From Deltaproteobacteria bacterium (GTDB taxonomy: Bacteria > Bdellovibrionota_C > UBA2361 > OMII01), in NCBI GenBank assembly GCA_947488865.1, contig CANLCB010000012.1:1-32944 (forward strand): a stretch of 32,944 nucleotides of DNA, read 5' to 3'. Numbering within the stretch: the stretch's first letter is position 1; every line of letters starts with the position of its first letter. The notes under the pieces were generated by a model that was not told the origin of the DNA, ran no database searches, and saw only the letters and a list, made by a program, of their open reading frames with translations. The position numbers were made by a program, and so were the translations under genes. This document shows, piece by piece, positions 1 to 32,944 of the stretch.

Positions 1-1
1 A

Positions 2-61
2 GAATTTGAACAAGGCGCAGCCACGCAGCGGTTCTGCTTTCGCGATCGCTCGTGCGTGTAA
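2..61 (+). CDS. Possible 3' end of a gene entering from the left edge
   Basis: An open frame runs from the window edge for 19 codons and ends in a double stop (TAA TAA at 59-64). It includes the residues RFCFRDRSCV. No family can be recognised from so short a piece, and it may be chance. The tandem stops are the only argument in its favour. Confidence 0.2.
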   Translation, partial: EFEQGAATQRFCFRDRSCV

Positions 62-64
62 TAA

Positions 65-600
65 GGGAGTGCGCCAAAAAGTTCTCCGACAAAACCGCTC
101 CCGAAATCTCGGGAAAAAAACCACGCCTTCTCGTCACTGAAAAAACGAACTCACCGATCGATTTCGGTGAACTTGATCCGACCCCATTCAGCCGTACCTC
201 TTATGTCGGCCTACTTCGCGGAATCATTGAGATTCCGAGCGACTTTTTGGGGTCTTTTTAAGACGCGAAAAACGAGCCGGAAGCGTCGGTTTTTAGGGGG
301 TTTACGGAGCCTTAGAACGGGGTTCTTCGGAGCGTTTTGTAGGGGTATTTTTGACACTCGCAGGCGGTGCGGGGTTGTTGTTCGAAAATGCCGCGTTCAC
401 ACGAAACAGCACGCTCTGCCGGAGTATCCTATCGGACAGACAAGCACTTGTTTTGACGAGCTTTTATGCTCCAACGCCAGCAAGGCACGAATCGACCGTC
501 GGACGGGAACTTTGATTGCGGACAGTGTGAAGCAGGCGGGCCGCAGATTTTGCGCGGCTGCGAAGGTGAAGAGTTTTTTCGAGGCTGGCCCGACTGAGGG
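65..600. other. Stretch without a supported gene
   Basis: Open frames exist on both strands here, the longest 147 codons on the plus strand at 167-610. Their translations are rich in Arg, Ser and Phe without domain-like patterning, have no convincing ribosome binding site and overlap one another. No tRNA, tmRNA, RNase P or SRP RNA signature was seen. The plus strand has several G-runs and short inverted repeats of unknown meaning. Confidence 0.4.
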
Positions 601-601
601 C

Positions 602-642
602 AAAAAGTAGAACAACAGCTCGGGTTCCGGGCACCCCCGAGC
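602..642 (-). terminator. Candidate intrinsic terminator after argS
   Basis: Read on the minus strand, GCTCGGG and CCCGAGC (plus coordinates 636-642 and 618-624) form a perfect 7-bp stem. It is followed by a T-rich tail, TGTTGTTCTACTTTTT. It lies about 120 bases beyond the argS stop and would end the rfbA-argS transcript. The loop is longer than usual (11 nt) and the T-run is interrupted, so the call is moderate. Confidence 0.4.
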
Positions 643-763
643 ATCCGACGCCGCCCTCAAAGCGCCCCCCCTGTAGCAAGACAACGGCGCAGAAACAGAG
701 CGGCTCAGCCCGAGTCTCCTTGAGAATTCGAGCCCCTCGCCGCCTGTCTCCCCTACCCTTTCA

Positions 764-2920
764 CTACATTCGCTCTACGGTTTCGATACCAAGCAAAGAA
801 AGAGCGTGTTGAATGACTCGACCACTCGCGTCAACCAACGCGGCTCGAGCAACCTTCAACTCGAGAGTCTCGGCGTGAAGCACTGAACAGTTTTGATACA
901 TTCGGCTAAATCGCTTTGCGAGATCGTACACGAACGCGCACACAAGGTGTGGGCTGTATCGTTCACACGCCGACTCAACCACAGAGTGATACTCGTTAAT
1001 AAGACGAAGCACATCGACTTCTGTCTCGTGCGTTAAAAGATCCCACTTCGCTGTCGTAAATTGTTTTTCGTCAATTCCAACTTCTCTTAAGATCGACCGA
1101 GTGCGCGCGTAGGCGTACATCATGTACGGCCCCGTGTTACCAGTCTTCGCCGTCCACGCGTCGAGATCGAAGATAACAAGGGAAGTGTTATCCACGTTCA
1201 ACATACCGTAGCGCATCGTCGCGAGCGCAATTCTTCTTGCGGCTTCTACTCGCTCAGCCTCAGGCCACTCATCTTTGTACTTATCGAGGAACTCAGTGTT
1301 GATGCGATTGAGCAATCTATCCTTCAACGCGGACATCAAGATGACAGTTCCCTTTCGGCTACTCATCTTGCCCTCAGGGGTCACAACCTGACCATATGAA
1401 CAGTGGAAACAGTTCTTTACCTGCTCATACCCCATGAGCTCTAAACAGCGAAAAACCTGCTGAAAATGAAGAGTTTGAGCGACATCGACCACGTAAACCG
1501 ATCGATCAATTTTGAACTCCTCAAACTTCCGTTGAGCGAGCTTCAAGTCACGAGTCGCGTAGAGCGCGGTACCATCGCGTTTGATAAGAAGACAGAACCC
1601 AAGATTTTCCTTCGAGAGATCTGCTCCGACCGCGCCTTGCGATTCTTTAAAGATTCCCTTCTGCTGAAACTCACGAACAAGCTCTTTGCTGGACTCTCCG
1701 TATTCAGACTCATAGAAGAAGTGATCGAACGAGCAGTTGAGCCATTTGAAGGTCTCTTTCAACTCGTCGATAGACCACTGTCGGGTCTTGAGCCACAGAT
1801 CCTTCATTTCTGGATCGTTCGACTCTAGCCGTTGAAGAACTGATGACACCTCTTTATTCCAGCCGTCGATGGTTGGAAGAACAAGTTGTCCCTCTGGAAG
1901 GGCGCCAGGAATCTTGAACAATTCAACTAAGTCGATCCCGATTCCGTCGGGCTTGGTTTTTAGCAGCTCCGGAGACAAGGTAAGATTAAGAACTGTATTG
2001 TTCTCTCCAATCCCAAGCTCCTCTTCGCCAAGCATGAGCCCAACACTCTGAACTCCTTTTCGGTCCGCTACACCGATCTGACGAGCGCCAAGCGCGACAC
2101 CTGGACCGGCGTGAGGAACGAGAGAGCCTGGTTTGATATCGACCGCGTTCTTTTTCGCGGTAACAACTGAGACAACTCCGTCACTCGTAGTCAGCGTCGC
2201 GACAACCCACTCAGGATTGTTTGGATGAGGCACAAGCGCGTCCACACGAGCTGTTTTAATCCCTCGAATTTCAACTTTGGAGTAGGTCCCCAAATCGAGC
2301 TTCGAGGTAGCATCAACGTACGCTTTCCCCATGAATTCCAAGCGGTTAGACTCAGGCATCTTGAGCTCCGGGTGCGTCAAAAGATACCACAGACACTTGG
2401 CAACGTGCGTCCCCTCGTCACCGAGGTAATTGGCGCGAACCGTCGTATATCCGTTCCACTCAAACAACCGAGAGACTGTGTCGCCAAGAGACGCGTTACG
2501 AATGTGTCCAACGTGAAATGACTTATGAGTATTTACATTTCCGTACTCGACCATCACCCGAGTCTTCTTGTGAGCGCGAGCTTTTAGGAATTCTCCACTA
2601 ACGATCGATGGAACAAGCACTCCTGCAAGAGATGCCTTGTTAAGAATAAAGTTAATGTACGGGCCTATCGGTTTAACCGCTTCGATCTCTTTCTCCGCGG
2701 CAAGCTTCTCAGAGAGTTTAGCGGCAAGATCGGCAGCGATCGCTGGAGGAGCTTTCTTCAGAGAGCGAGCCAACTGGAAACACGGGAAGGCGATATCACC
2801 ATGCGCTGAGTCTTTTGGAGTCTCCAGAAGATTCTCGATCTCGGAAGCTGAAAGAGAAACGCCCCCTAATTCAGCGATCACCTGCTCTAACACTCGAGCG
2901 ACTATTGCTTGACCGATCAT
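764..2920 (-). CDS. argS: Arginyl-tRNA synthetase with an inserted tRNA-binding (OB-fold-like) domain
   Basis: Class I synthetase that charges tRNA-Arg in the cytoplasm. The 718-residue protein has an N-terminal Arg-tRNA-synthetase additional domain (about 1-100), the HIGH-like motif HVGHIRN at 136-142, the KMSKS-like loop GKMSSRKGT at 517-525, and a C-terminal helical anticodon-binding domain (about 600-718) ending in ERM. The family is normally 550-600 residues. The excess is an insertion at about 213-350, between AYVDATSKLDLGTYSKVE and the point where the normal family pattern resumes at about 351. It reads like the tRNA-binding domain of PheT, Trbp111 and MetG C-termini: PHPN at 231-234, IKPGSLVPHAGPG at 262-274, and GVQS with EELGIG at 289-305. 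The start is the ATG with AAGGAG five bases upstream. It is last in a two-gene unit, 16 bp after rfbA. Confidence 0.97.
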   Translation of the reverse strand: MIGQAIVARVLEQVIAELGGVSLSASEIENLLETPKDSAHGDIAFPCFQLARSLKKAPPAIAADLAAKLSEKLAAEKEIEAVKPIGPYINFILNKASLAGVLVPSIVSGEFLKARAHKKTRVMVEYGNVNTHKSFHVGHIRNASLGDTVSRLFEWNGYTTVRANYLGDEGTHVAKCLWYLLTHPELKMPESNRLEFMGKAYVDATSKLDLGTYSKVEIRGIKTARVDALVPHPNNPEWVVATLTTSDGVVSVVTAKKNAVDIKPGSLVPHAGPGVALGARQIGVADRKGVQSVGLMLGEEELGIGENNTVLNLTLSPELLKTKPDGIGIDLVELFKIPGALPEGQLVLPTIDGWNKEVSSVLQRLESNDPEMKDLWLKTRQWSIDELKETFKWLNCSFDHFFYESEYGESSKELVREFQQKGIFKESQGAVGADLSKENLGFCLLIKRDGTALYATRDLKLAQRKFEEFKIDRSVYVVDVAQTLHFQQVFRCLELMGYEQVKNCFHCSYGQVVTPEGKMSSRKGTVILMSALKDRLLNRINTEFLDKYKDEWPEAERVEAARRIALATMRYGMLNVDNTSLVIFDLDAWTAKTGNTGPYMMYAYARTRSILREVGIDEKQFTTAKWDLLTHETEVDVLRLINEYHSVVESACERYSPHLVCAFVYDLAKRFSRMYQNCSVLHAETLELKVARAALVDASGRVIQHALSLLGIETVERM

Positions 2921-2936
2921 GACAACTCCTTATTTC

Positions 2937-3818
2937 TTATCGGTGAACGCGATCGCTATTAAGAAGAGTCTGGAGGTACTGACCGTACGAACTCTTCTTC
3001 TGTCCCTCAACTAACTTCTCAAGCTGCGCGCGATCAATGAAGCCCATCGAGAAGGCGATCTCCTCAAGACACGCCACCATTAAACCCTGCCGTTCTTGCA
3101 ACGTTTGAATGAAATTGCACGCCTGGAGCAATGATTCATGGGTTCCCGTGTCCAGCCACGCCATGCCACGTCCGAGCAATTCAACATGCAATTTTCCAGC
3201 TTTCAAGTACTCTGAGTTTACATCTGTAATCTCTAACTCTCCTCGGGGCGAAGGCTTCAAATTGCAAGCGATGTCCACCACCCGATTGTCGTAGAAGTAC
3301 AAACCGGTGACCGCGTACTGCGATTTTGGTTGCTTTGGCTTCTCAACAAGATGAACCGCCTTACCGTTTTCATCGAACTCCACAACGCCATAGCGCTCTG
3401 GATCCTTCACGCGATATCCAAAGACCGTCGCTCCATCAGCTCGCCCCGCCGCGTTACGAAGCGCGTCGGCAAATCCATGACCAAAGAAGATGTTGTCTCC
3501 CAGAGCAAGCGCGACGCGGTCAGTCCCAATAAACTCTTTACCGATTATGAACGCTTGCGCGAGACCGTCTGGACTCGGTTGCTCAGCGTAGTGAAACGAA
3601 CAGCCCCACTGCGAACCATCACCGAGCAAACGCTCAAAGGATGGACGATCGTGTGGAGTAGAAATGATTAAAATGTCGCGGATGCCTGACAGAAGAAGCG
3701 CCGAAAGCGGATAGTAGATCATCGGCTTGTCGTATATCGGCAAGAGCTGCTTGCTAATTGCGAGAGTAACCGGATGAAGCCGAGTGCCTGAACCGCCAGC
3801 TAGAATAATCCCCTTCAT
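2937..3818 (-). CDS. rfbA: Glucose-1-phosphate thymidylyltransferase
   Basis: Makes dTDP-glucose from glucose-1-phosphate and dTTP, the first step toward dTDP-rhamnose and other dTDP-sugars for surface polysaccharide. The protein has the normal length (293 aa). It carries the nucleotide-binding signature GGSGTRL at 8-14, the sugar-phosphate motif with K23 in [12 protein letters not shown], and the metal and nucleotide motif LGDNIFFG at 106-113. The C-terminal helical region ends in GQYLQTLL. The usual partners rfbB, rfbC and rfbD are not in this window; instead the gene sits 16 bp ahead of argS on the same strand. It diverges from the PBP4-like gene across about 134 bp that should hold both promoters. 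Confidence 0.95.
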
Positions 3819-3952
3819 GTCCGTCCTTATGATTTCCTCGAAAAATCGCCAGTTAGTCCCGGTACACTAGCAAGAAACAAAGGCAATTTCACCCTCCTGA
3901 TTCCAGCACCTTAAGCCTTTTCCTCCCCTCTCATTTGTGGTCAGATCAAGGG

Positions 3953-5158
3953 ATGCGTTTTTCCGTAATAATCCCCCTCCTTCTTCTCGCCTGCTGCGCC
4001 ACGCTCAATACCGCACCCGCCCAAGAAATCGACCTGAAGAAACTCCTCAAAAACGGGGGCACACGCGTTGAACTTGAGGACGGAACTCCCCTCCTCACCT
4101 ATCGAGACACAGAGTCTTTCATCCCCGCCTCCACGCTCAAAGTTGCGACTACATTTTGCGCCCTTGAGGAGATGGGACGAGAGTATCGATTCACCACTAA
4201 ATTTTTTAAGGGCCTAGGCAACGTCCTCTACATTAAAGGAGCCGGAGATCCATCTCTTGTCTCTGAAGAGTTGCAAAAGATCGCGGCTAAGATCGCGCCG
4301 TCGTTTCCTGTAATACAATCGATCGTGATCGATCCCTCATTCTTCGATCCAGACATTGCGATTGATGGGTCCGCCGCCTCGCTTAACCCGTACGACTCAA
4401 AAAACGCCGCTTTTGTTGGGAATTTTAGCAGTGCGCACCTTATTCGCCGAAAGAATGGAAAGGTGGAAACCGCTGAAGCACAAACTCCGATTACTCCGCT
4501 TGCGGCGCAAGCAGGGCTACGACTCGCTAAGGGAGGCTCCGAGCGAATTAACCTCGGCACCTCTTGGCGTAACGGCTCCATCTATGGGGGAGAGCTGCTC
4601 GCAGCGTTCTTACGAAGAGCTGGCTCGACAGGGGCTATGACTGTCAGCATCGGCTCAATCCCATTTGACGCTAAATTGCTCTACTCTCATCAGTCGTCAC
4701 AAAACCTCGAAGAGATATCTCAGGGACTCCTCAAGTACTCCACCAACTTCACCGCCAATCAGGTATTCCTTGTTCTTGGAGCGCATAAGTATGGAGCGCC
4801 TGCCTCGCTCGAAAAATCTCAAAAAGCCATGAGAGCCTGCCTTGAAGAGAAGGTCGGATGGAGATCTTTCCATGTCGAAGAAGGCTCAGGCCTCTCGCGC
4901 CTTAACAAAGTCACCCCTATCCAGATGACTCAGCTGCTGAAGCGTTTTGAACCGTATCGAGAACTGCTAAACGTCGAAGACGACTTCACGGCCAAGACCG
5001 GCAGCCTGCGGGGGGTCAACACACTCACGGGGTATTTTGACCTAACCCCTCAAAAACAGGTTCGTTTCTCGATTTTAATCAATAGTGATGTCGAGCACTT
5101 ATACAAGTTCAAAGTCGCCAGGCAAATTCGGGAATATCTTAAAAATCACAACCGATAG
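3953..5158 (+). CDS. dacB: PBP4/DacB-like D-Ala-D-Ala carboxypeptidase/endopeptidase (peptidase S13 family)
   Basis: Low-molecular-mass penicillin-binding protein that trims peptidoglycan in the periplasm. From the ATG at 3953 the protein has 401 residues. A hydrophobic signal (about 1-24) contains LLLLACC, which could be a lipobox (LLAC) as well as an ordinary signal peptide ending in APAQ. The three active-site motifs are present: SxxK as STLK (60-63), SxN as STN (263-265) and KTG (348-350, followed by SLRG). An upstream in-frame TTG at 3935 would add six residues before the signal, so the ATG is preferred although its Shine-Dalgarno is poor. At 401 residues it is shorter than E. coli PBP4 (477 aa), so the accessory domains between STLK and STN are probably reduced. 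Confidence 0.9.
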   Translation: MRFSVIIPLLLLACCATLNTAPAQEIDLKKLLKNGGTRVELEDGTPLLTYRDTESFIPASTLKVATTFCALEEMGREYRFTTKFFKGLGNVLYIKGAGDPSLVSEELQKIAAKIAPSFPVIQSIVIDPSFFDPDIAIDGSAASLNPYDSKNAAFVGNFSSAHLIRRKNGKVETAEAQTPITPLAAQAGLRLAKGGSERINLGTSWRNGSIYGGELLAAFLRRAGSTGAMTVSIGSIPFDAKLLYSHQSSQNLEEISQGLLKYSTNFTANQVFLVLGAHKYGAPASLEKSQKAMRACLEEKVGWRSFHVEEGSGLSRLNKVTPIQMTQLLKRFEPYRELLNVEDDFTAKTGSLRGVNTLTGYFDLTPQKQVRFSILINSDVEHLYKFKVARQIREYLKNHNR

Positions 5159-5177
5159 CATAATCATCTCTATATTT

Positions 5178-5224
5178 AGACTAAAAAGCGCGATAATTAT
5201 ATTAATAGCGCAAAGCTTTAGTCT
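5178..5224. promoter_or_regulatory. Inverted repeat in the amt leader
   Basis: AGACTAAA (5178-5185) and TTTAGTCT (5217-5224) are a perfect 8-bp inverted pair flanking an AT-rich core that also contains two GCGC tetramers. It lies 21 bp before the amt ATG. The AT-rich core (ATAATTATATTAATA) could hold the promoter -10, so this may be an operator or a leader hairpin. No -24/-12 nitrogen (sigma-54) promoter was found. Confidence 0.4.
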
Positions 5225-5244
5225 TAAACGCAGGAGATAACGCC

Positions 5245-6633
5245 ATGGCTGCGGCCCGTACCGTTCCCTCAACCCCCTCCCTTTGGGCAATTCCCCTTCT
5301 TGCGCTCGCCTTGGTAGGGGTCACTGGAGCGGTCCTCCCCAGCACTCCGGCGACCGGCGGTGGCGCCATCGACACTGGCGACACAGCCTGGATGTTAACA
5401 GCCACCGCCCTCGTGCTCCTGATGACCCCCGGCCTGTCCTTCTTCTATGGCGGAATGGTCGATCGAAAAAATGTCCTCTCCACGATGCTTCAGTCTTTCA
5501 TCGCCATGGGGTTAGTCAGCATCCTGTGGGTAACCGTGGGCTTCAGTCTCGCCTTTGGCGACTCCCTTGGCGGCTTAATCGGAGACCCAACCACCTTTTT
5601 CATGTTTCGTAACGTTGGAGAGGCTCCCCACCCTGCCCTTTCACCAACAATTCCTCTCGCGCTCTTTGCACTCTTTCAATTGAAATTCGCCATCATCACA
5701 CCAGCGCTTATCACCGGCGCTTTCGCCGGCAGAGTTCGCTTCTCAAGCTACATGCTCTTCGTGTGCCTGTTTTCTATCTTCATTTACTGCCCACTCGCTC
5801 ACTGGACCTGGCATCCCGAAGGATTCCTAAGGCAGTGGGGAGTTCTCGATTTCGCTGGAGGAACAGTCGTGCACATGGCTGGCGGACTCGCGGCCCTCAC
5901 CGGCGCCGTGTTCTTCGGACAACGAAACTCTCACAAACAACAAACCCCTGAGGTACCGGCGCACATTCCCTACGTTCTTCTTGGAACCGGGATGTTGTGG
6001 TTCGGTTGGTTCGGATTCAATGCGGGCTCAGCGCTCGCCGCAAACGGACTTGCTGCAAAAGCGTTCCTAACTACCAATACGGCCTCCGCCGCCGCTATGC
6101 TCGCGTGGATCTTTTTCGATGGTGCGAAGGGGCGAAAGCCCTCAGCTCTCGGGGCGTGCATTGGCGCTGTCGTGGGACTCGTCGCGATAACACCAGCCGC
6201 AGGATTCGTCACTGTGGGCGCAAGTATCTTTATTGGCACCGCCGCAAGCATCATTAGCAATATCGCGGTGCACTTACGCACAAAGAGCGATCTTGATGAC
6301 ACCCTTGATGTGTTTCCATGTCACGGCGTCGGGGGCGTTGTGGGGATGATTCTCACCGCGGTATTCGCCGATAAAGTGGGGCTTATCTACGGGGAGACAA
6401 CAACATTTATCAACCACCTGTACGCGCTCGGAATTGTGGCCACATTCACCATAGCAGGCAGTTACCTCCTGTATCTGGCAACACACTCGATTATTCCTAT
6501 GCGTGTGAGCGAAGCCGAAGAGGAGATAGGACTCGACCTAAGCCAGCACGGAGAGGGCCTTGAATCACTCTCGTCTACAAACGTGTGCTCCGCTCCGCAA
6601 TCAACGACCACGGCTAAGATCAAAGCGGCTTAA
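5245..6633 (+). CDS. amt: Ammonium transporter, Amt family
   Basis: Inner-membrane channel for ammonium. The 462-residue protein starts with an N-terminal hydrophobic segment (about 12-32) that is probably a signal peptide, as in other AmtB proteins. The Amt core begins at about 45 with DTAWMLTATALVLLM and continues with PGLSFFYGGMV. The twin pore histidines are visible as H210 in DFAGGTVVHMAGG and H360 in DVFPCHGVGGVVG. Glycine-rich helices follow through about 415. The cytoplasmic tail (416-462) has the usual EAEEEIGLDLSQHGE stretch where a PII protein binds in relatives. No glnK/glnB gene follows, which is unusual for amt loci. The start is the ATG preceded by AGGAG eight bases upstream. 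It shares direction with the PBP4-like gene but has its own 86-bp leader with an inverted repeat. Confidence 0.96.
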   Translation: MAAARTVPSTPSLWAIPLLALALVGVTGAVLPSTPATGGGAIDTGDTAWMLTATALVLLMTPGLSFFYGGMVDRKNVLSTMLQSFIAMGLVSILWVTVGFSLAFGDSLGGLIGDPTTFFMFRNVGEAPHPALSPTIPLALFALFQLKFAIITPALITGAFAGRVRFSSYMLFVCLFSIFIYCPLAHWTWHPEGFLRQWGVLDFAGGTVVHMAGGLAALTGAVFFGQRNSHKQQTPEVPAHIPYVLLGTGMLWFGWFGFNAGSALAANGLAAKAFLTTNTASAAAMLAWIFFDGAKGRKPSALGACIGAVVGLVAITPAAGFVTVGASIFIGTAASIISNIAVHLRTKSDLDDTLDVFPCHGVGGVVGMILTAVFADKVGLIYGETTTFINHLYALGIVATFTIAGSYLLYLATHSIIPMRVSEAEEEIGLDLSQHGEGLESLSSTNVCSAPQSTTTAKIKAA

Positions 6634-6903
6634 CAAATAGTATACGCAAGCCATTTCTTGAGGGCAGCGCAATGGATGGCTCATCGGTTGATATAGAGAA
6701 TTCCGCGCAAGCTCCTCCCAAACTGTCCTAGACGCTCTCGGCATAGCCCTCACGTCAGCAATAGGACATAAAGCTCCGCAAAAACCCTTGGAATTTCATA
6801 TCCCTACCCCTTCCTAATCTTTTCAATCTCATCCCCTTCAGGATTCAAATGTTTATGCCGACCTTCCCCGTGGAAGCTGGACAAAACCAAAGGGGGACGA
6901 CCC

Positions 6904-8124
6904 GTGAACAAAGTATTACTTTTCCTATCCTTCGTCGTGCTGAACTTGTGCGGTATCGTAGCACCTACCGCGATGGCCCAAGACGTCGGGTGTTGGATAT
7001 TCGAAAAAGACACATCGGGAAACCTCGGAACTTTTCCAATCGGAAATGCGAATGCGGCGGCCTCGGGACAAGTAAAGGGCCTCTGGCTAACCAGTCCAAC
7101 TGGAGTGTCCTTTCCGTTCACTGGGACCTACATTGCAGGAAAGAGCTTCACCGCAAATTCTCTGCGTCAACTAACAGTCGTTGCCCAATTTTCGTACGTT
7201 CGGACATCAACGGAGTGTATTCACCAAAGCGGCCCCGAACCGTGCGGCCCGCGTGGAGTTCCGTGCAATTCGTGCATAACAGGGTCCTATTCGGTGTATC
7301 AATACGGCTCATACGTGACCTACTGTAACGATGGCGCTACTGCTGGAAAACCAGGAACACAGGTGAATGTTGCATGCTCGTTTGAGGGGCTCGGCGCAGG
7401 CTCGGGCTACCTACGAGGGGCAACCGATAACGGCGCTGGATCACTGACAGGTCATATATGCGCGATGAGCACCGGCTGTCTCGAATACACCGGTCAACTT
7501 GCGGCTTCGTACTCGAAACAAGAGGTTTCCATTCCTGTGCCGAACGGGACCGCAATCAAATATACTTTCTCAGAGGCACTCCCTGATGCCAAAGGGGTAG
7601 AACGAGTACGATTCTTTAAGGCAACGAACGCGGCATTCCTCTCACCTTCCCTCTTCTGCGTGTTAAGCGGCGGGGGCGGCGGTGCGCCTGGTGGCGGAAT
7701 CGGTGGAGGCAGTGGACCACAAAATAGCTGCGCTATGGCGTGCTCACTAGGCAGCTGCGTAGGCGATACCGGCTGTCCGGGAGTAAGTACGGGACCTGAC
7801 GCCTCTTGCACACGATGCGTGTGCAGCTCCGACGGGCAACAACCAGCGTGCAACGCTGGAGATAATACCGGGGCAGGCAACAACGGCTGCGATATGGCGT
7901 GCTCACTAGGCAGCTGCGTAGGCGATACCGGCTGTCGGGGAGTAAGTACCGGACCTGACGCCTCTTGCACACGATGCGTGTGCAGCTCCGACGGGCAACA
8001 ACCAGCGTGCAACGCTGGCGGTAATACCGGGGCAGGCAACAACGGTGGGAGCAGCGGACGGTCCGGGTACGTACCGGGCTCAGGCGCATCAAACAAAAGC
8101 AGCGGGAGTAAATTAGGTAACTAG
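6904..8124 (+). CDS. Secreted cysteine-rich protein with a C-terminal tandem repeat, function unknown
   Basis: Not recognised. The 406-residue protein starts at GTG 6904, after a purine-rich GGGGG tract about eight bases upstream. It has a clear signal peptide (about 1-26, ending APTAMAQ). Residues 27-250 are a Gly/Ser/Thr-rich extracellular-looking domain containing scattered cysteines, including CGPRGVPCNSC. A glycine hinge (SGGGGGAPGGGIGGG) is followed by two 53-residue units (276-328 and 329-381), each with eight cysteines spaced C-x3-C-x4-C-x5-C-x10-C-x2-C-x-C-x8-C, joined by NTGAGNNG linkers. A Ser/Gly tail ends the protein. The Cys pattern suggests small disulfide-bonded modules; antistasin-like or similar folds are possible but unproven. 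It probably acts outside the cell or on the surface. Confidence 0.8.
   Translation: MNKVLLFLSFVVLNLCGIVAPTAMAQDVGCWIFEKDTSGNLGTFPIGNANAAASGQVKGLWLTSPTGVSFPFTGTYIAGKSFTANSLRQLTVVAQFSYVRTSTECIHQSGPEPCGPRGVPCNSCITGSYSVYQYGSYVTYCNDGATAGKPGTQVNVACSFEGLGAGSGYLRGATDNGAGSLTGHICAMSTGCLEYTGQLAASYSKQEVSIPVPNGTAIKYTFSEALPDAKGVERVRFFKATNAAFLSPSLFCVLSGGGGGAPGGGIGGGSGPQNSCAMACSLGSCVGDTGCPGVSTGPDASCTRCVCSSDGQQPACNAGDNTGAGNNGCDMACSLGSCVGDTGCRGVSTGPDASCTRCVCSSDGQQPACNAGGNTGAGNNGGSSGRSGYVPGSGASNKSSGSKLGN
7729..8046 (+). repeat. Two tandem 159-bp repeats inside the Cys-rich gene
   Basis: Copy 1 is 7729-7887 and copy 2 is 7888-8046. By eye they differ at about six positions (for example CCGGGAG against CGGGGAG), so they are about 96% identical. 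The near identity, including silent positions, points to a recent in-frame duplication. Confidence 0.9.
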
Positions 8125-8152
8125 GAAAGGGACAGCTGTCCTGTATCCTTAA

Positions 8153-9661
8153 TTACGCCAACCCAAAGAAGCGTCGTAGACGCTCTGTGAGCGCGCGTTC
8201 ATCTCCTTGTGTAGGAACTGCTTCTGTAACCGCGCTCTTAAGATTTCGCGCGGCCTCAATCTCGTCAACTCGTTCAGCCGCGTAGTGCGCGAAGGTCTGG
8301 ACGAGCTCGGGACGACGAGCCAACAAAACGCTCAAAGCATTCTTGCCGATTCGTGCTACACTTATATCGGCGCGAGCCTGTATCGACGCGATACGAGGCG
8401 TCCCCGCAAGCAGAGACATCTCTCCACAAATTTCTCCGCCTTGCAGGATTGCCGCTGGGACAGTTCGGCCATCGTGAGCTCCAACTAACACGGTGCAGTC
8501 ACCCTGGACGATAAGGAAGAAGGAGTCGCCTACTTCACCTTCGCGCATCAAGAACTCACCCTTGCCGTATCGCTCAATCTTCACCTCGTGAGCGAGAACT
8601 CCAAGGTCTGACTCATTCAACGACGTAAAGAGCGGCACTTTACCCAACAAGCTAAGCACCAACCCGCTACTATCGTCGCAGATAGGAGCATAGGGCACTT
8701 CTGTCTTATAAAGGGTGGTAATCGGATAAGGAATCGCGATACCACGACGTCGAGCGGCGTACCAAATTCGAGTCATGAGCTCGTTACGAACGGCAACGAA
8801 ATCGTCATACGCTGAGATAAAAACTCGCAATTCATACTGCACCGCGTAAGCCCCAAACTCCAACGTGCGAGGATCTGGATCCGGAGTACTTAGAATTCCA
8901 GGGGTCGCTAGGGCCGCTTCTACCAGCATCTCCCGTACGATATTTGGCGCGGCGTCATACGAGAACCCGATAGATACCTTGAATCCAAATACCTTACTTG
9001 GACTTGAAAAGTTAGTAATTCGGTCCTTGCCGATCGCGGAATTCGGAATGGTTATCTCGTTAAGCTCCCGAGTGACAATTCGGACGGAGCGCCAATTAAT
9101 CTGCTGCACCTTTCCAATAAGGTCACCAACCTGAATCCAATCACCAACACTCAGCGGTCGCTCAAAAACGAGCGCGAGCCCTGAGAATAGATTTCCAAGG
9201 GTGTCCTGAAGCGCGAGACCAAGAACAAGAGAACCAACCCCGAATGTAGTGAGAAGAGGAGAGATGTCCTTGTGCCATACGCTGCTGTACACCAACACAC
9301 ATCCGATGACGACGAAGCAAAGCCGGACAATATCTACTAGAAGGCGAGGCGTCCGAGCTCGAATCGAGTTTTGCCCCCGGTCAGCGAAGAAAAGCACCTT
9401 CAAGACGTTAGCGAGGAACCATACGAGGATAAAACCGAACAGGGTCTTTGCTACCAAAGCCACCTTGTCGGTAGATTGAATCCCCAGCAATGCTTCCAGA
9501 GCCCACAAAATGAAGAACCCCGGCAGGATGATATTGCGAACATAGCGGAAGAGAGCCTTGAAGTGCCGATCAGTCCGTCGCTCGATAATTAGGCAAGTGA
9601 ACCATAGAGCTATGAAGGCGCTCCCCCCTCCAGCCCACAAGAGATCCGAGTACTCGTTCAT
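8153..9661 (-). CDS. MscS-family channel with a C-terminal cyclic nucleotide-binding domain
   Basis: Probable ion channel of the bCNG type (MscS superfamily with a cNMP domain) in the inner membrane. The 502-residue protein has hydrophobic segments at about 10-27, 42-60, 68-92 and 108-127, then the pore helix and MscS core (about 131-165, FGVGSLVLGLALQDTLGN). The MscS beta domain follows with FERPLSVGDWI at 166-176 and IPNSAI at 205-210. Residues about 337-455 are a cyclic nucleotide-binding domain whose phosphate cassette is GEMSLLAGTPRIA, with E414 and R423. The last 40 residues are charged. Its ATG overlaps the terC stop by one base (TAATG), so translation is probably coupled. Whether it is gated by tension, a nucleotide or both cannot be read from sequence. 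Confidence 0.93.
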   Translation of the reverse strand: MNEYSDLLWAGGGSAFIALWFTCLIIERRTDRHFKALFRYVRNIILPGFFILWALEALLGIQSTDKVALVAKTLFGFILVWFLANVLKVLFFADRGQNSIRARTPRLLVDIVRLCFVVIGCVLVYSSVWHKDISPLLTTFGVGSLVLGLALQDTLGNLFSGLALVFERPLSVGDWIQVGDLIGKVQQINWRSVRIVTRELNEITIPNSAIGKDRITNFSSPSKVFGFKVSIGFSYDAAPNIVREMLVEAALATPGILSTPDPDPRTLEFGAYAVQYELRVFISAYDDFVAVRNELMTRIWYAARRRGIAIPYPITTLYKTEVPYAPICDDSSGLVLSLLGKVPLFTSLNESDLGVLAHEVKIERYGKGEFLMREGEVGDSFFLIVQGDCTVLVGAHDGRTVPAAILQGGEICGEMSLLAGTPRIASIQARADISVARIGKNALSVLLARRPELVQTFAHYAAERVDEIEAARNLKSAVTEAVPTQGDERALTERLRRFFGLA

Positions 9662-10680
9662 TACCCCTCGCTTTCTTTAGTTCCCGTAGACGGACGCGCT
9701 AGCGACAGCACGATAGACCCTATAATTAGGGACAACACTACTAAAAGTGAAATCTCAGTTGGCAGCTCGTAGTGCAACACCTCATCGAGCAACGCCATCT
9801 TTGCTCCGATGAATATGAGGACAAACGAGAGACCCACGCTCAGATAGTGGAATCGGCTAATGAACGCGAGGAGGAGGAAATAGAGCGCCCGCAAATCGAT
9901 CACCGCGAAGATATTAGAGGTGAACACCACCAGCGGCTCTTTCGTCAGGCCAAAGATCGCCGGAACAGAGTCGAAAGCGAACATAATATCCGTAACCTCA
10001 ACGAAAATGAGCGCGAGAAAGAGTGGCGTTGCCAGCCATCGGCCATCGACTCGGGTGAAGAAATTCTGACCGTCAAGCTTTGGCGAGAGAGGAAGTACGC
10101 GCCGCAAAAAAAGTAGCAGCTTGTTCTTTTCAGGATGAATCTCTGGTTCTTTTCCACGAAGAACCGAGAACCCTTGAAATATCAGGAAGAGACCGAAGCC
10201 GATGACTACCCAACTAATATCCATCAGCACTGAGCCCATGGCGATAAAGATCGCTCGGAGCACAAGCGCGCCAAACAATCCGTAAAAGAGAACCCGATAT
10301 TGGTTCTCTTTAGGTATGGAGAAAAATTGGAAGATCACGATGAAGACAAAGAGATTATCGACAGCCAGCGATTTCTCGACCAAGTATCCCGACAAAAACT
10401 CAAGCGCCGTGCGACGAGCTAATTCTCCCGCCGTCCCGCCGAGGGTCTCAACAGGCGACGCGAAGGAATTCACATGGAGATAGGTAATAATATAGAGCAG
10501 GACATTGAAGAGAAGCGCGAGTCCGAACCAATTGAGCGCAGAGATGGTAGCTTCGCGAATTGAAATCTCTTTGGGAGTTCTGTGAAACGCTCGCAAAGAA
10601 GTCCACAAAATAGCGGATATCCCGAGAGCAAAGAGAACGTACAACGGCCAAAAATCTTGAAAAGGAAAAATGTGTGGCAT
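9661..10680 (-). CDS. TerC/Alx-family integral membrane protein
   Basis: Polytopic inner-membrane protein of the TerC family. Characterised relatives (Alx, YceF/MeeY, MeeF) are linked to manganese export and loading of secreted proteins, and others to tellurite resistance. The 339 residues form about nine hydrophobic helices. The family signature EVTDIMFAFDSVPAIFG lies around 227-243, with acidic residues in the membrane. A second acidic site, EKSLAVDNLFVF, lies near 102-113. The start is the ATG at 10680. The gene begins 15 bp after the DUF72 gene and its stop overlaps the channel start, giving a DUF72-terC-mscS unit. That pairing suggests ion or metal homeostasis, which is inference. Confidence 0.92.
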   Translation of the reverse strand: MPHIFPFQDFWPLYVLFALGISAILWTSLRAFHRTPKEISIREATISALNWFGLALLFNVLLYIITYLHVNSFASPVETLGGTAGELARRTALEFLSGYLVEKSLAVDNLFVFIVIFQFFSIPKENQYRVLFYGLFGALVLRAIFIAMGSVLMDISWVVIGFGLFLIFQGFSVLRGKEPEIHPEKNKLLLFLRRVLPLSPKLDGQNFFTRVDGRWLATPLFLALIFVEVTDIMFAFDSVPAIFGLTKEPLVVFTSNIFAVIDLRALYFLLLAFISRFHYLSVGLSFVLIFIGAKMALLDEVLHYELPTEISLLVVLSLIIGSIVLSLARPSTGTKESEG

Positions 10681-10695
10681 GAAGAAAAAGTCTCG

Positions 10696-11661
10696 TTATG
10701 AGGCGCTCCGCTCTAAAAAAATTTGCCCAATCGAGACCATCGTCAAAGGAGAATTCCCTTCGGCCTTATTGTTGGCTGTCACAAAAGCCTGTTTACTCGT
10801 TGAGACCGCTCGCATCAGGAGCTTTACTACATCCGACCGCATCTGGGCGTTAGGCTGCCGCACCTGGTCGTACGGCGCAAACTGCTCTTCCGCGTTTTGA
10901 TAACTCGTACCAAGCGGTGTAAGCAGTCTTGCAACGAAGAAATCAGCCGTCAATCCACCTGCCGCCGCGGCGAGCCTCATCTGTTGATGGACCGGAATCA
11001 TGGAATTCCAATGATTAAAGCAATGGGTAGCGCCGACCTCATTGAGTGCCTGAAAGTACTCTCCTGTTAGGAGCTCAGGGTTTCGAACCTCCACAGCGTA
11101 CTGAAGTCCCGTGGGCAATCGGCGGAGAAACTCCCCCAATCGATCAACGAATGCCTCATAAGGCATCGCGCGCGGTGAAAACGGCGGGAACTGAAACACA
11201 AATGGGCCTGTACGCTCCAATACCCCTGGCTGGTCGTAGGGAGTTAACACCTTGTCCTTAAAGAGATCGACGTTAAGAAAGTCGGAGTTCTCCCCTCCGG
11301 CGGAAGCGCCATACCGGGGATGTTTCGGATAGACTCCAATCGTGATCCGCTCCCACACCTTCGAAACCCACCTGAAGGTTGAGGGAACGAGAGAGGCGTA
11401 GGATGCCAACGTTTCTGGTTTTGGTGGGGCGTAAAAAAAGCTGTCGATACAGGCGGTGCGAAACCACGGAATGGTGGCGTACTCCCTTAAGCTTCTCGCC
11501 GTAAAGTCTTTTTCGCTTTTATAGGACTCTTTGTAGACGACCCCCTTCCAACCTGAAAACGCCCACGTGCTGGTTCCGAGATACAGTCCTGCTGGCAACG
11601 TCGCGCCTTGAGGGCTCCAAATATCTTCCGCTGTGGCCGTAGAGAGTAGGTCCGAACTCAT
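10696..11661 (-). CDS. DUF72 (YecE-like) TIM-barrel protein
   Basis: Member of the DUF72 family, of unknown biochemical role; structures of relatives show a TIM-barrel fold. The 321-residue protein begins its domain near residue 26 with LYLGTSTWAFSGWKG. It continues with the family features: an aromatic-rich SFFYAPP segment, FRWVSKVWERIT, a proline-rich QFPPFSP and the conserved AVEVRNPELL near 201-210. It is longer than E. coli YecE (272 aa) through an N-terminal extension and a central insert (about 145-172). It lies between the subtilase and terC with short gaps (36 and 15 bp), so it is probably co-transcribed. Confidence 0.88.
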   Translation of the reverse strand: MSSDLLSTATAEDIWSPQGATLPAGLYLGTSTWAFSGWKGVVYKESYKSEKDFTARSLREYATIPWFRTACIDSFFYAPPKPETLASYASLVPSTFRWVSKVWERITIGVYPKHPRYGASAGGENSDFLNVDLFKDKVLTPYDQPGVLERTGPFVFQFPPFSPRAMPYEAFVDRLGEFLRRLPTGLQYAVEVRNPELLTGEYFQALNEVGATHCFNHWNSMIPVHQQMRLAAAAGGLTADFFVARLLTPLGTSYQNAEEQFAPYDQVRQPNAQMRSDVVKLLMRAVSTSKQAFVTANNKAEGNSPLTMVSIGQIFLERSAS

Positions 11662-11697
11662 AACAAACTTTAATGTCCCGTCCGCTTGGTAAGGAGG

Positions 11698-13275
11698 CTA
11701 TTGAGAGACTGTAAAATTTTTGCGGGTATTCTTTAAGATATCAACAGTCGCCACGCGCGGGGAGAAGCGGAGTCCGGTGTACCGCGGCTGAACGGTATAG
11801 CTACCAATCGGCAAGTTAGAGAGGGCGTACTTACCGTTTCTATCGGTTCGCGTTGTTCGGCGTGAGGTGGTAGCGCCCCCTTTTGACTTCACGATCATTG
11901 TCACTCGCGACAATCCACGCCCGTTACGCTTGACCACACCCGAGAGCTTAAACGCCTCTTGGCCCTGAGCCTTTAGAACCGCCCCGAAGGCATCAACCAT
12001 TCCTCCAGTCGCCGTTCTTCCAGCCAACGAGATATTAGCGCGGGTCGTCGACATAATTATAGAACGGGTCAACGTCGCCGACGCCGACAGATTCGCCGCT
12101 ACCACAAGAGCAGCGATACCAGAAACGTGCGGGGTCGCCATTGAAGTTCCAGACTCATATCCGTAGCGACTAACTCCACCTTGTCGCGGCAATGTGCTCA
12201 AGATGCCGGATCCAGGGGCTCCCACGTCCACTGAAGAACGGCCGTAGTTAGAATAGTCCGCGAGTTCTCCTGATGAGTTTGTCGCCGCTACCGAAAGAAT
12301 ATTCGGGAGGTTTAAGCTGGCGGGGTATGTAGGTGAGGAGTCATCATTACTCCCCTCGTTTCCAGCGGCCGCGACTATTAAAATCCCTCGATCCGCGGCT
12401 CGAGAGACCGCGCGCTCAAGCGAACTCGTGTACTCGCCACCTAAAGACAGGTTAATGGCCACGATCGGATATCCTTGACCTTTAAGTGTGATGGCGTAGT
12501 CGATCGCCCGAACTAGATCCGAGCTAAAACCAGAGCCTGCCGAATCGAGGCACTTAATCGCGATGACTTGCGCCCCCCAGGCTACCCCAATCATGCCGAC
12601 GCTATTATTACCAGCCGCGGCGATCGTACCGGCGACATGAGTCCCGTGTCCGTTATCATCGAGGGGTTCTCCATCCTCATTCGCGAAATCATACCCGTGG
12701 ACATCGTCCACAAAACCGTTCGAATCATCGTCGACTCCATTGCCGGCGATCTCTCCCGGATTCGTCCAAATCGAGGTCTGCAGATCTTCGTGGATGTAAT
12801 CCACTCCCGAATCCACAACCGCGACTAACGCGGAAGGCGACCCTATCGTGCGGTCCCAGGCGTCTGGCGCATCGATACCGACCGTGCTGTTGAGACTGTA
12901 CTGTTCGGAGTATCGTGGGTCGTTCGGCGAAAAGAACGCATGAACCTTTTTGTCTCGCTCAACACCCGTGACATCCACGTGTTGTTCTACCAACGCGCGT
13001 TGTCCCTCACTGAGCGCGAGAATCAGGGAATTGTCCCGAGGGATAGCGGCGACCGCCTTCCCAATCCCAAGCGTTTCCGGTACACCCATGAGGGCTGCGG
13101 CCGAATACTGAGCCTTCACATCTCGAATACGTACAACGTATCGCGACTCTTCCGCCTGAGCGGACGTCAGAGATGAAGTGACAGTCATCAAGGAAGCGAC
13201 GAGGGCGAGAAACGTCGCAACTCTTTCTAAGAGAGGGAGGTCACCGTGAAGCTTTGTTGGTCTCGCGCATGTCAC
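11698..13275 (-). CDS. Secreted subtilisin-like serine protease (S8) with a C-terminal beta-sandwich domain
   Basis: Exported protease. From GTG 13275 it has 525 residues. A signal peptide (about 16-40, ending TSAQA) is followed by a propeptide-like segment (about 44-110) and the S8 catalytic domain. In this numbering the triad is D155 (VVDSGVD), H210 (NGHGTHVAGT) and S378 (GTSMATPHVSG), with oxyanion Asn306 in AAAGNEGS. The last 85 residues (KLSGVVKRNGRGLSRV to the end) resemble a carboxypeptidase-regulatory or SdrD-B-like beta-sandwich with the usual DRNGKYALSNLPIGSYTV. An ATG at 13371 also opens this frame, but it would overlap dedA by 50 bp and put 50 residues before the signal. The chosen GTG lies six bases after a TATACT box, so the message could be leaderless. 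The start remains uncertain. Confidence 0.9.
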   Translation of the reverse strand: MTCARPTKLHGDLPLLERVATFLALVASLMTVTSSLTSAQAEESRYVVRIRDVKAQYSAAALMGVPETLGIGKAVAAIPRDNSLILALSEGQRALVEQHVDVTGVERDKKVHAFFSPNDPRYSEQYSLNSTVGIDAPDAWDRTIGSPSALVAVVDSGVDYIHEDLQTSIWTNPGEIAGNGVDDDSNGFVDDVHGYDFANEDGEPLDDNGHGTHVAGTIAAAGNNSVGMIGVAWGAQVIAIKCLDSAGSGFSSDLVRAIDYAITLKGQGYPIVAINLSLGGEYTSSLERAVSRAADRGILIVAAAGNEGSNDDSSPTYPASLNLPNILSVAATNSSGELADYSNYGRSSVDVGAPGSGILSTLPRQGGVSRYGYESGTSMATPHVSGIAALVVAANLSASATLTRSIIMSTTRANISLAGRTATGGMVDAFGAVLKAQGQEAFKLSGVVKRNGRGLSRVTMIVKSKGGATTSRRTTRTDRNGKYALSNLPIGSYTVQPRYTGLRFSPRVATVDILKNTRKNFTVSQ

Positions 13276-13321
13276 GGGACTAGTATACTCGAAACAACGC
13301 CTGGAACCTATGGATTGTGCC

Positions 13322-13978
13322 CTAGCTCTGGGCAGCCGAACGAGCCTCTTTTCGAGCCTTAAGCACCTCATACACCGCAGGGAGGATCGAAATCACGATG
13401 ATCATGAGAATCACCAACTTAAAGTTCCTTTGGACAACCGGCGTTGTACCGAAGAAGTACCCAGCGTAGGTGAAAAGAGAGATCCAAAGCGCCGCGCCAG
13501 TAATGTTGTAAGCCGCGAACTTGGCGTAAGACATCGTACCAACTCCAGCCAGGAAAGGGGCGAAGGTTCTAACGATTGGAACGAAACGAGCAAGAACGAT
13601 CGTCTTAGAACCGTACTTCTCGAAGAAACGATGCGTACGAGCGAGGTATTCCGGCTTGAACACCCGTGAATTTTGACGCTCAAATACCGCTGGCCCCATG
13701 CGGCGACCTATCGAGTAATTCACCGCGTCGCCAACGACAGCGGCAATAAAGAGGAGAAGAGCCAAAAGATTTACATCAAAAGCCCCCTGCGCGGCCAAAG
13801 CGCCAGCCGCGAAGAGAAGCGAGTCCCCAGGAAGGAACGGAGTAACGACCAGTCCGGTTTCACAAAATACAATGACAAAGAGAATCGCGTACGCCCAAGT
13901 ACCGTAGTTCTGAGCAAGCTCGGTGAGGTGCTTATCAATGTGGAGGAAGAAACTGATAAAGCTTTTGATAAAATCCAT
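13322..13978 (-). CDS. DedA-family membrane protein
   Basis: Inner-membrane protein of the DedA/VTT (SNARE-associated) superfamily. Some members move undecaprenyl phosphate or phospholipids across the membrane. The 218-residue product has about four to five hydrophobic stretches and the two family signatures: [18 protein letters not shown] near 41-58 and [18 protein letters not shown] near 128-145, with the conserved arginines. The ATG at 13978 is preferred over a GTG at 14020, because a GGGGA tract sits just before it and the added residues look unlike the family. It is the first gene of the minus-strand run leading to the subtilase. Confidence 0.9.
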
Positions 13979-14115
13979 GACATTCCCCAGTAAAGTGAAC
14001 CGTGGGGAGTAGTCTTGCACAGTCGAGCCTAGGGGTCATCCCCGAAGGTGTCATCGCATGGGAGATTTATGGGCCCAAGAAGATCTCCCGGACCCAAGTT
14101 TCTTTCACCACCCTG

Positions 14116-15030
14116 TTAGGACGCGGCCTGACACGCTTCGTCTGAGTGAATTTCATCCTCCTCAGACCCCACGAGGGCGCGGTCTTTAAGAACCTGAATG
14201 AATGGGACGAGCCCCTTCTTTTGCGCCCATTGAATCGCGTTAAATCCATCCTGATCGCAAAGACCAAGGTCGGCGCCCAGCTCTACAAGCTCACACGCCA
14301 CCGCTGATTGACCATTTTTTACTGCCGCTATTAAAGCGGTAGTCCCATTTGGGCTCTGTCCATTAATTTCAACGCCGTCATCAACCAGACGTCGGACCGT
14401 AGCGACATCGCCAGCCGACGCGGCCCTCATGAAGACCGTCCAAAATGCCTGTCCGGCGGAGCTCACCGCTACGCGAGTCACGGGCGGGTCCTCTTTAACG
14501 ACGACCTCCTCTAGCTTCACCACAGTTTCAGCGGGTTCGGCTTTCTGCATTCCGAAAGCGTCGAGTAGCGCGGGATCGGACTCAGACTTAGCCCACTTGC
14601 GAGCGCTCCAGCCATCGAAGTTTTCAATGTCGATATTGGCCCCCAGTTCTAGGAGTACCTTGACGGTTTTAATGTCACGCCTCATGACTGCCGCAAGCAC
14701 AGCGGTGCCACCTTTATTGAGCAACATGTTAATATCCGCCCCGAACTCAACGAGAGTACGCAGAACCGCCTGGTGGCCTCTTTCGGCCGCCTCGGACATC
14801 GGACTAATGCCGAACTTATTTCTGCGATTAACCTTCCCGCCCGCGGCGGCAATCAGACGAACGATACTTTCATGCCCTCGCGACGCGGCTATCATGAGCG
14901 CGCTGGAGCCGTACTTGAGTTCGCAATCAACGTCGAACCCCTCGTCCATGAGACGTTTCACGACGTCATACTGTCCCTCTCGAGCCGCCGTGATGAGAAG
15001 CTTCTGGTCCTCGGTGTATTTGATTCCCAT
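14116..15030 (-). CDS. Ankyrin-repeat protein
   Basis: Protein-interaction scaffold of unknown partner. The 304-residue protein has no signal peptide or membrane segment and is probably cytoplasmic. About four to five ankyrin repeats occupy residues 5-155, with phrases such as SALMIAASRGHESIVRLI and GADINMLLNKGGTAVLAA. An acidic/valine linker (about 160-190) follows, then two to three more repeats (195-285, for example TTALIAAVKNGQSAVACEL) and a charged tail. The ATG at 15030 has AAAGGA six bases upstream; a TTG seven codons earlier lacks such support. It could be a monocistron, with 120 bp between it and the phosphatase-family gene upstream. Confidence 0.88.
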   Translation of the reverse strand: MGIKYTEDQKLLITAAREGQYDVVKRLMDEGFDVDCELKYGSSALMIAASRGHESIVRLIAAAGGKVNRRNKFGISPMSEAAERGHQAVLRTLVEFGADINMLLNKGGTAVLAAVMRRDIKTVKVLLELGANIDIENFDGWSARKWAKSESDPALLDAFGMQKAEPAETVVKLEEVVVKEDPPVTRVAVSSAGQAFWTVFMRAASAGDVATVRRLVDDGVEINGQSPNGTTALIAAVKNGQSAVACELVELGADLGLCDQDGFNAIQWAQKKGLVPFIQVLKDRALVGSEEDEIHSDEACQAAS

Positions 15031-15149
15031 AATCCTTTCGATTCCAGACAAAATTGCCTTTCATAGGAATAGATCGACCGAAGAGGTTAGAATCATGAGC
15101 AAAAAATGGGCTCGGGATTTACAGCCCGCAACCCGCTGAAAGAAAAGCG

Positions 15150-15932
15150 CTATTTGTCTATCTCGTCGAGTAGCATTTGATGCGCTAATCCGTTGGATAC
15201 CACGAAATACTGATACGATATCTCACCAAGCCCCATGGGAATGGGATTACCGTGTTCATCTGAGATTGTCGCACCAGCTTCAGCGAGTACAGCCATTGGT
15301 GCCGCAAGATCCCACTCACGGTGGGTCTTCATCCGTAAAACAACACCGTCAAGCTCTCCTCGTGCCACAAGCGCGAAAGCGAGTCCCGAATCCATCATCG
15401 AACTCTCGAGCTCTTTATTCTTGAGGGAACAGTTACGGGCATACACACACTTCATTCGCGGCGTTGTTGATGATGAAACCGAGATACGCGCCCCATTCAT
15501 TGTCGCGCCAAAACCTCGTACCGCTCGATACATGTGGTTACGAGCGGGAAAGAACATTAGTCCCGCTTCCGCTCTTTGATTCGCACTCAAGCCCACCAAA
15601 ATCGAAAAATCATCGCGCCCCTCTAAAAACGCCGACGTTCCATCCAAGGGATCAATGATCCACGAACGTTTTGCCGCTCGCAACGCGGGCAGGTCCACAG
15701 CGACTTCTTCCGACAAGATGTAGTCATCGGGAAACAATCGACGAAGAGCTGTCATCAAGATCTCATTCGAGCCCATATCAGCGGCCGATACTAACGATCC
15801 GTCTGACTTCGCTACGATTGAAAGGTCTGATTTTCCAGCTGAACCACCAGGCCACTTACTCATGAGAAAGGCCCCAGCCTCTCGCACTACATCTTCAAGC
15901 TCTGTGAATCGGACGTCAGTAGAAAAACTCAT
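15150..15932 (-). CDS. Inositol monophosphatase-superfamily phosphatase (CysQ/SuhB-like)
   Basis: Metal- and Li-sensitive phosphatase family that includes inositol monophosphatase, CysQ (3'(2'),5'-bisphosphate nucleotidase) and fructose bisphosphatases. The 260 residues carry the metal-binding motifs: the acidic EE pair at 75-76, DPLDGT at 94-99, and the second signature HREWDLAAPMAVLAEAGA in the C-terminal third. An opening VREAGAFLMSKW and KSDGSLVSAADMGSN are typical of the CysQ/IMPase side. The substrate cannot be decided by reading. It starts at ATG 15932 and lies 32 bp after the polyprenyl synthase gene, so the two are probably co-transcribed. Confidence 0.9.
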   Translation of the reverse strand: MSFSTDVRFTELEDVVREAGAFLMSKWPGGSAGKSDLSIVAKSDGSLVSAADMGSNEILMTALRRLFPDDYILSEEVAVDLPALRAAKRSWIIDPLDGTSAFLEGRDDFSILVGLSANQRAEAGLMFFPARNHMYRAVRGFGATMNGARISVSSSTTPRMKCVYARNCSLKNKELESSMMDSGLAFALVARGELDGVVLRMKTHREWDLAAPMAVLAEAGATISDEHGNPIPMGLGEISYQYFVVSNGLAHQMLLDEIDK

Positions 15933-15964
15933 CGTGGCTCTATGCGAATAAAAACTGCGGTGAA

Positions 15965-16789
15965 TTAGAGAACCAAGTTTACAATCTTTCGATATATGAC
16001 TTCAGTGTGCGGAAGCGTCTTCGACATTGATAAACTCTTCAATTGTTCGAGGAGCGTGACGCACTCGCGAGTAGCGTCAAAACCATCTCCACTTGTTCCA
16101 TCGCCATCAGAGATATCATCGAGTCGCTGGAAGAGCACTCCAACTTTCACACCCCACGCGAAAAACGCCTCACTTTTCTCGGGGGAAAGCCCGCCGCACG
16201 ACACGCCCGCCGCCGCGGAGGCACCGAACAACGCTCCTGTTTTGAGCTCCATCAGCGATTGAACTGTCGCCGCGTCGGTAGGTTTTTCAATATCAAGCTG
16301 CTGTCCCACGCAAAGCTCACTCCACGCGCGACTAAGCGTTTTCGCGATACGTAACACACGCTCAGCGGGAGCACTCACCTCACCTACTAATTGCATAGCT
16401 CGCCCCACTAACAGATCACCCGTAAGAATCGCCGTACCTTCAGAGAATGCTCGATGGCACGAAGGACGACCTCGTCGAGTATCATCGTTATCAAGGGCGG
16501 GAAGATCATCGTGAACTAAGGAAGCCGCATGAAGCATCTCAACGGCCAACGCGGCAGCAAGCGCTCCAGAATGCCGCGCGTCCGTAGAACCATCAACGTC
16601 GCGCGCGAGAGCGAGAACTAAGAGGGCCCGCAGCCGCTTCCCCTGCCCTTCAAGCACATACGTGACGGCCTCCTGAAGTGTGCGACTGTGAGGCGCAATT
16701 TGCGAAGCTGTCGATACGAGCTCCAAATCAATAAGCGAACGCCACTGTTGTAGTTGTGACTCTATTGTTGGCTCAACGCAGGTGCTCAT
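15965..16789 (-). CDS. ispA: Polyprenyl (farnesyl/geranylgeranyl) diphosphate synthase
   Basis: Soluble prenyltransferase that condenses isopentenyl diphosphate with allylic diphosphates, supplying precursors for undecaprenyl phosphate and quinones. The 274-residue protein contains GKRLRALLVLA (50-60), the first Asp-rich motif DDLPALDND (94-102) followed by RRGRPSCHRAF, TGDLLVGRAM, and the second Asp-rich motif as RLDDISDGDG near the C-terminus. Length and DDxxxxD spacing fit short-chain bacterial IspA/GGPS enzymes. The chain length of the product is not determined. It lies in the folC, ispA-like, phosphatase order on the minus strand. Confidence 0.93.
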   Translation of the reverse strand: MSTCVEPTIESQLQQWRSLIDLELVSTASQIAPHSRTLQEAVTYVLEGQGKRLRALLVLALARDVDGSTDARHSGALAAALAVEMLHAASLVHDDLPALDNDDTRRGRPSCHRAFSEGTAILTGDLLVGRAMQLVGEVSAPAERVLRIAKTLSRAWSELCVGQQLDIEKPTDAATVQSLMELKTGALFGASAAAGVSCGGLSPEKSEAFFAWGVKVGVLFQRLDDISDGDGTSGDGFDATRECVTLLEQLKSLSMSKTLPHTEVIYRKIVNLVL

Positions 16790-16877
16790 CTTTTACTTCT
16801 TAGGTTCCAAAAACCACGGGGACAGTATCAGTCCACCCAGCAGCTCGTACAGATGGACCAACTCAAATCAAACAGCG

Positions 16878-18194
16878 TCACAACACGGAAGGCCATAGCG
16901 GTTTAATGGCGATGCCAAGCATGGTACGCAACCGTCCCACCATATACATAGAGCCCGTAACGAATCGCTCCTCCCCTTCTCCCTCGTCGATGATGTCATG
17001 GATAAGGCGATCGTAGTCATTTCCGTACAAGGAAACCCTTATGTCGGTTCCCGATAGGTTTATTTCATCTCGCACCTGCTCCAAAGGAAGAGCCCGTTCG
17101 GAGTCAGGAAGTACCAATCTCCAGTGCGAAACGTACGGTTTTAGGAGTCCAACCATCTCCTGCCAATTCTTAGTGTCCAAAACACCAAAAGTAAGGTCGA
17201 TATTGCGTATACCGTGCTGGTCAAGGAAACGAATAAATGACTTCACGCCCGCAGGATTGTGGGCACAATCCATTACAATAGCCCTACCCTCTACCTCGAG
17301 CCTCTCCAATCGCCCTGGCCAGTACACATTTTCAATTCCTTTGGATACCGATTCGACGGACATTCCTACGGCAAGACCCACGGTAGCAGCCACAGCCAAG
17401 TTGTGCCCTTGGTGCTCACCCCTTAAAGGACTCCGAAATACCTCTCGAACTATCGGGGATATTGGGAAATCCTTACCCCAATACTCGAATGTAGTCCCCT
17501 CTTCCCCTCGGACACTCGAAAAACCGAAGTCTGTGGCGAATCTGTAGTGCTTACCCCCATTCACGATTCGCTGAACAACCCGCTCCGCTTCTAACGGGAG
17601 ATTTCCCGTAATTTGCGGCACTCCAGGCTTAATAATACCTGCTTTCTCCGCTGCAATCTGAGCAAGGGTGTTACCTAAAATATGTTGATGATCGAAGTCG
17701 ATAGTAACGATTGCGGTTGCGGCGGGTCGTGAAATGACATTAGAAGCGTCGAGCCTTCCGCCTAATCCGACCTCAACAACAGCCCATTCAACTCCCATCT
17801 CCCTAAAAGCCAGGAACGAAAGCGCTGTAATAGCCTCATGAAAGGAGAGTTCCTCCAGAGCCCTGGCTGAAACCGACCTAATATCGTAGGCAAACTCCCC
17901 CAATGTCTCCATTGATATCGGAAGGCCGTCGAAAACGATCCTTTCATTCAAAGATTGAAGATGCGGGGATGTATTGAGTCCCACTTTGTATCCAGCGGCG
18001 GCAAGAATCGAAGCTGTGGCAGAGGAAACGGAACCTTTTCCGTTTGTTCCTGCGATATGGATAGTTGGATAGCTGTCTTGGGGGTTGTCGAGGCGCTTGA
18101 GAATCTTAGAAATTGCCTCTAGAGCGAACCCTCCCCTGCCATTCCAGGGGGTTAGGGTGTTTAAGTAGGATAGTCCCTGTTGTACCTTATTCAC
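16878..18194 (-). CDS. folC: Folylpolyglutamate synthase / dihydrofolate synthase
   Basis: Adds glutamate to dihydropteroate or folates in the cytoplasm. The 438-residue protein matches the family length. It has the Mur-ligase-like P-loop GTNGKGS (49-55), GLGGRLD at 143-149, DFDHQHILG at 166-174 and EKAGIIKPG at 183-191, and the second-domain motif MDCAHNPAG near 315. The start is GTG 18194 (MNKVQQGLSYL), which fits the family N-terminus. The ribosome-binding area is overlapped by the palindrome GTCCCAC-C-GTGGGAC ending two bases before folC, so a protein bound there could affect its expression. It follows parB by 85 bp in the same direction. Confidence 0.96.
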   Translation of the reverse strand: MNKVQQGLSYLNTLTPWNGRGGFALEAISKILKRLDNPQDSYPTIHIAGTNGKGSVSSATASILAAAGYKVGLNTSPHLQSLNERIVFDGLPISMETLGEFAYDIRSVSARALEELSFHEAITALSFLAFREMGVEWAVVEVGLGGRLDASNVISRPAATAIVTIDFDHQHILGNTLAQIAAEKAGIIKPGVPQITGNLPLEAERVVQRIVNGGKHYRFATDFGFSSVRGEEGTTFEYWGKDFPISPIVREVFRSPLRGEHQGHNLAVAATVGLAVGMSVESVSKGIENVYWPGRLERLEVEGRAIVMDCAHNPAGVKSFIRFLDQHGIRNIDLTFGVLDTKNWQEMVGLLKPYVSHWRLVLPDSERALPLEQVRDEINLSGTDIRVSLYGNDYDRLIHDIIDEGEGEERFVTGSMYMVGRLRTMLGIAIKPLWPSVL

Positions 18195-18195
18195 T

Positions 18196-18210
18196 GTCCC
18201 ACCGTGGGAC
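18196..18210. promoter_or_regulatory. Palindrome GTCCCACCGTGGGAC, candidate ParB site 1
   Basis: Perfect 7+1+7 inverted repeat immediately before the folC start. An exact reverse-complement copy lies 64 bp away at 18260. Standard parS is a 16-bp palindrome with core TTTCACGTGAAA. This one keeps the CAC/GTG core but has one extra central base, so parS is a suggestion only; a folC operator is the alternative. Confidence 0.5.
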
Positions 18211-18230
18211 GCCCCGAAGAGCGTCCCAAT

Positions 18231-18247
18231 TATTGGTCAAATCACGA
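18231..18247 (-). repeat. Degenerate iteron-like element before folC
   Basis: The minus strand begins TCGTGATTTGAC, sharing the 13-mer GTCAAATCACGAT (plus strand) with the inverted iteron at 20001. Its last bases diverge from the consensus, so binding is uncertain. Confidence 0.3.
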
Positions 18248-18259
18248 TATTACTTCTTT

Positions 18260-18274
18260 GTCCCACGGTGGGAC
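18260..18274. promoter_or_regulatory. Palindrome GTCCCACGGTGGGAC, candidate ParB site 2
   Basis: Reverse complement of the copy at 18196, six bases beyond the parB stop. Both copies are followed by GC on their GTGGGAC side. A half-site GTCCCACC is also present at 20153-20160 in the iteron region. Confidence 0.5.
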
Positions 18275-18279
18275 GCACA

Positions 18280-19155
18280 CTACCCTTCAGATACCAGCTT
18301 CCTGAAGAGGATTTGAAGGTCGCCATCACCATAGAACTCTACAGTAAGGCGTCCACCCTCGGCATTTGGATTCGTACGGGTCAATCGAACCTTCATACCG
18401 AGAGACCTTTGAATCTCTTCAGAGATTCGAGAGTCCTCTGCGCTAACAACCTTCGATTCAACGACGGATTCGTAGGCTACTGGCCCCTTCTTACCATCGA
18501 TACTCTTCTCAAGTTGGGCTCTCGTCAGAACATCGATGTCCTTCAGATAGCTTGCTCGAAGAGCCGGGTCCTCAATTTTCGAGACCAAAAGCACCTTAGA
18601 CTCAGAAGCACCCTCTTTGAGAGCGTTCAAAAGGTCATCTGGAAGCTGAAGAATCTCCAAACTGCGCTGAACGGCGCTCTTAGAGATGCTCAACTTCTCC
18701 GCGATCTCTCGAACTGAGAGGCTATGACCGTCTCGAAGCGCTCCAATAGCCTGAGCACGCTCTAATGGAGTGAGATCTGCGCGTTGTAGGTTCTCAACAA
18801 GCTGAATAGCGAGAGTCTTGCTATCTTCATCTTGAGATTGGCTTACCATTGCTGGAATGGAAGTAAGTCCCGCAAGCGTAGCGGCGCGATACCGTCGCTC
18901 TCCAGATATTACTGTGTATCGACCAGGCAAAGCTCCCGCACGAACGAGGATTGGGCTAATGACTCCATACAATTTAATGGACTCAGACAGCTCCTGCAGC
19001 TTCTCCTCATCGAACGTCCTTCGTGGCTGATTCGGGTCAGCTTCAATGGCAGAGAGGGGGATTTCGCGATAAGGAATACCGCCCCGTACTCGCTCTTCAA
19101 GCCCTGGGCCCTGCATTAAAGGGTTATTCGCAAACGAGAAACTACGCTTTGACAT
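18280..19155 (-). CDS. parB: ParB partition/CTPase protein
   Basis: Centromere-binding protein that loads at parS and spreads as a CTP-dependent clamp. The 291-residue protein has an N-terminal ParB/Srx domain (REIPLSAIEADPNQPRRTF from about 29), the CTP-binding motif GERRYRAA near 83-90, and ENLQRADLTPLERA. A helix-turn-helix follows (VREIAEKLSISKSAVQRSL, about 130-150). The C-terminal dimerisation region near 245-288 (LGMKVRLT...GGRLTVEFYGDGDLQIL) is of the chromosomal type. Its ATG lies inside the parA 3' end, a 14-bp overlap, so the two are translated together. Confidence 0.96.
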   Translation of the reverse strand: MSKRSFSFANNPLMQGPGLEERVRGGIPYREIPLSAIEADPNQPRRTFDEEKLQELSESIKLYGVISPILVRAGALPGRYTVISGERRYRAATLAGLTSIPAMVSQSQDEDSKTLAIQLVENLQRADLTPLERAQAIGALRDGHSLSVREIAEKLSISKSAVQRSLEILQLPDDLLNALKEGASESKVLLVSKIEDPALRASYLKDIDVLTRAQLEKSIDGKKGPVAYESVVESKVVSAEDSRISEEIQRSLGMKVRLTRTNPNAEGGRLTVEFYGDGDLQILFRKLVSEG

Positions 19156-19936
19156 TAAGAACCTCCTCAGCTAACGCTTGGTAATCTTCTGCTCCTGACG
19201 ACTTCGGCATGTACTCAAAGATCGTTTGTCCTTTTGCAGGCGCCTCAGCCAGAGCAACATTCTCCCTGATGACCGTGTTGAACACGAGTTGTCCAAAGTA
19301 AGCGCGGATCGTATCGGCTACAGCACGCGCGAGTCGCTTCCGACTGTCGTGAAGGCAAATAAGAACGCCACCTACGATGAGATTTGTGTTGTACACATTT
19401 CGAACCTGGTCGATGGTATCAAGAAGCTGTCGTACGCCGTGCAGAGCTAAGTACTCGCTCTGCACTGGCACAATTACTTTGTCGACTGCCGCCAAGGCGT
19501 TCAAAGACAGAAGGCCGAGGGTAGGGGGGCAGTCAATTAATATTACGTCATACTGGTCGCGAACCTTTTCAATCGCTCGCTTGAGTAGGAGCTCTCGTCC
19601 GACAACCCCACCAAGCTCGAGATCCGCAGCGCTCAAAAGAAGGCTTGAAGGGACAACTTCAAGATTGTCAGACCGCTTAATAATAACGTCTTGAATCCGC
19701 TTATTCCCTTTTAGCACATCATAGATAGTGAGCTCTGGACCTTGAGGAACTTCCGAGAGGTCCGACGGATCGTCCTTAGCGCCAACTCCCAGGTGCGTGG
19801 TCATGTTGCTTTGAGCATCAATATCAATCAATAAAACCCGCTTTCCTTTGCCTGCTAAGGCAGCTCCTAAATTGACAGTAGTCGTTGTTTTTCCAACGCC
19901 ACCTTTTTGGTTAACAACGCTTATCGCGATAGCCAC
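19142..19936 (-). CDS. parA: ParA partition ATPase
   Basis: Deviant-Walker ATPase that moves ParB-bound DNA over the nucleoid. From GTG 19936 the 264-residue protein reads MAIAISVVNQ then KGGVGKTTT (11-19), the Walker A' motif LLIDIDAQSN near 39-48 and Walker B ILIDCPP near 122. It is short, without the N-terminal DNA-binding domain of large type Ia plasmid ParA, and resembles chromosomal Soj/ParA and type Ib-like proteins. The GTG is chosen because GGAGGT lies five bases upstream; a TTG five codons earlier also opens the frame but sits before that ribosome site. An iteron begins 16 bp upstream, so the initiator may influence parAB transcription. Confidence 0.96.
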   Translation of the reverse strand: MAIAISVVNQKGGVGKTTTTVNLGAALAGKGKRVLLIDIDAQSNMTTHLGVGAKDDPSDLSEVPQGPELTIYDVLKGNKRIQDVIIKRSDNLEVVPSSLLLSAADLELGGVVGRELLLKRAIEKVRDQYDVILIDCPPTLGLLSLNALAAVDKVIVPVQSEYLALHGVRQLLDTIDQVRNVYNTNLIVGGVLICLHDSRKRLARAVADTIRAYFGQLVFNTVIRENVALAEAPAKGQTIFEYMPKSSGAEDYQALAEEVLNVKA

Positions 19937-19951
19937 AAAGCACCTCCACAA

Positions 19952-19968
19952 TCGTGAATCGACATAAG
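19952..19968 (+). repeat. Iteron copy 1
   Basis: TCGTGAATCGACATAAG, a perfect match to the consensus, just upstream of the parA ribosome binding site. Confidence 0.8.
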
Positions 19969-20000
19969 GAATCTCGCAAAGATCCGTCGTAAAATCTATA

Positions 20001-20017
20001 CTTAAGTCAAATCACGA
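20001..20017 (-). repeat. Inverted iteron copy
   Basis: On the minus strand TCGTGATTTGACTTAAG, three mismatches to the consensus. It is directly followed (minus strand) by TATAGA, so it could sit in the spacer of a parA promoter. Confidence 0.6.
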
Positions 20018-20061
20018 TGAATAAATCTACAGAGAAGAGAGTAGGGGGGAAAGCTACATTT

Positions 20062-20078
20062 TCGTGATTTGAGATAAG
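20062..20078 (+). repeat. Iteron copy 2
   Basis: TCGTGATTTGAGATAAG, three mismatches; begins 23 bp before copy 3, close to two helical turns. Confidence 0.75.
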
Positions 20079-20084
20079 AGTTTT

Positions 20085-20101
20085 TCGTGCATCGACATAA
20101 G
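20085..20101 (+). repeat. Iteron copy 3
   Basis: TCGTGCATCGACATAAG, a perfect match to the consensus. Confidence 0.8.
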
Positions 20102-20191
20102 AGAAAGGGCCTTTTTTTGATCTCAAGACACGATATAAAGCTCAAAGCCGCTGTCCCACCCGAGGAACGACCTCTGATAAGCACCAGAGTC

Positions 20192-20208
20192 TCGTGCATC
20201 GAGATAAG
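20192..20208 (+). repeat. Iteron copy 4
   Basis: TCGTGCATCGAGATAAG, one mismatch. Confidence 0.8.
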
Positions 20209-20221
20209 AATTCGTCGAGGC

Positions 20222-20238
20222 TCGTGTGTCCACATAAG
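20222..20238 (+). repeat. Iteron copy 5
   Basis: TCGTGTGTCCACATAAG, two mismatches; begins 30 bp after copy 4, close to three helical turns. Confidence 0.75.
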
Positions 20239-20329
20239 CCATCTCGTGAATTGGAGCGCACTGCATCGTGAACCACACAAAATGGCATCGGGAGATCAGA
20301 TAAATTACTATCGGGTATCGGGAATAAAA

Positions 20330-20349
20330 CTCACGTGAGCTGACATAAA
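20330..20349. promoter_or_regulatory. CTCACGTGAG palindrome overlapping a degenerate iteron
   Basis: The 10-bp palindrome CTCACGTGAG (20330-20339) contains TCACGTGA, the core of classical parS. It overlaps a degenerate iteron, ACGTGAGCTGACATAAA, at 20333-20349 with five mismatches. It could be a ParB site, an inverted Rep site, or both. Confidence 0.4.
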
Positions 20350-20465
20350 AAAAAACGTCTATCACATTGGATTCACGTGCTTTTTTCTTCGCTCATCTAA
20401 CAACTTGTATTGATCAAAAGATTGTTTAACTAACTAAAACTAAGCTTTGGTGTTTAATCTTTTTT
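20340..20465. other. AT-rich segment, possible DNA unwinding element
   Basis: Runs of A and T (an A9 tract, CTTTTTTCTTC, GATTGTTTAACTAACT, TTTAATCTTTTTT) make this the most AT-rich part of the origin region, placed between the iterons and rep as in iteron plasmids. It probably also carries the rep promoter, though no clean -35/-10 pair stands out. Confidence 0.4.
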
Positions 20466-20556
20466 CTGGTAGATGTTCTCGACAGCCGCTCTTGAGCCAA
20501 GAGAGTTGGTTAACTCCGAACGCGATGAACGCGAGCGTGTAGGAGAAGCTTTGTAG

Positions 20557-20568
20557 CGAACGCGTTCG
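20557..20568. promoter_or_regulatory. Palindrome CGAACGCGTTCG upstream of rep, candidate operator
   Basis: Perfect 12-bp palindrome ending 21 bp before the rep ATG. Its half CGAACGCG recurs at 20518-20525, followed by GAACGCGAGCG. Iteron plasmids often autorepress rep through an inverted repeat here, so this is a plausible operator. Confidence 0.45.
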
Positions 20569-20588
20569 AACGTATAGTTGATAGTTGC

Positions 20589-22181
20589 ATGTCCACGTCG
20601 GTCGCGAATCCAAAATCCCCTCACTCGGAGCCGATGTTCTCCGATCCGGTGAATTTGGATTCTCCAGCCGTTCCAGTTTCGCCTAACGACTCTCAAACAG
20701 TTCGTCCACTTCCACTCAAAATTTCTCGTGACGAGATGAACCTCGCGGAATTTCCGCTCACGGTGCTCTCAAAACGCGCGGACCCCTCAATCAAAACACT
20801 CGAGTTCACCGACTCCGTAAAAGGCAAAAACGGAGACGTCATCAATCGACAATGGATTATTACCGGCGCGGATAAATTCGGGCTCCCAACCTCTTCCGAT
20901 GATGAGGTGCTTTTAGGACTCCTCAAGCTCACCGCCGATGATGGTTTGCGAAGCCCAAAAGTTCATTTCACGCGGTACGAACTTCTAAAAATTTTGCGCT
21001 GGACCACCGAGGGCCGAAGCTACGTGCGCTTGCAAAACGCCCTGGATCGTTTGAGTGGTGTGCGCATCAAAGCCACAAACGCCTTCTACGACAATGAAAC
21101 AAAGCTCCACAGCACCCGAAACTTCGGCATCCTGGACGCGTACGAAATCAACGATGGACGAGACACGCGCCCCAGTTTCTTCACGTGGAGCGAAGTGCTT
21201 TTCAAGTCATTCCAGGTAGGCTTCATCAAAAAACTAGATCTAGAATTTTATCTCGACCTCCAAAGCGCGGTGTCGAAACGTTTGTACCGCTACCTCGATA
21301 AACACTTCTGGTATCGCTCTCGTATGCAGGTAAATCTCTTCGTTCTGGCTCACGAAAAGATTGGAATCTCCCGTAACTATGTCTATGCGAGCTCTCTCCG
21401 CCAACAGTTAGAGCCCGCTCTTGACGAGTTAAAAGACAAGGGACTCTTGAGTGAGTACGAATTCATTGGCAAAGGAAAATCAACCGAAGTGGTCTTAGTC
21501 GCGGCGCACGCGCCTCGCAAAACATTGGCCGCGCCGACTCCAAGCACAGCGGGGCCACAAACCGCGTCCATGCCTCAAGCGAATCTTGAGCCGTCCGGGG
21601 GCAACGAGGCAGACGCCGCTGTCGAGCAGATGTTAATGCAACGCGGCATCATGGAGAAACAAGCGAAGCGGTTGGTGAACCAACGGTCGCCTGAAACCCT
21701 GGCGCGCATTCGCTCCATCGTTTTCTACTTTGATGACTTGGTTGGAAGTGAGAGCCATCTGGTAAGCAGAAACCCCGCCGGATTTCTCTACCGAGCGGTT
21801 GAAAAACCTTTCGACTTTGTGTTGCCAAATGACAAGCACTCCCACACGAAGGAGCCTGGCGCTCAGGGAGAGCTCTCTTTAGACGCCCGTGTTACTCCCC
21901 AATCGCAAAAGCAACAACCACGCAAAGCTTCTAAGGAGCAGCACATTGACGCTGAGATTTCATACCTTCTAGAGCGTAAGAAGGTTCTCGATGAGCTCAA
22001 GGGGCGAACGCCACCCTCAACCATTGAGGTGATGCAAGCGGATGTTGAGTCCGCTTTAGCGAAGCTCAAAGCCCACATCTCCCCGAGGCGTTTCCAGGAG
22101 GCTGTTGAGCACGGCGTAGAGCAACGACTACTCGACCAAAATGGATTTCCTGATTTTGACGCGTGGTGCAAGTCCCTGTAG
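20589..22181 (+). CDS. RPA-family (plasmid-type) replication initiator
   Basis: Replication initiator of the kind annotated as replication initiator protein A (Pfam RPA), typical of plasmids in several Gram-negative groups. The 530-residue protein has a proline/serine-rich leader (1-45). The family block follows: RDEMNLAEFPLTVLSKRA (about 47-64), KTLEFTD, GADKFGLPTSSDDEVLLGL (about 94-112), GRSYVRLQNALDRLSGVRIKA, FFTWSEVLFKSFQVGFIKKL and SAVSKRLYRYLDKHFWYRSR (about 230-250), consistent with tandem winged helices. After a variable linker (about 300-420) a charged C-terminal helical region (425-530) is of unknown role. ATG 20589 lacks a ribosome site; the ATG at 20634 has GGAG before it and is an alternative start. 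It diverges from parA across the iterons, which are its likely binding sites. Confidence 0.88.
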   Translation: MSTSVANPKSPHSEPMFSDPVNLDSPAVPVSPNDSQTVRPLPLKISRDEMNLAEFPLTVLSKRADPSIKTLEFTDSVKGKNGDVINRQWIITGADKFGLPTSSDDEVLLGLLKLTADDGLRSPKVHFTRYELLKILRWTTEGRSYVRLQNALDRLSGVRIKATNAFYDNETKLHSTRNFGILDAYEINDGRDTRPSFFTWSEVLFKSFQVGFIKKLDLEFYLDLQSAVSKRLYRYLDKHFWYRSRMQVNLFVLAHEKIGISRNYVYASSLRQQLEPALDELKDKGLLSEYEFIGKGKSTEVVLVAAHAPRKTLAAPTPSTAGPQTASMPQANLEPSGGNEADAAVEQMLMQRGIMEKQAKRLVNQRSPETLARIRSIVFYFDDLVGSESHLVSRNPAGFLYRAVEKPFDFVLPNDKHSHTKEPGAQGELSLDARVTPQSQKQQPRKASKEQHIDAEISYLLERKKVLDELKGRTPPSTIEVMQADVESALAKLKAHISPRRFQEAVEHGVEQRLLDQNGFPDFDAWCKSL

Positions 22182-22205
22182 CGCAAACGCCGCGGTCGAA
22201 GCGCC

Positions 22206-24089
22206 CTACGCCGCGGGGAGCGAGAACGAAAAGGTGCTTCCGGTATCTGGCCGGGTACGAACTTCAAGCGAAGTTTCGTGTGAGCGCAGAATCGTCCTTA
22301 CGGCTGGAAGTCCTAATCCCAGGCCGCGCGAATTAAAATCAAAAGAGGACGCGGCAATCTCCGTTATAGGCGGGAGCTCCTGAATACCATCAAAGATCTT
22401 TGTTGCGGCTTGTGTGGTCATGCCAACACCATGGTCGATCACCTCAATGGAGACGAAGCCATCCACGCGCGAGGCTTTCACCACGAAATTCCCATTATCA
22501 GGCGTAAAGCGGATTGCGTTAGCTATAAGGTTGCTCAGCGCTATTGAGAGAAGATTCAGGTCGCCTTCAACGGCTCCCACAGCTTCCGGACACTCCACCA
22601 CGATTGATATACCGCGCTGCATAAGAACGGTTTGAAATCCACCCATGGCGTTCCGGATTATAGAGCTAACCAGGCAAAGCTCTTTATGAACAGGGAGCGT
22701 TAACGAGGTCGCTAGTGAGAGATTGCGAAAGTCAGCGATAAGCTTCGAGAGGCGCCGTACTCCTGTGGACAACATTGAACATGTGCGCTGGACCATGAGG
22801 CCGTCGTTTAACGCGCCCGAACCAAGGAGTTCGGCGGAATCTCCGATCATGGTAACTGGATCTCTAAATTCGGCCGCTAAAAGAGACATCAATTCGCTCT
22901 TTCGTGAGTCAACCATCTCCAATTGCTGTGAGCGGAGAGTCACAGCCTCATAGAGTTGAGCGTTCTCTATAGCGAGCGCCACCTGATGAGAGAACTGAAT
23001 TACAAATCTGAGATCGTCGGAGGTGAACTCACCATCTTCTTTGTTCAGGACCTGAACGGCGCCAAGCTTTGAATGCTCTCGAACCGACAGGGGCGCGCAC
23101 ATCATCGAGCGGGTTATGAAACCACCTTCTTTATCAATCTGGGAGAAAAACCGAGGATCGGATGCCGCGTCGGGAATAATAATCGCTTCTTGATTTTGTA
23201 TAACCCAGCCTACGATGCCGACATTCACGGGTATTTTTTTTCCCTCGAGTCGTTGGTTCTCCGCGCCCTGTAGGGCCCAAAAACTCAGGGTAAGACCATC
23301 CTCATCAAGCAAAAAGATCGTCGCGGCCTTGGCGTTCAATCGAGCTTTGAGCTCTCCGAGCGCGATCTTAACAACCCGTTGCGTATCAAGACTTGAGTTG
23401 AGAAGGGTAGGGAGCTTCGCCAAAAATCCAAGGCGGTCAAAGCTGAGCGCGTGAGAGTCTTTTTTTCCTTCGACCATCGACTTCAAGAGAGCGATGTTAT
23501 GCTCCTTTTTCTTCTGTCGAAGTGTCATAGCGGCTTTGGTTAGCCACCGATGATTATTAAGGAGCGCGAAAGAGTTTTTCCTGAAAATCTCTTGGTCGAC
23601 CCCGAGCTCCTTTCGTTGCAGCTCCCCCTTGTCGAAGAAATCATCTCGACCGAAGTTACTTAAATCCGCGTCCAACAGATAGCGGGAGAGATCGGTTGAG
23701 GGAATTTGCCGAGGACCGTTCCCCGTATCTACGAGCGCGGTATCGAGAATCATGCGTTCCACGAGAGCTATCTCTTCCTCTGAATACCCGCCAGCTTTGG
23801 TCATCCGCTCGCGCGCGCGCGCTGCTCCGATTGGCTCATTCATCACCGGGCTTTGCACGAACCCTTCATCATGACAGACCGCCGCTATGGCTAGCAGCTC
23901 AATCTGTCTGTCGGGGAGTTTATCGATCAGAGCAAAACGAACGGCTTCTTGAAGCACGTCCTCAGTGTGTGACGGGCCATGATAGAAGAGCTGTTTGGGG
24001 AGCTGCGCGCGAAGCAGTTCCAGGGTGGATTGAACGATAGAGATTCGCTTCAACCCTTCGATCCGATGTTTTAAATCGTCCTCTATCAT
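22206..24089 (-). CDS. HD-domain + GAF + histidine-kinase-like protein lacking the phospho-acceptor His
   Basis: Probably a cytoplasmic sensor; there is no signal or membrane segment in its 627 residues. An N-terminal HD-like domain shows HGPSHT (H37, H41), CHDEG (H73, D74) and LDADL (D140, D142), so the metal-dependent hydrolase residues look intact. A GAF domain covers about 220-380 (AATIFLLDEDGLTLSF, NVGIVGWVIQNQEAIIIPDA). The dimerisation region about 395-460 reads LLAAEFRDPVTMI, where SHELRTPLT is normal, putting Ala406 at the histidine position. The ATP-binding domain (about 500-627) retains the N-box LIANAIRFTPDNG, DHGVGM and SRGLGLGL. No response regulator lies nearby. It converges on rep with a 24-bp gap. 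Confidence 0.88.
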   Translation of the reverse strand: MIEDDLKHRIEGLKRISIVQSTLELLRAQLPKQLFYHGPSHTEDVLQEAVRFALIDKLPDRQIELLAIAAVCHDEGFVQSPVMNEPIGAARARERMTKAGGYSEEEIALVERMILDTALVDTGNGPRQIPSTDLSRYLLDADLSNFGRDDFFDKGELQRKELGVDQEIFRKNSFALLNNHRWLTKAAMTLRQKKKEHNIALLKSMVEGKKDSHALSFDRLGFLAKLPTLLNSSLDTQRVVKIALGELKARLNAKAATIFLLDEDGLTLSFWALQGAENQRLEGKKIPVNVGIVGWVIQNQEAIIIPDAASDPRFFSQIDKEGGFITRSMMCAPLSVREHSKLGAVQVLNKEDGEFTSDDLRFVIQFSHQVALAIENAQLYEAVTLRSQQLEMVDSRKSELMSLLAAEFRDPVTMIGDSAELLGSGALNDGLMVQRTCSMLSTGVRRLSKLIADFRNLSLATSLTLPVHKELCLVSSIIRNAMGGFQTVLMQRGISIVVECPEAVGAVEGDLNLLSIALSNLIANAIRFTPDNGNFVVKASRVDGFVSIEVIDHGVGMTTQAATKIFDGIQELPPITEIAASSFDFNSRGLGLGLPAVRTILRSHETSLEVRTRPDTGSTFSFSLPAA

Positions 24090-24164
24090 CCGCGTAAAAT
24101 ACCCGATCGTTTTGACCGCACTTTATCGTATAAGGTATCGTCCGTGTTTCCGCATTACCTTTAG

Positions 24165-24198
24165 CACCTTCTGTTTAAACGTCGCCGATGAGAAGGTG
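24165..24198. repeat. Inverted repeat in the kinase/ABC divergent region
   Basis: CACCTTCT (24165-24172) and AGAAGGTG (24191-24198) are a perfect 8-bp inverted pair with an 18-nt spacer, in the 178-bp region between divergent genes. It may be an operator or an mRNA hairpin for the ABC gene. Confidence 0.3.
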
Positions 24199-24267
24199 TT
24201 TGAAAAGGCGGCGCTCCAACCGGGGTTAACGCCCTCAAAAAAGGAACAGGCTCTGTAGTCCAGACTT

Positions 24268-26055
24268 ATGACCCGACACGTAGTTCAAAGTAATCGTTCT
24301 CGTGGCGTCGCGCCCCTCCGGGACTCTTTCGGGGATATCCGCAATCTTGTCTGGCCCTACAAAGGGCTCCTCCTAGGAGGCTTAGTAGCATTGGCCGCAG
24401 GAAGTGGCATCAATTTGCTCTTCCCTGAAATCATTCGCCGGCTTCTAGACCCAACGGTATTCTCGTCTCTCCGGCCGCGGTTTTCCTGGATATTTCTCGG
24501 CCTTGCCGCTCTCTTTGTTCTCCAGGGCGGAGTATTCTATCTGCGCTCTCTATTTTTTGGTCTTTTAGGTCAGCGCGTGTACGCCGTACTACGAGAGCGG
24601 CTCTTTAACGCCATCACTTCTCAGCCCGTTCCATTTTTCGACCAGCACCGTTCAGGAGATCTCACGTCTCGTATCAATTCAGACGCCGCGCTCATTCAGG
24701 ACCTCGTGTCAGTAAAAATCTCTGTGATCTTACGGTACGGCGCGCAGGTAGTCGTAGGCACCGTGCTCATGGCTTTCATGTCATGGCGCATGACCCTTGC
24801 CATCGTGGGAAGCGTGGTGTGTATCGTGGTAGTTTCCTCGGTTTTCGTGCGCTCTCTTCGGTCCGCGTCTCGGGCGTATCAGTCCGCGTTGGCTACTCTC
24901 TCAGCGTTTGCCGCTGAATGCTTTTCATCTGCCAAAGTGCTGCGAGCCTTGGCCGCCGAGTCTCAGGCGCAAGCTTCGTTTGCAACTATGAGTTCGAAAG
25001 TATTGGGGGCAGGGGAGGGGCGAGTAAGAATCAGCGCGGCTTTCTCATCGGGAGCGAGTCTCTTGTTAAATGTCCTTCTTCTCGCGGTCTTGTGGTACGG
25101 CGTAACGCTTGTTGTATCCGAACGACTCCCGATCAACGACCTCGCCGCGTTCGCTCTTTATGGGGCGATAGTGGCCGTATCTTTTAGCTTCTTGGTGAGC
25201 GCGTATTCAGAGTTAGTGCAGAATGTCGGAGGTCTTGAGCGTGTTTTCGAATTAGTCCGGTCCGAAAGGGTAGGGGACAAGACCACCACCGAACTGTCCA
25301 CGCTTGCTGATGGGGCAGGCTTATCGGTGGATTTCCAGAATGTTTCATTTTGCTATCCTGAAAGAGTCGACAGCCCGGTGCTCGACAAACTTTCTCTCTC
25401 AATAGGCGCCGGGTCTTCTATCGGTATCATGGGACCGTCCGGGGCAGGAAAGAGCTCCATCCTTCAACTACTCCTGAAGTTCTACGAGCCAACAGGGGGA
25501 CAGATTCTTATCAACAACACTCCGCTACACGGGTTAGACCAAGGAGAGCTTCGCTCTCGGGTCGCGTGGGTTCCGCAAGAACCATTCCTCTTTGGATTCT
25601 CCATCTACGAGAATCTTGTTTTGGGAACGACCCTGACCAATCGCGATGAGATGCTTGCTCGAGTCAAGCGATGGGGCTTCCTTGAGTTCGTTGAGACGCT
25701 ACCCGAAGGATTCGACACGGTCCTTGGGGAGCATGGGGCACGCCTCAGCGGTGGGCAACGGCAGCGTTTGGCGATAGCTCGGGCTCTCTTAAGACAACCG
25801 AGCGTACTCCTTCTCGATGAAGCTACATCAGCTCTTGATACTGAGTCGGAGGAGAAGATCCTGCAGGCTATTCACTACGAATTACCCAAGGTCACCGTGG
25901 TCATGGTGTCGCACCGCATTACGAGCGTTCGTTCGGCGGACCAGATTGTAGTTATCAATGACGGTCGAGTTGTCGAACAGGGCACTCACGAGACCCTGGT
26001 GGCTGGCAGTGGCCTGTATCGATATTACGCTGAGCGCCAGTTCGGAATCTCCTAG
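24268..26055 (+). CDS. ABC exporter half-transporter (MsbA/multidrug type)
   Basis: Membrane-spanning and ATPase domains in one 595-residue chain, expected to dimerise in the inner membrane. Six hydrophobic helices lie within about 30-315, with the coupling phrase FFDQHRSGDLTSRINSD at 123-139. The nucleotide-binding domain shows Walker A GPSGAGKSS (389-397), Q-loop VPQEPFLF (435-442), signature LSGGQRQR (493-500), Walker B VLLLDEATSALD (513-524) and the H-loop histidine in VSHRITS (549). The substrate is unknown: lipid A, lipid and drug exporters all look alike here. It is transcribed away from the kinase-like gene and ends at a bidirectional terminator. Confidence 0.95.
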   Translation: MTRHVVQSNRSRGVAPLRDSFGDIRNLVWPYKGLLLGGLVALAAGSGINLLFPEIIRRLLDPTVFSSLRPRFSWIFLGLAALFVLQGGVFYLRSLFFGLLGQRVYAVLRERLFNAITSQPVPFFDQHRSGDLTSRINSDAALIQDLVSVKISVILRYGAQVVVGTVLMAFMSWRMTLAIVGSVVCIVVVSSVFVRSLRSASRAYQSALATLSAFAAECFSSAKVLRALAAESQAQASFATMSSKVLGAGEGRVRISAAFSSGASLLLNVLLLAVLWYGVTLVVSERLPINDLAAFALYGAIVAVSFSFLVSAYSELVQNVGGLERVFELVRSERVGDKTTTELSTLADGAGLSVDFQNVSFCYPERVDSPVLDKLSLSIGAGSSIGIMGPSGAGKSSILQLLLKFYEPTGGQILINNTPLHGLDQGELRSRVAWVPQEPFLFGFSIYENLVLGTTLTNRDEMLARVKRWGFLEFVETLPEGFDTVLGEHGARLSGGQRQRLAIARALLRQPSVLLLDEATSALDTESEEKILQAIHYELPKVTVVMVSHRITSVRSADQIVVINDGRVVEQGTHETLVAGSGLYRYYAERQFGIS

Positions 26056-26079
26056 CTCCTCCGCGAATGCGCAATAAAA

Positions 26080-26103
26080 AAGCCGACCCTTTCGGGCCGG
26101 CTT
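26080..26103. terminator. Bidirectional intrinsic terminator
   Basis: AAGCCGACCC-TTTC-GGGCCGGCTT is a 10-bp stem with one mismatch. It has an A-run on its left and a T-rich CTTCTTCTTT on its right, so it can stop both the plus-strand ABC gene and the minus-strand RRM-bS18 gene that converge here. Confidence 0.85.
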
Positions 26104-26134
26104 CTTCTTTCAAAGAGTTGTAGCTATCTTAAAA

Positions 26135-26698
26135 CTACTCTTGGATTGACGTGAACGCCATCAGTCCAAGGCTTTGAGCGCGCTTGATAGCCTTACTTAC
26201 CTTGCGCTGGTTGTACGCTGTAAGTCCAGTAAGACGACGAGAGAGGATACGACCACGCTCGCTCACGAACTTTGAAAGCATAGCAACGTCTTTGTAGTCG
26301 ATAGTCTTGCGGGGATCCTCAGTGAAGGGATCAAGCTTACGACGACGCTTGAAAAGCTGCATGCGCTGAATCGAAGGAAGTGGCTCGAATTTACGACCAC
26401 CCTCGCTGCCACCCTCTGAAGAAGAAGGGCCAGCGTTTTTACCGCGATCCTCGCACACCTTCATTGGGCGTCCGTTTACCGCGCGGTTATTGAGAGTCTC
26501 GATAGCAGTGCGAGCATCTTCCTCGCGCTCCATCTCAACGAAAGCAAATCCCTTCGAACGCTTCGTCTCACGATCTGAAGCGACGACCACGCTTACTGCT
26601 GGTCCGATCTCTTCGAAGAGCTGAGTGAGCTGCTCGCTCGTTACTTCGAAATCGAGGTTGCTGATGAAAAGCTTCTTTTTAGTAACACCGGAATTCAT
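26135..26698 (-). CDS. rpsR: RRM domain fused to ribosomal protein bS18
   Basis: The 187-residue protein has two parts. Residues 8-84 are an RNA recognition motif with RNP2 LFISNL (10-15) and RNP1 KGFAFVEM (49-56), like cyanobacterial and eukaryotic RRM proteins. After a Ser/Gly linker (about 88-102), residues 113-187 are a full bS18: KRRRKLDPFTED, IDYKDVAMLSKFVSERG, LSRRLTG and a closing AIKRAQSLGLMAF. bS18 is normally a free protein of about 75-90 residues encoded beside rpsF, ssb or rplI; none of these is in this window. The zinc-ligand-like Cys of some bS18 is Leu here. The ATG has AGGAG five bases upstream, so the fused start is well supported, with no internal start of comparable quality seen. 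Confidence 0.93.
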   Translation of the reverse strand: MNSGVTKKKLFISNLDFEVTSEQLTQLFEEIGPAVSVVVASDRETKRSKGFAFVEMEREEDARTAIETLNNRAVNGRPMKVCEDRGKNAGPSSSEGGSEGGRKFEPLPSIQRMQLFKRRRKLDPFTEDPRKTIDYKDVAMLSKFVSERGRILSRRLTGLTAYNQRKVSKAIKRAQSLGLMAFTSIQE

Positions 26699-26752
26699 GA
26701 ATACTCCTAGAACTCTTTGAGGCGGCGAGGGTATCGCTCACACCGATAAATG

Positions 26753-27031
26753 TCAAACAAGAGCGAACTGAAAGAGCGCATAAATAGAACGTCGTGCTAA
26801 CTTAAAGTAACTTAAAAATACTATTGACGCCACATTCCAACCAAGGTACAGATAGACCTCAGAAATCGTGAGCGAGCGCAACCACTTGCGGTGCTGAGGC
26901 TGATCAGCCTTAGGCCATAAGCAAAGCCGGTTCGCACAGACTCTGCAGCGAGGGAGGCCAATTTGATGTCCGGCACTGTTGTCAGTCACCTTCAAGGCGT
27001 AGCAACCCTCGCTTGTCTTCACGTTCAACAA
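26753..27031 (-). CDS. Possible small protein, unrecognised
   Basis: A 92-codon frame from a TTG with GGGGGT several bases upstream. It has a Cys cluster CRVCANRLC (about 30-38) and a hydrophobic stretch YLGWNVASIVFLSYF near 62-76. It resembles no family I know, and the start codon is weak. It occupies most of an otherwise empty 395-bp gap between rpsR and the next plus-strand gene, so it may be real or chance. Confidence 0.25.
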   Translation of the reverse strand: MLNVKTSEGCYALKVTDNSAGHQIGLPRCRVCANRLCLWPKADQPQHRKWLRSLTISEVYLYLGWNVASIVFLSYFKLARRSIYALFQFALV

Positions 27032-27093
27032 TCCACCCCCTACTTTCTAATAATCCCGTAATACTCTTAATTTATTGGAGATCTGAGTAGCGT

Positions 27094-27408
27094 ATGAGTA
27101 ATTCTGCGAACAAGTTCTTGCCTGAAGACGATACCGAAGCATCCTCCCCGGTGAAGCCGGAGAGAAATCTTCTGGCAGCCGTGCTTGCTCGAGCTATTTG
27201 CGACGCTTTTGGTACCGCCCACTGTGAGCGCCACGTCGTTCGAAGTGCTCGTCAGTGGTTGTTCGGAAAAATTACTCCAAAGCGACCATTTAGCTTCGCG
27301 TGGGTAGCGCTTCATTTAGATCTCGACCCACTTTCTCTTCAAGAGAGTCTCCGTCAGTACGAAGGAAACCCAGAGGCGATTCAAGAGCGTTTGAGCCTCC
27401 TTCGCTAA
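27094..27408 (+). CDS. Small soluble protein of unknown function
   Basis: 104 residues, not recognised. A polar, acidic N-terminus (1-22) precedes a compact helical-looking domain: NLLAAVLARAICDAFG, ERHVVRSARQWLFGK, and FAWVALHLDLDPLSLQESL. The last two phrases have the rhythm of a helix-turn-helix with basic residues between, so a DNA- or RNA-binding role is possible; this is inference. The start is ATG 27094; GGAG lies 13 bases upstream, farther than ideal. A strong terminator follows the stop, so it is a single-gene unit. Confidence 0.65.
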   Translation: MSNSANKFLPEDDTEASSPVKPERNLLAAVLARAICDAFGTAHCERHVVRSARQWLFGKITPKRPFSFAWVALHLDLDPLSLQESLRQYEGNPEAIQERLSLLR

Positions 27409-27439
27409 TAGCTCCCATCATTGATGGTGCTCATCACAG

Positions 27440-27486
27440 ACCAAGTTGTGTTTCTCGAAAGAGGTCGCAACTTGGTTTTTGTTTTT
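27440..27486 (+). terminator. Intrinsic terminator
   Basis: ACCAAGTTG (27440-27448) pairs with CAACTTGGT (27468-27476). An inner CTC-GAAA-GAG hairpin lies in the loop, and TTTTTGTTTTT follows. It ends the 27094 gene. Confidence 0.9.
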
Positions 27487-27510
27487 CTCCGTGCGATATC
27501 CTGAGTGTTT

Positions 27511-27702
27511 ATGAGCGAAGTTCATCCGTCAAAAGCGCGCACCCAGTTAGCTATCGTGATCCTCGGGGTTTCGACCCTGTGCGCGTACACGCTCTTTATG
27601 AAGGCTTACGAAGTCGATAATTGGCGAGGTTTTTGGTTCTCGCTCGCGCACGTTGTTATCGTCGCTCTCGGGGCTTGGTTCTCACTTAGAAAAATTGGGT
27701 GA
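27511..27702 (+). CDS. Small two-helix membrane protein
   Basis: 63 residues: a short polar start (MSEVHPSKARTQ), a hydrophobic helix (about 13-29), a polar turn with YEVDNWRG, a second hydrophobic helix (about 40-56) and a basic end. No family is recognised. A GTG two codons upstream is the alternative start. It begins 24 bp after a terminator and its end overlaps the convergent crotonase-family gene by 21 bp. Confidence 0.55.
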   Translation: MSEVHPSKARTQLAIVILGVSTLCAYTLFMKAYEVDNWRGFWFSLAHVVIVALGAWFSLRKIG

Positions 27703-28461
27703 TCGTTTCTCTCGCATCGCCGCGACTCCTTCCGCGAACTCAGCGTGTCCGTAATTGACGCTTTGACATTCAGCCTCGTGCTCCAGCGCGGTTCGAAGCG
27801 CGATAGGATCTCCACGCATAGTGCGTAAGAGCTGCGCGGACGCGACGGGGCCGCACGAGAGAAACTCCTGAGTAATCGACTTGGCGTCCGAGAGCAGCGA
27901 TTCTGCCGCGCAGATCTTCGATACGAGCCCGAGTCTGTACCCTTCATCAGCGTCGATAATTCGGCCGGTGAGCAACAGTTCGGTGGCCGCACTTGCGCCA
28001 ATAACATTCGGAACAAAGTAGGTCGCTCCCATACCGGGATGGAGTCCGAGTTTTAAGAAGGTGAATCCAAGCTTCGCTCGAGCGGATGCGATTCGTATAT
28101 CGCACGCGCACGCTACACACAGTCCAGCGCCTACCGCCGCACCATTGATTGCCGCGATAAGGGGCACGTTCAGATCCCGCATACAGAGAAAAGAGTCATA
28201 AAAAGCGAGCATTCCCTTTTTGTTCTCTTCTGGGGTTTTTGAGCGCTTTGACTCAAGCATCGCGAGGTGGCCGCCAGCGGAAAACGCTTTACCCGAACCG
28301 GTCAAGACCACCGCTCGTAGGGAGGGATTCTTTCGTAGGGTAGCCACGGCAAAGGAGAATTCCCCGGCCATCTCATCACTCATGGCGTTGAGATTCGCCT
28401 CGTCGTTTAACGTGAGTGTCGCGACCCCGTCAGAGTCAATCGAGTGTAAAACGAGAGCCAC
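27682..28461 (-). CDS. Enoyl-CoA hydratase/isomerase (crotonase) superfamily protein
   Basis: Cytoplasmic CoA-thioester enzyme of 259 residues. Oxyanion-hole segments are present: FSAGGHLAML (about 60-69) and INGAAVGAG (about 105-113), followed by ACDIRIAS and the C-terminal GLVSKI region. Aligned by eye with rat crotonase, the two catalytic glutamates (144 and 164 there) are replaced: GLCVA where GCELA is normal, and GFTFLKLG where the QPE motif is normal. A classical hydration reaction is therefore doubtful, and isomerase, hydrolase or another crotonase chemistry is possible. The GTG start has AGGAGGT six bases upstream; an ATG 21 bp earlier lies ahead of that site. It is divergent from the UbiD-family gene across 58 bp. 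Confidence 0.88.
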   Translation of the reverse strand: MALVLHSIDSDGVATLTLNDEANLNAMSDEMAGEFSFAVATLRKNPSLRAVVLTGSGKAFSAGGHLAMLESKRSKTPEENKKGMLAFYDSFLCMRDLNVPLIAAINGAAVGAGLCVACACDIRIASARAKLGFTFLKLGLHPGMGATYFVPNVIGASAATELLLTGRIIDADEGYRLGLVSKICAAESLLSDAKSITQEFLSCGPVASAQLLRTMRGDPIALRTALEHEAECQSVNYGHAEFAEGVAAMREKRSPNFSK

Positions 28462-28519
28462 AGAACCACCTCCTAGTTTCATATGGTTGGACTTCGGGTA
28501 TGATGCTGTGAAAGGGCCT

Positions 28520-30289
28520 ATGTCGCAACGAAAAGGTATTCGTTCCATCCAAGATTTTGTCGCTGTCCTCCGTCAGGAGCACGAGCTCGTGGAGATATCC
28601 GCTGAAGTAGATCCATACCTAGAGGTAGCCGAGATACATCGTCGGGTTATTGAACGAGGAGGGCCGGCGATCCTCTTCAAGAATGTAAAGGGGGCAAACT
28701 TCCCCATAGTGACTAACCTCTTTGGCACAACTCGTCGGGTCGACCTCGCGTTTGGTGGGTATCCTGAAGAGCTTATGCGCAAGGTGGCCGAGCTCCCCCA
28801 CACGCTTTTGCCGCCCACCCCCTCAAATCTCTGGTCTCATCGAGGGACCTTGCTCGACCTCGCCCGTGTCGGCCTCAAACGAAAGAGGTTCGATGAGTCG
28901 TACGCTATCGACCAGCCGGCTCGACTAACGAAAATTCCGCTCCTTCAACTCTGGCCTCATGATGGTGGTTCGTTCGTTACGTTGCCCCTCGTCTACACGG
29001 AGCATCCGACCACGGGAATTCACAATCTCGGAATGTACCGTATCCAACGGTATGACGACGAGACAACGGGACTGCATTGTCAGATCGGTAAAGGCGGGGG
29101 GTTCCATCTCGCCGCCGCAAAGGCATTAGGTCAGAAATTACCAGTGAACATCACGGTTGGTGGTCCGCCGGCTCTTATTCTTTCAGCGATAGCTCCATTA
29201 CCCGAGAACGTTCCTGAACTTCTCTTCGCGTCGTTTGTATTAGGTGAGCGGCTCTCCCTCATGGAGAATCCACTCGGTCCGTATCCTCTGATTGAAAACG
29301 CTGAGTTTACCCTTGTCGGAGAGGTCGATCCGAACGAAACGCGACCTGAGGGACCGTTTGGCGATCACTACGGATACTATTCATTGCGGCACGATTACCC
29401 CGTCTTTCGATGTAAAGGAGTTGTCCGTCGTCCTGGCGCCATCTATCCCGCGACGGTTGTCGGGAAGCCTCGTCAGGAAGATTTCTTCATCGGAGAATAT
29501 CTACAACGGCTGATGTCACCAGTTTTCCCTCTGGTAATGCCTCAAGTGATCGATCTGTGGTCGTACGGAGAGACGGGCTTCCATTCGTTGGCCGCCGCTG
29601 TTGTGCAAGAGCGGTACGCTCGCGAAAGTTTGGGCGCCGCTTTCCGCATCCTCGGAGAAGGACAACTATCCCTCACCAAGTTCTTGCTCCTTGTTGATAA
29701 GCGAATTGACCTCACGGACTTCCCAACGGTGCTTGAGTACATATTAGAGCGAGCTGATTTCGCTTCTGACCTTAAGATATTCTCGAATACCGCCATGGAT
29801 ACCTTGGACTATGCCGGTCCAAAGGTGAATCACGGAAGTAAGGGACTTCTCGTAGGGTGCGGAACTCCAAGAAGAGCTCTGCCACGCTCGTTTAGTGGGA
29901 CGCTTCCTCGAATGACTCGAGACGCGCATCCCTTCTGTCCGGGATGTCTCGTTGTTGAAGGAACCGGTTTCGATCAGGCGAAAGACCTTCCTGAAGTGCT
30001 CGCAGCCTGTCCAGACCTCGCCGAGTGGCCGCTTGTCATTCTCGTAGATAATCTACAAACCGCAGTCGCTACCCCGAGTGCGTTTTTGTGGACGACCTTT
30101 ACTCGCTTTGATCCCGCGTCTGACACGTACGCTCGCGCAAGCTCGCTTACCAGAAATCATGTGAGCTACACTCCACCAATCGTCATCGACGCTCGAATGA
30201 AACCTTGGTATCCGCCCGAGGTGGAGTGCGATCCAGACACGGAGCGACTCGTCACGAAGCGGTGGGGGGAATATTTTCCTCGCGGATAG
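28520..30289 (+). CDS. UbiD-family prenyl-FMN decarboxylase, probably in quinone synthesis
   Basis: Decarboxylase using prenylated FMN. The 589-residue protein opens with the UbiD pattern: IQDFVAVLRQEHELVEIS, VDPYLEVAEI and GGPAILFKNVKG. It carries the cofactor and active-site segments HNLGMYRIQR (168-177) and EGPFGDHYGYY (277-287, with E277 and D282). E. coli UbiD has 497 residues; the extra C-terminal 90 residues and the CPGCLVV segment are more like the larger decarboxylases annotated in menaquinone (futalosine) pathways, so menaquinone is favoured over ubiquinone by inference. ATG 28520 is chosen, with AAAGGG before it; the frame stays open further left but there it overlaps the crotonase-family gene antisense. 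The UbiX partner is not in this window. Confidence 0.92.
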   Translation: MSQRKGIRSIQDFVAVLRQEHELVEISAEVDPYLEVAEIHRRVIERGGPAILFKNVKGANFPIVTNLFGTTRRVDLAFGGYPEELMRKVAELPHTLLPPTPSNLWSHRGTLLDLARVGLKRKRFDESYAIDQPARLTKIPLLQLWPHDGGSFVTLPLVYTEHPTTGIHNLGMYRIQRYDDETTGLHCQIGKGGGFHLAAAKALGQKLPVNITVGGPPALILSAIAPLPENVPELLFASFVLGERLSLMENPLGPYPLIENAEFTLVGEVDPNETRPEGPFGDHYGYYSLRHDYPVFRCKGVVRRPGAIYPATVVGKPRQEDFFIGEYLQRLMSPVFPLVMPQVIDLWSYGETGFHSLAAAVVQERYARESLGAAFRILGEGQLSLTKFLLLVDKRIDLTDFPTVLEYILERADFASDLKIFSNTAMDTLDYAGPKVNHGSKGLLVGCGTPRRALPRSFSGTLPRMTRDAHPFCPGCLVVEGTGFDQAKDLPEVLAACPDLAEWPLVILVDNLQTAVATPSAFLWTTFTRFDPASDTYARASSLTRNHVSYTPPIVIDARMKPWYPPEVECDPDTERLVTKRWGEYFPRG

Positions 30290-30292
30290 CGG

Positions 30293-31975
30293 TTAGCTTT
30301 TAACGCCGCTCGATTTTTTCCATGAACGCTTTGATGTGGTGGCGCCTATCGGAGTGCTCCACTCAGCTACCACATTCTGTTGGGAGGAATCTTCAAAAGC
30401 GATAAGGTGAAACTGTGGTTCCTCTGTGGCGGCTGAAGCGCCTACGGTACCCCGCACGAACACCGATTCGGCGTGAAAGTGTAACGGTAAACAGAAATCG
30501 TGCCCGAGCATGTGGAACCGTGGTCCTCCATCCTTTAAGCCATTTACCTCCCGGTCCCCAATCAGAGGGATTTCCCCCATTCCGGTTTGCAGTATCGACT
30601 CAAGCCGAGGATTGAGAATCTCTGAGCGATACCATTTCGACCGGGTGTCGATGAGCTCTACGCTCGGATCGAAGACAATCCGCAGCTTCCCGGCATGTTC
30701 CAAAGCTTGCACTCTTCCGAGCATACAGATGGGTTTGAGTATATCCGAGCATTCCGCGGTAGGTCCGTACCCATACACAGCGAAGTTCATGACCCCTTCG
30801 CGCCGCAACGCGCTCAAATCAGCGGGTTCAAAAATGAATTGCCCGTGAGTTATGCCGAGAGTTTTAAGTTGGTCTTTGGGGAGGCGTAGTGTTTCAGCGA
30901 AATGCTTCGCCCCACGGGCGAACGGAAAGCAATCAATAAAGGCGCCGCTGTCGACGAACCTTATTCCCCGAGGACTTTCGAGAAGTGTCAGATCGAAAGG
31001 GCCGATACCCCGTCGGAGGCACTCCAGAGTACCGGTGGCGTCAATGAGGAGCTCTCCCTGAGCGGTGCGTCGCCCTTCGAGGATCGAGAGGTGCTTTACC
31101 GCGACTTCAATTGGTGAAGGAGTTGGCGTGAAAGCCGGTGTGCGCTGAACAGTATGCGAGGTGTTAAGGCTCGGCGTCATGAGCCCCTCATGATAGCCCA
31201 GCGCAAGCGAGCGAGATCGGGGCATAGCTGAGAGACAATCTTTAAAGGATTCTGGAATGGCTCGTACCTCAACTCCAAAAAAACCATCTCGGATGAAAGG
31301 AGTGACTGAAAATTCACGATTGGTGCGAACTGGAGATCGTGACGGTCTGTTTTTCCCGCTCACACCTTTACCTTCTTGAGACTCGCCTAGCTCAAGCCGT
31401 TCAAAGATGTCTCGCGAGAGTAGTCCGGAGACCGGTGGCGGAGGTGTGACTCCGAATGGATCGTTTCTCCATTCTTGAAACCAGGCGAGCCAAGGCTGGA
31501 AATTGAGTTCGAAAGCTCCATCCTTAAGCCGCGCGGTGAGTGAGGTGAACTCTTCCGCCTCTCCCTGCAGTCCCACACTTGAGAGGAGGTCTCGCGAGGT
31601 GGTGGAGAACTGTGCCCACAAGGTAACAGTCTTTACGGGAGGCTGCTGAGCGTTCGCGATCTCCTCACAGCTCTTACCCTCCACACACATCATCCGAAGA
31701 CGGCGCATAAAAAGGGTAAAGTGGGTGGGATCTCGTGAGAGCTCATTGTAGGCATCGCATAGAACTCGGTAGTAAGGATCTCGCGCCCGGAGTTTCTCCG
31801 CGAGGGGGGAGTCCTTGAGATGCTCAAAGCTCGAAAGATCTCTGGCTACCGGCGGAAGGGTTGGAGTTTGTTTCTCCGTCGTAGGGGGGCGCACGAGACG
31901 GTCGAGGGACTCGGGCAGCACATCGCCTAGGGTCGCAAAGCCTCTTTGGGTCGTTCTCTCTTCCATGCCGCCCAC
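30293..31975 (-). CDS. Large hypothetical protein
   Basis: About 560 residues, not recognised. The N-terminal third is helical and charged, with a segment near 97-127 (CVEGKSCEEIANAQQPPVKT) that has the look of a sigma-like helix-turn-helix. A Ser/Arg/Pro-rich linker lies near 200-220. The C-terminal half (about 270-540) is beta-rich with regular hydrophobic phrases such as ELLIDATGTLECLRRGIGPFDLTLL and GEIPLIGDREVNGL, and contains HFHAESVFVRG near the end. No signal peptide is seen. The start is ambiguous: GTG 31987, GTG 31975 (GGGGA five bases upstream, used here) and ATG 31966. It converges on the UbiD-family gene with a 3-bp gap. Confidence 0.7.
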   Translation of the reverse strand: MGGMEERTTQRGFATLGDVLPESLDRLVRPPTTEKQTPTLPPVARDLSSFEHLKDSPLAEKLRARDPYYRVLCDAYNELSRDPTHFTLFMRRLRMMCVEGKSCEEIANAQQPPVKTVTLWAQFSTTSRDLLSSVGLQGEAEEFTSLTARLKDGAFELNFQPWLAWFQEWRNDPFGVTPPPPVSGLLSRDIFERLELGESQEGKGVSGKNRPSRSPVRTNREFSVTPFIRDGFFGVEVRAIPESFKDCLSAMPRSRSLALGYHEGLMTPSLNTSHTVQRTPAFTPTPSPIEVAVKHLSILEGRRTAQGELLIDATGTLECLRRGIGPFDLTLLESPRGIRFVDSGAFIDCFPFARGAKHFAETLRLPKDQLKTLGITHGQFIFEPADLSALRREGVMNFAVYGYGPTAECSDILKPICMLGRVQALEHAGKLRIVFDPSVELIDTRSKWYRSEILNPRLESILQTGMGEIPLIGDREVNGLKDGGPRFHMLGHDFCLPLHFHAESVFVRGTVGASAATEEPQFHLIAFEDSSQQNVVAEWSTPIGATTSKRSWKKSSGVKS

Positions 31976-31987
31976 GTTATTCCCCAC

Positions 31988-32155
31988 TTCTCGTTAGGTG
32001 TGCTGTTGCGTTAGCGGGGCCCCTCTCTTTTTCTTAAACCAGCTTGAACGGTCTAATTCGATCTAGAAGGTTAAGGTTGGCTTACTGGAATCTGTTGGAT
32101 CGCCCTGTTACCGTTCCCGTAGCTATATTTTCTAGGGGTAGTAGAGGGAACTTCA
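31988..32155. other. Intergenic region between two divergent genes
   Basis: No open frame of note on either strand. It contains an AT-rich TAGCTATATTTTC (about 32120-32132) that could hold the promoter of the small membrane protein. Nothing else is recognised. Confidence 0.35.
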
Positions 32156-32192
32156 GACGGAAGCTTCGAGCGTAACGCTGGAAGCTTCCGTC
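32156..32192 (+). promoter_or_regulatory. Strong hairpin in the leader of the small membrane protein gene
   Basis: GACGGAAGCTTC and GAAGCTTCCGTC form a perfect 12-bp stem. An inner AGCG-TAA-CGCT hairpin continues it after one mismatch. There is no T-run, so it is not a standard terminator. It ends 31 bases before the chosen start codon and could control translation or protect the mRNA. Confidence 0.6.
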
Positions 32193-32223
32193 AATGAAGG
32201 CGGAGGTTAAAAGAAAGGTTAAC

Positions 32224-32457
32224 GTGAGCAAAGTGATGTTTGTGAGCACGATCGCGTGTGCGCTCGTGACGCTCGTGTTGAGCATCGTGACTGTCTGGAA
32301 GGCCAGGGTCACGGGTAACAAGAAGTCTCTGCGAGCGGGCTTCATCCACGCGGGTATCGCCATCGGTTGGGGTGTGACGGCCTTTTGGCCCGAAGCCTGG
32401 AACTGGGGATTCCCGCCGTTGCTGATTGTGGCGTCCGCGCTCATCAGTAACGACTAA
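32224..32457 (+). CDS. Small two-helix membrane protein
   Basis: 77 residues from GTG 32224, which has AAAGG six bases upstream. An earlier in-frame ATG at 32194 sits directly after the hairpin without a ribosome site. Two hydrophobic helices (about 4-24 and 40-70) flank a basic stretch, KARVTGNKKSLRAG, which would lie in the cytoplasm. Trp-rich phrases such as FWPEAWNWGFPPLL lie in the second half. The family is not recognised. It ends in TAATAA and is followed by a short hairpin. Confidence 0.6.
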   Translation: MSKVMFVSTIACALVTLVLSIVTVWKARVTGNKKSLRAGFIHAGIAIGWGVTAFWPEAWNWGFPPLLIVASALISND

Positions 32458-32461
32458 TAAG

Positions 32462-32477
32462 CGTCTCTTCCGAGACG
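32462..32477 (+). terminator. Short hairpin after the small membrane protein gene
   Basis: CGTCTC-TTCC-GAGACG is a 6-bp stem with a tetraloop four bases past the double stop. Only TTG follows, so termination is uncertain. Confidence 0.35.
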
Positions 32478-32504
32478 TTGTAATGACTGAAAGTGGGGAG
32501 GATT

Positions 32505-32588
32505 ATGAAAACATCGCACCAAGACCGGCGGTTTTGGCTTTCCAAAACCGCCGGTCCCTTATCCCTACTACTACCTCTAGAGAATTAG
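32505..32588 (+). CDS. Possible 27-residue peptide ORF spanning a hairpin
   Basis: ATG 32505 is preceded by GGGGAGG at an ideal distance. The peptide MKTSHQDRRFWLSKTAG continues to a Leu-rich end, PLSLLLPLEN, and stops at TAG. Codons 7-18 lie inside a perfect 15-bp inverted repeat. It may be a leader peptide, a tiny protein or chance. Confidence 0.25.
   Translation: MKTSHQDRRFWLSKTAGPLSLLLPLEN
32523..32556 (+). repeat. Perfect 15-bp inverted repeat
   Basis: GACCGGCGGTTTTGG (32523-32537), loop CTTT, CCAAAACCGCCGGTC (32542-32556). It is very stable on either strand, with no T-run after it. It could be a factor-assisted terminator, an RNA-stability element or a protein-binding palindrome. Confidence 0.7.
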
Positions 32589-32746
32589 CTCATTCCTAAT
32601 AAGGCACGCTTCGCCTACTTGCGTAAGAGGGTTCTCTAAGTTCTCTTCTAAGGAACATCAATTGAACACCTACCGGCGCGACGAGGAATCTTTCAACTCG
32701 ATTAGCGCTCGCGTTTCGTGGGGCCTGATATGGGAATCTGATATAG

Positions 32747-32944
32747 TTAGGCGACAGGGGCGTTCTTAGGCACGGATTCTGCGATCATCACGATGGGTTT
32801 GCATTGGGGGCACCGAAATGAATTTCTGGAAGCCCCCGAATTGAGCAATTTTTCCTCTTTAGTTTGATCGGCTGTTTTCCACCACAAATGCTGATAGGAA
32901 AATCCGGCGATGATAACCCCTAAGAAGGTTCCATGGATGGCGAC
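32747..32944 (-). CDS. Partial gene at the right edge, single CxxC knuckle
   Basis: An open frame enters from the right edge on the minus strand and runs 65 codons to TAA at 32747. The visible part starts with a hydrophobic segment (IHGTFLGVIIAGFSY), then a charged stretch, WWKTADQTKEEKLL, and a FRCPQCKPIV motif near the end. The shape suggests a membrane anchor and a small zinc- or redox-binding tail; no family is assigned. Its start lies beyond the window. Confidence 0.45.
   Translation of the reverse strand, partial: VAIHGTFLGVIIAGFSYQHLWWKTADQTKEEKLLNSGASRNSFRCPQCKPIVMIAESVPKNAPVA

Follow-up and report, generated by a model that had tools for sequence, protein, structure and literature searches.

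The arginyl-tRNA synthetase (ArgRS) gene in the window, by which we mean the whole 32,944-nucleotide stretch of DNA that was analysed, encodes a complete enzyme whose catalytic domain is interrupted by an additional domain. This insert is almost certainly an OB-fold of the B2 type of the phenylalanyl-tRNA synthetase (PheRS) beta subunit, PheT, and thus a member of the tRNA_bind superfamily. It most likely provides an accessory tRNA contact. A search of titles and abstracts, with most subscription journals outside its scope, returned no description of an ArgRS with an EMAP, B2 or OB insert. In the available part of a current synthetase database paper, ArgRS is a single family, absent from the synthetases with EMAP/OB modules (PMC11580382).

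A B2-type domain inside the ArgRS catalytic domain

Table 1. Features of the argS locus, with window positions.
Feature	Position	Strand	Basis
argS CDS, 718 aa, ArgRS with internal OB-fold insert	764..2920	(-)	ORF translation
Arg_tRNA_synt_N, residues 10-93	2642..2893	(-)	Pfam E 2.1e-15
HVGH, residues 136-139	2504..2515	(-)	Sequence; H136, G138, H139 invariant in 38 aligned ArgRS
Insert, residues ~213-346, PheT-B2-type OB-fold, interrupts catalytic domain	1883..2284	(-)	Profiles, model, alignment
OB-barrel of insert, residues 218-303	2012..2269	(-)	Model strands; PheRS beta alignment from chain residue 39
W238, beside Trbp111 K33 position	2207..2209	(-)	Trp in 19/25 inserts
DRKGVQSVGL (D286 to L295), L45-loop equivalent	2036..2065	(-)	G289, S292, G294 columns invariant in 25/25 inserts
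C-terminal tail of insert, residues 304-346	1883..2011	(-)	Partly matches PheT stretch after barrel
KMSSR, residues 518-522	1355..1369	(-)	Invariant across 9 aligned sequences
DALR_1, anticodon-binding domain, residues 600-718	767..1123	(-)	Pfam E 5.6e-31
Nucleotidyl transferase, upstream neighbour of argS	2937..3818	(-)	

All the parts that define an ArgRS were found: the N-terminal domain, the HIGH- and KMSKS-type motifs (which we take HVGH and KMSSR to be) and the DALR domain. The TIGR00456 (argS) profile scores 388.3 bits, above its curated cut-off of 261.65, in two stretches, and the tRNA-synt_1d catalytic domain is likewise split into two Pfam matches, the better of which spans residues 356-585. 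The original prediction, made from the sequence alone, of a tRNA-binding domain within the catalytic domain is confirmed. The full-length model (pLDDT 94.3, pTM 0.88) aligns to yeast ArgRS 1bs2 with Z 43.7 (3.4 A over 569 residues), and the core fold is shared with the yeast 1f7u, E. coli 5b63 and P. horikoshii 2zue enzymes (Z 36.7-42.2). The ArgRS chains among the PDB matches listed have 449-659 residues, compared with 718 here, and except for a human subcomplex chain they do not exceed 628. In 6 genomes of the window's genus, fused argS has the same upstream neighbour, a nucleotidyl transferase that is presumably rfbA-like; in one of these (G009) argS is a contig-end fragment.

In the model, the insert is flanked by helices at residues 193-208 and 347-366, and in the nearest insert-less relatives (e.g. 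L045, L047 and L051) a loop of ~6 aa occupies the site. The predicted extent (1870-2285, residues ~212-350) slightly exceeds that of the insert proper, and the motifs PHPN, KPGSLVPHAGPG, GVQS and EELGIG do occur within it in the anticipated order. Barrel strands are modelled at residues 221-231, 238-245, 248-255, 267-271, 284-286 and 291-293, and profile alignments to PheRS beta reach chain residue 150-156, covering part of the tail. The same loop holds other inserts, 118-198 aa long, in 10 Thermomicrobia/Chloroflexota ArgRS, none of which matches the OB profile (best 1.1 bits). Inserts of 115-118 aa at this site (L011 and L012) reach 3.0 and 1.9 bits with the insert profile and have no Pfam tRNA_bind match, which leaves their homology to the OB insert uncertain.

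Because the ArgRS core dominated the fold search with the whole model, the insert was also folded and searched alone. It forms an OB barrel (pLDDT 94.6, pTM 0.86), as predicted, and matches PheRS beta with a VIA-align Z of 16.1 (113 residues at 2.0 A); the matches to Trbp111 8vtz (Z 11.3) and EMAPII (Z 9.0) are weaker. Of the proposed likeness to PheT and Trbp111, the PheT half therefore stands and the Trbp111 half does not. The accompanying statement that such modules are elsewhere terminal or in PheT was not quite right, given that PheT's own module is already internal.

Profile evidence for the window's copy alone is mixed. The NCBIfam pheT_bact profile matches residues 217-312 (E 3.6e-6 in the whole protein, 1.9e-7 for the insert alone); the whole-protein score of 25.5 bits, against a cut-off of 402.65, reflects the domain only, and the protein is not a PheRS beta subunit. 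With the insert and short flanking sequence as the query, phmmer found nothing in the PDB. Against PF01588 (tRNA_bind), the window's insert scores 12.5-12.9 bits, below the gathering score of 27, so for that one sequence the profile objection to the predicted identity would half hold. Its relatives restore the match: the Pfam cut-off is passed by the ArgRS of 11 of 15 insert-bearing genomes (30.6-57.4 bits), and all four misses belong to the window's genus (G002 and G004 at 20.5 bits; G000 and G010 absent from the match list). In fact, each of 19 inserts shows a match of some strength to PF01588 (best 1.8e-15), and each also matches pheT_bact (best 2e-26). A profile built from these 19 retrieves PheRS-beta residues 42-150 first in the PDB (4.9e-21), with the first MetRS entry at 5.1e-5. 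Matches from E ~1e-3 include TAL-effector repeats, which are chance, and the Trbp111 row at 2.7e-3 is thus no evidence by itself. By both profile and fold, PheT B2 resembles the insert more closely than the MetRS/Trbp type does.

Distribution and descent

Insert-bearing ArgRS number 25, from four phyla, and occur in 20 of the 926 genomes searched. Each phylum sample includes the insert-bearing genome on which it was centred, which somewhat inflates the frequency in that sample. On viral contigs, 203 pattern matches with the ArgRS profile yielded 2 confirmed loci, neither of which carries the insert. In an ArgRS tree of 45 selected rows (25 insert-bearing, plus 20 near or representative rows that lack the insert), calculated with the insert columns removed, all 25 insert-bearing sequences fall in one clade (100/100). 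A larger tree, from which 10 of 112 rows were dropped as duplicates, fragments or, in one case, divergent, also groups 19 of 19 insert-bearing sequences (SH-aLRT 97). The domains themselves behave similarly, the 19 inserts forming one clade (100/100) against 39 PheT, MetRS and free-standing domains. For this domain tree, 4 insert-bearing ArgRS, 3 duplicate PheT and 5 rows below threshold were dropped from 30 PF01588 loci, and 9 of 30 PheT loci were left out for want of a B2. A single insert-bearing clade across four phyla suggests, as the simplest history, that the domain was inserted once and was later transferred or lost.

Of 17 genomes in which the fused gene is intact, 16 have no other ArgRS above cut-off. 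Many genomes are incomplete (completeness is 70% for that of the window), and the finding is safest for Sulfidibacter corallicola strain M133, whose genome is complete. Being the sole ArgRS lends indirect support to the prediction that the fused protein is a working enzyme. Other genomes of the window's genus have an ordinary, distantly related ArgRS at another locus; fused and ordinary forms have been exchanged within one genus.

Possible roles of the insert

So, what might the insert do? In ArgRS generally, the N-terminal domain contacts the D-loop of the tRNA and the DALR domain contacts the anticodon. The insert would add to these ordinary contacts, all of whose domains remain present, by holding the tRNA loosely, perhaps at its single-stranded 3' end as in Trbp111. 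It would thereby raise the local tRNA concentration and might help the CCA end enter or leave the ArgRS active site, leaving the choice of recognised tRNA unchanged. An accessory RNA-binding role for the insert is probable; capture of the tRNA 3' end is a more doubtful part of the proposal. As a whole, an accessory tRNA-holding insert, perhaps acting via the 3' end, is an explanation in which we place moderate confidence, and the second tRNA contact originally proposed is plausible.

S82 and M85 of Trbp111 hold the terminal A76, and synthetases fused to OB folds of this kind are reported to have a lower Km for tRNA (PMC11286949). This 2024 finding that such folds grip the tRNA 3' end (PMC11286949) makes the function of the insert directly testable by one domain deletion.

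In Trbp111 numbering, G79, S82 and G84 are invariant in 25/25 inserts, and position 85 is always hydrophobic (M in 13/25, otherwise L, V or F). The retained S82 and G84 and the hydrophobic position 85 count in favour of an accessory contact. Other contact residues are mostly not kept, which together with the acidic make-up of the inserts counts against it: K33 is retained in 6/25, R75 is replaced by V or A in 16/25, and F78 by K or E in 16/25. R75 is also absent from 11/11 Trbp-like and 5/7 MetRS rows, with R present in 11/21 PheT rows, and F78 occurs in 0/39 comparison rows (PheT, MetRS and Trbp-like); in all these comparisons the L45-loop columns are perhaps shifted by the alignment. Residues typical of the family and unseen in the comparison domains are W34 (19/25), D76 (20/25) and K or R77 (21/25). 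The window's copy has E at position 33 and L in place of M85. D+E exceeds K+R in 18/19 inserts, and in 20/21 PheT B2 rows also. Two further observations weigh against an accessory contact: the ordinary ArgRS within the same genus, in one case alongside tRNA-Arg genes that nearly match those of an insert-bearing genome, indicates that ArgRS works without the insert, and the barrel of the window's copy changes faster than its core.

A more ambitious version of the tRNA-contact reading treats the insert clade as an ArgRS family of its own, in which the B2 domain is a second docking site for the 3' end and shuttles the CCA end between itself and the active site. Its pocket would have been rewired, with W238 next to the position where K33 was lost and D286-R287 in the L45 loop. 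Under the AARS Online family rule, monophyly plus an indel of at least 50 aa, the insert clade would deserve its own name. ArgRS needs tRNA for arginine activation, so the insert could even gate amino-acid activation. We rate this fuller version as rather unlikely.

Alternatively, the insert may have lost RNA binding and become a protein-docking or oligomerisation module, with a translation factor, another synthetase or ArgRS itself as imagined partners. The acidity of the insert and the loss of K33 in 19/25 fit such a role, the family-typical residues at positions 34, 76 and 77 suggest a changed ligand, and YtpR, a near fold match, appears by entry title in a PDB crosslinking model with GatB. 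However, the 25/25 conservation around S82 argues against it, as in Trbp111 both S82 and M85 belong to the pocket that receives A76 (PMC11286949), and on balance a docking module seems improbable to us.

A neutral passenger, gained by an insertion-tolerant loop without effect on the enzyme, is less likely again. The unrelated-looking inserts in the same loop of Thermomicrobia/Chloroflexota would suit this explanation, as would the drift of the window's copy: its barrel is 59-64% identical to those of four genus relatives and its core 70-81%, from which we infer that the insert drifts faster than the core in this genus. On the other hand, 25 sequences of four phyla retain an OB domain whose G/S/G positions are invariant, and in the L003-L004 pair the barrel is as constrained as the core (84% and 83% identical; the tail, at 67%, is more variable). 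These comparisons rest on identities, dN/dS being unusable with synonymous sites near saturation.

Because OB modules bind tRNA, we also considered whether the insert makes up for changed identity elements in tRNA-Arg. Nothing was found in favour of this, and it is very unlikely. Among 8 tRNA-Arg genes (4 anticodons each in the insert-bearing G010 and the insert-less G007), the D-loop A after GG, presumably A20, is kept in all, and the genes are nearly the same in this one genome pair. Altered tRNA-Arg identity is therefore not supported. The pair also amounts to a natural experiment on the role of these widespread OB domains: the tRNA-Arg sets are near-identical, yet the ArgRS that charges them has the module in only one of the two genomes.

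Even less probable is a relocation of B2 from PheT, with the domain now working from within ArgRS, either in cis or, on behalf of PheRS, in trans. PheT does lack its N-terminal B1/B2 in the window's genome, in 12/12 genomes of its genus and in five Acidobacteriota-named insert genomes (G057, G059, G060, G062 and G063). But the loss tracks phylum rather than the insert. In the Sulfidibacter phylum, PheT is without B2 in 18 of 20 insert-less genomes, the other two being partial matches. The phylum of a Bdellovibrionaceae bin (G061) has B2 in 19 of 20 insert-less genomes (no match in one) and in 6/6 insert-bearing ones, and in that of a Planctomycetaceae bin (G058) the insert-less genomes divide into 7 with B2, 8 without, 1 partial and 4 with no match. 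Four insert-bearing genomes of the window's phylum outside its genus include 1 without B2, 2 with it and 1 not determined. The presence of B2 in PheT following phylum, relocation is largely refuted.

Most named sources are metagenome-assembled genomes, but an argS/pheT chimera produced by assembly or binning is refuted, with next to no probability left to it, by the fusion in the complete S. corallicola genome (L043) and by the single open frame, free of inner stops, of every insert-bearing copy listed.

Comparison with other synthetase OB modules

The insert has partial parallels in other systems. PheRS beta B2 (TIGR00472; 4p71, 3pco, 1pys) is the nearest, whether judged by profile, by fold or by extent, which takes in the stretch that follows the barrel; it too is an acidic internal module of its host protein. 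The host here is instead ArgRS, a class I synthetase, and the inserts form their own clade with distinctive L12- and L45-loop residues. The Trbp111/EMAPII/MetRS C-terminal OB domains (PF01588) share the superfamily, the fold (Z 8.5-11.5) and the S82-x-G core, but they are free-standing or terminal, whereas the insert mostly lacks K33 and is not basic.

In humans, ArgRS is associated with an EMAPII-type OB domain in AIMP1/p43, though in trans via a coiled coil and with a disputed effect on ArgRS (PMC4394549). Delivery of tRNA by p43 was proposed in one study and left unconfirmed by another (PMC4394549). Fusions of a PheRS-beta B2 to another synthetase have been described: a B2-TyrRS in a WS6 bacterium from sludge metagenomes and a B2-like LysRS in a few Microgenomates (PMC5370408). 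There the module is N-terminal in TyrRS and C-terminal in LysRS; here, in other phyla, a PheT-type module lies inside a class I catalytic domain, is fixed in one clade and is common to four phyla.

A PheT-like OB fold inside ArgRS

The window's argS product contains the complete set of ArgRS parts, scores 388 bits against TIGR00456 argS (above the cut-off of 262), and keeps both the HVGH (136-139) and KMSSR (518-522) motifs intact. Its Pfam match to the ArgRS catalytic domain is split into two stretches, and residues ~213-346 are additional sequence that is absent from ordinary ArgRS; about 6 aa occupy this site in the closest insert-less relatives. In the structure model the insert is flanked by helices 193-208 and 347-366. 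The AlphaFold2 models are confident both for the whole enzyme (pLDDT 94.3, pTM 0.88) and for the insert alone (94.6 and 0.86).

The argS gene of the window and the terminal domains of its product
Feature	Position	Strand	Basis
argS, 718-aa ArgRS	764-2920	minus	translated ORF
ArgRS N-terminal domain	residues 10-93		Pfam match
DALR domain	residues 600-718		Pfam match

The original prediction called the insert PheT/Trbp111-like, and both profile and fold matches bear this out. Alone, the window insert matches tRNA_bind weakly (12.5-12.9 bits, cut-off 27) and pheT_bact significantly (1.9e-7). The tRNA_bind cut-off is passed by ArgRS in 11 of 15 insert-bearing genomes (30.6-57.4 bits); all four that fail belong to the window's own genus, where the insert is most diverged. 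When a profile of 19 inserts was searched against the PDB, PheRS beta was the top match (4.9e-21, chain residues 42-150), a putative tRNA-binding protein (3bu2) matched at 1.2e-16, the best-placed MetRS C-domain reached only 5.1e-5, and Trbp111 (1pyb, 2.7e-3) stood among chance hits. The insert model aligns to PheRS beta over 113 residues (Z 16.1, 2.0 Å) and to Trbp111 (8vtz) over 103 (Z 11.3, 3.9 Å). Because PheRS beta outranks Trbp111 in both comparisons, PheT-like is the better name. We take PheT residues ~40-150 to be the B2 domain. B2 of PheRS beta has been named an RNA-binding OB fold (PMC5370408).

B2 fusions are known at the N-terminus of TyrRS and the C-terminus of LysRS (PMC5370408), and MetRS, PheRS and human TyrRS also carry the OB module (PMC11286949). 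Unlike in B2-TyrRS and B2-LysRS, where the module is terminal, here it lies within the catalytic domain. In the accessible text on AARS Online, which draws family divisions at indels of 50 aa or more, ArgRS is absent from the synthetases with an EMAP module (PMC11580382). We found no description of an ArgRS with such an insert in the accessible ArgRS-directed literature, a scope that lies mostly outside subscription journals. Since B2 fusions are known elsewhere and none was found for ArgRS, the novelty is limited to position and partner: domain and enzyme are both known, and we did not find this placement described before.

Other inserts occur at the same loop, which looks like an insertion hot spot. 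Ten Thermomicrobia/Chloroflexota ArgRS (L054, L056, L061, L065-L069, L074, L076) carry inserts of 118-198 aa there; none matched the OB profile (best 1.1 bits), and two examples had no Pfam match. Two further ArgRS, L011 and L012 (family f14, same class), have 115-118 aa inserts at this site with no recognisable homology to the OB domain, possibly a decayed OB copy or a further independent insertion.

Distribution, origin and exchange

Fused ArgRS occurs in 20 of 926 genomes from four phyla together: 9/45 in the window's phylum, and 6/290, 3/294 and 2/297 in those of a Bdellovibrionaceae bin (G061), a Planctomycetaceae bin (G058) and Sulfidibacter, respectively, these three sets being samples that each contain their insert-bearing centre genome. 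Seven other matches in the window's phylum lie in PheT-length frames (799-888 aa), and all six new copies checked from the G061 and G058 phyla are insert-bearing ArgRS. Among the named hosts are Sulfidibacter corallicola, whose genome is complete, and bins of Holophagae, Pirellulaceae and Bdellovibrionaceae.

With insert columns removed, all 25 insert-bearing ArgRS form one clade (100/100) against 20 insert-less sequences, as do 19/19 in a broader, quickly built tree with 102 rows (SH-aLRT 97). The inserts themselves also form one clade (100/100) against 39 PheT, MetRS and free-standing domains. Since the ArgRS tree and the insert tree each give one clade, the sequences fit a single insertion event. 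Phylum labels interleave in part, with Planctomycetota L034 and L035 grouping with Bdellovibrionaceae L040 (moderate support in the careful tree, 92/60), which suggests transfer between phyla, with losses as a possible alternative.

The window's genus contains two ArgRS types. Among its 12 genomes, five have an intact fused argS, one more (G009) carries a fragment that stops short of the insert and is 80% identical to the fused gene, and four (G001, G007, G008, G011) encode an ordinary ArgRS, the frames spanning 574-617 aa; the genome search gave no ArgRS match in G003 and G005. An rfbA-like gene adjoins argS in all six fused-type genomes. In G007 and G001 this gene and the next two, a carboxypeptidase (Pfam) and, by likeness, presumably an ammonium transporter, are present without argS beside them, and the ordinary argS is located elsewhere, in a neighbourhood common to both. 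ArgRS has therefore been exchanged within the genus, and either direction is possible. In 16 of 17 genomes that carry the intact fused argS, no second ArgRS exceeded the cut-off; several of the 17 are incomplete (that of Sulfidibacter is complete). G027 encodes a second, ordinary ArgRS beside the fused one, and a second match in G062 (89 bits) falls below the cut-off.

What the insert may contact

ALTERNATIVES were tested, concerning tRNA-Arg identity and relocation of the domain from PheT. It is very improbable that the insert answers an altered tRNA-Arg identity, given that all eight tRNA-Arg genes (four each from G010, with insert, and G007, without) retain GGA in their D-loops, the two sets being nearly the same. 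Slightly harder still to credit is a move of B2 from PheT into ArgRS: PheT lacks the N-terminal B1/B2 in 12/12 genomes of the window's genus, which at first seemed swap-like, but B1/B2 are likewise missing from 18 of 20 insert-less genomes in the Sulfidibacter phylum (the remaining two gave partial matches), the G061 phylum has B1/B2 in 6/6 genomes with the insert and 19/20 without (the other gave no match), and in the G058 phylum the state varies (present in 7, absent in 8, no clear assignment in 5). B1/B2 loss tracks phylum, and relocation was rejected. The PheT of the window's genome lies at G000:C11:31198-33180; in the PheT that lack B1/B2 the match begins at profile position ~146-163. Many CPR bacteria have PheT without B2 (PMC5370408).

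Our reading is that the insert is probably an accessory tRNA site of ArgRS, perhaps acting at the acceptor end. The OB fold of Aquifex Trbp111 grips only the 3'-terminal CA of tRNA, with R75, K33, S82, M85 and F78 as residues that matter; its authors consider this binding mode likely general for the OB class and argue that OB fusion to synthetases aids tRNA loading (PMC11286949). In Trbp111 numbering, G79, S82 and G84 are invariant in 25/25 inserts, the residue at position 85 is M in 13, L in 6, V in 5 and F in one, and K33 is retained in six. Position 34 is Trp in 19/25, where 38 of the 39 comparison domains have Leu, position 76 is D in 20/25 and position 77 K or R in 21/25. R75 and F78 are unconserved among the inserts. 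None of the 39 comparison domains has F78, and 16 of the 18 Trbp-like and MetRS ones also lack R75, but 11 of the 21 PheT rows have R there. This residue pattern suggests that the pocket is partly preserved on its A76 side and rewired on its C75 side. Counted against a tRNA site are an excess of D+E over K+R in 18/19 inserts (also found in 20/21 PheT B2 rows), E at position 33 and L at 85 in the window insert, and a window barrel that shares 59-64% identity with those of four genus relatives, against 70-81% for the core. In the L003-L004 pair, barrel and core are equally well conserved (84% vs 83%).

Other genes on the contig

ParB- and ParA-like genes (18280-19951 and 20589-22181) adjoin a gene whose product matches Replication initiator protein A (RPA), which we take to be plasmid-type; the same contig carries argS and other housekeeping-like genes. 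Two long ORFs, of 406 aa (6904-8124) and 564 aa (30293-31987), have no Pfam match at 1e-5. The window also encodes an MscS-type mechanosensitive channel with a C-terminal cyclic-nucleotide-binding domain (8153-9661).

Follow-up and report, generated by a model that had tools for sequence, protein, structure and literature searches.

Ribosomal protein bS18 fused to an RRM domain in a poorly known bacterial phylum

Results

The fused gene and its expression signals

The window analyzed here, a stretch of 32,944 nucleotides, carries an rpsR gene fused to an RRM, encoding a protein of 187 aa (Table 1). The Pfam profile RRM_1 (PF00076) matched residues 10-79 (E = 8e-23; 80.5 bits against a cut-off of 20.7), and Ribosomal_S18 (PF01084) matched residues 131-180 (E = 3e-24; 85.5 bits against a cut-off of 21). 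With the NCBIfam model for S18, TIGR00165, the fused protein scored 78.6 bits (cut-off 38.75), the match covering 68 of the model's 70 positions. For the NCBIfam model Rbp_regulator (NF058537), it scored 88.4 bits, below the cut-off of 100. A first-pass annotation of this DNA had described a complete RRM with both RNP motifs in frame with a complete bS18; these profile matches and the recurrence of the fusion in 39 genomes bear the description out, and we add that the gene lies on the minus strand.

Table 1. Coordinates of the fused gene, its protein domains and its expression signals in the window.
Feature	Position	Strand	Basis
rpsR fused to RRM, 187-aa RRM-bS18 protein	26135..26698	minus	ATG 26698-26696, TAG 26137-26135; 39 homologous fusions
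RRM domain, residues 8-86 (approximate)	26441..26677	minus	Pfam RRM_1; RNP2 LFISNL, RNP1 KGFAFVEM
Linker, Gly/Ser/Glu-rich, flexible, poorly conserved, residues 87-104	26387..26440	minus	low pLDDT, dN/dS 0.23, variable length
Conserved stretch leading into bS18, residues 105-120, with invariant Q111	26339..26386	minus	dN/dS 0.061
bS18 domain (C- form, cysteine-free), residues 116-183	26150..26353	minus	TIGR00165, PF01084, cysteine count
Shine-Dalgarno (SD) AGGAG, 5 nt before the ATG	26704..26708	minus	sequence; -6.8 kcal/mol pairing with the anti-SD
Possible -35 element TTGACA; candidate -10 weak	26751..26756	minus	TTTGACATTT kept in genus; TTTGAC common to all nine members
Likely intrinsic terminator 3' of rpsR, hairpin and U-run, common to the convergent ABC transporter gene	26076..26107	minus	-24 kcal/mol, z -5.4

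The first-pass annotation had also placed the gene under a strong ribosome binding site. This holds within the window's genus and fails in most relatives, where the SD of rpsR is mostly weak. A consensus scan reported no promoter at the TTGACA of rpsR. The terminator hairpin was missed by the pattern scan, probably because its stem absorbs the U-run. Since rpsR has its own hairpin with a U-run and the flanking genes lie outside any operon with it, the fused gene looks monocistronic in the window. In other bacteria, the leader of the rpsF operon can be regulated by S6:S18, and the fused protein, having left that operon, could use its RRM as an autoregulatory device that binds its own mRNA. The monocistronic arrangement, with its own terminator, fits such a role, as does the strong SD, whose flanks are conserved within the genus. 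Nevertheless, we regard it as unlikely: the window contained no Rfam match and hence no known leader RNA, the SD-containing leader folds no better than shuffled sequences, and the RRM is common to the phylum whereas the leader is not. The same folding result led us to reject an SD-sequestering leader hairpin of rpsR, which had been suggested by eye in the genus, where a CCTC or CTC segment 5' of the SD (26699-26726, minus strand) resembles a short SD-masking hairpin.

Next to the fused gene, a frame at 27094-27408 on the plus strand encodes a protein of ~104 aa whose family is unassigned, with no Pfam match above the cut-off and no NCBIfam match. It neighbors rpsR in at least 15 loci of the phylum, oriented divergently in the window's order and co-directionally elsewhere. 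Where it is co-directional with rpsR, LexA- and RecA-like genes lie beyond.

The fused gene as the only bS18 gene

A bS18 was present in 40 of the 46 genomes of the window's phylum. We read every one of these loci and found the RRM and S18 in one frame in 39 of the 40, so the combination of RRM and PF01084, for which the first-pass annotation had proposed a search in related genomes, is indeed widespread there. A separate, normal rpsR, which would contradict a ribosomal role of the fusion, was found neither in the window's MAG (1.47 Mb, 70% complete, 86 contigs; one S18) nor in the 20 high-quality genomes of the phylum (completeness of 90% or more, contamination of 5% or less), all of which had exactly one rpsR, always fused. 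The exception among the 40 was G005 (L024:1136-1674; the same locus as L042, MAG HTM.30), in which a 28-nt gap in the RRM breaks the frame, so that S18 is left in a separate frame that has an ATG of its own; the coverage of this contig is 2.9. This gap is possibly an assembly fault or a natural loss of the RRM. Besides its fused copy on contig C54, G022 has an unfused, cysteine-bearing S18 of another type (L013, contig C34), which adjoins a second, divergent rpsF and is a probable contaminant. As this was the only unfused S18, we rejected a second, normal rpsR in the phylum.

The location between rpsF and rplI is common for bS18 genes without defining them, and the fused rpsR does not lie there. 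In the window's genome the cluster reads ispE, prs, rplY, pth, rpsF, rplI (genes named from their translations by eye), and 55 nt separate rpsF from rplI; the G019 cluster has the same order from prs onward. In all 13 phylum loci having both genes, rplI came directly after rpsF, and the gap was too short for a 75-codon gene. Because there is no second rpsR and the rpsF-rplI slot is empty, the fused protein, judged from these gene inventories, almost certainly serves as the bS18 of the organism's ribosomes and bears an RRM arm.

Distribution and origin of the fusion

A fusion profile search of 383 genomes gave 40 matches, all in the window's phylum, and none in the 337 genomes from elsewhere in Bacteria. 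Two further fusion scans, centered elsewhere and partly overlapping the first, gave matches in phylum members only, and a scan of public contigs, which reaches close relatives only, found the fusion only in contigs of the same kind. Members of the phylum are filed publicly as delta proteobacterium, Oligoflexia or Proteobacteria.

In a tree with the standalone RRMs of the phylum and a few from elsewhere, the fused RRMs formed one clade (98/86, from 80 columns and with unsure inner forks), which suggests one origin and fits a single fusion event in the phylum ancestor. Some standalone RRMs branch next to this clade. Genomes of the phylum commonly encode standalone single-RRM proteins with Gly-rich tails, up to four besides the fusion (e.g., L171 = G033, L170, L110 = G025). 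RRM proteins are uncommon in most bacteria and were found in 2 of 14 control genomes. The fusion could plausibly have arisen when rpsR came to lie downstream of a standalone RRM gene and the two frames were joined, the linker then being derived from the Gly-rich tail.

Conservation and predicted structure

Among the nine genus members, the median dN/dS values of the RRM, the linker, the segment before S18 and S18 were 0.055, 0.23, 0.061 and 0.033, respectively; with dS near saturation, these values are rough. By this sequence measure, the RRM and S18 are both under strong purifying selection. With the same architecture in 39 distinct genomes and such low values for the RRM and S18, the RRM-bS18 fusion is real and far beyond chance. 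An assembly or binning artefact might be suspected from the incomplete and fragmented state of the MAG, and is ruled out with hardly any residual probability by the 39 separate genomes, the named public contigs and the joint purifying selection.

The RNP1 residues G50, F51 and F53 were invariant in all 39 fusions, and RNP2 position 11 was F in 38 of them and F or Y in all. From the conservation of these residues, the RRM of the fusion probably binds RNA. Its Foldseek matches were canonical RRMs, including those of HuR, TIA-1 and the chloroplast ribosomal protein cS22. Q111, directly before bS18, was likewise invariant (39/39), and the bS18 part of 38 of the 39 fusions had no cysteine, which is the C- form. 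From R85 to Q111, the linker varied from 18 to 58 aa among the fusions and was rich in Gly, Ser and Arg. In the AlphaFold model, pLDDT exceeded 90 over most of both domains and fell below 50 at residues 88-101, and the pTM was 0.43; the model thus predicts two rigid bodies on a flexible tether.

The fused gene might also yield free bS18, through internal initiation at Met113 or cleavage of the linker, with the RRM part as a separate small Rbp-like protein. A methionine near residue 113 occurred in 21 of the 39 members; in the window's order an in-frame ATG is common there and would give a bS18 of ~75 aa, and the linker is protease-accessible by prediction. However, this stretch had no start codon in 6 of the 39 members and only a TTG in two more. 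SD pairing at the ATG was about zero or positive in the order, and SD-like pairing was found in only a few others, for example L088 and L094. Internal initiation, which the first-pass annotation had set against its own reading, was therefore rejected as a conserved route, the start being not conserved and mostly without an SD across the 39 members. The fusion has nevertheless been retained across all lineages, and we consider a supply of free bS18 by either route very unlikely.

Translation machinery of the phylum

S1-domain proteins were present in all 46 phylum genomes, most of which have a bS1-sized frame of ~570-600 aa, and 42 of the 46 encode bS21; we accordingly rejected the idea that the RRM substitutes for a lost bS1 or bS21. 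The 16S 3' end carried GGATCACCTCCTTT, the intact anti-SD, in 14 of 16 matched sequences; one of the other two was incomplete and one looks foreign. An altered anti-SD in the phylum was rejected on this ground. The foreign-looking case is L167 (G028, contig C323), a 16S-like match that ends in GGATCATT, without the anti-SD, and is perhaps eukaryotic contamination. SD-like motifs at starts were compared with those at internal ATGs in a small sample of 42-49 genes per group with guessed start sites: the frequencies were 48% versus 17% in the genus, 31% versus 13% in the rest of the order, and 23% versus 10% in the rest of the class. SD motifs are thus used to a moderate degree, and perhaps little outside the genus; unlike in Bacteroidia, they are not absent.

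Discussion

Comparison with known systems

The fused protein shares with canonical bacterial bS18 (TIGR00165 / PF01084) a full-length S18 domain above both cut-offs, its status as sole copy, and the retention of rpsF and rplI. It differs in its N-terminal RRM, the linker and the conserved segment before S18, in the position of its gene outside rpsF-rpsR-rplI, and in having no cysteines. Plant mitochondrial RPS19 is likewise a small-subunit ribosomal protein with an RRM fused at its N-terminus. However, RPS19 is uS19 on the head, encoded by a plant nuclear gene, whereas here bS18 on the platform is affected in a bacterial phylum. Another case of a canonical RRM in a bacterial-type small subunit is cS22 (PSRP2) of the chloroplast 30S subunit (PDB 5mmj chain v, 5x8p chain v), which ranked among the best matches to the fused RRM in both sequence and fold. 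cS22 is a separate protein with two (tandem) RRM stretches, while the fusion has one RRM joined to bS18. RRMs in small subunits were already known; what makes the present case of interest is its universality within a lineage and its mechanistically central site.

Cyanobacterial Rbp proteins have a single bacterial RRM of the same kind, although the fused protein misses the Rbp_regulator cut-off. One of them, Rbp3, is reported to interact with ribosomes (Hemm et al. 2025, cited in PMC12475003). It acts in trans as a free protein, whereas the sequence here predicts an RRM covalently joined to bS18. In Bacteroidia, a platform pocket of bS21, bS18 and bS6 sequesters the anti-SD (PMC9976891). The resemblance lies in a lineage-wide change of bS18 beside the anti-SD and in a strong SD on some rps genes. 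The Bacteroidia platform is without an RRM, and in the window's phylum SD motifs are reduced at most and not lost.

Proposed role of the RRM arm

An RRM-armed ribosomal bS18 is well supported by phylum-wide presence, sole copy, single origin and purifying selection. As for its function, we propose that the sole bS18 holds a permanent RRM arm beside the mRNA docking site, where the arm would grip single-stranded leader RNA and aid initiation; on the strength of sequence and analogy, we give this a probability of roughly 0.5. The sequences show that rpsR is missing from the prs-rplY-pth-rpsF-(rpsR)-rplI cluster and has been joined to an Rbp-like RRM, seemingly in one event. Since no other bS18 exists, each complete 30S subunit would carry one RRM. 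In characterized ribosomes, the N-terminal tail of S18 contacts the SD:anti-SD duplex (PMC4611024), which agrees with the first-pass placement of bS18 on the platform near the mRNA exit. If this location can be transferred from other bacteria, the RRM, tethered to the bS18 N-tail, would lie on the platform at the place where mRNA docks. In the RNAP-30S complex, the beta-flap of the polymerase packs on S18 Phe10 and Phe13, and the RNA exit opens toward S1, S2, S18 and S21 (PMC5655137). The RRM could bind the single-stranded leader of an mRNA, or nascent RNA leaving RNA polymerase. It would thereby raise the local mRNA concentration and help initiation alongside bS1, mostly for messages with a weak SD. 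Selection of mRNA, initiation and assembly, the functions that the first-pass annotation had suggested, may each be served by such an arm.

More tentatively, and with doubts of our own, we consider a selective, lineage-wide capture of mRNA, in which every 30S subunit has an RRM at the SD site and initiation proceeds partly by RRM recognition of the leader in addition to SD pairing and bS1. The only moderate enrichment of SD motifs at starts outside the genus counts for the proposed role of the arm in initiation. On the other hand, the phylum retains bS1-type proteins and an intact anti-SD and thus shows no obvious gap in its initiation functions, and SD use is reduced at most in our small sample.

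The RRM could instead be an rRNA-binding or assembly element, which anchors or chaperones bS18 on a lineage-specific feature of the platform rRNA without contacting mRNA. Most ribosomal protein extensions bind rRNA; the invariant RNP residues fit one fixed RNA target, and within the order the 16S 3' regions have diverged (74-80% to the query used). However, a long, unconserved linker of such variable length, together with the low confidence in how the two domains are placed relative to each other (pTM 0.43), suits a mobile arm better than a fixed anchor, and we hold this explanation to be rather unlikely.

Significance

In our literature search, whose journal coverage was incomplete, we came across neither an RRM-bS18 fusion nor any bacterial phylum in which a ribosomal protein bears an RRM; the first-pass annotation likewise knew of no described fusion of this kind. 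Few proteins are as conserved as those of the ribosome, and it is very unusual for a bacterial ribosomal protein to be fused to an RRM throughout a lineage. The fused rpsR and the empty rpsF-rplI slot together provide a clear molecular marker of a poorly known, uncultured phylum-level lineage. For the biology of these bacteria, the RRM-bS18 protein suggests a built-in, lineage-wide capture or regulation of mRNA. With the fusion point predicted to lie at the mRNA docking site, the lineage can serve as a natural experiment on whether a fixed protein arm can make bacterial ribosomes selective among mRNAs.
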